This document shows, in pieces, positions 1-64,000 of a stretch of 64,000 nt of DNA (within the stretch, counting starts at the first letter, position 1; every line of letters starts with the position of its first letter). Source of the DNA: Scenedesmus sp. ARA3 (lineage: Eukaryota > Chlorophyta > Chlorophyceae > Sphaeropleales > Scenedesmaceae). Below the pieces are notes generated by a model, which worked only from the letters and a program-made list of their open reading frames with translations, was not told the DNA's origin and searched no databases. Both the position numbers and the translations under genes were made by a program. The stretch lies in the NCBI GenBank assembly GCA_004335835.1, contig RWJK01001982.1, positions 159,567 through 223,566 of the forward strand, in the 5' to 3' direction.

Positions 1-249
1 GCACTCATATATTACGTATCTTTGTTCAACGCAAGCATCGTCGCTGTCGTGCTCGATACTCACTTGTGGCACCTTTTGCTTGCCTGTGGTGCTGATCGCG
101 TGATCCGGCAACTTAACGATACTTCTTCACAAACTAGAGGCCAACGAAATACTCTCGCTGCTGCTGCCCGCGCTGCTTGCCTGCCTGGCCCCACACAGCA
201 GTAGTGCATAGCCAGCAGCAGCAGCAAGCAGCCACGGGGCTTCAACACA

Positions 250-753
250 ATGGTGAAGCTCGTCAGGTGCGATCTGGCTTCAAATCGCATTACAATCTTA
301 GTAGTGGTCTGCAGACAGCCTGCACTTTCAACATCCAGCTTATACGTCTATGCATCAGCAGCAGTCTGTCTATAGGCACAGTGTGCCCTTGACGCACAGT
401 GGTTCTCCTGCTGCAGGTTTCTGATGAAACTGTCGAATGAGACAGTACAAATAGAGCTCAAGAATGGCACAACGCTGCAGGGCACCATCACAGGTGCGTG
501 CTGCGTGCTGCTGCGCTTGGCATTCTTTCAGCAGTGCCAGGCAGTGCCATCATTTGTTTGGGATAGCAGCACCAGCAGGCACGGCGATCCAGCACAAAGT
601 GACCTGTTGGTTTGTCTACCAAGCCGTGACAGCAGTTATACGTGATCTGCGAGTGCGGCATGTCAGCGGGAACCGGTGTACAGATTGTGTCCGGCACGTG
701 TACATGATGCTGCTGTGGTAGTGGCAGCAGCAGCAGCTGCTGTGGTAGCGGCC

Positions 754-795
<42 letters not shown>

Positions 796-2228
796 CAACT
801 GCAGCACCACCTTTGCAAACTTTCATCTGCAAGAGCACCACCAATCCAGCATCAGCAGCAGGCAGCAGGGCATGCACCTCATCACCTTGCTTTCGTTTTG
901 TTCTTTTGCTCTCAGGTGTTGATGTGGCTATGAACACGCACCTCAAGGCGGTCAAGCTCATGCCCAAGTGTTTTCTGCACTGCTGACTCTGCTGCCGCGC
1001 TGTCCCCATTTGCCGCACCGCCTTGTTCTTTCGCCCCTTCAGTTGTGGATGTGGCCATGAACACACAGCTCAGGGCAGTCAAGCTCATGCCCAAGTGCTT
1101 TCTACACTGCTGACTCTGCTGCCGCACTGTCCCCATTTGCCTCACTGCCTTCTTCTTTCGCCCCTTTAGGTGTGGATGTGGCCATGAACACGCACCTCAA
1201 GGCAGTCAAGCTTATGCCCAAGGGCCGCTCCCCGATCTCTGTGGACCACATGAGCGTGCGCGGCAGCAACATCCGCTACTACATCCTGCCAGACTCCCTG
1301 AACCTTGACACGCTGCTGGTCGATATCGATCAGCCGAAGCAGCGGCCGCTCAAGCCGCCGAGGACAGGTGTGGGCATCTGCTTTGGGTATTATGTGTGTG
1401 TTGAGCATTTTGTGTGCTTGATGTTTTACTGCTCATGCTGGACACGCTGCTGGTCGATATCGATCAGCTGAAGCAGCGGCCGCTGAAGCCGCCGAGGACA
1501 GGTGGGGCTGGATATATGTGTGGGTGTGTTGGGGTGTGTGCATGTGTATTGAGGTGTATGCTGCTGTGGTGTGCGCCCAGCGCCCGCGTGGCTGTGTGTG
1601 CAGGTTGGGTGCAGATGTGTCCTTGTGCGCACCTGCATCGGGTGTTATGTGTGTGTTTAGCACTTTGTGTGCTTGATGTTTTACTGATTATGCTGGACAC
1701 GCTGCTCGTCGATATTGATCAGCTGAAGCAGCGTCCGCTGAAGCCGCCGAGGACAGGTGGGGTTGGATATGTGTGGGTGTGTTGGGGTGTGTGCATGTGT
1801 CTGGACGTGTATGCTGCTTGTGGTGTGTGCTCAGCGCCTGCGTGGCTGTGTGTGCAGGTTGGGTGCAGATGTGTCCTTGTCCCAAGCGTGCGGTTGCTTT
1901 TGGTGTCCTGCAAAAGCGCCGGCATTGTTTCTACATGCATTCCGACCCTGCTTTCAGTGGCAGGATTCATTGCAGATGACGACACCCATGTTACCTTTGC
2001 AGATCAAACCCTGGGCTGATAATCGCCTTGCGACGCTGCCGATATGGAATCTGCCTGCCTAGCCAGCTGCTTGATTGATCGATTGTGTAGTACCTGGTCT
2101 CAGTGTTGTTTCGTCCCGCCCACTGCTGCTGCTGCTGCTGCTGCTGTGTTGTTGTTGTGCTTGCAGCTGCTGGCAGGGCCACCCGCGGGCGTGGGCGTGG
2201 CAGGGGACGCGGCAGGGGTAGGGGCTGA
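250..2228 (+). CDS. SMD1: Small nuclear ribonucleoprotein Sm D1
   Basis: Core Sm-ring subunit of spliceosomal U1, U2, U4 and U5 snRNPs; binds the Sm site of snRNA in the nucleus. Exons 250-266, 417-493, 1170-1367 and 2167-2228 give 354 nt, 117 aa, with phases 2, 1, 1 fitting at every junction. The 17-nt first exon encodes MVKLV plus two bases of Arg, matching the family start. Sm1 lies in exons 2-3 ([13 protein letters not shown], then [13 protein letters not shown]); Sm2 follows ([18 protein letters not shown]); the tail is an RG repeat ([10 protein letters not shown]...) ending at TGA 2226-2228, the usual substrate of arginine methylation in SmD1. Length and order match the animal and plant family closely. 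Introns 2 and 3 carry tandem copies of the edges of exon 3. Identification is very secure; only transcript ends are unknown. Confidence 0.96.
752..794 (+). repeat. CAG microsatellite in SmD1 intron 2
   Basis: About 14 CAG units; the surrounding 720-900 region is also rich in CAG/CTG. Confidence 0.95.
916..1095 (+). repeat. Two upstream echoes of SmD1 exon 3 (127-bp tandem unit)
   Basis: Bases 916-968 and 1043-1095 repeat the first ~53 bases of the true exon at 1170. Each copy is preceded by an AG acceptor and by the same intron segment (CTGCTGACTCTGCTGCCG). Starts 916, 1043 and 1170 are exactly 127 bp apart. The copies diverge by a few bases and lack the rest of the exon. Confidence 0.93.
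1436..1756 (+). repeat. Two downstream echoes of SmD1 exon 3
   Basis: Bases about 1436-1501 and 1690-1756 repeat the last ~65 bases of exon 3 (GACACGCTGCTGGTCGATAT onward) and keep a GT donor (GTGGGG). Both lie after the real donor at 1368, separated by T/G-rich intron sequence that is itself duplicated. Confidence 0.92.
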
Positions 2229-3178
2229 GGCTCAGGCTCCTACTGGGGTAGTGCTGCAGCCGTGCGCAGCAAACAGACAGCGCGCAGCATCAAGCTTCGA
2301 TGGCTGGAGTGTGTTGGGGGTTGCTTCTGCTGGGTGCAGGGCGTTGTGAGGCTGGTGGCAGTTCCAAAGCAGCCGTTTTGGCAAGCTCAGGGTGCATTGC
2401 ACTGCTGCGCGTTGTTGTTCACGCTGCTACCGGCTGCAGTTGCGGAATGGTCTGGCGCACTACATGTGGATGAACATCAGGCATTACAGATGCAACATGC
2501 TGTGCAGGCGTTAGTGTGTGCTGAGTTGTGTGTGAGTGTTTGAACACCAAAAGGTGCACACTTTTGTGCAGCTGCTGACAAGGCCACGCTGCGGCTCTTG
2601 CACTGTCAGTGCTGCATGACGAAGAGCAATATGCGGCTGGAAGACCACTGCTCTCTGCATGCGTGGCTGTTGCGGTGCTGCTGTTGACGCTGTCTACACG
2701 GGTGTGCCAAAGTATGGCGCGTGTTGGATTGTGCTTGCACGGCTGCTATGCACAGGCCAGTGGCAGACTTGACTTGTGAACACTGCCTGTCAACTGCTAT
2801 GTTGCGGCCTGCGTGAGCATTTTGATGGGGTTGGTGAAAGCCAGCAGTTCAAGTCTTTCAAATGGTGCACTGTCAGGGTGTACCCTACACAGTTCTTTGG
2901 ACTGTTTTGTAACACGGTGTGAGTCACGTGAATATGTTGAAGATTCCTTGCCATACCAAGTGCTGATGAAAATGACTTATTGTCCGATTAATCGCTTACT
3001 GAACGGCATATATGTTACAAGGGTGCTCACAGCCTGCGCAGCTGCGGGCACCAAGCATACGAGGTGCACAGCTGCAAACAATCAACCATCACCAACCCTC
3101 TGCAGAATCCCAGCATCTAGACTGATTAGGATTGTGATGACTTTGGCCGCAGCTGTCAGTGATCAATGCACATGACAA

Positions 3179-3183
3179 TGTAA
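3179..3183 (+). terminator. Candidate TGTAA polyadenylation signal (SmD1)
   Basis: TGTAA is the usual green-algal poly(A) signal. This copy lies 950 nt after the SmD1 stop, which is long for a 3' UTR, so the assignment is tentative. Confidence 0.35.
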
Positions 3184-3446
3184 AACCAGACACAAATCAA
3201 GAATGGCAAGAGTGAAGGGCTGCAGGCCATGCACTGCAGCAGCAGCAAGCTGTAGCTCAGCTAAGCCGCCTGAACTGCAGCAGCAACTGTCTGCACCACC
3301 AACACAATGCAGTAGCAGTGGCTTGATTAGACATCATAACCCACTCACAGCTGGCACATGTGCGCTCAGTGTGTGGCAGAAGTGCTACGTGGAACGCTGC
3401 TGCCGCCACTGCTGCTGCTGCTGCTGCTGCTGTTGAGCCCGTCGTC

Positions 3447-3590
3447 CGCAAGCCTGCCGTGCAAACCTGAGCTGGGGTTGTCAGTGGCCAAGCAGTCATG
3501 CCGCTGCTGCTGCCGCCGCTGCTGCGGCCTACTGCTCTGCGGCGTGCCTTGTGAACCTGAACTTGGTCTTGTTGGACGCAAAGTAGCCCT
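3447..3590 (-). repeat. Two downstream echoes of the ClpR terminal exon
   Basis: Segments about 3447-3513 and 3528-3590 resemble the end of the ClpR coding exon at 3653-3730 (CCTTGTAAACCTGAATTTGG on the + strand and its neighbours), each followed by CCGCTGCTGC repeats. They lie beyond the stop codon in the direction of transcription. Confidence 0.8.
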
Positions 3591-3652
3591 GCCGCTGCTG
3601 CCGCCGCTGCTGCTGCTGCTGCTGCTGCTGCTGCCGCTGCTGCTGCTGCCGC

Positions 3653-4386
3653 CTACTGCTCCCCCGCCTGCCTTGTAAACCTGAATTTGGGCTTGTCGGA
3701 TGAAAAGAAGCCCTGCTGCTGCGCCATGGCGTCCTTTGCGATCTTGCGGAAGCGGTTCATCTTGTAGCCCGGCACCAGCTTGTCAACCAGGCCCTCCTCG
3801 TAGGCCTGCTTCACGCTGAAGTAGCGCTTGCTGCAGAGGGCAACACATTAACAAACAAGCAGGGTGGGCAGCGGCGAGTGTAAGTGGTGTGTGCAAGAGA
3901 TGCGTTCAGTGTCCTTAAATATGCCTGCTGCACTTTGAAGTAGCGCTTGCTGCAGCACAACAGACAAACAAACAGATGCACACAGTTGATGTAACAGGGC
4001 AAGTGGCAGTTGTGGCTGGGCACCAGCTTGTCCGCCAAGCCTTCTTTGTAGGCCTGCTTCACACTGAAGTAGCGCTTGCTGCATGTGCAAAGAACAGCCA
4101 ACAAAGACTGAGTGACACATCAGTGGCAAGTGGCAGATGTGGCCGGGCACGAGCTTGTCAACCAAGCCTTCTTTGTAGGCCTGCTTCACACCGAAGTAGC
4201 GCTTGCTGCAGCACACACAAACAGAAGCAGTACCAAGAGGTTCATAACTACAGGTTTCCCACTGCGCCGCTCACCGTGAGAGGTACTCCTTCTGGCAGGT
4301 GGCCAGGTCCTTGCCGGTGCTGCGTGCCAGGATGGCTGCATAGTACTTGGTGGCGTACTCCAGCTCATTGGCCTGGTGACACAAGC

Positions 4387-4426
<40 letters not shown>

Positions 4427-6499
4427 GAGAGGTTTGCACAACCACATGATGGCTGCGTAGTACTTGGTAGCATACTCCAGCTCGTTGGCCTAGCAGCTGC
4501 AGCAGCAGCAGCAGCAGGTGTGCACGTGGGATTCTGCACATGTACGCACGGGCCAATGGTGGGCTGCACGCCGCCTGCAGCTGATTTATAACATTAGCCT
4601 TCTTGCAAACCATACCTTGACATTGACGTCGGCAGCTGATTCATGAGGGCAAAAACATGTTCCAGCAGCATGGCACAGATTTATATTAAACAGATCATGC
4701 CAAGAACTGGGCCCTCTGCGCCTGCAGAGGCTGCATGGTGAAGGAAGCAGCATGAACACCGCAAAGCCGCCGCACCTGCAGCTGCGCGTCCACTGCCTGC
4801 CCAAACACGCGGTTCATCACAGGCGGCGCCGTGCTGATCTTGGCGTGAGGGAAGGTGTAGCGGTGGCCCTTCTGGCCTGCTGCCAGCAGAACTGCGGCCT
4901 GGTTCTGAGCCTTCCAGGTGACACCTGCAGCGCGATGATAAGCCAGCCACAGCAGCACAGCACAGCACAGCACGTGAGCACGAATGTGACACCTGCATCC
5001 CGCACAGCAAGCACGTGAGCGCACATACCTAGGCAAGCACCGGATACACTGGCCAGGCCGCACGTCCTGCAGTCCTGGCTTGCAAGCACACAACCTCACA
5101 TAACATAATATAGTGGTTTGGGCGACACGCCCACAAACCTGCGCACCAGCCGCCCACCTGCTGTACAGCAATGCAGCAGAAGCAACGAACGACCGACACG
5201 CGAGAAGCCGCTTTTGCTCACCTGTGTACAGCGGGGCGCGCATGAAGCCCAGCGCTGCCAAGATGGCAACAAAAACAGTCAACAAGCAACACCTCACATC
5301 ATATCGAAGGTGCAGCACACAGCAAGGAAACACCACACCCCACCCACCTGTGTACAGCGGAACGCGCGTGAAGCCCAGCGCCGCCCAGATGGCACAGCAC
5401 ACATCACCCTCAGCAGCCAGCACACACTAAATGCGCACAAAGAACCTCCAAAAAAGAAGAATCAAGTAGTGCGCCCACCTGTGTACAGCGGGGCGCGCGT
5501 GAAGCCCAGTGCCGCCCAGATGGCGTAGAACTCGTTGTCTGCTGACACTGCCTGGCCCTGCTCGTTGATGCAGCCCGTGGAGTTGAGGTACACGTAAATG
5601 GGCTTGGTGCGGTTCTTGTCATCGAAATCAAGGTAGTAGCACTGCGCAACCACCAGCTCAGTCACCGAGGGCAGGAACTGCGTGTTACATGTAATGTTGG
5701 GTGAAAGGCAGCAGCCAGGCAAAGCAGCAGAGTGTCAGCTGTGTACATGTGCCGGCAAGAGTCTCTGAAGGTAGTAGCACTGCGCCACCACCAGCTCAGT
5801 CGCCGAGGGCAGGAACTGCGCAATGTATGTTACGACACAGCAGCCAGCAGCAGCAGCAGCAGCGTTAGCTATGACAATGTGCAAATGTCTGAACGTGAGT
5901 GTGTCAGGTAGTAGCACTTCATATAAGCATTGCGCACTGCAAGGAAGGGGTGCCAGGCCCAAGCACAACAGGCTGGAGCAACGCACTGGCAGGGGTCTGC
6001 ATCCTGCATGCCTGCATGCTTGTTGCTGACCTGGCGCGACACCCATGCAAACTCCGTGTGCAGCAGCACCACTGCCATCTGCTGCAAATGCTGCAGCTGC
6101 TGCTGCTGCTGTGTAGGACCAACACTGCAGCTTGCCAGTCCATGCAAACACAAGATCTCACCGGCATGCTGATGTAGATCACGCGCTGCTGCAGCAGCAG
6201 CGACGGCAGGTCAGGCGGGTTGCCAAACCGCTCCGCCTCTGGCAAGAAGATAGGCCTGCCCTCTGGGTAGCTCTGGTAGTCACCATACGCTGCACGAGCA
6301 CCTGAGTAGCTGCGGCCTCTGCCTGCCATTGTTGCTGCTGCCGCGCCGCCAGGGCCGCCTGCTGCTGCTGCTGCTGCCGGCATGCTGTAGCTGCTGCTGC
6401 TGCTCTGCGTGGCTGCGCGCGCTGCAAAGCCGAGGCCTGCCGGGTTTGAGGGGTCGAAGCGCTCGCCGCGCATGTAGTGCTTGCTGGACAGCGTGGCCT

Positions 6500-6568
<69 letters not shown>

Positions 6569-7617
6569 GTGGCAAGAAAGTGAAGGTCAATACCCTATTC
6601 ATTGGTGCCAAGCAGTGCACTGTTATAGCAACGCATAGCCCAGTGCACAGTTGATGATGTGTGCATCCTGCAGCAGCTGCGGGTACTGCGGCCTAACAGC
6701 TGCGCTGAGCAAAGCCAAGCGCATTACAACTGTGCACTCGCTTGCAGGAGGTTGGCAGCGCAGCGCAATACAGGCATCCCAGTGGTCGCAACACACGCGT
6801 TTCAGCACATCAATCGGCTCATGAACATACTGCGCATGCTGGCATGCTGCAGACTACCGGCTGCTTGCATTTACGAGACGCTTGCAAGCATGTTGATGTC
6901 AGTCAGCTGCAAGCATATGCACGCTGCTGTCCTGGTTTGACTCAACAGCAGCAGCTGCATGCCGTGATTTCACAGGTTTTGTTAAAAAAATTCCATGCGC
7001 AGCTGATAGCTGCAGCCATTTCTAACCAGAGGGCAGCAAGCAGCATGTGCATGGGCACCTTGCTGGTGCTGACATAGCAGCATTTATATTGCAACCACAT
7101 GCTGTATGCTGAGACAGACATCGTGTATTGCATGTATGCCAAAAATAGCTATTTGCATCACGCACACAACACATTAGGGGACTGCGGGCCAGCTGCTGCT
7201 TTGCTGCTGTCACGACTTCACCACTCTTCTGCCTTACAATCATGCCACATCGCTAGCTGGCCAGCTCACCGGATCAGGAGTGTTAATGCCAGGCCCTGAA
7301 AGCCCCAGTGCAGCTATCTGCTGCGGTGTGAGGCCATAGAGTGGCTTGTCCTCCTGCTGCTCCTCTGCTGCTGCCTGCTCCTCCTGCTGCCTGCCTGGAG
7401 CGAACCACTCATACTGGTCTGCTAGCTGGTTCGTAAGACGGAAATACTCTGCATCTCCATCGGAGTATTCGCTCGAGGGCCCGAACACCTGCCACTTGTG
7501 GGCTGCTGGCACCGTTCTGCTCTTTGATGGCGAGATCACTGGCCGCAGTGCTACGCGCGCGCTGCTGCGGCCGGCGTGCGCCACTGCACGTCTGCTGTCA
7601 TGCAGACGGCAGTGCAT
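3653..7617 (-). CDS. ClpR-type plastid Clp protease core subunit (non-catalytic)
   Basis: Non-proteolytic member of the ClpP/ClpR rings of the chloroplast Clp protease. Exons on the complement: 7617-7270, 6497-6162, 5677-5479, 4924-4776, 4372-4275, 3830-3653; 1308 nt, 435 aa, all phases consistent. Residues 1-~200 are a basic presequence plus a low-complexity stretch. The ClpP fold begins near PDLPSLLLQQRVIYISMP, then VTELVVAQCYYLDFDD, IYVYLNSTGCINEQG, QAAVLLAAGQKGHRYTFP and KRYFSVKQAYEEGLVDKLVP. The catalytic Ser of ClpP (GQAASMG) aligns with Asn in WKAQNQAAV, and the catalytic His segment reads STAPP, so Ser and His are both absent, as expected for ClpR. It looks closest to the ClpR1/3/4 group, but I cannot say which. 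Most introns carry echoes of neighbouring exon edges. Confidence 0.9.
3925..4210 (-). repeat. Three upstream echoes of the ClpR last exon
   Basis: Segments at about 4142-4210, 4018-4083 and 3925-3957 copy the 5' part of the last exon (KRYFSVKQAY...) with its CTGCAG acceptor. In transcription order they precede the true exon at 3830. The two long ones read KRYFGVKQAYKEGLVDKLVPG and KRYFSVKQAYKEGLADKLVPS. Confidence 0.92.
4387..4491 (-). repeat. CAG/CTG run and upstream echo of ClpR exon 5
   Basis: (CAG)n at 4387-4424 on the + strand (CTG in the sense of the gene) lies just upstream of the exon 5 acceptor at 4373. Bases 4441-4491 copy the 5' part of exon 5 (ANELEYATKYYAAIM). Confidence 0.85.
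4978..5822 (-). repeat. Echoes of ClpR exons 3 and 4
   Basis: Bases 5770-5822 copy the start of exon 3 (FLPSATELVVAQCYYL) with a CAG acceptor, upstream of the true exon. Bases 5216-5263 and 5343-5396 copy its end (GFMRAPLYTG and GFTRVPLYTG) with GT donors, downstream. A short piece at 4981-5000 copies the exon 4 acceptor (CAGGTGTCAC). Confidence 0.9.
6498..6571 (-). repeat. CAG/CTG microsatellite at a splice acceptor
   Basis: About 24 CAG units on the + strand, slightly interrupted. In gene orientation it is a CTG run ending in CTGCAG, the acceptor of ClpR exon 2 at 6497. Confidence 0.95.
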
Positions 7618-9808
7618 GCTCAATGTGTGTCGTGTAGGAGGGGGGCCAGCAGCAGCAGCACTTCGGAGGTCCTCGGCGATTCGTGCAAGCCACCTAGCAA
7701 AGAAGTTCAACGTTTATGTCAACTATACAACATTTGCTAGAAGTGCTTAACGCACGCCCTAGCTTCAACATCCGACATGCTGTGGCTTGGACTGCACGGG
7801 TTTTGGCTGGGCGCTTGATCCAAGTATTGCAAATACACATGCATGCACTGTGCCATCTATCTGCACTGATTGGAGGGAGGCTGTCAAGCAGGCCTGTACT
7901 TGCTGCTTGTACTGCTGCTGCAGCAGCAGGAGTCCTGAATCACCGACTGGGCGTTTGGACACTTAATTCGATGCTTGACAATGTAAGTGTTCCTATTTAC
8001 TTCCGTCAGCCGTCAATCGAGTACACCAACGCACTCTGGCAAGCTACTTGCTGACAGCCATGCCAGCCTGGATCTATTTGCACAGCCTGCTATGCAGCTG
8101 CTGCAACACTCTTCATCATCTGGAGTTGTTCAGAAATGCCGTGCATCCTGCGAGAACAAAATTGAAAGCCCGCCTTTACATGTTCAGCAATTGTACAAAA
8201 GACATCCCGCACAAGTGCATCACCCCGCCATGGGCGCACGCTGCAGCCGCATGCCCATATGCTATGACATGTGTGGTAGGCTAGCCCAGTCTGTAGTAAT
8301 GCAACCAAGTACTCAATGACAGTACAGTAGAATTTCATCTGAAAAGGAAGCCCAGTCATCAGTAGCACAACATCCTGACCTGGGCTGCTAGCGTGAAGGA
8401 GTGCTTCACTATCCTGCTGACCCGGTCAGCTTGGGCCAAGCTAACCGCCTACCATGCTGGAACACCACTAGCTGGCAAGCTCAACAGCAAGATGCAGCCC
8501 AAACAAAACTCGCTGGCGAGCATGAACAAGCCTTGCCTTGCTGGCGCTACGTTCGCCTGTATGTCACCTGTCGAAACCAGCGGCTGCAGAAAGCTGGCAG
8601 CTGCCAGTGCGAAGTCACATTGTTTGGTGAAGTACAATGCGCACCATGCCTCAGCCTTTACCAGACTTGTGATTTGATTCGAAACATCCCACTGATACCT
8701 GACACATCACCTAAAGCTCAAGGCAACCACACGTTTCCGTGCACAACTAGCAGCTGGCAGCTGCTCTGTAGCAGCACTGACACAGCTGAAGCATGCCATG
8801 CGCAGCACCAGTGCTTTTCCCAGTGCACGCAATGCTGACAAGAGGATGTACATCTGCACGCAAGGCCCAAGCCTGGACCGCAAACAATATGCAAGGGGCA
8901 TACCTCACCCACAGTAGTAACAACAATACCTGCCAGGCCACCACAACGCAGAGGGCGCAGCGAGAGGCCTGTGTGATGATCAGTGCTTGAGCAAAGCTGT
9001 AATAAACACACACAGGGCGTGTTGCAACAAAATACTAGCACTGAGCCCTGAACTGTTGGCAGAACATGAACTTGCAGCCCTACAATAGACCTGCATCTGC
9101 AGATGAGGCTGACACAAAAATGTGGATGATTGCACGACTGTTTGCATGCGGTATAGGCCTGGGTAACAGCCCCTGTGAGTGGGGCGCACTGGCAGTGTTG
9201 CAGCCAGCACAAACCTCGTGTATCCCAGAACTCCAGACATGTGCTCGCAACCAAGCAGCGCACCACAAGCACAACACGCTAGCTGCTCTGCTGTAGATGG
9301 CCCACATTCCTACCAGCGCCTCACCAAGCAGAACATTCAAAGACGCAGAACAGTTGTTACTAAACAATAGACAGCTCCACACGCAAACACTGTGCAGCAT
9401 CTTTCAGCTGCTGACAAATGCCCCTCCCCAGCCCAGCAATCTCCCACCCCAGAACATCCTCCAGCTGCACCGCATAAAGTGCAGTTACACCAGGTCACAC
9501 CATGAACCCAAGAAACTCCACCTCGGAATGCGTTGTCACACGCTGTTCCCCAATCTGCTTGTCGCCCGCTGCCCCTCCTGCCTATTCCTGCTACCCTACA
9601 GTAACATCTGCTGCCATGGTTTAGCAAGCTGCAGGATGCTGCAGCAAGCCAGTGTGTCACAGCATACTTCCTCTGCCAGCTAGTGGTACCAGCCACTGCA
9701 TAAGCCTGCACGTCACAACGAGCTACACCACCACCAGCTGCTACCTTACTCTCGCTCGCCGCAGCAGCTGCAGCACACTTGTGCACACATACAATGGACA
9801 ACACGCGC
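7618..9808. other. Intergenic: ClpR 5' flank and kinase 3' flank
   Basis: No exon with recognisable protein similarity on either strand; ORFs here are short and have no family pattern. TTACA at about 9484 (TGTAA on the minus strand) could be the kinase poly(A) signal, about 320 nt after its stop. Otherwise nothing seen. Confidence 0.5.
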
Positions 9809-13627
<3,819 letters not shown>

Positions 13628-16600
13628 CTTTGAGCCTGGACAGTTTTGAAGAGAGCTTCGTCTCTCAGCACAGCTGTTGCTTGCGGAGCTCAGGCGGGTA
13701 GAGCGAACAATGCTTCTGATACCGTGCTTGGCTGTCGCACAATCCAAAGACTCAGAAGCTGCCGATACGTAACCTGAGATTTATTATACGTCTGTCTATA
13801 GCTAGGTTTGCGAGACAGCTCTGCTCAATTGAACTGCAGTCTGACTTTACAATTATGATTTAGCACATCTACACAGTTTCCGACGCACCAGATAAAATTG
13901 CAAGCAAAATGTTAAGGTGAGCTGCAGTATGTGCGGGGCGCATACGTAGTGGCTGTAGCCTTGCACCGCTGCTGTAGCTGGCTGTAGCCCCTGCTGTAGC
14001 AGGGTAGTGCCAACCTGGCTGGTTGAACCCTGCTGTTCAGACATGCAGTTGACACGCCCTAATGACACCGTGAATCCGATATGTGCTCAAGAGCATGGTT
14101 CAGCCCCTACACATCGCAAGTGTTTCGTTTGGCGGATCTGACATGCCGGGGTGATTGACCTTGTGTTGACCTTCGATAGTCCATTGCTGTCCAGGCTTGT
14201 GAAGCTCTGGGTGCACTTGTGTGTTGCACAACCATATGATGTACCATGGACAATACTGCGGTAACTGACAAAATTAGTATGTGAGTTACATAACGAAATG
14301 CCAACGGCAACGCGCTTGAGGCAGTTGGCTCCTGCAAGATTGGCGTTCACATGATGTGATCTCCGAAATCACAAACAACGAACGCGTACTGCCAGCAAAA
14401 TCACCAATTTTGGTGGTTTGGCATCGCTGTCCGTTCTGAGTCCGCAGTGCAACCACAATGACAAGTAATAAGCACACGCTAGATGGCAAAAACACACACA
14501 GCAGCAGCTGCAAGCCGGCCTCTTGCCCAGACCTTGCGCCATCAAGCAGCTGCATCTACTCTTCTACCATAGTAAAATGCGTTGTGCTCTATCAGCATCA
14601 GCCATGTCAACCTATATGTTGCCGCCAGCAGCACCAGCGTTGTGCACCGCCTGCACCACAGCATGGCACACGTTTTCGCTGTGACACCAATGGGTGCACA
14701 ACTGATGCTACCCAAAGCTGCGAGAGTATGTTGTCTGACATATCGGTCTCACAGCAGATGCAGACAGCCTCCAGCCTGGATTCAAATAGTACTTTCAACC
14801 CAGCGTTCAGGTGTTGTATGCCGTCTCATGAGCACAGGAACCACACTGACAAACCACTGCAATGCAGTGTGTTGCCACCCGTTTATGATCACCAAAGGCT
14901 TCGGCTGCAATGAGACAGCTTGCATGCCTTTGTGTATACCTGCATATTGGTTAATGGTTAACAAAATGTCACAGCAACACGGTGCTGAGATAAGGGCAGA
15001 GGGGAGCAATTGCAACTCAAGCACACATGTCAGCTGGCGGTCACCTGCTTGAAGACGTGTGATGCTCAGTGATGAGTGTTGTTGCTGCGGCAACGCACAG
15101 CATCTGGAACCGCATCGTAGAAGGCACTCAAACAGCCCCAATGCAAGAGCCCACTCAGCAACACATGAGTGGGTAAGTACAAGGAGTCGAAACAGACATC
15201 AGACACCCAAACAACACACAGCAGCAAGCCGCCACTGCAAGCAGTATGTTGCTAGTTCAGCGTGCAGCAGCTATGCACGGCAGCCTGATCGCTGAAGCCT
15301 AGCCAAGAACCGAAGGATGCTGTCCAGACCTCCTTTGCAAGATGCAGACATCTGCAATGGCATGGCTGTCAAAGCACAGGCCTAGTCAAGCCAAACAATA
15401 TGCGGGCGGTCCACGACAACTGATTGCCTCTGTGACATGCACATGCCTTTCAAGCAGAGGATTGCAGGCATGGTGACTGTAGCTGTGCCCTGCTGCACTG
15501 GGCAACCTGTGATACTACTGCACGGTCCCCCACGGGTGTCATGCACATCCCAGCTTTGTTGGTCCTGTAGTATAAATGTAACAGAAACAGGCAGTGCCAG
15601 CCAGCGCAGCATGACTAGCACTGGATGACAATGGATAACAGTTGACCGCCGAAACAACAAACAAGCTCTATGGCAACTGGCACATTGCACACGTTGTCAT
15701 TTGGCTGTTGCTCATTGTATGTGCCTGATGCGGTATCAGGCGCAGTAACTGTGCATGCAGTGGCCTGGCACAGCTGAACTGCCTGAAATGCCCAAAGCAG
15801 TTATGACAACCATGGGCACAGGAGAAAGATAACCAGAACAAGTGAAGTGTTCAGGTTGATGCCAGCAAAAGCATCTAGCCTGCAGTTCCGGGTTTTGAGC
15901 AGACAAACCTACTCTTGTCCTCTTCCTGGCGTGATCTGGCCACTTCTGCGTCTGGATGAAAACACCTTTGTTCACCAATGTCCTCTTCTCGGGATTAAGC
16001 ACTGCACTGAAGATGGCATGCCACCCTCGAGCACATGCCCATATGCTAGCTCCACCATCACAAAATCCAACCACCTCCACACATATCATCACCGCCTGGG
16101 CTCCTGCTTGCTTCCATGGTTACTCTTAGCCTGTGGCATTCACCATGGGCCAAATAACATGGAGCCAAAGCAGCATTGCTACTATGCAGTAAAAGTTGCA
16201 CACGAGCTCGCGTGCATCTTTGCCACAAACAGCGTTATGCACAAGCATGCGGAAGGCAAGGTCAGCTACATGTATGACTAACCGTGTGACACATGCACGC
16301 CCGAGTAGCTAGCACTTGCTGACATCAGGGGCGCCAGTGTCGTGCTTTACGAGGTCAGCATGGTGGCTGGGCCTGGCGCTGCCAAGTGCTGCCCGCTTTG
16401 CAATATGCAGTTCTTGTCGCGATGGCAACCACATGCAGCTGGGCTGATGCCGCAGATTGTGCTGATTAGCCCAAATGTCCTTCACCAACAGCTTCACAGC
16501 AAAACGTCAGACTTGCTCAATGCATGCACAAGGCTTGCTGCTCTTCTACTGGTGGTTTCACCCGATGGAATCTGCTTGCAACAAGCAGCCCCAAGAATGC

Positions 16601-17897
16601 ACATGCAACAAGCAAGGTTTAGTACACACCGTGTGTCACGTTGAGAGCCTACATATGGCTCAGCTCAGTGATTGTGGCAGTGGCATGTGAGTCACTCTGC
16701 ATACACCGCCATAGACAAGGTCGCACCAGTGTGACGTGGAATAACATCCCCACTTGCATCATCAAGAATATGCACATGAGCTTCCTGCAGTGACGGGCAC
16801 TGCGGGGAGAAACAATGCATGTCTACGCCGCGCAGTCTCAGGACTGGGTCATGCATGCTGCATTTTAAATGCAGCTGCAGCCACCAGTAGCATGGAACTA
16901 CTTGTGACAAAAAAACATAGAGCGCATACCGTGGGTCTGTGTTGAGCGCCTTTGACAGAAGCCAGTCGGGATACATTGCGGTATCTCCACCAATAACGAA
17001 CCGCTGTCTACCCTTTCAGCTGTCCCTGGACACCAGATGTAGCAGAGCTCAAATGAACCATGCTGACAGGACACGGTGGCCTACACGTCAGAATCAAACC
17101 CAGCATGCAGGAACGATCCAGCCGTGCACCAGCAGCACTTAACCATGTGATCCCCACCACACACGAAGCATCACTTTTGTGTCACGACAGTGTGCTAGCA
17201 CCTACTAGGTGAGTGTAATGCAGTTGAACTGCAGCAGTGATCGTGAGCTGCAACTCATGATGTCGCAGCCAAGCGGCATGCGAAAGATGCACAGCCCAGC
17301 AGCCTGCAATGCGACAGACCCCACCATGCCACTGCAAACGCAGGTAGCCACATCCAACACATGCTCTTGTGCTACATGTGAATAGATACGAACCTGCAGA
17401 TCTCAAAAATCTGCTTTCAGCCCAGGACTTCACCAAGCAGCACTTTCCCAGCAGCACACCATCAGACAGTCCATGAACCATGCACCCAGGAAACATGTCT
17501 GGAATCGACTACCTACTGTTGACTGATACAGCCTCAATTCGTGATAAACAGCACACGAAGGCTGTCTGGTGATAAGGTTGGTAGGAGATGGGAGAAGGAA
17601 TCAGCAGCCAATGGAAGCCCTTTATGCAAGGATTTCACGCCCGAATCAACCACGGGTGCTGTGCCCAATCGCGCCCAGTTTTTGTGAACAACTCCTTGCT
17701 CACCCTACGCCCAAAGGTACCAGCGGATCCAGGGAACGCAATATCTGCCACACACATATTGCTGAGCACCCATATACATGTCAACATGGCCTGAAGCATG
17801 CGGCACAGATGCTTGCCACGTCAACTAGTGCAATCCAGCAGTACACCCCATGTGGGCAGCCATGTGTTAGTCCGCTACCAGAGCATTGGCCTGCAGC
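13628..17897. other. Gene-poor stretch between kinase and RRM gene
   Basis: 4.3 kb with no exon I can support. The longest open frames lack domain patterns and splice-linked continuation. It should contain the kinase promoter near 13.6-14 kb and the 3' UTR of the RRM gene just below 17.9 kb. No mobile-element ends or RNA gene were recognised. Confidence 0.5.
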
Positions 17898-20800
17898 TCA
17901 GCTGCCCCACCTGTTCTCCCCTGTGAGCAGGTTACCCATGCTGCCATGGGATGGAAGCTCGGATGTCATTACATATGGCGCCAACCCGCTGCTATGACGG
18001 CGAACTGCTGTCGCGAACCTGGACTGGCTGGCAACACGCTGAGCAGCTGCCATCATGCCAGCAGCGGCAGCGCCCGCAAGCTGATCCTGCAGAGCAGCAG
18101 CCGCTGTAGAGGCGCTGTTTGCTGCACCCATGAGGTGAGTACTGCCATACGCTGCTGGTGCAGCAGCTAGGCCCAGAAGTGGGTTGCTGCTGGAGCCGAC
18201 AGAGCTGTTGTAGCCCTGCTGAAAGTACGTTGGAGTGCCGCTGGCGGCTGTCATAGGGCTGAGGTCCTGCCCGCACAAGCTGAACACACCCGAACCACAT
18301 CCATCACTAGAGCGTGTTGCAATGCGAGGCAATGGCGCGCTAGCACAGCCATAGCCACCCGCAACACTGCTGCTGGCGCTGCCAGCAGCCACAATGTTTG
18401 CAGCAGCTGCAGCAGCGGCTGCAGCTGCAGCTGCTGCCATGCCAGGCGCAGTGTACTGGCAGTTGTTGTCAAAGAAGAGGTTGCCGCTGCCTGCAGCAGG
18501 CGAGCCTGTACGTGCTGCAGCCTGCAGCATGTTGTAGGCGCCTGCGGTGTTTATGCATCCAGCAGCTTGCAGTGGCGGTGCCCCGCTCATGCTTCCTGCC
18601 GCTGCATCTAAGCTGCTCAGGCCAGCAAGGTAGTTCTGGGTGTTGAGGTGCTCAAGCATCTGCTGCAGGTCTGGCTGGGACGCTGTGTGGGTTGCCCTGT
18701 ATGCTGCAAGAGAGCCATCTGCACTCAGGCTGTTGTAGCGCTGAACTGCTGCTGGACCACCAGCTGGCATGTTGGCTAGTGCTGCCTGCCGCTGCTGCTG
18801 CAGCAGCAGGTTTGCAACCGCAGCCCTGTCTGCAGCAGCTGCCTGGACCGCCGCGTGCGTGACAGCAGGCATGTGCTCGGACATGGTGTTCACTGCCCAG
18901 GAGGCGTTGCTGCCATCGTTGGAGTTGAGCGCGCCATACATGGCAGGCAGCACGCCAGCACCCTACAAACATGGTGGAGACAGCATGTCAGGGCGCAGTG
19001 TGACGCGTGATTTCGTTTATCACCGGCTGTTCCTGTTTACGGCTGTTCCTGTTGACGTAGCTGGCCTTGTATGTGATGGTACGAAGAGATCATGCAGCTG
19101 AGCTGGCAAACACCATGCTAACATAGTGGTTGTTCAGCACCTACCTGGTCGAGGCCATGTATGTGCAGCGGTGCCATGTTGCTGCCACGTAGCCCAACAG
19201 ATGTGGAAGGGTCCACCAGGCCTGCAGTCATGCCAGCCAATGCTGCTGCCTGGCGGAGTGCCAGGTCGCCAGCCGCCATGCCCATCACCCATGGTGCTGA
19301 GTACTGCTGTGGCGCACCATAGGGCATGTTGCCCAACGTGCCTGCCAGGCCCGCAACCATGGGCATCAGGCGGCCGCCCAACCCCATGTTGGGCATTGAC
19401 ATGGACATGTTGCTGAAGTTGCCAACTGGCAGGCAGGTGTTCTTGGCGTTGCTCCTCTTGCGCGCCGGCTTGGAGGCCTTTGGAGTGCCACCATTGCTGC
19501 TCGAGCCCTTGGCATCTGGTGTCATCCAGAGGAGGGATTGCAATGAACACATCAGCGCAGGGGTTGGTTGTCTGTTGCAGCTGCTGTGGTCCACATGTCC
19601 AACCAAAGCATAGCATCATGCATGCCCAGCTCTCGCCACACCTGCTGCTGCAGCAAAGCACGCAATTCAGGGAGACGCTGCAGTTGCGCTGGAAGAATTA
19701 ACAGCAACAGCAGTGGGAGCAGCAGCAAAGGAACAAGCACTGTAGCTGAGGCTGCTGCAGCAAGCACGGCCTCACCATCCTCCTGTGCCTGCTTGTCCTT
19801 GCGGTGGCGTGCAGGGTCCATCCACTCCACCACCATGGTTGTGTCTCCACCTGTCCAGTGATACTTGGTGTGCAGAGCCTGCATGGCTGCCAGAGCAGCG
19901 GGTGCTTCCTCATACTCCACAATGCCGCAGCCCTGAAGGCGTGAAGCAGGAAAAAGCAGAAGAAGGTGGATCAGCAGAAAAGAAGAAGAAGAAGCCGAAT
20001 AACAGGTTTGCCCACATTGCTGCTGGCAGGACTACATGACGCGTGGTCGCAGGGTGTTGTTGCTCAGCTGACAAGTGCATTGGTGCATACACCAACTATA
20101 CTTGCTGTTTGCTGCTTGCAGCACTATTGAGGCCATGACCTGCTGAAGCTACTGGCGGTAATTACACCCTTTTTGAACCACGGACGCCAGTCACATTGCT
20201 CACCTTGCTTGTCTTGGCCGAAGCCCAAGGCCTGAACAGGTTCAGGGAGTTGACGGTGCCAAACTGCTGGAACAGTGCCAGGATTGACTCGTAGGGCACG
20301 GTGGGTGGCACCCGCGCAAAGAAAACACAGCAGGAATCCTGCTCGTTGCCACTAGGTGGCATAGGTAGGCTCTGTTCTGCCACCTCTGAGGCCTCACTTC
20401 CCTCAACGTTAGCACTTGAGCAATCTGCTCCTGCATGCTCCGAAACTGTTTGCTGCTGTGCGCTGGAGGCCTCAAAGGCATCCGCTGCACAAACTGCTGG
20501 GCTGCTGCTGAGGGCTGCAGCTGGCTCCTGCTGCTGCAGCGGCAAGTTATTGGTCAAGCTGTCATGGTCTAGCTGCTGGTAGCTCAGCGCTGCTGGTGTG
20601 CTCTTGCTGCAGGACACATCCAGCTGCCCTGCATCATCAAGGCTGCAGCTGCTTGTCAGCACAGCTGAGTTATTGCTGACAAACAAGTCTTTGTTGTTTT
20701 GGACAGGGTTGCCCAGCTGGCTGCCTTTGTGAGGGTAGGTGCCACAAGTGAGCACTGACTTGTGCAAGCCCTGCAGGAACAAAGACAGGAAACCAAAAGT

Positions 20801-21237
20801 TGTGGCGATGTAGCAGCATACAAAACGTAAGTTGACCATCCAGCATGGTTAACAGTAACAGCTCGATGTCCTGATAGCATGCAGCCAGGCATATGAAGCT
20901 GCAGGCCCCTGTATGTGTAAGTGAACTGCCTCCTGGAAGTTGCAAGCACAACACCTGCACTGCCAACCCTGCATTGAAGCTTGCACTCGCTCACCGTGTG
21001 CTGCTGGCTTGCCAGGTCACCACCATTGGTAGGGCTGCCACTCAGTTCCCTGACATCAGAGCTGGCAGGGATCGTGTACACAACACAAGCCGCATCAAAC
21101 TGCTGTGGCTGCTGCTGGCGAGCCAGGCTACCGCTGTTCGTGAAGCTGCTGCTGTCACTCAAGGTGCTGATGCTGCTTGTGTTGTTCATGGCGTCCCAAG
21201 CACAACTGCTAGCGCACAAGGGGCGGTGTTGGAGCAT
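17898..21237 (-). CDS. Single-RRM RNA-binding protein with long low-complexity tail
   Basis: Exons on the complement: 21237 (or further upstream)-20995, 20770-20204, 19932-19776, 19515-19145, 18962-17898; 2403 nt from the first plausible ATG, about 800 aa, phases consistent. The RRM spans roughly residues 227-315: RNP2 is CCVFFARVP, RNP1 is KGCGIVEYEE, ending in TMVVEWMDPARHRKDK. It resembles CELF or FCA type RRMs, though only one copy is visible. The ~485-residue C-terminal tail is rich in Ala, Ser, Gly and Asn with an Ala run, typical of disordered RNA-binding tails. The reading frame stays open to 21423, so the true start or an additional 5' exon may lie upstream. Target RNAs and function cannot be inferred from sequence. 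Confidence 0.8.
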
Positions 21238-21423
21238 GCGCCTCAAAGGGTTGTCCTTCTCAAAGCTTGACACCTCCTGCCTGAGACCAGCAGCATGCAA
21301 CACAAGATGGCGCGGCGTCACGTCAGGCGATAGAAGAAGCTCATTGAGAAACGCGGCATGCGAAGCGCCTGGCGCCCAGCAGCGGGCAGCTGCTGTAGCA
21401 ATGCAATGGCTACAGCAGCTCAC

Positions 21424-22793
21424 TTATGGCGCGCACTGTTGACCGCGTGCTGCTTGACCCACGCCTGAGCAAGGCCTGCAATTTATGTTGTTGTTTGGCA
21501 GTATATTTGGTTACCTGAGGACCTTGGTCAACTAAACAAGCAGGGTGCTGACTTCCGTAGGAGCACCGGTGTCTGCTCTCGCAGCTGCCGGTAATATGCA
21601 TGAACAAATCAGCTCGACGACAAAACGATCAGGTTAATGTAATTATGCAACTGTCACAGCGACGAGCACAAGCAGCAGCAGGCCCTGTAGACTTGGTGGC
21701 ACTGCAATAGCGTAAAGAATAAGCAGGAACTAGCAGAGTGGGTCTTGAAGACGGTAGATGTGCGTGCATTCGGTCAACCTTTTATGCACACAGGGGGAGG
21801 TGAGGAGGCCAAAGAACCCGGGCTTAGTAGTAGGTGCACGCCTATCAGCTATTCCGTGTCCAGATAGCAGAAACACTTACAATAATACGCTCAAAGTACT
21901 AAGCACTAGCGCGTCATACTGCATGTTGACCATAGAGTGCAACGTGAAGCAATGTGATGAGTTTGTACCCCCTGCTGCCGATCTCTCGGCTGGAATATGT
22001 TGAATCGACAGCTGAATTGTGTCATTCACTGTCTCTTTGTTCAAGTCGCAACTAGCGTGCAAAGCAATGCTTCCAAGCTGCAAACGGTAAAGGAGTGGAT
22101 TTCAACCCCACTCAGTGACTGCCTGATCTGGTAGCAGCAAATTATATGGCTCCATCGTCAATTTATTTTTATCTTACACTTGATCATCCTTGGCACCGGC
22201 ACAAAGCAAGCTGTACACCCTCAATGCATGCCCGGATAAGGACTCCTAGCCGGAGAGGGGTGGCCACAGACCTCCTGGCACTTCCAGATGACCTGCCGCT
22301 CTGTGCAGCGCTTGCCGCCCACACAACGCCTGTGCAGCGCCTGCCAATCACAAAACAAAGGCTGCAAGTCTGTCCAGTCACGCACACATCCTGATCACAT
22401 GGAGAAGTCGCATGAACAAGCCGGAGCAGCAATCACCTCATCACCTACAGCTACAGTGGCAAGGCTGAAATGCTGCAGGCGTGCCAGCCGTAGCTGTATG
22501 GTTTAGGCGATGAGCTGGCCACACGTATGAAACCATGCTGGCTAGTCAACGTCCACTGCATTTTGCTCCAGGCCGGCTTGCGATTGGCCTGCTGTGCAAG
22601 GCGGTGGTAGCCTGGCGTTAAGCCACGCTGCCCCTTGTTCATAACGGAGTGGCTGAAACACCGCCAACCACCAAAGAGTGATTGACGGTACGACGTGCAG
22701 ACAACCAAGTCCACTGCATAACACCAGTACAATACACAATGATAACAATATGTGTACAAACAACACTGTGTTGCTAGCTGAGTATAGCAGACA
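21424..22793. other. Intergenic: RRM gene promoter side and SGPP 3' flank
   Basis: No coding similarity found. TTACA at about 21878 and 22174 (TGTAA on the minus strand) are possible poly(A) signals for the SGPP transcript. Nothing else recognisable. Confidence 0.45.
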
Positions 22794-23730
22794 TCACCTG
22801 GTGTCTGCAGTTAGTGCAACCACATGCTGCTGCTGCTGCGCTGGCTTGTCGGCAGCTGCTTGCGACTGCTGCTGCTGTGCTTCGCTGCTGCTGCTGCTGC
22901 TGCTGCTGATGCCGGCTGCATCCTGCTGCTGTGCCAGCTGCAACAGGTCGTGGTAATCCTGGATGAGCATGCAGCAGCCAGCTGCGATGAGCACAGCAGG
23001 GTCTTGGCCTGACGTGATGCCGAAGCACGGCACCCCTGCTGCAACAGCGGCCCGCACGCCTGCAACCGCAGCATTGCATGCAGCACACAACACAAGCTGT
23101 CAGCGGTTTGTTAGCCGCAAGGCGCTGCTTGATGCGGCACGAGGTATGGCTTGCAGGAAACTTAGCGCAGTAAGCTGGTGATATCATGCAAATCCAAACA
23201 CAAAAGACTACGATGCCGCAACTTATGCAGACCTTCTGCATGCCATCAGATCCCCTGCTGCCTTTGCGCTGTGCCTTGCTCTGCTCTGACTTGTTGCACT
23301 GCGGCGCTGCACGAAAACTTGCTGTACCTCGACCGCCTCGTAGCTCGGCAGCTGCTGACTGGAGTCGCAATCACACTGCTCTCCCAAGTCCTCTCCCCAA
23401 CTTTTCAGCTTGCAAACCTGCTAGCATTGTGTGTTGGTCTAGAAGTCGCTGACTAGCTCACCTGCCGGGGAGTCCTCTATCACGATGGTCTCATGCGGCT
23501 GCAGGCCCAGCAGCTGCAGCGCCTGCTGGTATGGATCAGGATGCGGCTTGGCCCTGGCACACTCCTCCCCCAGCACCACAGCTTCAAAGTAGGTGTCCAG
23601 GTGCAGCGCAGACAGCATCAGCAGCGTGTTGTCCTTGGGCGCGTTTGTCACTGCTGCCTTGCGCAGCGAGCGGCCTTCAAGCCATGCCAGGAACTCTGTT
23701 AGGCCTGGCATGCGCTGCAGCTTGGAGCCT

Positions 23731-23777
<47 letters not shown>

Positions 23778-24934
23778 TTGATGAGAGTGATCACCAGTAG
23801 AGCAACAGAACAACACAGCAGTTGCAGCGCTATCACCAGCTGGGCCCCTGCCAACCAGGCGGCAGCCTCAGAGTACCAGCCCCACCTCCACAGCAGCTGC
23901 TGCTGCTGCTGTTGCTGCTGCAGTTGCTGCTGCAGTTGATACATCTGGCATCGCACCAGATGGCACCAACAGCACCTGATACATGCTGCCATTATACGCC
24001 AAATGGCTGCACGCACCAGCCGAATCCCGCGCCCAGGAGTAGCAGCGGTGACGGCCGTGGAAAGCGCCAGTCAACTGCAGGGTGGCGTGATACAGTACCA
24101 CGCCAACAGTGTTGCAGGGTGTGCTCACCTGCCATGTCCCTGAATCGCTGCTCCTTTTCTTCATAGAAGGCAGTGCGCTTCTCTTCTGGCCAGTCCGGAA
24201 ACAGGTCAGCGGCAATCTCAGGGTTGTGTCGGCCACTGCATGCAAACAGCAGAACATCAGACACATGCACGTTTCAACACTTGCAGGAACATGCCACGTG
24301 TGGGTGGCTGAAAGCCTTGCACAGTGCAGTTACAGCACACAGTTGCAGCAGTTGTTACGTACGGTACTCAATCAGCTGCATGTCTGCAGCACATCACCTG
24401 CTATTGCTGTTGCTGGTGGCACAACTACTGGTTTGTGCAGCGCCGCTGGTTTCAGTACACAAGTTTGGTGGCTGGCCTGCTGCAGATGCTCCTGCGAGCA
24501 GGCAACAGATGCTATGGCGCTGCCGCCCACCTGATGTGCTGCCTGAAGAACGTCTCATCAATTGGCTGGCCGTTTTGAAACCCGACCTCTACCAGGATGT
24601 CCTGAAACCTGCGTGTTGTGCAAGCACGAGTAGTGTAAGTGGAGTGGAATTGGCCTGACATTGTTGCTGCTGGTGGGCCTGGAGAGCAGCATATTACTCA
24701 CGCCTTGAAGTGCAGCGGGTCACTGCACGTCAGGGTTCCATCTATGTCAAATAGAACGCCCTTGATGGCGTTGAGATCCGGCACGTCGCCGTTCTGCACT
24801 GACTGGACGTTTGGCGCTGCCATGTTGCTCACTGCTCGCTGTGCACGGCCCCCGACTAGGTTAAACGCAGCACGCAGTTTTGTATTTCGTAGAAGAACCG
24901 CTGTGCAGCTGCGAGCTTGGAGTGCAGCTTGCAT
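22794..24934 (-). CDS. SGPP: HAD-family sugar/polyol phosphatase, SGPP type
   Basis: Haloacid-dehalogenase hydrolase, similar along its length to Arabidopsis Sgpp, which dephosphorylates small sugar and polyol phosphates. Exons on the complement: 24934-24702, 24608-24531, 24235-24129, 23728-23462, 23059-22794; 951 nt, 316 aa, phases consistent. The first ~37 residues (MQAALQARSCTAVLLRNTK...) look like an organelle, probably plastid, presequence; a second ATG at 24823 would give a shorter cytosolic form. Motif I is FDIDGTLT (Asp63 nucleophile, Asp65); motif II is the Thr in AAVTNAPK; motif III the Lys in AKPHPDPY; motif IV is EDSPAG. The tail after about residue 275 is Ser/Gln/Ala-rich and extends past the usual family end. 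The cap region (PIDETFFRQHISGRHN) matches Sgpp well. Confidence 0.92.
23729..23779 (-). repeat. CTG (sense) microsatellite at SGPP exon 4 acceptor
   Basis: (CAG)n on the + strand at 23731-23777. In gene orientation it is an uninterrupted CTG run ending in the acceptor CTGCAG of exon 4 (23728). Confidence 0.95.
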
Positions 24935-25997
24935 CGGCGTTAGATTCCTTTGCTTGTGTGCAGGGGTGTGTGGCAGGACACCCAGCGTTGCTGGCCTTGG
25001 ATGTGGTGGCAGTGTTAATTTACTCCAGGATCACTAGAATATGAAAGCAAAGCGGCTTGTACGTCTTGCACGGGTACACAGGCAGCTGATGAGGCACATG
25101 ACACACTTTGAACAACGGCAGTTTCACACTGCTGTCATGAGCGCGTATGCTGCTGGCATGCACAAGCTCCTCAGCAATTTTCTGGTACGCATACGGATCG
25201 GGCGGCACTTTTGCGCTGAAATGCACTGTTTTTTTGGGCAGCTGTAATGCAGTGAGCCAGACCGGCACTGTGGGTCAGGCTGGCTAGCCTGGCACTGCCA
25301 CAACTGCTGGCTAGCCTGGCACTGCCACCTGAGGTGGCGGCAAATCATGCTGATACATGTTCCGAGTGCACCTGCACCTACGCGCCTGCTTGACATACTG
25401 GGTGATGTACGATCACAATTGTGCCTCCAAAGTAAAGGTGGCGCAATGTCAAGTTGTAGCGGCTGCAGCACCATGCAGCACAACCAAGCCTATAGTGAAG
25501 CGGTCGAAGCAGCAGTCCTCCGCCAGCTGCGCGCATGCAAGTGCAGGGCTTGTAGCCTACAGACGGTCTGTCACAGCAGGGTGCAGCATCAATGGTTGCC
25601 CTCCATTGACCTGAAAGTGTTGCAAACGTGGTTGTCTGCTCTAGCCACGTCAACACTGCAGGCCATCACGGCAATCCTCGCTGTCATCAAGAGGCACAGC
25701 TTCAAACTGCACGCCATGCATCCATACCACAACATTGGCAGTTGACTGCAGCCGCAGCCAGCTGGCAGGCAGCAACAGATGCCTTAAATCCTTTAAACAC
25801 CACCTGTCACGCAGTGCACAGCACCGCATCTCAGCATGCATCGACCGCTCACTCTGTGACTAGCCTGAGTGTGCAGTGGCCAGCGGCAGCAGCCCACCAC
25901 TCTGCAGCACCCACTGCAGCGACAATCTCTGGCCAGCTGCGCATATTCATCAACAAACTACAACATTACCAATCACGATTTGTATGCTGCAAGACAC
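24935..25997. other. Intergenic: SGPP 5' flank and P4H 3' flank
   Basis: No gene recognised. A 20-bp direct duplication (GGCTAGCCTGGCACTGCCAC) occurs near 25280 and 25311. Confidence 0.45.
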
Positions 25998-28900
25998 TCA
26001 AGCCGTAGCAATCTCTGCCTGGCTGTGCAGGTCTTTCCTGATGGCATTCCTTGCTCGCCTCACCCCAGCCTCCCGTGCCTTTGCTGACCAGCCCTGCCGC
26101 AAGCTATGCATGTTGTTGTACAGGCAGTCAATATACTCCTGCATGCTGCTGGCCTGCACAACCTGTACAGCAGGTGCTGCTGCAGCAGAACCTTCAGGAA
26201 TGCTCCCAAACTGCCCTGCTGGCGCTGCCCCAACAGCAGCAGCAGCAGCAGCAGGTTGCTGAGTTGCTTCAAACCCAGCTGCACCAATCGTTGGTGCAGC
26301 AGCATGATCTGCATCATCGTACATGCTGACTGTACTGCTGCTGCTGCTGCTGCCGCGAGACGGCTGGCGGCACACACTGCAGTCGCTGCAGCTGTATCTG
26401 CATATGCCGCGCAGGCCAAGCAGCATGCCTGGAGCATCGTCACAGAAGCCTTCGGAGGCCCACTTGCTGCAGCAGGAAATGAGCAGGATCAAATGTTAGG
26501 GCCACACATAAGATGCTTACAGAGTGAGGACCAACAGTGGTTAAGCATGCATGCACCACAGTAAGCCATGGTGATATCAGCTGGTTTCTGCCGCCGCCGC
26601 TGCCACCGCCACAACAGCACCAGGAGGTCGCAGGTCTAGGTGACACGGCGCGACACAACACGCAGTGCATGAGCCCCAACCCCAATGAACGCACCACAGA
26701 TACTGCCCTCTGAAGGAAAACAGAGCTGGCACAGTGCAGCCTGCTGCAACCGGCCACGTGCAGTGCTCGTTGTTGCCTCTGCACTCCGCAACAGCACCAA
26801 TAAAACATTCCTTGTAAGAGGTGACTGTACTTGTTATGTTGCCACCACCGCCCACCTGCACTGCTCGTTCTTGTCTGTGCACTCCGCCGCCAGGCCCAGT
26901 GGGTCGTCCTGCCCTGCTGGCAGGTTGTGCAGCCAGGTTGTGGCCAGCCAGGGCAGACTGGAGGCCTGCAGGAAAAAAACAAACGGCAGCATGTCATGCA
27001 TTGCGTGCTAGACGTGTACCGCAAGCAGTGCAAGGCAGGTTGTGCAGCCAGGTGGTGGCCCCTACACAACACTGCCATTGAACACGCACCTTGCTCCCAA
27101 AGGTAGGGCCGCACACAACATGCGCTGCGGTTGGGTCGGGCGTCTGCCCATCCACCAGCATGTTCCAAATCAGTAGTGCGCTGCCTTTGCGGAAGCCAGT
27201 CAGCTTCAGGCCCGACTGCTGGCTGTCAAAGCTAGTGCCGCGCATAACACATCACCTACACCCCACACAGCACGTGCGGCCCTTGCTTGCAAAACTAGGG
27301 CCGCACACAACACAACACAACACCCCCGACACAGCACGCACCTTGCTCCCGAAGGTAGGGCCGCACACAACATGTGCGGCAGTGGGGTCTGGCGTCTGCC
27401 CATCCACCAGCATGTTCCAAATGAGCAGCGCACTGCCCTTGCGGAAGCCAGTCAGCTTCAGGCCAGACTGCTTGCCCCGGCACAGCTCGCCAGCGCTGGG
27501 TGCAGGCTGCAGCTTTAGCACCTCATCTTCCGACCTGCGCTGCCCTTGCGCGGCGAGCCCTGCTGCAGCTAGCTGCTCATGTACCTGCAACAGCAGCAGC
27601 AGCAGTGGTGTTGTTACTTGCTATGTAGATGACGCAGGGAACGACACACAGCACCAGGCAGGATACAGCCCGCAATTAAGACCCTCAGCTGTGTTTATTT
27701 GTGGCTGTTCACAACAGTAGTGCTGCAGGTGAAGCCGTTGCTGCTGTGTCGCAGGCTTCATCTGACTTGCGGCAAGTTCTGCTTGCTGGCATGCATGCCT
27801 CCACATGTTGGGTGTAGCTGCTGCTGGCTGTGGGCTGCACACCAGTATACTATACAATGCGCTGAGGCTATGCGGTATGCTGCATTTGTTGCATGCCATA
27901 CCACGCCAAGCAAGCTGCCCAATGTCATCAGATGCTGCTGCTGCTGCTGCGCTGTTGCTACTTCCTATCAAGCAGCAACCCTGCACCTGCCTCCCAGTTG
28001 CTATTAGACGAAGCTCCACGTCGCCCACTGATCTGCCACAGCACATGCCGGCTCAAGTGCCACCGCCGCCGCAGCTGCAGGAGCTATTAATTTGCAGGGT
28101 TACTGTTGTTGCTCTGTTGCACACTGCAATGCTCACACACCTGCTTGCCAGCATCAATCAGCCTCAGGTGCTCCCCTGGCTGTGTGCTGCCCCTCCAGCT
28201 GCCACCACGGGCCCAAGGGAACACAAGACTCCAGCCACTGCCACTACCACTGCTGCTGCTGCTGCTGCCAGCAGCTGCTGCTGATGCTTCAGGCTCGGCA
28301 GGTACGTCTGACAGGAACAGCAGCAGTGTGGCTGATCTGAATCGCTGGAAGTCTTCTGTTGTCAGCCTGTCTGTAAGCAGGTCCATGTGCAAGGCAGTTT
28401 GCTCTGCTGTGGCAAAGCCTTCAGTCATCTGCAGGCAGGATACAGAAAATATAGAGCAGCAAAGCAGCAGGGCTTGGCGTCAGTGCTGTCCCTGTCATGC
28501 ACAAAGTGCAACAGATAAGCCACAATACATGTATGCTTTCTACTCAATCACCAGATAGCGGTGATTAACTTAACTGCACAGTAGTGGCCGGCTCTCCCAT
28601 CCTCTGTTGATGCAATGGTGTGCACGTGTCAACATGCACGTGTACTGCTGGGTGCAGCAGGATCACATGCCTTCAGCAGCACATCCTGCTGCAGTGGCGC
28701 AGATGCACAAAAAACTGCCTGAGCAGCAATCATTCAAAGCTGAACATTGTGTGTCGGCAGTTGATGGCCAGCAGCGCCGCAAGCGTACCTCCCAGCCTTC
28801 AAAGTGCACTGAGGGCACAGCAGTCCAGTTGGCGATGCGCTGCTCGATGTCGTACAGCAGTGTGTCGTCACTGCGCAGCAGCAGCAGCAGCAGCAGCAGC

Positions 28901-30647
28901 AGCACAGCAGTCCAGTTGGCAATGCGCTGCTCAATGTCATACAGCAGCAAGACGTCACTGCACATCAGCAGTACAGCAGCGCAACTGTCACATGTCCGCA
29001 GCATATCAGTGCAGGAGAGTGCTGCAGCATCCTACTGAGTGCTGCCTGTGCCTATCATTGCTACTTTTGTGGCACTTTGCAAAGCAAACCACAATATCGC
29101 AAGCCCTATGGCACCAGTCTCCCGCTGCACCCCTCTCAGATATATTGAAACTGCTGGCAGGCAATCGACTGTCAGCAGGCTGAACGGGCCTGGCTGCTGC
29201 ACAGCTCAATCAAGCTGAGCTGTCGCTGCATGTCCTGCTGCTTTTGCGCTGCTCCGCACATTCCTGCAGGGCCTGGCACTGAGCTGGCATTGCAAACATG
29301 CTCCTTAGCCCAGCTGCCGCAGCAGCTGCTGCTGCTGCTGCTGCTGCTGCAGGGTGCTCACACTTGCTCCACGCCTGTGCCCTGTCCGCTGGCTGTGCGC
29401 AGTGCGATGAGCGCGTCACACTCGCGCGCTGTCAGCAGGTTGTGGTGCAGCAGCAGCCGCGGCTGCCAGCTCAGCACCTGAGCCCTGCACGCCGGCAGCA
29501 GCAGCAGCAGCAACAGCAGCACCACACATGAGACTCTGCAGTGACACGCATGTCACTGCTTGAGAAATCGAGTAATAGACACGGCTGCCAGCTCAGCACC
29601 TGCGCCCTGCACGCCGGCAGCAGCAAGGTATGTCACAGCACTATGAAAGCACAGTATCAGATTGTAATGTACACGGCAGATCAGCGCCTGCGCCCCGCAC
29701 GCCGGCAGTGGCAGCAACACCACGTGTGCGAGCATAGCGCCCTGCATGTGACAGCAGCATGCTGCCTGCCACTAACAGTTACTCTGCTTGCGGCTTCAAG
29801 CTGTGATGTAGGGCGATGTTATACATGTCCATGTAACTGTGTTGCTGGTTATGCCTCACCAGTGCTTGTGCCTGCCTGGCTCTGCTGACAGGTCCACGCG
29901 GTGCAGCTGCTCCAGCAGCGCCGGCGCCGGCGCACGCGGCACGGCAGGCGCAGGCGCATAGCCACCAGTCACCTGCACGCCAACATGCAAAAAAAAATTG
30001 CATTGCGGCTGCAAGGCACTGGCATTTCCTGTCCGTTCGTTGCTGCAAACACATATGGCCATCGCCTGGATAGGCTGCCAGCTGTACATTGCTGCTGCTG
30101 CTGCTGCTGCTGCCAGCTGCACCTGGGGCGCCTGCACAGCCGGCTGTGCTGCCACCTGCGGGGATACTGCTGCTGCTGTCACATCTGCTGCTACTGCTGC
30201 TGTTGCTACTCCTGCTGCTGCTGCTGCTGCTGCTGCCAGACGCACCTGAGGCGCCTGCACAGCTGGCTGTGCTGCCACCTGTGCTGCTGGCTCAGGCGGC
30301 ATGTAGCTCTCGCCCTTCCACCCAATGAGCCACTCCTGCAGCTGCTGTGAGTGGTCTAGGGAGCCTGCCCAGCAGTACAATGTTATGGTACATGACTGGT
30401 CAATACTGGTCAACACCCTGATCATGCAATGTCAGTGGAGGTGATGGCAACAGCTGGCAGCTTGCTGTCACAGCAATGAACAGCTGTATGGCTTGATTGG
30501 AGTCGTTTGTTGAATGGAAGTCACAAACTGGCTTGTTTTCGTGTTGCTGTAGCACTTCATACCTGAACAGCACTCCAAGTACAGCAGTGACAGCAGCAGC
30601 AGCACTGGTCCAAGCCAAGTTCTGTGCACCGCAGCTCTGAAGCTCAT
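25998..30647 (-). CDS. Prolyl 4-hydroxylase with C-terminal ShKT domain
   Basis: Fe(II)/2-oxoglutarate dioxygenase hydroxylating proline, expected in ER/Golgi on hydroxyproline-rich wall glycoproteins. Exons on the complement: 30647-30563, 30364-30246, 29972-29860, 29484-29364 (or 29362), 28870-28789, 28428-28141, 27584-27342, 26965-26856, 26466-25998. The N-terminus (MSFRAAVHRTWLGPVLLLLS) is a signal peptide or anchor. P4H elements: QPRLLLHHNLLTARECDALI, DIEQRIANWTAVPS, the Fe-binding HxD in ALHMDLL, ATLLLFLSDV, and the distal His in PDPTAAHVVCGP. A ShKT module follows (CTDKNEQC ... WASEGFCDD ... CRYSCSDCSVC), then a long tail. One short exon between 29363 and 28871 (length 2 mod 3), expected to carry the family's RTSSG-like segment, could not be placed; a piece at 29216-29267 (VRSSA) is only a candidate. 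Confidence 0.85.
26757..27310 (-). repeat. Echoes of P4H exons for the 2OG-Fe core
   Basis: Bases 27092-27245 copy the last ~150 bases of the exon at 27342-27584 with a donor, at high identity (GSALLIWNMLVDG intact). About 27287-27310 is a shorter decayed copy. 27031-27065 copies the 5' half of the next exon (TTWLHNLP), and 26757-26790 copies its end (CTDKNEQC region). Confidence 0.92.
28900..30168 (-). repeat. Echoes of P4H N-terminal exons
   Basis: Bases 28900-28962 copy the start of exon 28870-28789 with its CAG acceptor (LLYDIEQRIANWTAV). 29581-29626 and 29680-29715 copy the acceptor side of exon 29484 (GTGCAGGGCGCAGG...). 30122-30168 copies the end of exon 2 (AAQPAVQAPQ) with a GTGCAG donor downstream. 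Confidence 0.88.
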
Positions 30648-31387
30648 CCTTATAATGTTCTGTGTCAGGATGTTTTCAGCTATCAAATGGTCGTTGCTAG
30701 TGGAACGATTGGTGTGGCCTGCCGGTTCGGGTTGCGGGTGACAGTTGAGCCGGGAAACGTGCAAAAGACTGGAACCGCTGCTTCCAATCACGCTTGATGA
30801 TAATTTGAGGCACGGAATTGCTGTAAAAGCTGCGGAAGCTACGATAGCCGCTATGTGATGATTCTGTTGTAACAGCACTACACGCAGCTTAATGCAGTAC
30901 ACCGCACCACACTGTGACACCGCACTCTCTGATTCCTTGCCCGGTCAGTGCTGATGGACTTAATGTGCACTATCAAATAGTTGCTGCCCGCTCAGATCTG
31001 TTGATTTCGTCGAAATCAACTGGATCTAGATCAGGGGGCTCGGGAGTTTGTGTTGCAGCAGCTGCTGGGCAGCAGCACTTCTTCCCGCCCTACGGCAGCT
31101 TGCCGCACTGCGTGGGACGGCCACTGCAAGCGCCGTTGCACAGTGTTGCCGTGCCTGCATTTCAGACGGTTGTTACCTGCACCTTCATACGTCCAACAAG
31201 TACGCAATGACACAACATGTGCAAGTTCACCCAGGACCAGCTGGCAGCTGCTGAGCTGTAGCCACTGGCTACACACAGCTGAGCTGTGCAGTGCTGCATG
31301 CACTGCCTACCGCCTCAACACGCGCAGCGCAAACCCGTCGTAGAACTGGCAAGCGTTTGGCACATGACCGCTGCTCCAGCTCGCATG
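30648..31387. other. P4H 5' flank and prolidase 3' flank
   Basis: 740 bp between the P4H start and the prolidase stop, both on the minus strand. No coding similarity or motif recognised. Confidence 0.45.
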
Positions 31388-32523
31388 TCAGTTGCTGCTG
31401 CAGCTGGCGTTGTGTGCTGCCATGTACGCCTCAATCTCTGCCGCCTCTTTTGGCATGCCAGCTGCCATTGTCAGGTTGAAGTGGCCACTGTCTGTCACTA
31501 GCACATTATCCTCGATGCGCACACCGCCCATGTCCAGCAGCGCTTCCACAGCAGGCTTGACCAGCAGCGGCGCCTGCAGCACAACACATCAGCAGAAATC
31601 AGGCAATGCTGGGTGAAGGATGATATTCAGGGAACAGCCGCAGCAGCAGCACATTATCCTCAATGCGCACACCACCCATCTCCAGAGCAGCGCTTCCCCA
31701 GCAGGCTTCACCAGCAGCGGCGCCTGCAGCACAACACAGCAGCAGCAGTGCACAAGAGTTTTGAGCATTGTGTAAATGCTGCATGTCCAGCAGCGCTTCA
31801 ACAGTAGGCTTGACCGCAGGACCGCCTGCAGCACAAAAAAGCAGCAGCACAGGCGTACACAGAAAAGTCAGCCGCATTTTTAAATTTGATCCTGGTGACA
31901 GTTTTGACACCGCCCATGTCCAGTAGAGCTGCTACAGCAGGCTTGACCAGCAGCGGAGCCAGCAGCACAACACAGCAGCAGCATTTGCGTTGCTTTATCA
32001 AGAACTATGATCAACGTGTGGCATGTTGTAGTTGCTGGCAGCGCAGCTTCACACGGCAACAGCGCATGCACAGCCGCGGTGCTTAAAGTTGCTACGAATG
32101 TGCTGAAGCATGTGGCATGCTGCTTCCACCACAGCACTGAGTCCTGGCTGTTCCAAAGCAGCACTCAAAGCATCAGCAGCAACAGCAGCAGCAGCCTCGC
32201 CTGCTGAGGGTCGTTGCACACGTGCAGGAGCAGCAGCAGCAGCAGCACATGCATCACCAACAGCAGCAGCAGCCTCACCTGCTTGGGGTCGTTGAATGCG
32301 CGCTGCAGCAGCAGCGGCATGAAGTACAGCCCGGGCTCCACAGTGATGACGTGGCCAGCCTGCAGCCGCTGCGGCACTGGCCCAACATCACTCACCTACG
32401 GTGGCAGCAGCAGCAGCAGCAGCAGCAGCAATAACGTGAGCGGCATGAAGTACATCCATGGCTCCACCGTTATGACGTGGCCCGCCTGCAGCCGCTGCGG
32501 CACTGGCCCCACATCACTCACCT

Positions 32524-32574
<51 letters not shown>

Positions 32575-35100
32575 AAACATAGTCACAGCACTGCCAATGT
32601 CAAATAAACCCAAGACAGTGCTGCAGACCATGGGCTGCACCCTAATCCTACCCCCCCCCAACCCTACAACACAGTACACATCTCTGCACGCTGTTTGATA
32701 CTCACATCATGGACGTCCAAGCCAAAAAAGTGCCCCAAGCCATGCGGCATGAACACTCTGTCGATGCCCGCATCTGCAAGCGCATCTGTCGAGCCCTTCA
32801 CCAGCCCCAGCTGCTGCAGGCCATGCGGTATAAGCAAACCCCAAATCACACCAAGACAACGCTGCAGACCATGGGCTGCACCCTAACCCTACACCCCCAA
32901 ACCCTAAAACACAGTAAACATCCAGGAAAAGCCCTTCAATGCTCACATCATGGACGTCCAAGCCAAGGAAGTGCCCCAAGCCATGCGGCATGAACACTCT
33001 GTCGATGCCCGCATCTGTCAGTGCATCTGCCGAGCCCGTCACCCGCCCCAGCCGCTGCAGCTGCCGCAGCCCGTGCGGCATGAACAAACCCTAAATCACA
33101 CCAAGACAATGCTACAGACAATGGGCTGCACCCTAATCATACACCGCCAAACCCCAAAACACAGTACACATCTCTGTACGCGTTTTGATACTCACATCAT
33201 GGACGTCCAAGCCAAGGAAGTGCCCCAAGCCATGCGGCATGAACACTCTGTCGATGCCCGCATCTGTCAGCGCATCTGCCGAGCCCTTCACCAACCCCAG
33301 CTGCTGCAGCTGCTGCAGCAGCAGCTGCCGTGTGGACTGCTGGATGTCTGCCCATGACGCGCCCGGCTGGATCTGTGACAGCGCGTGCTGCTGCATACTG
33401 AGCACGACGTCGTAGACTGCAGGGCATGGATGAGGGCAGCAAGGGGCACAATTAGTGGAGTTTGCAGCACAGGGGGCAGCGGCGCAGGGTGCACTAGATG
33501 AAAACTTGATTCATGTGACATACAGGAAGCGACACGATAACGTGTACCAGAGCAACTGGACCAAGGCATGGCTGCCCTTGCTCTGCATATCCATGCAACC
33601 GCCCATGCAACAGCCCATTGGCTCAAGAATGCCCCCAGAGTCTTCCCAACAGTACAGTTCAGCGCTTGCTCGCAGTGCAGCTAGCTGCTGCAAGCCTTAA
33701 CGCCCCTGCGCACTCACTGTCTCGCTGCTGCGCCGTGAACTTGCCGCTTGCAGGGAAGGTGCGCGTGATGTCTGCAGTGTAGTGCCTGAACTCAGCGCCT
33801 GCAGGACAGCAGATGTGAAGCTGGTTGGGGGCCTTTCATGGCTGTGAGGCACATGGGCATCTGCATGCGGCACCAACGCCAGCACCAGTGCTGGTACCAG
33901 CACCAGCATGCACTCGTGGCTGTCACACAACGTACGACAGTCCACTGCAGCATGCCTTGCTGCAGCTGGCCCAGTCAAGCTGTACAGCTGTGGCATGCAC
34001 AAGTTCAGAGATGAACAGGGCATCTGAGGCTGCACAGCCTGCAGCACCCACCTGCATCAACCAGCACTAAGTCATTTGGCTTCACCGTAGCGCTGTTGCG
34101 CTCGTAATGCAGGATGGCGCCATTCGCGCCAGCACCCACAATGCAAGGATACCCCAGCTGCATCAGCCCCGCCTGTCCTGCTGCATGTGCAAATGCAGCC
34201 TCCAGTTGATACTCCTTCAAGCCAGGTTTGCATGCTGCCCACATGGCTTTGTGTGCTGCTGCGGAGCCCCTGCTCGCTTCCATCAAGCAGCCCACTTCTG
34301 CTGCTGTCTTCGTCGCCCGGCAGCGGTGCAGTGTGGACTCCAGGAAAGCAGTACTCAGCTGGATCTGTTGACTTGTACTGCTCGATCTGCCAGCTGTACT
34401 GCCTGTACTGCTAGACTGTACTGCTTGTAGTGCCTGCAGGCCCGCCAGCTGCTGTACTGCCTGCTGCTGGTGCTGCGCAAAGTGGGGCAGGCCCAGCAGC
34501 TGAGCCTGCTGCTGTGGGTCATCTCCCGGCAAGATGTGCAGCGTCTGCACATCCGAATGGTGCTGCTGCACGTATTGCGGCAGGTCTTCTGTGTAAATGC
34601 ATGCGCCGGCGCCTGCTTGCTCTGCCAGCTGGTCTAGGCTGGGCAGGCCTCCCCACCACACTGCTGCGTCTTCCGGCACTTTTGGTGCAACCAGCGTGAA
34701 GCGCTGCAGCATTACAAACAACGCACGTTATCAATGGAACTGCAAAACAAACATGATAATCGTGTGTTAATCTAATTTACTTGCCCTTATGAGCTGCCTG
34801 GCTGGTTCCCACCACATTGCTGCATCCTCGGGCACTTTTAGCGCAACAAGTGTGAAGCGCTGAGAACATCAAAAGGGATTAAGCAAACAGGCATCGCAGT
34901 TTGCAATCAACATCCTGGTGAGTTTCCTGGCAGCTTTCAGCCATCGTAGCGCATGCCTCTGTTTGTGTATCATCATAGTTCGAGATAATTAGAGATAACC
35001 TGCAAGCAGGGTCCCAGCCGCCCTGTGTAGTGCATGCCAGCTAGGATACATAGATGAGCGCCCTGTCCACACAGCAACACTGCATTTCTGCTACTCTGAA

Positions 35101-35147
<47 letters not shown>

Positions 35148-36550
35148 ACCTGTGTCTCAGGGTCCAGCAGGCACGCAAAACCTGGCTCGGTCACACCAGT
35201 GAGGTAAGCAAAATCCGAGGAGGGCCTGAACTTGTAGTACACATCAGCGCCATTGCGGTGCTGCAGGTCGCCGCCAGACACATATATTAAGCCGCCTGCA
35301 GTGGCGGTTATGCATCAATGAAGCATTGAAAAGGGCGAGGGTAAGGGGGCGGTTTAGTTGAAGCTGAGACACCCAGTTGCTCTGTGGAGGGTTGACAACC
35401 GCTTACCGGGGGTGAGCGAGGCAACAGCTGTCGCTTCTGAAAGTCGCTTGCCGCTTCACCCCCCTCCCTGTGCTGGGCTGTCACTGGCCGTTCAGTGTGC
35501 TGACTGCAAGTGACCAACTTGCTTACCGCTTACCCCCCCTCAAGCGCATCACAGCCATACCTCGCTTGTCGCTTACCCGCCGTACAAAGCATCTGAGTGT
35601 CTCAGCTTCAACTAAACCGCCCCCTAAGTCGAGCAAATGCAGTGCACAAACTGTCTGGCAGGCGGGCAGCTGTGCCATGCTGGCAGGAGATGTAAAAAAG
35701 GACGAAGTTGTGCGGCTCCAGTGATGTGCTGCAGCAGCCTGCCTGCTGCTTTGAGGAACGCTGCGCCGCTGCGCGCGGCCCAAGCTAGTGGGCTGCGTGC
35801 CTGCTGTAGTTAGAGGTGTGGCTGCGAAGCTACGACACACGGCAGCGCATGAACTGTCTGGCAGGCGGGATGCTGTGCCATGCTGGCAGGAGAGGCGCTG
35901 CAGCAGCCTGCCTGCTGCTTGTCTGTCCTGCTGCTCCGCAGCCGCATAGGTGCTGTCCCTCTGCCCCAGCCAACGCCATACAACAACATGCAGTGGTGCA
36001 ATGAGTGCTGTGTTCGGCCCAAGCTGGTGGGCTGAGTAGCTGCTGTGTTGGTGAGAGGCATGGCTGCGAAGCTCCAGTGTCCACAATGGCGTAGGTGTCT
36101 GTTGAATTCGCTGCCATCGCAGGGTAGATGTTTGCTGCTTTTGCTGCCACAGTAAGGGGCGTGGCTGCGAGGCAACCATAAAAACAGTGGTGCCCTCAGC
36201 ATTGACAGCACTGCTGCTGCTGCTGCTGCTGCGCCAGCAGCTCACCTGCAAGGGTTTCCTTGCACACCCTTGCCCGCAGCTCCTTGCATTGCTCTCTGAT
36301 GTCCACAATGGGGTAGTTGTCGGCTGCTTTTGCTGCTGGACCAGCAACTTCTGCTGCCACGGTGCTGCTGGCTCGAGGCCTGCAGGGCAGCACACCACCA
36401 CACAGGTGAGCCACGTGGGAGCCTTCGTGATGTTTGTCGCCCCGCAAATAAATAACAAGTCCAAACTCACTTGAAGCATTGTCGCGCACGGCCAGCAGCT
36501 GCACGCTGCGAGGAAGGCGCGCGATGGCAGAAAGCCCTGCTGGGCAGCAT
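31388..36550 (-). CDS. Xaa-Pro dipeptidase (prolidase, peptidase family M24)
   Basis: Cleaves dipeptides with C-terminal proline using two metal ions. Exons on the complement: 36550-36471, 36379-36246, 35295-35150, 34703-34052, 33798-33718, 33416-33196, 32395-32279, 31573-31388; 1617 nt, 538 aa, all phases consistent. The predicted metal ligands are all visible: Asp336 (VLVDAG), Asp347 (TADITR), His430 (GLGHFLG), Glu458 (TVEPGLY), Glu498 (GVRIEDN). Spacings 11, 83 and 40 equal those of human prolidase, while the His-Glu gap is 14 shorter. The prolidase N-domain is present ([23 protein letters not shown]). The Arg/Ser/Ala-rich start [20 protein letters not shown] looks like an organelle presequence, unlike the cytosolic animal enzyme. 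The 950-bp intron 35296-36245 holds a MITE and a ~200-bp degenerate tandem repeat. Confidence 0.94.
31645..31975 (-). repeat. Three upstream echoes of the last prolidase exon
   Basis: Copies at about 31645-31730, 31787-31830 and 31903-31975 repeat the first 45-80 bases of the terminal exon ([18 protein letters not shown]) with CTGCAG or similar acceptors. They precede the real exon at 31573 in transcription order and are differently decayed. Confidence 0.93.
32165..32572 (-). repeat. Echoes flanking prolidase exon 7, with CAG runs
   Basis: Bases 32430-32525 copy the exon start ([20 protein letters not shown]) with a better CTGCAG acceptor than the true exon's CCGTAG. Around 32190-32215 is a copy of its end (CNDPQQ) with a GC donor. 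(CAG)n runs lie at 32406-32430 and 32523-32572. Confidence 0.88.
32706..33195 (-). repeat. 245-bp tandem array of the prolidase His-ligand exon end
   Basis: Two near-identical copies (32706-32825 and 32950-33075) of the 3' part of exon 6 ([19 protein letters not shown]) with donors, plus shared intron sequence. Donor edges at about 32706, 32950 and 33196 are 244-246 bp apart. The intron part contains scattered CCCTAA motifs. Confidence 0.93.
34793..34862 (-). repeat. Upstream echo of prolidase exon 4
   Basis: Copies the first ~65 bases of the exon at 34703 ([17 protein letters not shown]) with a CAG acceptor; reads [17 protein letters not shown]. Confidence 0.9.
35103..35149 (-). repeat. CAG (sense) microsatellite after a splice donor
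   Basis: (CTG)n on the +, i.e. CAG in gene orientation, running directly on from the donor GTGAGCAGCAG of prolidase exon 3 (35150). Confidence 0.95.
35342..35627. mobile_element. 280-bp MITE with 28-bp terminal inverted repeats and TAA target duplication
   Basis: Terminal repeats 35345-35372 (GGGGGCGGTTTAGTTGAAGC...) and 35597-35624 are perfect inverse complements over 28 bp. The element is flanked by TAA at 35342-35344 and 35625-35627. A TAA/TTA duplication with G-rich ends is the PIF/Harbinger signature. There is no transposase ORF, so it is non-autonomous. It sits in a prolidase intron. Confidence 0.85.
35640..36080. repeat. Degenerate ~200-bp tandem duplication in prolidase intron
   Basis: Segments about 35645-35830 and 35848-36078 share blocks: CTGTCTGGCAGGCGGG, GTGCCATGCTGGCAGGAGA, GCAGCAGCCTGCCTGCTGCTTG, CGGCCCAAGCT and TGGCTGCGAAGCT. 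They do not resemble the flanking exons. Confidence 0.8.
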
Positions 36551-36760
36551 GCTGGCACACAGAACACGATAAAGCAGCGAGCACGATATGAACATGCAAC
36601 AAATGCGTAAGGTTGAAAGAAGACGAGATAATTGCTTCATAACAACGTAGTTTGGGTGGTTGCACACACTGCCAGGACCTGAGCCCCAGGCTGCTACCTG
36701 TCACTGGCAAGCTTTCAAAAAAACCAGACAGCCCTGGCCGCAGCAACAGCTCACCGACCA

Positions 36761-39528
36761 TCACACCAGCACCTGAAAGGATTGCACGATCCTGTTCACG
36801 GTCTGGTACCAGCCAGCGTTGCCCTCGATGTTGTCTGCTTTGCTGCTGATGCGTAGCGTGTACTTCTGGCCCTGCACGCGGCAAATCAAGATACCTCACC
36901 ACCCAATAGAAGTCACATTTGAGAATCACACATTTCCTGCACAGGTTTTGCAGGTCTGAAGACAAAGTTGATTGCATGCAGGCCGTGGCGGTTGTACTGT
37001 TGACATGTGCAGCGCCGCACCTCTGCCACCACGCAGCAGCGGATGTCCAGCACGGCCCCAAACAGCCCCGCAGACACGCCAGTGAAGCGCACCTGCAGCA
37101 GCCACAGCGCAGCAGATAAAGCCATTAGAAGGGTTTTTCCAATGCGAGCCAGTCAGTCAACGCCCGTGAAGCGCACCTGTAGCAGGCACAGTGGAGCAGA
37201 CAGCAGATTTGGCAGGCGTTGCTTTCACTGCACGCCAACCAGTCAACGCCAGTACAGCGCACCTGCAGCGGGCACAGCGCAGCAGCAGACGATGCAACTA
37301 GAGGGGCTTTTTGTGATTCACCCCATATTTAAAGCACACCTGCAGAAGTCGCAGTTGACACAGCAGACTAGATTGAACTGCTGCTGGTGAGCAGCAAGAG
37401 CCAGTCCAAACACTAACCACACACCAGAAGCGCCCCCGCAGGCCCTGCGTGTGTGCGGGACACACGGTGCCGCTGGCATGTGGATACATTTCTTTGTGTG
37501 CAGTGCCAGCAACGGGGCAACAAGGATGAAGTGCGGTGAGCTGCTGTCAGAGTCCACGTGCCGTGCACACCCAGGCTTTGCTGCATGCTCCCAACTGCAT
37601 GAGTTCTAATGCTTGCACGTGCCTGCCTTCCCATACCATACGAAGCAACAAGCGCACATCTAACCCCGCCACTGGTAAACCATCACACATGCCTGGCTTC
37701 CAAAAACACCTGCATAAACAACGCAACCCCTCTGTCTAACATGCAAATGTTCGTGCTGCACGCACCTGCGTGGTTATGTACTCCCTCCCCTTGCTGCGCC
37801 TGTCGCTGCCCCACTGCTGCAGGCTGCCGCCGGGGGAGATGCCTGACAGGGCCTCCCCTGCCTCCTGCAGGCATTGACGAGGTTGGATGATAGGAGGTGT
37901 ATTAGTACATAAATGATACATATTGTCATCTTTTGGGCACCGCTGGCACCGAAGCATTGTGGTGGTTGAGTTTATGCATATCAATCACGTTCTTCATGCT
38001 TGACCTCCATTTCAAGCACAGCAGCACCAGGCATGTACGCAGTATATAAAATCATTGCTCAGTGAGCGTCAGTGCATGTGTACGGCAAGGCATGGCCTGC
38101 ATGTGCGTCGTTTTGCGGTGCAAACCAGCCGTCACTTGCTGCTACGCCATGACGTGCTGGTACCAGCAAGTGCTGTGCAGCATGGCAGAGGCTCACACCT
38201 CTATGCCGGCTGCGACTAGCTGCCACAGCGCCGCATCTAAAATATGCTCATTGGGACACAAAGCTATTCAGTTCAATGTAGAAGGTGCGCCAGGGCTACC
38301 CAGTTTCCACAAAATTCAGAGCTACCCATTTTCCACAAAATCCACAACACACGCCCCGCAGCTCACCTGTGCTGTGCCAAGCTCGCGCGTGCTGGCTGCA
38401 GCAGTGGGCGCTGCATACACCACCAACGTATCAGAGCCACGGTTCGCTGGATCATACCAGGAGGCAAGAATGCCTGCAGGACAAGTGCAGCCAGCAGCAG
38501 CACAGCTTGTCAAAGCAGCAGGCAGTCAGGGATGTGTACTCGCAGTGCTGATATCTTCGCACACGGTTGAGTCCTGCTGCCGCTGCATTGCGCTAGCTGC
38601 TTGTGCTCAGCTTCAGCAATGCCTGTTGCTGCCCAGGCCTGATTATACATTGGGCTGGAGCTACAGAAAGTTGTCATCCCAGCCTGACATGCGGCATACA
38701 TGCCAGCCATGGTGCTGCAATGCAGACAGCACCAAGCGCGTGCAGCCATCGCACTTGCCTGTGCCAGGCACAAGATTGACCTGCTGCCAGCCCTTTGGCA
38801 CTTGCAGCTTGAAGGTCCCTTGAGGATCGACATACTCCATTGTGGGGACTGGCGCAGCTGCAGCAGCCGCAGGCAGCAGCAGCGGGCTGCTGCACCCACA
38901 GCAAGGGCAGCCGGCAGCAGTAACTGGGTTAATGTTGCTGTTTCCAAGGCAGCGACTCGCAGAACATGGATGCGCGCAGCAGGGTTTGACCTCAGGCAAG
39001 TAAGCTTGTTGACAAACAGGATAGATGCAGGCAGTGCAACATGAAGATTATGCTGGCTGGATGCAGGGCGGCCAGGTCAGACAAAACAAGTTTGCGTTGG
39101 CAATCAGCTGCTGAGCTTTGCCACAGCAGCACATTGCATGGCAAGCGCATTGCTACTGCAGCTGGCCAGAGCTGTGAGCAGGTCTGCACAGAGGCAAAGG
39201 CACGTGCAGGTGATGCAAACACCTGAAACCAATCCAAGGGTGATGCAGGCACCCAAACCAAATCCCACCTAGCTATGAACATGAAGCTTGCTGCAGTTTC
39301 TAGCAGTTGTCGCCTATGCAAGGCAACTTCTGGCACTGCTGCTTTGCTTGTTGCTGCTGCTGCTGCTGCTGCTGCTGGCGTGTTCTGCCTTGGTACCCAA
39401 GGCGGATGTGTCGTTCGTGACCCGTTTATACGCTTACACGCGTCACTTCTGTGGTAGACACGCGGCAAGCATCGAATGCTCGCTTGATTATGTGCAGGCA
39501 GTCTTGGCATGTGCAGTTGCCGAGCCAT
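36761..39528 (-). CDS. PsbP-domain protein, predicted thylakoid lumen
   Basis: Member of the PsbP/PPD family of lumenal photosystem accessory proteins. Exons on the complement: 39528-39269, 38937-38759, 38473-38367, 37864-37766, 37092-37021, 36871-36761; 828 nt, 275 aa, all phases consistent. The start MARQLHMPRLPAHN is an Arg-rich plastid presequence. A second signal, HRRQLLETAASF near residues 71-82, carries a twin-arginine motif, suggesting Tat import into the lumen. PsbP elements: MEYVDPQGTFKLQVPKGW, ILASWYDPANRGSDTLVVY, SKGREYITTQ, QKYTLRISSKADN, and the terminal NRIVQSFQV. The second intron uses a GC donor (CACAG|GCAAGT); the acceptor of exon 2 was chosen by phase and is less certain. 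The stop lies 210 nt from the prolidase ATG. I cannot assign a specific PPD subgroup. Confidence 0.88.
37159..37350 (-). repeat. Upstream echoes of PsbP-domain exon 5
   Basis: Copies of the acceptor and first codons of the exon at 37092 (CTGCAGGTGCGCTTCACTGG) recur at about 37159-37190, 37245-37275 and, shorter, 37330-37350, with surrounding intron sequence (GCAGCCACAGCGCAGCAG) also repeated. Confidence 0.8.
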
Positions 39529-40758
39529 GCGTTCGTGATCAACTGTGTGTAGTGCGGAATTCGCTACTTCGAAGGGCAGCACGCATGCTGGGATCTGTTT
39601 GTTCGGGATCCTTCGCTGAGCGGTTCCAGTGACGGTTCAGCGAGTGCCGGTCGTGTGTTGGTTGCCAAGCTCAGCTGGCAGTGCCACTTGAATCCAACTG
39701 TATTGCCTCTTGGCATTTGCTGATGTACAGGTTATATTGATTGACTGCAGCAACCGGTTTACCTGTGCTGTGAGCCTCATGACTGGCAGGTGCCGGCTAC
39801 ATCTGCAGTTGTTGGGGCCCAACCCAGGCAACATCAGCTTTACTGAAGCGTTGTGACTGTGACACAGCTGAACACATTCTTTCTTAATGGCATCATCCTG
39901 ATACTGCTAGCAAGGGCAGTACTGTGCACATTCAGAGGCAACATCCCAACTTCACGTGTCCCACTGCCACAGAGCAGCAGGTGTGCGGCACACCGAGCGC
40001 CCCAGGCCGTTGCCCTGTACTGCTGCTGCCAACAAGTCTTGCAAGCCATCGGCTCCACAGCGTGGTTACAAAGTGCTGCAAGTATGCTTGTGCGTTTGCG
40101 CACATGTTGTCAAGTGTGGCCCAAGCCGCAGCCCTCAACATAGTTCCCGTGCTGTTCACGCTGACGCAAGGTAGCTGGCAGCGTGAACATCCAGTTGAGA
40201 CCTCTGATGGCGGCATACAAGGACTGATATAGTTGGAAATCAAATACAGGAAATTTAAGTAGGCGCCACGGCTGCTGTGCTCGCCGAAGAGTGCTAGTGA
40301 AAATATGTGCCTAGTGCGATTCAGTCAAGAATGGTCCTCGAAAATCTAGTGGAGGTGTTTAAAGCAATATCAGGTGATATCATGGGTCCTAGTTCGCTTG
40401 TTGAGATTTGCACTCCTTAACAATCAGCTGGAAAGCAGTGCACAACGTGCAGAAGACGACTAACGACGCGTATAAAACATGTTACGGATAGATCAAGTGA
40501 AATGCGACGTATCTGTGCGAAAAACACGCAAGGTGTTTTTGACCACTGCGATGTGCTATTACGCTCTGCAACCATATGCGTCCACATTGCTTCATCGTAG
40601 CGTGCGCTGTCGCGTTCATTACAGTCCGACAGGCACAAATGTTCTTTTTAAACACAGGCATCTCAGTGATAGCGCAATTGCGACAGTTTGAGCCCAGCAC
40701 CCACACCCATCCCCATAGCAGCTGCGAGCACGCAACACAGCGTAGCACTGACAGTAAC
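39529..40758. other. Divergent intergenic region between PsbP-domain and SBP genes
   Basis: Head-to-head spacing of 1.2 kb, so both promoters should be here. No further gene was recognised. The SBP reading frame stays open upstream of 40759 and part of this region could be coding. Confidence 0.5.
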
Positions 40759-41670
40759 ATGAATGAATGTGTTTCAGATTTGCTCGACAGCAAATGCCAG
40801 GTATGCTGCCCACGTAGGCCGGGAAAGCGGTCGATTGTGTTGGCACAGCTTGCTGATCAAAGACGCAGCTGTGGATAGTGCCGGAAAGCTGCAAACATGA
40901 TTTCCTTAGTGGCTAATAGATTTGCGATAATCAGCATCGGCTGTTCGTGGATTGCACGCCAGCTCTGGGCTGCCATGGCCCATGTGAACAGTGATGTGTG
41001 CACTGCAAACTTCATGCTGCTTGATGCCTTTTTTTCTTCGGTGCACTGCAAACGAAACGCCATGCGACAGGTGCCAAGCTGTGGTGCAGACCTCAGCGAT
41101 GCAGCAGGCTACTTCAGACGCCACCAGGTGTGCGCTGAGCACTGCCGCGCGCCTGTGCTGCTCATCGACGGCCAGCAGCAACGGTGAGATGCGAAGCCTT
41201 GAGTGCTTGAGTGGTAGTGAGGTTTAGTACCACAGCCTAGCAACGGTGCGATGGGGAGCTATGAGCAGTAGTGAGTGAAAAGGGCAGAGCCCAGACGGCC
41301 CAGCATCCTTGTGCAGAAGAAGCCTGCAGGCACAGCAACGGTAAAGACACAGACAGAAATTCCAATTAGCAAACTTACCGCCGGACCAATGAGTTGACCA
41401 TGCAGCACTTAAGAACACTTCGCTGGCTACACCTCAATTGCCTGCTGCTGCCCGCCTGGCATGTACTTCCTGTCACGTTGTCGCCGTCCTGCCACACCCT
41501 GATGCAGCTTCTGCCAGCAGTGCGGCATCTTCCAGCTGCTGTCTGAGTTTGAAGGGACTCGCAAGAGCTGCAGAGCCGGCCTGGAAGCACACAATGCACG
41601 CAGGCGCAACAAAGGACGCTCGCCAGACGCAAAAAGCGACGCTTTAGAGCCGCGCACACACCGCCGGCAG

Positions 41671-41701
<31 letters not shown>

Positions 41702-42165
41702 GGGTAGCTGGTCATGCCGAGCAGCTCAGCAGCGGCACAGACATCAGCTGCGCAAGCCGCGCCTTCTGCAACCTCAACAGCAGCAGCAGCGGAGACGAAA
41801 GCGGCGCTGCCACAGCTGGCAGCCGCCGCGTGTCCTGCCCCCGCAGCAAACCTGCCCTGTCAACTGCCGCCTGCCTGGCAGCAGCTGCTGCTAAGAAACG
41901 AGGCACTTGCAAGCGCACCAGCAAGAAGCGCTGCAGTGCACGTGCTGCTGCTGCTGCTGCAGATAGCCTGACAGGCAGGCCAGCAGAGCTGCTGCTCAGC
42001 TCGCAATCAGCTGGTGTCCTGCGCAGCAGCAGCTGGCAGCATGCTGGGTGCCAGCCGAAGCAGCAATGCAGTGCAGCACAGCACATGCAACTTGATAATG
42101 AAGACGACGAGGATTCTGCTGCTGGCCTGTACGACTGGCTACTGGGGATGTCCCAGAGTCAAGGC

Positions 42166-42200
<35 letters not shown>

Positions 42201-42366
42201 GTCAGTGCCGCTGCTGGATCATGAAGCTCGGCAGCAGCAAGAGCTGGCAGCTGCAAGATTGCTGTGCAACGCAGGAGTGTTATACATGACCCCTAGCCAC
42301 CTGCCCCACAGGGACGTCCACCTGCCACCAGCAGCACTTACACAGGCCGCCAACTCACAGCAGAAC

Positions 42367-42399
<33 letters not shown>

Positions 42400-42617
42400 G
42401 CGCCTGGCATAGATGTCTGGCATTCTGCTTTCATGCAAGCAGAGGCACGGCCGCTGCAGCAGCCTGGCGCGGTGCTGTCTGCTGGGCATGAGCTGCTGGC
42501 ACACAACAACCACCAGCAGCAGCAGCAGCAGCAGCAACTGCGGCACAGCAGCAGTGGCTTCGATCCGTTGGATGAGGAGATAATGGAGCTGGTGCTGCTG
42601 GCCTCCCTGACTGAGGC

Positions 42618-42670
<53 letters not shown>

Positions 42671-43044
42671 TGCCAGTCATCCACAGCAGCACCAGCTATG
42701 GTGGCAACGGTGGCATTGCCCTGCAGTATGTCGCCCAGCACGCCGCACAGCCACTGTGCCCTCCCATGCTCTCTCAGCAGCAGCAGCAGCAGGGAACGCA
42801 GCTCCAGCTGGTGTCGCCCACAGACCGCTGCTTTGCTGCGGACGCAGTGCCAGGTGGCGCGTTTGTGGGCGATGTTCGCTCAGGCCACGGGCCGGCACCC
42901 ATGACTGCTGCCAACAACTGGCAGCCTTACCTTCAAGGTGATTGCAGCGACATGCAAGTTGACTGCAGCGGTTGGACAAGCGTCCAATTGGCAAGCCATC
43001 AGCTGACAGCCCCCATGCTAGGTTACAGCAGGGCTGGGCTGTAG
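40759..43044 (+). CDS. SBP-box transcription factor with poly-Gln/poly-Ala tail
   Basis: DNA-binding regulator of the green-lineage SQUAMOSA-promoter-binding family. Exons 40759-40800, 41071-41183, 41508-43044; 1692 nt, 563 aa, phases consistent. The SBP box covers about residues 13-90. Zinc site 1 ligands are Cys13, Cys18, Cys35 and His38 (CGADLSDAAGYFRRHQVCAEHC). Site 2 has Cys54, Cys57 and Cys73, but the expected His is Gln61 (FCQQCGIFQ). A basic nuclear-localisation segment follows (TRKSC..., HNARRRNKGR). The remaining ~470 residues are Gln-, Ala- and Ser-rich with a second basic patch (KKRGTCKRTSKKR) and an acidic DEEIMEL motif. The start MNECVSDLLDSKCQ is the closest ATG; the frame is open further upstream, so the N-terminus could be longer. 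Targets are unknown; some algal SBP factors sense copper. Confidence 0.9.
41234..41346 (+). repeat. Downstream echoes of SBP exon 2 donor
   Basis: AGCAACGGTGCGATG at about 41237 and ACAGCAACGGTAAAG at 41333 copy the exon end and donor CAGCAACG|GTGAGATG (41184). The copies are short. Confidence 0.6.
42615..42669 (+). repeat. Coding CAG run (poly-Gln) in the SBP gene
   Basis: About 18 CAG codons in frame, encoding a Gln run before MPVIHSSTSYGG. Shorter coding GCA and CAG runs occur at 42168-42199, 42367-42398 and 42514-42536. Confidence 0.95.
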
Positions 43045-43299
43045 GGTCTTCTTAGCAGGCTATGCAGCACCATGCACGAATGCAATGCAGTCTTGCCTGC
43101 AGCATCGCCTGACATTGTCGCCCTGCGGCTTGCTGCCCCTGTGCTGTGCTGCTGCAGGCCTGCCTGGCAGCAGCAGCAGCAGCTGCTGCTTGAGCTTCCA
43201 AGGAACCCACACGACTGCAGCCGGTGCTGCTGCCTCATACGGTCCGACATCCACACCCGCTGTCCTAGTCTGCAGCAGTTACCAGCCTAGTAGCGGGGC

Positions 43300-43335
<36 letters not shown>

Positions 43336-46300
43336 CTGCTACCATGGCAGCGACGCCCTTGCCTGGCAGCAGATGCCACTGTACTAGCCAGTGTGCAGGG
43401 GTTCTGGAGGTTTCAAACGATTTGATGTGACAGGGCACCTTGCTGCTTGGAGGTCAGCGGGTCAAACAAACAGTGTGTGAGCAGTGGTGCGCTGTTGCTT
43501 GGGATGCTGCGTGAGTGTATTTTTTGCAGATCTTCTGCAATTTTCTGCAGATCTTCTGGAGATCTTCTGCAGTGGTGCGCTGTTGCTTGGGATGTTGCGT
43601 GGGTGCACCAGGCAGATCTTCTGCAGAGAGCATACAAAGGCTCCGCCAGGAGCTCCAGGAGCTCCATACTAACAGAATATGATTAATATAATTAATGAAT
43701 TACTGCGTTATCACTATACTTTGGGTGCCCCTCTGCTCTCTTGGCTCATTGCCCCATCATGGCATGGTGTGGCAGCCCTGTGTGGCGAGGTGCGCTACTG
43801 TGTCACCGTTACTTTATGTGTCATCTATGTTACTTTTGTTTTGGGAGTGTCTAATATTTAGGCGGCTGTACAAGGCAGCGTGTGGATCTGCCGGATCATG
43901 AAGCCAGCTGAGGGCCTGGCAATGAAGGGCAATCCTTCACATATGTTATAAACCGTTATAAGCAACTGTTATAACGCTGCAAGCTGTTGTCGTCGTTGAC
44001 CGCGTGTCAGGTGTTGGTCATGCCCCTGCAGGGTGTAGCCGGCACCAGAACAGTCAGCAGGCAGTCATTTGTAACAATGATTACTGCTGTGATTGGGCAT
44101 GCCACAGGGGGCAGCGCCGCAGTGTTGTGTTATTCTTTCAGGGCAGCAGTGCATTACTAATGCATATTACGGGTACAGAGCCTCGGCTGCATGTGTTGTG
44201 TGTGCTTTATTGAAGGATTGGTGTGGGTGCGGCTGCGCCCGAAGTGTCGTTGAAGTTACATTTCTTACATGGCGAGGCGAGACAGGCACAGCAGAACGGC
44301 AGCTTGTCAGGCCGTGGTGGCAGGCATATGGAATTAAAAAAAACTGAGCTCAAAAAAGTGGAGCTCAAAGCAGTGAGGCTCAAAAAAGTGCAGGCGCTGG
44401 GGTTGCAGGCTGATGGAGGGTGGATGGGTGGGCAAACGCAAAGCAAAGGTGGCAAGGGGAATGTGCAGGCGCAACAGTGGTTGCTGTGGTATGTTATATT
44501 TAGTATACCAGTAGTCTGGCGAGACACCTGCTGACTGCTGCCTTGCAGAATGCAGTGACTGTGCTGTAAGCATGCAGACGGCAGCTGGCCACAGATGGTG
44601 GGGTGTGAAAGCATTGTACTGCGTCGTCTGCTGTTTGTGTTGTGTGCTGCGGCTTTTGTGACAGCAGTACTGCCCACGCGCAGCAGTTTCAGTAAAACTG
44701 TCGCAGTTGTGGGCGACAAACGGGGCCGGATGCAAACGGCTTTGATGTGCCAGTGTTGGGGCTTCTTTCAGATTCTTGACCAGCTATAAGCTGGGCTGCA
44801 GAGTACTGATTCGCAGTACAACTGCTGTATTGCTTTGGTGAGTATATTCCTCATTTGTTATTTTTATGATACGGCTGCATCCGTTTGAACAGGGCCTGAC
44901 AGCTGTGCAGATGCTTGGCATGAGTCTGCAGTTCAGCTCAGTGTTGCTTACACACACGGCTGCACGTGCTCGCATGCACACACTTGGGCGGCAAATATGC
45001 GACAGCATTGGTTGGCGTGCACAGTACTGCAGCGCTGATGTTGCACAACGCCAGCTGCAGCAGCATGCTTTAATGCACCCGCCGCATCTGTTTCTGCAGC
45101 AGAGTCCACGTTCCGCGAGCAGCGCACGTGTGAGATGAAGTTATTTCGGGTCTGTTGAGCACTTTACAGCGCTTTATGCAGCGGCGATCTGTCAGGAATG
45201 CTGCAGGCTATCAATCCTGCGGCCACAGTGACTGCAGATCCGTGCTGTGTTCTGCTGGCTGTCGTACTTGTGCTAAAAGCACGGGACGCCATTCCGCGTG
45301 TCAGGAGCTACAGAAAGGCTGTTACATACTATGCCAGGGGACTGTACAACACACCGTCCTGCAAGGGCGGTGCATGGTGCTTCTAGGTTGCTTTCATGCA
45401 GTTCAATGCAATGTAGGGCTGCGGTGCAGCGGCAGGTGCTGCAGCTGGCACGGGCTGTGTTGGTGTGCCTTCTATGGCTCAAGCATGTTCTGGCAAATTT
45501 GCACAGGTGCCATACTATTGCAGCAGCCATGCTGGACAATGTCGTCCTTTTGCCGTGCCTTGCAGTGCCAATGTCTTGTCTACTATCAGAACCTTAGTAG
45601 CACAGTGCTAGCACATGCTGACATTGCCTGGCAGTGATCGCTGGCAATCTAGGTCGGCTGCGTGGGTTGGTGGCAGCAGCAGTGGCAGCAGCAGCGGCAG
45701 CAGCAGCGTTCTGCACACCTTGATCTATCAGGCAGCTACTGGCTGCTAATGGTTTGCAGACGATTTATTATGTATGGCTGCACCACAGGAGCTCGATTGC
45801 TCCCACATGCTATGGCTGGATGCCATACTACTACTGTTTTTTCTCTTGCACTGCTGCTTAGCTGCCGTGTGTTGTTGTTGTTGTTGTTAGCTCACTGTCT
45901 ACTGGCGCACGGTGACTCATAGTGCTGCATGCTGAGCTTATTTACTTCACTCCTGAATGTCAGCCAGGCAGTGCACTGCCAGGCAAATGCACTGCTTGCA
46001 GTGTGACGTGTCTGTTTTTAGATCAGCAATGGCCGTTATGCAGAGTGAAGCATGAGCGAGCTGTTGACCAGTGGTTGTACAACATGAAAAGTTGCAGAAA
46101 AGCACAAGGCTGCAGCATATAGCAGTGTCGCCGAACATGCGTTGGGCTCCAACACAGATTGGACCTGTGCTGCCGCGGCATACAGCTGCCGCAGTGTGAT
46201 TGTTGCGGTTGCACACCACTCAGCACCTTGATACTGTCATCACTTACAATGCAATATGCACATTGGGGGGCTTCTGGACCAGCATTGCTTGAAGGTGCGC

Positions 46301-47597
46301 AGTTATGCTTTTACTATGCCTAGAATCGTCCTAGTTACATTGATCTGTGCTGGCCGGCGGCATGACATCAGACTGCGCTGGTGCATGTTGGCTGTGATGT
46401 GAGACTGTGCCGAATGCAGAAGGCGTGGTACATCACAGAGGTTTAAGCCTGAGGATGGAGAGGGTCTTTTGTGCGTCTTTGTTGCCATGTGCATGCGCCA
46501 GCGACTGTAACAATCGCTGCTGCTGAACCAGCTGGTCAAGCTGGTTCAGGCACACTTGCAGCATGTGTTGTGAGGTAGTGTAACACGCCCTGGTGAGCTG
46601 AGTGCCTGCAGGCTAGTTTTGTAGGTGTGGCACCCTGCTGTGAAGACTGAGCTCGTGCCACTGAGTGACAAAACAGCCTTTGCCAAAGTAGCGATCCGTG
46701 TTGTGTACGCTGTCCCTCAAGGAAGCCTGGCTGGCGTTTCGGGAAACCCCAAGCCATGATGGCCTGGGGGGGGGGCCTTCTCGCTATACGAGTACGCATT
46801 ATGCTGCATTTTGCTTGTAGTGTTTGCATGCATGCACGTTGTAACTCTTTATACTGTGCCTCACCTGCCAGGCTGGCAGGCGCAGGTGCCACTGGCATGG
46901 CATGAGGATCGATGGCGTTGATGGGTAACATGATGATGATGATGATGATGGCATGAGGATCCAGAGATGTCAGGGGCGGCATTGTCGCTAGAAAAAGCCG
47001 TGCCAGTGTGTTGTAATGCCCTGCCGCTGGTTCCATACTTGACTACGTGACGGTACATCGCAGTGGTGGTCGTTGTGTCGCAGCAGGTCCCTTCAGCTGC
47101 TGCAGCTGCTGCCTCTTCAGCCACAGGGCAGGTGACCTGGCAAGTGCTTGTGCTGCTGAATCAGCCCACTGAACTGCGGTACACACGAGCTGACAGTGCC
47201 GCTCTGCGCTCGTAAATTAGTTAAAGGATGCATAAGCGCGTCAACAAGCTAGTGAAACACGGTGCAGCACAGCACACTACATGAGCATCATGCTGCTTGG
47301 GGTGATCCGAGCACTGGTGCAGTACTGCAGCTGTCAGCAAGAGCACGAGACAGCCTGCTGAGAGTACTCGCCAGAATCAACTTGCCTTGGCATACTCTAT
47401 TACAAATTAGTTGTTTTTACGGTGTATTGAAGCTCACAGCTGCATGCTAAGCTGTTATTGTAAGAATCCACGTTGGATTCTTGTCTCGGAACCTAGTACT
47501 ACAAGGTGCTCCCCGCAAGATAGGTGCCAAGCAGTCATTGCGGTACTTTGCTTTCGCTGAGAAACGCCATTAACAGCGCTGCTCTGCATCCCGCACC
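43045..47597. other. Gene-poor stretch between SBP and ALDH genes
   Basis: No family-recognisable exon in 4.5 kb. An S/A-rich open frame at 43085-43387 resembles the SBP tail in composition and might be an alternative 3' exon. Notable sequence: a duplicated block near 43480 and 43569 with repeated CAGATCTTCTGCA, a GTTATAA inverted repeat at 43954-43976, repeated GAGCTCAAAAAAGTG near 44345, (ATG)n near 46929, and a perfect hairpin at 46523-46549. The ALDH promoter should lie just before 47.6 kb. Confidence 0.5.
43480..43640 (+). repeat. Direct repeat with CAGATCTTCTGCA motifs
   Basis: GTGGTGCGCTGTTGCTTGGG occurs at 43485 and 43574; the spacer and flank contain four related CAGATCTTCTG motifs. 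It appears non-coding. Confidence 0.8.
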
Positions 47598-50334
47598 ATG
47601 TACCTCGCACGATCTGGGCTGGTTGCAGCTGTGCGCCCGCTGCTAGGAAGCACATTGGGTTGGGAAAGCGTCTCAGTCTTTTTAAACACGCAGCTGCGGG
47701 CCTTGAGCGCCCAGCCACTGAGGTGTGCAGCAGAGCTATGACTTGACGCGTCACCATGCTCGTTCTGCGGGCCTGGGCGCATGTTTACGTCTTGCTATAC
47801 GTTGCAGGAAGGGCGATGTCACTGCTGAGGAGGCGATCCGCCACGCGGACCATCTGCCGAAGAAGGTAAATGTGCCGAGCTAGCTGGCAGAGCAGCAGAG
47901 CAGCAGCTGATGGGCAGGGCAGGTGCATGGAGCAGCAGCATATGCCAGCAGCGCCTCAGATAGCCTATTAAGTTTGCTGGGTTTTACTTATTATTCTCTG
48001 TATAGGAATCGCTGCTGGCAGGGCAGGCAGGGCAGGCAACAAGCTACTTGTCTGCCATCACTTGGCACATCGCCCCAATGGCATGCATTGCAATTCATGA
48101 CCATGCCTAAGCTTTTACTGCACCTCTCAACCGCTGCTGCTGCTGCTGCTGCCATCGATCCTTTATGCTGCTGCAGTTGCTGATTGATGGCGCCTGGGTG
48201 GATGCGCAGTCAGGCAAGACCATGCCTGTGGTGGATCCCCGCACTGAGGAGGTGGTGCTGCGCGTGGCTGAGGGAGACAAGGCTGATGTGGATGCAGCAG
48301 TGGCAGCAGCACGCAAGGCCTTCGACCATGGACCCTGGTGAGCGTCATGTGCCGGTGCTGGGTTGTTTATGTGTCGTTTGTGATTAGTGGCAGTGTGAGG
48401 AAGTGAAGGGCACCAGGCTGATGTAGACAAAGCAGTGGCAGCACGCACGCAAGGCCTTCGACCACGGCCCCTGGTAAGCATCATCCAGGTACCAGCACGC
48501 CTGTCCTGGGGGGCTGTCTGCAGTGTGGAGTGTTGCGTGTGTGTATGTGTCCGTTGCACTCGTGTGTGGTGGGGCAGTGTAGGCATGAAAGGTGATGTTG
48601 ACAGGCATGGACGGATGTTTCGCAGCTGCTGCACAGCTGCAAGCAGCGCACTGAGGAGGTGGTGCTGCGCGTGGCTGAGGGGGACAAAGCAGATGTAAAT
48701 GCAGCAGTGGCAGCAGCACGCAAGGCCTCCGACCATGGACCCTGGTAAGCATGGTAGACATACCTGTGCATATAGCAGCACGCCTGTCCTGGGGCTGCCT
48801 GCAGTGTGGATTGCTGCATATGTGCGTCTGTGTGGGTCGAACAGTAAGGAATGCCACTGTTGCATCACAGGCCGCACATGAGCGCCAAGGAGCAGGGCCG
48901 CATGATGTACATCAAAGGATTGAATGCAATTAATAAATGTCTGGTGTCAACTTAATCGTATTGAATGCTGCTGCCATACCCTGCAGGCCGCGCATGAGTG
49001 CCAAGGAGCGGGGCCGTGTCATGTACAGGCTGGCTGACCTGATGGAGCGGGACAGGGAGGAGCTGGCACAGCTGGAGACACTGGTGAGGCTGTTAAGTCA
49101 TTTTTCTATTGTTATATATGTTCTGAATGTCATGTCACGTGTTTGTTCTGCTGGTTTGCAAGCATGGAGCGTGCGGACCTCTTAGAGCGGGATAGGGAGG
49201 AGCTGGCACAGCTGGAGACGCTGGTAAGGCTGTTGTGTGTGTGTGTGTGTTACTTGTCACATCTATGTGTTAAAAACACTATGTATGTCAAAAAAACATG
49301 CTTGTACAGCTGGAGACACTGGTGAGGCTGTTGTGTTGCATGTGTTGCTAAACAACATGCATATGTTGTTGCTAGCATGTACATACCATGTGCATTGTTG
49401 GTTGTATGCCTGCCTGCCTGGTTGTCTACACCTTTCTCTGCCCACCAATGCCCTGCTGCCGCTCTTGTGAGCGTCTCCGGATGCCGTGGCTCCACCTGCC
49501 CACCATTCCTAATCACAACAATCAACTCCAAACAACAAACAACACACCCTGAAACGCCGCTGCCTGCAGGACAACGGCAAGCCAATCTTCTTCAGCCGGG
49601 CCGCTGATGTGCCGCTGTCATTCGACCACCTGCGCTACTACGCTGGGTGAGCGGCTGCGGCTGGGGCACAGCACACACTGCACACAAACCACATTAACGA
49701 CACACAGCGCCTTGCACAGCACACGCAGCATTCACGCAGCAGCACACAGCACGCAACACCTAGCTCCAGCAGCACAGGAGAGCGCAAGGCAGCGAAGTTT
49801 CTGCTTCCCATGATTATTGCCAACGGCCCGCTCTGCGGTGCTGCAACCCACTGTTTCTTGCTCAACTGTTTGCTGCATTGCTGTGTTACTGCAGCTGGGC
49901 GGACAAGATCCAGGGCAAGACCATCCCCGTTGACGGCCCCCACTGGCCCTACACGCCGATGACATGAAGCCCTGCATTGCTGCAGCTGGGCGAAAGAGAC
50001 CCTGCCCACACTTTTCGACCTGCTGCTGCCCCTGCTGCCGCTACATCGTGTCCCATTGTCTCATGCTGCAGCTGGGCGGACAAGATCCAGGGCAAGACCA
50101 TCCCCGTGGACGGCCCCTACTGGGCCTACACGCTGCACGAGCCGCTGGGCGTGGTGGGCCAGATCATCCCCTGGAACTTCCCGCTGCTCATGGCGGCATG
50201 GAAGGTGAGCGGTTTGAGGTTTGAGGTTCANGGGGTGAGCAGCAGCAGCAGCGGCAGCACTGAGGGTGCAGTGTGGTGGGCCAGATCATCCCCTGGAACC
50301 TCTGCTGCTCATGACGGCATGGAAGGTTAGTGTA

Positions 50335-50371
<37 letters not shown>

Positions 50372-51514
50372 AGGTTGATGGGTGGGTGGGTGGGGGTGGG
50401 CCAGATCATCCCCTGGAACTCCCCCCTGCTCATGGCGGCATGGAAGGTGAGAGAAGAGCAGCAACGGCAGCAGCGGCAGCAAAGTCGCGAAGGCTTTCAA
50501 CACACAGCGCATCAGGCACAGCACGGTCACTACTACTCTATGCCCAAGCAGCTTCCCTGGCATTTCTTATGTTTGCCGTGCTGCCTGGCTGTGCTGCAAG
50601 CGCGCCTGCGTTGGCGTGCAGCAGCACAACTTTGCTTAGGCAAAGATGTTTGTCCTGCTTTGCTGTGCCCTACTGGGCTGCACATTGCGTCTGCTCCTGG
50701 CATGCGGCAGCACAATTGTGCTATAGTCAAACGTGGTTTCCTGCTTTGCTGTGCCTGCTTGTGCTGCAGATCGCGCCTGCGCTGGCGTGCGGCAACACCA
50801 TCGTGCTCAAGACTGCGGAGCAGACGCCGCTGACCGCCATGAAGCTGGGGCAGCTGGCCCTGGAGGCAGGTGCGTAATATCAATTGTAGTTTATGTCTGT
50901 CTTTTTCAGTATCATCTGCCATTGTGCTTTGTCATCTGCTGACTGCCATGAAGCTGGGGCAGCTGGCCCTGGAGGCAGGTGGGTAGTTTGAATTGTAGCT
51001 TATGTATGTTTCTTTATTGAATCATCAGCCATTATGCTTTGTGATCTGCTGACTGCCATGAAGCTGGGGCAGCTGGCCCTGGAGGCAGGTGCGTGGAGTA
51101 AAGTTATAGCTTATAGTTTACGTTATAGCTTAGATATAGCTTTAGTTTGTGTTTTACATAATCTTTAGTATCATCTGCCGTGAAGCTGCGGCAGCTGGCC
51201 CTGGAGGCAGGTGCGGGGATTGGGACCCTTACATCTGGATTCAAATTTTCTATAGTTCATGTCGCTTTCCAGTAGCATCTGCCGTGAAGCTGCCCCTGGA
51301 AGCAGGCACATGGATTTGGATAGATGTTTCATGTCTGTCATTTCTGGTGTCATCTGCCATCAAGCTGCGTCATCTGCTCACAGCCATGATGCTGGGGCAG
51401 CTGGCGCTGGAGGCAGGTGAGGGTTTGTGAACTGCAGAGTGCTGCGGCTCTTACCTATGTTCATCTGCAGGCGCTACCAGCAAGTGTGTGGGGCTGATGG
51501 AGGCATGCTGCTGC

Positions 51515-51554
<40 letters not shown>

Positions 51555-51580
51555 GCTGCTGCTGCTGCTGCTGCTGCTGC

Positions 51581-51617
<37 letters not shown>

Positions 51618-51841
51618 GCCGCAGGGCTGCCGCCCGGCGTGCTCAACATCATCTCCGGCTATGGACCCACAGCAGGAGCAGCACTGGTTGGCAACCGGGG
51701 CGTGGACAAGGTGGGGGCGGGCTGTTACATGTTACGTGCTATGTTATTCCTGGGTTGTTACAGATTCTGTCAGGCTCTTTGGCAGCAGCGAGTTGAGCAG
51801 GCGCATTGTTGGGCTGGTTACTGGTGTCACCAGTTGCGCAA

Positions 51842-51878
<37 letters not shown>

Positions 51879-52634
51879 AATTCCTCATGCACTGGCAGCA
51901 CTGAGGTTGGCCGCAAGATTGCTGGCCAGGTGGCTGCTGCCGCCCTCTATCTAACACTGCTGCTGCTTCTTCTTCTTCTGCTGCTGCTACTGCAGATCGC
52001 CTTTACCGGCAGCACTGAGGTTGGCCGCAAGATTGCTGGCCAGGTTGCTCAGAGCCTGAAGCCCTGCACACTGGAGCTGGGCGGCAAGAGCCCCGTGGTG
52101 GTCTGTAAAGATGTGGACATTGATAAGGCGGTGGCTGACACACACTTTGCACTGTTCTTCAACCATGGTGAGTGTTGGTTGAGCTCATCTTTGTTATCGC
52201 AAGCTTTTGCTGGTAAATTGCTTACCGCATGCCAGACATCTTGTCATTGCACATGTTGTGTATGCACATGCTTTCTAGCAAGCGATGCGTATTGCCAAAC
52301 TGCATGTCATTGACACCAGCACTGCTGCTGCTGCTGCCGCAGGCCAGTGCTGCGCTGCGGGCAGCCGGCTGTATGTGCATGAGGCCATCTACGACGAGTT
52401 CATTGAGAAGGCCGTCAAGGCAGCGACAACGCGGTGAGACTGCTGGGGATGCTTCTCATGTGCGTTTTGTGTGCAATTTTGTGGTGGCGGTGGCGGCGGC
52501 GGCGGTGGTGGTGGTGGTCCTGCTGCTTGATGCAGGAGCGTGCGCCATTTATATAATGATGTTGAGCTACCCTGATAGGGGTGGATGTGCACAAATCACA
52601 ACAAAGTTTCAATGCCGCTGCTGCTGATGATGAC

Positions 52635-52693
<59 letters not shown>

Positions 52694-55320
52694 AGGCGTG
52701 TGGGTGACCCCATTGGTGACGTGGACCAGGGCCCCCAGGTGGACCAGGACCAGTACAACAAGATATTTAACAACACCACTGGGCTGCTGCTGCTGCCGCT
52801 GCTGCTGCCGCCACCACTGCCACTGCTGCTGCTGCTGCAGGCGTGTGGGCGACCCCTTTGGTGACGTTGACCAGGGCCCCCAGGTGGACCAGGACCAGTA
52901 CAACAAGATCCTGGAGTACATCGACCACGGCAAGAACGAGGGCGCCACACTGCAGTGAGTGCATTGAATACCACTGCTATGATATCAGTAAACACATGAC
53001 ATAAATCACAAGTAGTTCAAGACCAGTACACCAAGATTTTGATGGAACACATCGCTCATCGCCAGAACCAGGGCGCAACATTGCAGTGAACATGATTTGG
53101 GGGGAATTGTGGTGCAAAGGGCAACTGACAAGGACACTTGTCGTTCAGCTACTTGCAAGTAGTTATGACACGACCAACCCTACAATGGCTGGCTGCAGGT
53201 GTGGCGGCAAGGCACGTGCGGGCAAGGGCTACTACGTAGAGCCCACTGTCTTCACAGATGTGAAGGACAGCATGAAGATCAGCAGGGAGGAGATCTTCGG
53301 GCCCGTGCAGTGCATCAGCAAATGGAGCAAGATGGACGAGGTGGGTCCAGGGGTTGCAAGGCAATGTACAGAGTTGTGCTTTAAAGGTGTGGTGTCAGCA
53401 GCAGCATATGCAATATTAGAAAGTGGTCCAAGCTGGAGGGGGTGGGTTTTAGGGGCTGCAAAGGGTTGCAAGGTTTTGACAGGTTTTGGAGGTGGCGTGT
53501 GAAGGACAGCATGAAGATCAGCAGGGGGGAGATCTTTGGGCCGGTGCAGTGCATCAGCAAGTGGAGCAAGATGGACGAGGTGAGGGGCTTAGTGGTTTGC
53601 AATGGCAATTTTGTATTGGCTTGTTTTGTATCTGATGGGAGTATCTGATGGGAATGTTTGAAGAACAGCATGAAGGTCAGCAGGGAGCGGGCTGGACCAG
53701 TGCAGTGCATCAGCAAGTGGCCCAAGATGGACAATGTGAGGGGTTCTGGGACTTGTTTAGGGTGTTGGTTTGAATTTGCATGGACAGCATGAAGATCAGC
53801 AGGGAGGAGATCCGCGCAGTGCATCTCGAAGATGGACGAGGTGGGACTGGGATTTGGGTGTTTTGGTTCAAAGATCCTTACAGCCAGGATTGTAGGTGGC
53901 AGGCCTGCTGGGGCATGTGCCTGGGCTTGGAAGCAGGCTGGCAAGAGATAGCATCGGAGATGGCCATGGCGTGTGCAGCTGTGGTGGTGTGTTACAACAG
54001 GGTGACCAGCAGCAGCTGCTGCGTGGCAGATGCGGGGGCTGCAGCTGGCAGCATGGTGCACAGCAATGTTTCCCTTGTAGTTGCTGCAAAAAAAGTAGCT
54101 GCCGCAAGAACAGTCATTGTCAGCAAGTACCCCTTTTTGGACAGCAACGCTAAGTGCTTGTCAACTTCCTGCGTGTGTCCCGTTTGCAGGTCATCCAGCG
54201 CGCCAACAACAACGCCTACGGTGAGGCAGCAGCAGCAGCAGCAGCTGTTGGCTTGAAATGTAGAACGTTGTGTAGGCAACGCCCATGCACATCGCAGTGT
54301 GGCAGCACCATGCGATCACATAACTTGTTATGCAGAATGCAGTACTGCAGTCATCACTGTCCACAACACTTGCGTATCTGTCGTACCCTGCTGCTTTTGA
54401 ATCCTTGCTCATCCAGCGCTGCAATTACATGCGTCCTTTACTTTCCGCTTCTGGTTCTGCTGCCTCCTCTGCTGCCCCTCCCTCAGGCCTGGCTGCTGGC
54501 GTGTTCAGCAACAACATTGATGAGGTCAACACACTGTCCCGCGGCATCAAGAGCGGTGAGCGCCAGCAGACAGTTGCAGCAGCGCAAGCGCTGAAGGCTG
54601 CTGCACGGCGTTCAGCGACATGAAGAACTTGGTGACAGCTTGCTGCCAAGACACAGCCACTGTCAGGATGTGGCAGCAAGCGTCGGCGTTGTGCTGCATC
54701 AGGCCGCTGTTTGCGCTGTCTCAGAGTCCACAGTTGTCCACAGCACACGCACTCAGTGAGCACGTAGGTGCAGGCTGTTGGCCAGCAGCTGCCCAGCCTA
54801 CAAAGCGGAGCATACTCTGCTACTTTCTGTGCAGCGCAGCACACCTTGCATTGCACACATTCTCCCTGTCTGACTGTCTGCACTCCACCTCTGCTGCTGT
54901 GCTTTTAATGTGTGCAGGCACGGTCTGGGTCAACTGCTACAACCTGTGAGTGGTGCAGCAGCAGCTCAGCGCTTGCTTGCATTTGCGCCGCCAGACAGCC
55001 GCATGAAGCATGCGACCGTTGATGCAGTGTGTGATGCGAGTGTGAGTGGCAGCTGCTGCAGCAGTGCATGTGCCACCAGCCGACCATCTGCTGCAGCCAT
55101 GTGCCTAAGGAGCAGTCTTACTTTCAACGCAAACAGTGCTATACAGACGCTCCTGCATAGCTGTCGGCTGCTCCTTCCTGCCGCGTGCACCCAACACATC
55201 AAACAACCTGTCAATGCACCTCGTAACACCCCCCACCCGCCGTCCACTTGCTGCAGCTACGACAGCGCGGTGCCGTTTGGCGGCTACAAGGACAGCGGCC
55301 TGGGCAGGGAGAAGGTGCGC

Positions 55321-55367
<47 letters not shown>

Positions 55368-55996
55368 CACATGTTGCGTTGTAGCTATTGCTCTAGTAGT
55401 GCGCTTGAGTGGGAGTGCTTGTGTACACTCGCCATGCCGTTGTTGCTGCTGCTTGTTTTGGTGGTGGTGGTGATGGAGTAGTGTGGCTGGCGTGCGACGC
55501 ATGGAAGCGCAGAGGCTGATTACGTGACGTGAATTACGCTCAGCTGCAATCTGCTGTGCACCACCTTTTTGCTCTTGGTAGGATGCTGCTGCCATGGCAG
55601 GGTCTGCACTGCCATGCTCAAGCTCTCCTTGCTCTCTGATGCTGCTGCAAGCGTCCTCACCGTCCTGCTGTGCGCCTCAATGTTTGCGTGCTGCCTGCAG
55701 GGAGAGTACGCCCTTTCCAACTACACTCAGGTGCGGGGCAGCAGTCAGCAAGCCCAACAAGTGCTTGCAGCGGCTGCCCGCACAGCATGTATTGAAAACT
55801 GCAAGTACATACGTAAATTGCGCTGTCTGCCAGTGGTGCAGTTTCGTGCTTGTTCAGCCAACCAACGGCCCGTTATTTGCTGAAAACATGTATGTGTGGA
55901 TGCCTTCACTGTGGCGTAAAAAGCTGACGTGGAATGCTGACTTGGCTGCAGGTCAAGGCTGTCTACCAGCCCCTGGTCAACCCCGCCTGGAGGTGA
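47598..55996 (+). CDS. Aldehyde dehydrogenase, mitochondrial ALDH2-like, 18 exons
   Basis: NAD(P)-dependent oxidation of aldehydes to carboxylates. Exons: 47598-47722, 47808-47865, 48177-48337, 48987-49083, 49570-49646, 50072-50204, 50770-50869, 51625-51710, 51996-52167, 52343-52433, 52841-52954, 53199-53340, 54190-54220, 54487-54555, 54918-54945, 55257-55314, 55701-55730, 55952-55996; 1617 nt, 538 aa, all phases consistent. The start [18 protein letters not shown] is an amphipathic basic mitochondrial presequence. Family motifs: [41 protein letters not shown] (coenzyme), LELGGKSP with the general-base Glu, [13 protein letters not shown] with catalytic Cys340, EEIFGPV, and [13 protein letters not shown]. 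Length equals mature ALDH2 plus presequence. It has the highest density of exon echoes in the window, affecting exons 3, 4, 6, 7, 9, 11 and 12. Confidence 0.96.
48410..48910 (+). repeat. ALDH echoes: exon 3 (downstream) and exon 4 (upstream)
   Basis: 48410-48473 and 48647-48744 copy the 3' part of exon 3 ([13 protein letters not shown]...KAFDHGPW) with GTAAGC donors. 48871-48910 copies the start of exon 4 ([13 protein letters not shown]) after a CACAG acceptor. Confidence 0.93.
49162..49323 (+). repeat. ALDH exon 4 downstream echoes
   Basis: 49162-49224 ([15 protein letters not shown] with donor) and 49308-49323 (LETL with donor GTGAGG) copy the end of exon 4. Confidence 0.92.
49895..50446 (+). 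repeat. ALDH exon 6 echoes on both sides
   Basis: 49895-49963 ([20 protein letters not shown]) and about 49988-50000 copy the 5' part with CTGCAG acceptors, upstream. About 50276-50325 and 50396-50446 copy the 3' part (GQIIPWN...LLMAAWK) with GT donors, downstream. The only ambiguous base in the window (N, 50231) lies here. Confidence 0.93.
50934..51419 (+). repeat. Five downstream echoes of ALDH exon 7
   Basis: Copies of [14 protein letters not shown] with donors at about 50934-50981, 51048-51090, 51176-51213, 51280-51305 and 51375-51419, increasingly truncated or mutated, with related intron text (ATCATCTGCC) between. Confidence 0.93.
51513..51624 (+). repeat. CTG/CCG repeat before ALDH exon 8 acceptor
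   Basis: About 110 bp of CTG with occasional CCG, running into the acceptor CCGCAG of exon 8 (51625). Confidence 0.95.
51767..51935 (+). repeat. Old and young upstream echoes of ALDH exon 9
   Basis: 51893-51935 is nearly identical to the exon start ([14 protein letters not shown]). 51767-51830 is a diverged copy after an acceptor-like ACAG, reading [15 protein letters not shown]. Confidence 0.85.
52619..53089 (+). repeat. ALDH exon 11 echoes and CTG run
   Basis: A CTG run (52619-52690) ends in CTGCAG and leads into 52695-52764, a copy of the exon start ([20 protein letters not shown]). After the real exon, 53010-53089 is a decayed copy of its end ([14 protein letters not shown]) with a GTGA donor. 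Confidence 0.92.
53502..53840 (+). repeat. Three downstream echoes of ALDH exon 12
   Basis: 53502-53581 ([20 protein letters not shown]...MDE, with donor), 53663-53735 and 53785-53840 copy the 3' part of exon 12 at falling identity. Confidence 0.93.
55324..55366 (+). repeat. CTG microsatellite after ALDH exon 16 donor
   Basis: About 14 CTG units starting 10 bases after the exon 16 donor (55315). Confidence 0.95.
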
Positions 55997-56145
55997 ACTT
56001 CACCGTTGCGCCAGGAAAAAGGGCATGAAGTTCACACCTTGAAGATGGGCCTGAACTTCAATCCCGCACCAGCAGGGCATGAACCTCACAGCGTGGAGAT
56101 GGGCATGGAGTGCAAGCTGGGAGGTGAAGTTCACGCTAGGAAAGG
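55988..56145 (+). repeat. GAACTTCA-type short repeats across the ALDH stop
   Basis: Related 14-bp motifs (GAGGTGAACTTCAC, GCATGAAGTTCACA, GCCTGAACTTCAAT, GCATGAACCTCACA, GAGGTGAAGTTCAC) recur at roughly 25-40 bp intervals, beginning at the stop codon. Confidence 0.75.
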
Positions 56146-58027
56146 GGGGCGAGGGCCTGCAGTGCATGCTGTGGAGGCGCTTCACACACTCTCAATCTGA
56201 AGGCGCATGGGATGATGCCCTGTATGCTGTTGCGCAGGCACCGCGCAGCATGTGTTGACACAAAGTTTTGGCTCGCAGCTGCATAGCTTGCAGTGAGGTT
56301 GTTGGCTACAGTTGCGCACCTGACCAGTGTTTGTTGAGTTGCCAGCACATTGCATATGGATGATTATGGCTGCTTGTTTGTGCTTTGACAGTTTGGACTG
56401 TGCACGGTGCATGCTATGTGGTGTGCCGCTCGCGCATTGTGCAGCTGTCATATACGTTGACCTTCGGTCAAAGCTTGTTGTGGCTTGTTGGTGAGCATCG
56501 CTGCTGTATAATACTAGGGGAGATTTTGAGGCTGCCGCTTTGCAGCCGCCGCCCTTTGCCCATCTAAGAGGAGGCGGGGCGCCTTCTTGCAGCAATTGTG
56601 AGTAGTATCATCACAGCAGTTTTTAAAAGTTGTTGAACGTGAGTGCAGTGCCAGGTGTGGCATGCGCAGCTGAGCAGCAGCATTGCCGGTGATCTCCGCT
56701 CGCACTTCAGCTTGTCGTCATGCTCATGGCGTGCTATTTTGTTGTGTATCAAGGGTATGCTGTCGCCTTTGGCCTGCAGTCTTGCCTTTGTATGTAAGCC
56801 CATGTTTGCTAGAAGCATGTATGGTTGCTTGTTGCGGCTGCGGTACGTGGAGCCGCTGCTATAGCCGAAATGGCGGCTTTATTTTTGATAGTTAACCTTG
56901 GATCATTCTGCTCATAGATGCGCCTAATGCAGTGCATCCCAGGCACGTTTGTTGTGGGTGGTGCGCGCTGCATTGAGGCGTCTGGCGGTGGCTGGGGTCA
57001 GCATGCCTGCTACAGTTTTTGTAACCGAAACCCCGTATGGCTTGCTTGGGTGATCTGGTTGGCTCCCTGCGGTTGTGATTCAAACCTTTGTGGCACTATT
57101 TTCAAACATGTTATCCACCCTGAGGGCGAGTCTGAGTACACCAGGTTGGCTGTTTGGTGGTCTGGGCTAGGTGCCTAAGCTCCAGTCAGTTCCCCGGCGG
57201 CTGACTGCAGCTCACCTCAGCTACCAGCACTTATGTAATGTGACATGCCGCGGCGGCTCTTCGCTGCTCTAGCTCAGACCAGAGGATGAAGATATGAGCA
57301 TATGCAAAACTCAATGGAGTCCTTAGAAAAACTTGTCCTGCTCTGCATTTGGCTGTGGCTTCGACCTCCGCAGAGCACCGTGATTGTTGAGGTGGAACTG
57401 TTACATTTCATAGACATGAGCAACTGATGGTACGCGCTGCTGCCACCCTCGCTGTGCTTTTAGCCTCCGCCCAGCTGCTGCTTCTGCGCACTGGGCAGCA
57501 GCTAAGAGTGCATGCACACATGCGCACCTGAATCAAATAGGCCCCCGCCAAAACCCACAAACTGATGCTGATACAAATCTTGACAACACACAACCTGCTG
57601 TTACTGCTGGATACATACATAGCTTGATAATATACAAGGTTGCCCACAATACGAATCCAAGCTGTCACTGCTGTCGCTGCGGCTGCATGCGCACACCTCA
57701 CCACGCCATGCCATGTCAGCCGTCTGCTCATCATCATGTTACCCATCATGTCAGCCGTCTGCTTGTCATCATGTTACCCATCATGTCGGCCGTCTGCTGT
57801 AGCTGGCGCTGGGTCACCAGCCGCACTGCTCCTCAGCAAGCAGCACCAGTCAGCACTGCAGCACCATTTGCTCTGCAGCCAGCAGCGCCGCAGCCTCCTA
57901 CGACATGCATCCTGCCCTGCCCTGCTGCTGCCTCCTGTCGCTGCAAACGTGCCTCCTCAGCAGCAACAACCTCCTTGTTCTCTGTTCGTACACACGAGCG
58001 GCAGCAGCAGCTGGCGAGTGCTGCTGC
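55997..58027. other. Convergent 3' flanks of ALDH and the ubiquitin-like gene
   Basis: No coding exon recognised. TGTAA at 56793-56797 and 57020-57024 (+) are candidate ALDH poly(A) signals. TTACA at 57401-57405 is the candidate for the minus-strand gene. Confidence 0.5.
57401..57405 (-). terminator. Candidate TGTAA signal of the dicistronic transcript
   Basis: TGTAA on the minus strand, about 620 nt after the ubiquitin-like stop codon. Assigned by motif and position only. Confidence 0.4.
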
Positions 58028-59132
58028 TTATAATGTCAATGCTGCCGCCGCTGTCGCCTGCTGCACCAGCTGCTGCACCCGCTGCTGCACCAGCTGCAGC
58101 AGCTCTGAGCCGCACACGTCAACCGGCACTGTCAGCTGCAGCTCGCCAAGCCCTGGCACTGCCACGGACACCTGCAGTGCAGCGAGTGCAGCGCAGAGAT
58201 AGCATTGAGCATTGCGCTTTGCAACTTATCTACAACACAACAAAATAGAACGCTGCCCAGCTGCATGCGTGCATGCACAATCACACATAACACCTGCAGC
58301 ATCATTTAGCAACGAAAGCTGTCAAAAAGCAGTCATGTGCTCATCCTGTGGTAGCTTATACCGTCTTAGATGGTGCCAGGGCCCACATGCCATTATCCTT
58401 TCACATAACAGCACAAGCAACAGCAGCACGGACACTGACACTGGACACCTTGACACATAGCTGTTCAACTCCCTGCCCTGCTCTTCACAGACGCATGCAT
58501 ACCTCTGTGTGGGTGCGTGGCGCTGCGCTCATGTCTACGTTGTCCTGGCGCCCGCTGGTCTGGTGGTACATGCCGCCACGCAGCCGCAGCACCAGGTGCA
58601 CCTTGGGCACCTCGCCCCGCCCCTGCGCTGCCAGCTCTGCTGCTGCGCTTTCTACGCCATACTCGCTCATGGTGCGGCCGTCCTCCAGCTGCTTTGAGTT
58701 GAAGATCAAGCGCTGCTGGTCAACAGGGATGTCTGCAGGGATGAAGCCGGCATATGGCAGGTGATCAGACATGCAAGGGAATGCAATTTGTCAGGCACAG
58801 CCTGCAGCAGAGACATGCTCCTCATGTGTGTGCCACCACATGGCAGGTAGTCAGACCCGTCGGGATGTTGTGACAGGGTGCGTGCAGCGCAGCTCAGGGA
58901 CGTCAGCGGCTGTATGGCAATGCTGTGCAGTGCTGCCTGCAGGAAATCCTGAAGAAACATTACGCTAGATTGTGAAAATTTATGACAGGTCCCTTTACGA
59001 GGTCTAGCTGTGCGCACCTTCTGCATCCTGCACCATCTCCTTGAGCTCCGTCACGAGTGTGTCCCCGCGCACTTTGAAGGGAATCGTCTTGCCAGTCAGC
59101 GTTGAAACGCGGATGTCAAACGCTGGCATCAT
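58028..59132 (-). CDS. Ubiquitin-like protein with LRLRGG and C-terminal extension
   Basis: Exons on the complement: 59132-59018, 58732-58503, 58171-58028; 489 nt, 162 aa, phases consistent. Residues 3-92 align with ubiquitin: [37 protein letters not shown], then [10 protein letters not shown] ~15-residue Ala/Glu/Gly-rich insertion (about 68-82) splits the last loop. After the Gly-Gly comes a 70-residue tail ([13 protein letters not shown]..., later Gln-rich [12 protein letters not shown]). Proteolysis after Gly92 would release a conjugatable modifier, but Lys48 and Lys63 equivalents are not clearly kept, so it is a ubiquitin-like protein and not ubiquitin itself. Its ATG lies only 12 nt after the stop of the ORF at 59145-59757 on the same strand, implying a shared mRNA. 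Confidence 0.88.
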
Positions 59133-59144
59133 GCTGTCAGCTGC

Positions 59145-59757
59145 TCAGGCCTTCTTGTACGCCATCACATTCAGCAGTGGCTTGCCAACCAGGCTGCTGA
59201 GGTCTGCCAGGGGCGACAGCTCATCCGTGCGGCGCAACAGGCAGTCCATGGGGTGCTGCTTGTACAGCTGTCCTGCAAGAAGATAGAACAGCTCCACACA
59301 CCTGCTGCTGTAGGGGCACAGTCCCACATCGTTTCCCACTTTGGTAAGTGTGGGGCCATAGACCTGGATTGAAGCAGGGCATCCTGCAAGCACACGGCAC
59401 AGCAGTGGCGTCAGTAAGCGCTTACCAACATCAAGCTGCGCGTCATACTCTGTGAGCTGAAATAGCAAAAGGCCATAGGTGCCTCGTACTGTTGCAGCAT
59501 CACTACAGGCAGGCAAGCTGTGGTGGGTGGTAGGAGCATGCTGCCTGTTGCAGCTGCTGTTGCAGCAGTGTCTGGGTACTGTGCAGCGGTGAATGTGCAG
59601 GAGGCAGCTCACCTAGACTGTTCAGCACGCTGTTCTTCACGTCCGCCACTGTAGCGGGGCTGCCAGACGAGGAGAGCTCCAGCTGACAGACGGAGCTGGT
59701 CCGGTGTCCCAGCTGCCCGAGCTCCTCAACCCGAAGCTCGTAGCTGAGAGCAACCAT
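59145..59757 (-). CDS. Upstream ORF of dicistronic locus, unknown protein
   Basis: Exons on the complement: 59757-59613, 59488-59426, 59272-59145; 336 nt, 111 aa, phases consistent. The start is MVALSYELRVEELGQLG and the end LVGKPLLNVMAYKKA. I do not recognise the family. The alternation of strands and the segment SPATVADVKNSVLN ... LADLSSLVGKPLLNV loosely recall a beta-grasp (ubiquitin-like) pattern, which is only a guess. The last intron (59273-59425) could alternatively begin with a 42-nt in-frame mini-intron. The exon 2 acceptor was chosen by phase. Its stop TGA is followed by 12 nt and then the ATGATG of the ubiquitin-like ORF. Confidence 0.7.
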
Positions 59758-60108
59758 TCTCGTTATCTCGTCAGCGCGCTGCGCTGGAGTGCTGCCGGAC
59801 AGTTAGGGCGATTGCTGACACTGCCAGGTCACGCAGAAGCCCGGTGGCAGCGGCAACAGCAGCCAAGAACAAGAGCAAACAACAGGAGATTGCTGCCGTA
59901 GTGCGTCTCGTCGGGAAGAGGTGGAGATCGTTGTGTCACTGCGGACCGGTCAACTGTTCCGAGTCTTCAGGTTCGAAACATATCTTCTTGGACGGTGACA
60001 GCACAGCCAAGCCTGTCCCAAGAGCAACGCAGCCAAACAAGGTCAGCTGAATTCCATGCACCCACGACAAGCCATGGGTAGCTAGGATCTGCCTGATATG
60101 AAACCATC
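59758..60108. promoter_or_regulatory. Compact divergent promoter region
   Basis: 351 bp separate the start codons of the dicistronic locus (-) and the selenoprotein gene (+), so both promoters and 5' UTRs must fit here. No TATA box or known element was identified. Confidence 0.6.
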
Positions 60109-60112
60109 ATGA
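60098..60112 (+). promoter_or_regulatory. Four-codon uORF overlapping the selenoprotein start
   Basis: ATG at 60098 opens M-K-P-S-stop; its TGA (60110-60112) overlaps the main ATG at 60109-60111 as ATGA. If transcribed, it could reduce or couple initiation at the main start. Confidence 0.5.
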
Positions 60113-62516
60113 AGCCAAAAGCCGAGGCCGGTGACTTCGCAGTAGCAGCTGCTATCGCTGCAGATATCGCTGCTCACACCGCGCCAGAGAGTCCTGCTAT
60201 AGCAACAACATGCGCTGGGGATAGCGTTCAGCTGCTGCAGCAGCAGGCAGCACAGCAGAGCAGGGCACAGGTCTCTGGCCGTGGGAACAGCAGCAGCGAC
60301 GCAAATGCTGGTGTTCTGAGGCAACAGCATGCTGAGGAGCATCAGGAACAGCAGGAGCGCAGCCAGCAGCACCAGCATACAGACAAGGATCAGGACGCGG
60401 AGGCAAGGGCGACGCAGTTGCTGTTGCAGGTCCGTGCGCTTGCAGGAACCCACTACAGCAGCTGGGGCCAAGAGGCTTGGGCTGCAGTGCTGGCCTATGA
60501 AGACACACTGCGCCTGAGCCCTGAAACACAGGCAGCATACGAGGCAGCCGAGCAGCACAGCAGCAGCATCGACTGGCTGGAGGTGACTGAGGGGCTGCAG
60601 CGGCGTGTCCTGGCTGAGGCAGGGCTGTCCAGCAACCAGATGAATGCAGGACTGGCCACCATGCGAGGGGCACCTTACAGGTGAGATATGCAATCGGTCA
60701 GCAGTGCTGCTGGCTTCAACTGGGTGCTGTTGGATCTGTCCGGTAGATACTTGGTTTGGCGGTCAGCCCACGCGGCTGTTTGTGAGCAGAGGTAGTTGGC
60801 ACGTGCATGCATCTGCTGCTGGCAGCATGCACCTCCCTTCGCCATGCCCACCTGCCTGGGTGCCCCGTTACACTTGCACCTTGATCACCTGTGCATCCCA
60901 CTGAATACCATACTGTTATCCGTATACGCTCTGCTGCATGCCCAGAGTCCCACAGATCAAGCCGCTGTGCACCCTGAGGATCCCTGCTTATCACTCCGCA
61001 TGCATCTCTGCTGTGTGTGCCGCCATATGCCCAGGTTCCCTGAGCTCAAGCTGCTGTGCATCCACACCTCATCATGCCCCTCTTGCTGCCTGCAACACCT
61101 TTTAACCTGATGCCTCTGCTTGTCACTTTGCACTGTATGATATCCGCTGCATGGCCAGGTTCCTTCCCAGGCTGAAGCCGGTGTTTATCTACCACCGCCA
61201 CCAGCCCGCTGCTGCATGTGCACTCCGAATGCCTTTGCTTCTGACTCTGCGCTGCGAGCGTGCGTCTCTGCTGCCTGCAATGTTTACGCAGGTTCCCTGA
61301 GCTGAAGCCGCTGTGCATCTACCACCGCCACCAGCGCGCCACCACAGGCCCGCCAGTGGGCAGCAGCATCCCGCCTGACCTCTCCCTGGCGCTGCCGCAG
61401 CATTCCTGCAAGCGCGTGCGGCTGCTGGACTGCTTCGAGTCACCGCAGCAGCAGCTGCTGGTGGTGTTTGCAGGCAGCTACTCCTGACCCCCGTTCCGGG
61501 CCATGGTTCCGGCCATGGCTGCGCTGAAGGAGAGCTTTGGGGAGATTGCGAGCTTTGTAACAGTCTACGTGGCGGAGGCGCATGCAGGTGAGGGGACCAA
61601 CTTTATTCAGGCTGGCTATGGATTGTGGTGAGGGGATGCACTGGGCTGGCCAGCTTTGGGACAATCTACGTGGCAGAGGCGCATGCACAAATTGTGGCAG
61701 GGTGGGCGATGGCTAAAATCTTCATGTGCGGCTTGGGAATGCTGCTGCATGGCGTTGTACGTGGCGGAGGCAGGTACTCGTACACTGCGACAACGTCCTC
61801 TGCCTGACAACTCCACTGCCTGACACCTGCTTGTTCGTACCACTGCTTGCTTCACCCATGCAGAGGACGAGTGGCCCATCCGCAGCAGCCGCTACAACGG
61901 CAGCAGGGGCCCGGTGCTCATCAACCAGCACAGGAGCACAGCAGAGCGCTGCGCTGCTGCAGCTGCCTTCGCAGCAGACTTCGGCATCACCATGCGTGTG
62001 CTTGTGGACCCAGTGCCTGGAGAAGAGCAGCAGCAGCAGGAGGAGGCTGTGGCAGGTCCTGAGGATGGCCTGACAGCTGCAGCAGCAGCGACAAAAGTGG
62101 TGGATGGTCAATCTGAGGTGCCAGTTGTGTCACAGCAGCAGCTGCAGGACAGCAGCAGCGCTGCAGGAGCACCTGCTGACAGCAGAGCAGCTGCACGTGA
62201 TGCTGCAGCAGCAACGATGGCAGCGGCTGCAGCAACTGCAGCAGGCTGCCGCAGCTGTGTCGGCCCTGACAGCAGCAGCAGCTGCAGCATCAGCGCTGGC
62301 AGCGGCAGCCGCCGGGTGATTGGCTATGGCAGCAGTGGGCCGTTTGATGCTGCTCTTGCACCCTGGCCGCTGCGGTTTTATGTGCTGGACCGCGCTGGCG
62401 TGCTGCTGTACAAGGCTGATCCAAAGGACTGCCAGTATGACATGTTTGAGCTGTGGCAGTGGTTGGAGGAGCGGCAGCAGGAGTCCCAGCAGCAGCAGGG
62501 TGCAGCGGTGCTGTAG
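60109..62516 (+). CDS. Deiodinase-like selenoprotein (in-frame TGA read as selenocysteine)
   Basis: Thioredoxin-fold protein of the iodothyronine deiodinase family. Exons 60109-60680, 61292-61587, 61864-62516; 1521 nt, 506 residues, phases consistent if TGA 61485-61487 is read through as Sec256. The active-site context AGSYS-U-PPFRAMVPAM matches the metazoan GSCTUPPF motif. Then come ASFVTVYVAEAHA (family YIEEAH), EDEWPI (family SDGW), VLINQHRSTAERCAAA (family QHRSLEER), MRVLVDPV, and after a long insert APWPLRFYVLDRAGVLLYKA (family PERLYVL). Residues 1-~190 are Gln/Ala-rich without a membrane anchor, and ~105 residues of low complexity interrupt the domain at about 377-470, so it is about twice the metazoan length. 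A strong SECIS lies in the 3' flank. The substrate is unknown; thyroid hormone is not implied. Confidence 0.93.
60945..61215 (+). repeat. Three upstream echoes of selenoprotein exon 2
   Basis: Segments about 60945-60985, 61033-61070 and 61158-61215 copy the acceptor and start of exon 2 (CCAGGTTCCCTGAGCTCAAG; FPELKPLCIYHRHQ), each with surrounding intron text (GCATCTCTGCT). The true exon starts at 61292. Confidence 0.9.
61636..61775 (+). repeat. Two downstream echoes of selenoprotein exon 2
   Basis: About 61636-61690 copies ASF-TIYVAEAHA, and 61745-61775 copies the shorter TACGTGGCGGAGGCAGGT. The Sec codon itself is not duplicated. Confidence 0.88.
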
Positions 62517-62637
62517 GCAGCTAGTTATTTGCGTCTCGCAATGGCTGCTGCAGCTCTGGACTGCTAGTCACATATAGTCTATTGTACATTACAAGGCAAC
62601 AGGGACAGCCTTGTGCAGGGTAGGCAGCAATGCACCT

Positions 62638-62715
62638 TGCTGCGATGCATATGACGGCAGGGCCTCACAACCCAGGCTCAAGCCCTGGGTAGGCCCTGCC
62701 TGACGCACAGCAGCA
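62638..62715 (+). promoter_or_regulatory. SECIS element
   Basis: Starts 122 nt after the selenoprotein stop. The 5' quartet strand is ATGAC (62651-62655) and the 3' strand TGAC (62701-62704), giving the tandem G.A pairs. The helix between them is a perfect 10-bp stem, GGCAGGGCCT (62656-62665) with AGGCCCTGCC (62691-62700). The unpaired AA lies at 62669-62670, and a small extra stem, CCCAGG with CCTGGG (62671-62676, 62684-62689), makes it form 2. Helix I pairs TGCTGC..TGC (62638-62648) with GCA..GCAGCA (62705-62715). In eukaryotes this structure recruits SBP2/eEFSec for Sec insertion. Confidence 0.93.
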
Positions 62716-62868
62716 CAGCAAGGCTGCATCTGCTGCCTGCAGTGTGGCTATTGAGTTTGCCTCCTGTTCACCGGGGATCCGGGGGGAAGATTGCCTTCTG
62801 TTTTGGTGGATTAGGTGGTTGCCCAAAGCGCCTGTCATTGGCTCAAAAAACGGGCTGTGGTCCCGATG

Positions 62869-62873
62869 TGTAA
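62869..62873 (+). terminator. TGTAA poly(A) signal of the selenoprotein gene
   Basis: TGTAA 353 nt after the stop and 154 nt beyond the SECIS, so the SECIS would be retained in the mRNA. Confidence 0.6.
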
Positions 62874-64000
62874 CAAACAGATCGTGGTCTCTTCAAGCGT
62901 CTTTTGCTACTTTCAAGTACCCGTAATGACCTTTAAGTCATGAAGGGATATAGGGTGGTTCGCTGTCGTGTGAGGACGGTTTAGGGTATATCGATAGCCC
63001 TAGTAGCCCTAGTATGTTTTACGCGTTTCGATCCTGATATGCGTACGAAATTTGCTCTCTCTATTAATGTCTGTTTGTTTGCATGAAGCTTTTGAGCTAT
63101 GCGTGTTGATAGCGAAAGCTTGGCCCGCGGAGGGCTTGGTGTTCGCATCAGCGTCCGTCCTGCCCTGGACTTCAATGCTTTCAGCTTTGAAAGGCATGAT
63201 GCTGTTTATTCAAGCTTCATTGCAGTCGTTGCGTGTGCTGGTACTGAATGAGGAACGCACAGAGTCCGCGGATGGCACCTGCTGTCCTTGGATCATTGGA
63301 CAGCAACCGTTGGCGCCGCTGAACCATAAACCACAGTAACATGTTACTTTCACACAAAAGCGGCATATATAAGCGATTGCACGCATGTTTGCCGCCTCAA
63401 CCGCTGGTCCTATTCCACGTGGAATTGGGTACTGTATTGCACACAAGGTGCTTGCTGGGTTGCCCGTCACTGACCATCGCTTTCAAGTCGCTGTAGAAGC
63501 GCATGCAGCGTTCCTGGGCGCTCTACTGCACCTATTGATTACTGTAACTGGGTACGGCGTGGCAGTAGTGCACACGTAGTGCACACTGTGTTACATTTAG
63601 CTTGAAGGGCGGCGGTGGCGGATCTGCCTGCGATGAGCAGCACCGTGGGGAACTCCAGCAAGATGCTGGATCGTGTGTGTTTTGTGTTCAGCTTTGTCGA
63701 CTGCCTGCATTGGAAGCATACCAGCCGCTCCATCCGCAAGGCTTTGGTGTCAGCTCGGGTTCCACCTGGAAGTGGCGGAGTGCTTGGCTCACGTCACACG
63801 TGATTTAGGCGTGGTGGAAAATGTCGAGTATGTTGGTGTCAGTTTATTGTTATATCAGGGCGCAGTGGGCATTTATCGTCCATTCAACGGCACGGTTGCT
63901 GGCGTCCCCCCATTGTTAGGCCACTTGGTATTGTTGAATCGGGCGTGGCTTGGCGCACCTTGTCATGGCTTAGTGGATGAGCCTGTGGCCCTACTTTGGT

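Follow-up and report, generated by a model that had tools for sequence, protein, structure and literature searches.

A putative deiodinase-family selenoprotein with an altered substrate pocket in the green alga Scenedesmus sp. ARA3

The gene and its predicted protein

The locus described here lies in a stretch of 64,000 nt from Scenedesmus sp. ARA3 (assembly GCA_004335835.1, contig RWJK01001982.1, positions 159,567-223,566 of the forward strand), which we call the window and to which all coordinates refer. Positions 60109-62516 hold a gene of three exons that encodes a protein of 506 residues (1521 nt in frame). A stop codon lies in frame at 60094, 5' of the ATG, and the spliced reading frame contains only two stop codons, the TGA at 61485-61487 (codon 256) and the terminal TAG (codon 507). 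An earlier sequence-only reading had proposed this start, stop, TGA and exon pattern, and the recomputed exons and frame match it. The features of the locus are:

60109..60680, + strand: exon 1, with an N-terminus rich in Ala and Gln and, at about residues 110-191, a conserved N-terminal domain
60681..61291, + strand: intron 1 (GT..AG), with decayed direct repeats of the exon 2 start
61292..61587, + strand: exon 2, first half of the deiodinase domain, including the Sec codon
61485..61487, + strand: TGA, read as selenocysteine (U256)
61588..61863, + strand: intron 2 (GT..AG)
61864..62516, + strand: exon 3, second half of the deiodinase domain, with the stop TAG at 62514-62516
62640..62715, + strand: SECIS-like element (form 2), with AUGA at 62651, a GC-rich helix, a CACAA bulge, a mini-stem and UGAC at 62701
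57923..59757, - strand: divergent copy of a ubiquitin-like-domain gene (ends approximate), homologous to the N-terminal half of the homologue P0001 and partly to P0002

Membership in the deiodinase family is indicated by several lines of evidence. Residues 231-338 match the Pfam family PF00837 (T4_deiodinase), the family in which the sequence-only reading had expected a match, with E 4.4e-16 and 59.3 bits against a curated cut-off of 27, and the matched span includes U256. A profile search of the whole genome finds this family in one place, this gene. In the PDB, deiodinases 2 and 3 rank first by sequence and by fold alike, the fold search having been run with the model of the homologue P0013 and not of the window protein. 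P0013 has Cys in place of Sec and an unusual C-terminus, and confidence in its model is middling (pLDDT 72.9). The neighbours with a thioredoxin fold in this fold search include peroxiredoxins, ranked below the deiodinases. At the active site, GSYS-TGA-PPF, the Sec position is followed by Pro-Pro, as expected for the family. Residues Ser167, Thr169, Tyr197, Glu200 and His202 of the deiodinase network correspond to Ser253, Ser255 (Thr to Ser), Tyr283, Glu286 and His288. By homology and by the model of the relative, the domain would adopt a thioredoxin fold with a deiodinase active-site network.

The locus also has features that the sequence-only reading did not mention, namely the N-terminal domain, a low-complexity insertion and a ubiquitin-like partner. 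The N-terminal domain is shared with algal homologues and gives no match in Pfam. The insertion comprises 106 residues (341-446) and splits the second half of the deiodinase domain. Comparison with homologues bears on the exon borders. Among twelve homologues chosen by motif pattern, five read straight across the exon 1/2 junction (P0002, P0030, P0053, P0055 and P0058); in the other seven the alignment is left or the end reached just past it, where the intron starts in the window. P0001 is likewise continuous here, and the exon 2/3 junction (EAHA^xDEW) is continuous in P0007 and others. Over 249 columns P0007 is 67% identical to exon 3, the frame of which stays open. Intron 1 contains repeats that look like a tandem duplication of the exon 2 start that was later lost: 61032-61065 is 91% identical to the copy at the exon start, 60943-60976 is 74% identical to the 61032 copy, and 61171-61209 is 90% identical to exon 2 at 61301.

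The TGA as a selenocysteine codon

Three protein searches, the first confined to the 7995 candidates with the most shared words, returned 59 different homologues, and all but 29 of these were sorted one by one around the TGA. Six of the 59 end at the codon right before the TGA, in GSYS or GSFT (P0030, P0032, P0053, P0055, P0058 and P0059), and 18 of the 59, picked out by a single pattern, have their start in the stretch from the TGA position to the EAHA motif, which in the window is 30 residues past the TGA. Such truncated homologues are the expected effect of a conserved in-frame stop on mechanical gene calling, and we infer that the stop is TGA in these relatives too. IMG/VR was searched for the relatives' DNA, and none of its 11 pattern matches was a relative. 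Cys occupies the Sec position in two of the 59, P0013 (GSISCPPF) and P0006 (GSYTCPKF), the latter of bacterial appearance. Other sequences deviate differently: the Sec stretch is missing from the predicted proteins P0001 and P0002, P0045 and P0047 stop aligning at FAG, where an intron probably lies, and P0009 and P0011 extend back beyond the Sec position in unrelated sequence, perhaps an intron. The TGA had been claimed to sit where deiodinases carry Sec, with homology on both sides; GSYS-U-PPF is confirmed with the TGA as U256, the PF00837 match spans it and six homologues break off there.

A SECIS had been proposed 3' of the stop. The SECIS-like hairpin lies 134 nt behind the stop codon and has a core of ATGA (62651-62654) and TGAC (62701-62704) with AA in the 5' bulge. 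The region 62625-62735 folds with -63.4 kcal/mol (z -5.95), which none of 200 shuffles equalled. A consensus scan of both strands of the 64 kb found this single site. The consensus was drawn up with the candidate already known, and 50 first-order random sequences of equal length gave a mean of 0.58 sites, about one per two windows; the weight of the scan comes from the place and the strand of the site. The AUGA-to-AA spacing is 14 nt, toward the long end of the usual SECIS range. Rfam reports no SECIS over the window at gathering score and none over 60000-64000 up to E 10. Thus, fold, core and scan speak for the proposed element, while Rfam makes no call.

Sec machinery is encoded in the genome (87.27 Mb, 1567 contigs). 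There are two identical genes for tRNA-Sec(UCA), on contigs C937 and C1507. SepSecS gives four matches, all on a single contig, and in one of these the matched stretch contains a TGA. Of an eEFSec domain with 120 positions, positions 2-50 are matched. The pairing of the tRNA-Sec genes may reflect a duplication or two haplotypes. Genes of other potential selenoprotein families were examined as well. Of the GPX genes, the two with a located active site (C1320 and C1327) are of the Cys type, and no active-site exon was found for the matches on C1420 and C18. The MsrA loci on C883 and C1175 have Cys, a third on C357 reads SCFWG, and the Rdx match begins past its active site. A search for Sep15/SelM gave no match, by a method that cannot show absence. 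The GCUG-stop pattern occurs at 62 places, too many to be sorted, versus 3 in the control. Chlorophyll a/b-binding proteins have 47 exon-level matches in the genome, which is thus that of a photosynthetic eukaryote. Photosynthesis genes, Sec machinery, PDB rankings and PF00837 together support the earlier claim of a deiodinase-family selenoprotein, here in a photosynthetic eukaryote.

The locus might instead hold a pseudogene, or a gene of the Cys type whose Cys codon has turned into TGA, with the downstream similarity in decay. Decay does occur here, as the neighbouring ubiquitin-like copy carries an in-frame TGA of its own (see below). However, a stop at the same codon in six homologues, the open and conserved exon 3, the SECIS-like element 3' of the gene and the Sec genes in the genome all argue against it, and we regard this explanation as highly improbable.

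Substrate pocket and likely reaction

The metazoan deiodinases DIO1-3 (PF00837; PDB 9h48, 4tr3) share with the algal protein the thioredoxin fold (seen in the homologue's model), Sec-Pro-Pro and the Tyr197/Glu200/His202/Trp207/Arg225 network. The algal protein differs from them in its additional N-terminal domain and its 106-residue insertion, and further in the pocket, the cysteines and the membrane anchor. The basic residue that clamps the hormone is Arg275 in DIO3 and Lys in DIO2, with defined pocket roles (PMC7506546). Its position is taken by Pro476 in the algal protein and by Pro in all 12 sequences compared. The three deiodinases vary among themselves at this position (PMC11592359, PMC7506546), and Lys477 adjoins Pro476; loss of Arg275 alone is therefore compatible with iodothyronines, and the clamp could conceivably have shifted to Lys477. 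DIO3 Phe258 and Glu259 are also replaced in 12/12. Outside the 12 these changes are kept only in part: where DIO3 has Glu259, P0002 and P0015 carry Val in place of Leu, and P0006 diverges more. The His219 position is Pro in nine of the 12, and that of DIO3 Asp278 is Cys479 in the window protein and Cys in 11 of the 12. This Cys is missing from P0017, which is among the 12, and from P0002 and P0015, which are not, so it is not required in all members.

The proximal Cys of DIO1 and DIO3 (Cys168) is replaced by Tyr254, and no counterpart of the distal Cys of DIO1-3, near residue 333, is found among the Cys residues of the window protein (35, 199, 230, 238, 319, 418, 421, 430 and 479, of which 418, 421 and 430 lie in the insertion). 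No N-terminal membrane anchor was found either: the maximal 19-residue hydropathy within residues 1-190 is 1.19, with an unseen upstream exon being possible.

These data bear on the substrate. A true iodothyronine or iodotyrosine deiodinase would remove iodine from iodinated tyrosines or thyronines that the alga makes or imports. The family, the position of Sec, the Ser-x-Ser/Thr-Sec-Pro-Pro motif and the Tyr/Glu/His/Trp network are retained, but with the T4-pocket residues changed (Arg275, Phe258 and Glu259 in every sequence compared, Asp278 to Cys in all but one) and with anchor and proximal Cys lacking, such an activity seems unlikely. The question of the substrate had thus rightly been raised, and the pocket residues speak against iodothyronine without excluding it. 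At the other extreme, the protein might be a peroxidase only, in which Sec256 and Cys479 work as a pair like an atypical two-Cys peroxiredoxin. The prevalence of Cys at the pocket position and the peroxiredoxins among the fold neighbours, albeit below the deiodinases, fit with this idea. It appears doubtful, however, given the absence of Cys479 from P0002, P0015 and P0017 and the retained Tyr/Glu/His/Trp network, which to our knowledge peroxiredoxins do not need.

We consider it fairly probable that the gene encodes a soluble deiodinase-family selenoprotein in which the UGA at 61485 is read as Sec via a 3'-UTR SECIS and the alga's own machinery, and which most likely acts as a thiol-dependent dehalogenase or peroxidase and not as a thyroid-hormone enzyme. 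The case for Sec decoding is built on sequence, homology and machinery genes. We favour a putative role as a soluble Sec-dependent reductase or peroxidase whose substrate would be a small oxidant or a halogenated phenolic. Once the cell's Sec machinery had inserted Sec at this UGA, directed by the SECIS, Sec256 would attack the electrophilic halogen or the peroxide oxygen of a small, probably aromatic substrate. The resulting selenenyl intermediate may be resolved by Cys479, at the hormone-pocket position of DIO3, or by an external thiol, and the enzyme would then be re-reduced by glutathione or thioredoxin. Cys 230, 238, 319, 418, 421 and 430 could serve as resolving alternatives to Cys479.

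Deiodinase relatives outside animals have been described before. In the available text of a survey of selenoproteomes from 137 algal species, DIO is among 42 algal selenoprotein families, Sec forms account for 80% in DIO and three other families, and Sphaeropleales, Streptophyta and Trebouxiophyceae have 0-5 selenoproteins (PMC7539508; 2020). The gene described here resembles these algal DIO in family, Sec form and host group, and the sequence-only reading, in which animals and a few protists are the main known carriers of deiodinases, understates the published record (PMC7539508). The section of the survey on fusions, as far as its text is available, names no DIO fusion. A Sec-containing relative also occurs in Dictyostelium, a host not known to have thyroid hormones; it is reported to share 39% and 37% identity with two animal enzymes and to have a type II SECIS whose mini-stem is long, similar to the form-2 element in the window (PMC2375036). 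We noticed no further papers on algal deiodinases in our literature searches, and a fusion of ubiquitin-like and deiodinase domains in an alga was not found in print within the open-licence literature. New here are this gene and its N-terminal domain, a pocket that is altered and contains a Cys, and the predicted fusion to ubiquitin-like domains together with its break-up. An algal deiodinase branch with kept catalytic residues and an altered substrate site would make a role that precedes thyroid hormones testable with one protein.

The ubiquitin-like partner and the history of the locus

The nearest named relative of the protein is from Edaphochlamys debaryana. P0001 and P0002 (Edaphochlamys debaryana HYH03_007430) share the N-terminal domain and the deiodinase half with it (55% and 50% identity over the region searched), but differ in having ubiquitin-family domains ahead of the deiodinase half, each within a single predicted protein. 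Both public predictions miss the Sec stretch, and annotation can thus hide the family. In P0030 one frame runs from a stretch that resembles the C-terminus of the ubiquitin-like gene (VPGHGELQLIVP) via the N-terminal domain of the enzyme to the Sec codon; the resemblance is a weak match (E 2e-4 against 9 kb), and P0030 itself has no Pfam match. P0055, a complete ORF according to its MMETSP listing, contains the enzyme's N-terminal domain and lacks ubiquitin-like domains.

In the window, the ubiquitin-like copy and the enzyme gene stand head-to-head, with the likely ATGs 351 nt apart. Aligned with its paralogue, the copy is interrupted by a TGA in frame at 59145-59147 and by a stop near 58028, and on account of the former it is probably decayed. 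This TGA was considered as a second Sec codon and rejected, as one paralogue has Ala there and the other no stop in that stretch. These two paralogues, the second and the first, respectively, lie in tandem on another contig (C1010). Downstream of the first and in the same direction, C1010:3353-3521 is a copy of the enzyme gene's 3' UTR (69.5% identical; 58.1 bits versus 34.6 for the best of 500 shuffles), the only other place in the genome that a search with this region matched. It has lost the AUGA core and folds no better than chance (z -0.55). No enzyme exons were found in the 9,900 bases inspected (C1010:1-9900).

The simplest history is that an ancestral gene of ubiquitin-like part, enzyme and SECIS was copied, that the enzyme was lost on C1010, and that the front half was inverted and decayed in the window. 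The order of events, with the fusion lost here and not gained elsewhere, is what we infer, and an assembly fault at the head-to-head locus is conceivable. Tentatively, and with some hesitation, a wider scenario may be proposed. The green-algal enzyme might be a thiol-cycling reductase that has Cys479 at the animal hormone site, hormone deiodination being a later re-use of the pocket, and the ancestral form in Chlorophyceae might have been fused behind ubiquitin-like domains ending in LRGGM, a fusion broken here by rearrangement. If so, the LRGGM-ended domains could be removed by ubiquitin proteases, or could tether the enzyme to the ubiquitin system. The second ubiquitin-like gene on C1010 also contains EVIDLVSSEEEDD, which resembles a SUMO-interacting motif. 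At about 55260-55316 of the window (+ strand) lies what we take to be the end of an aldehyde dehydrogenase.
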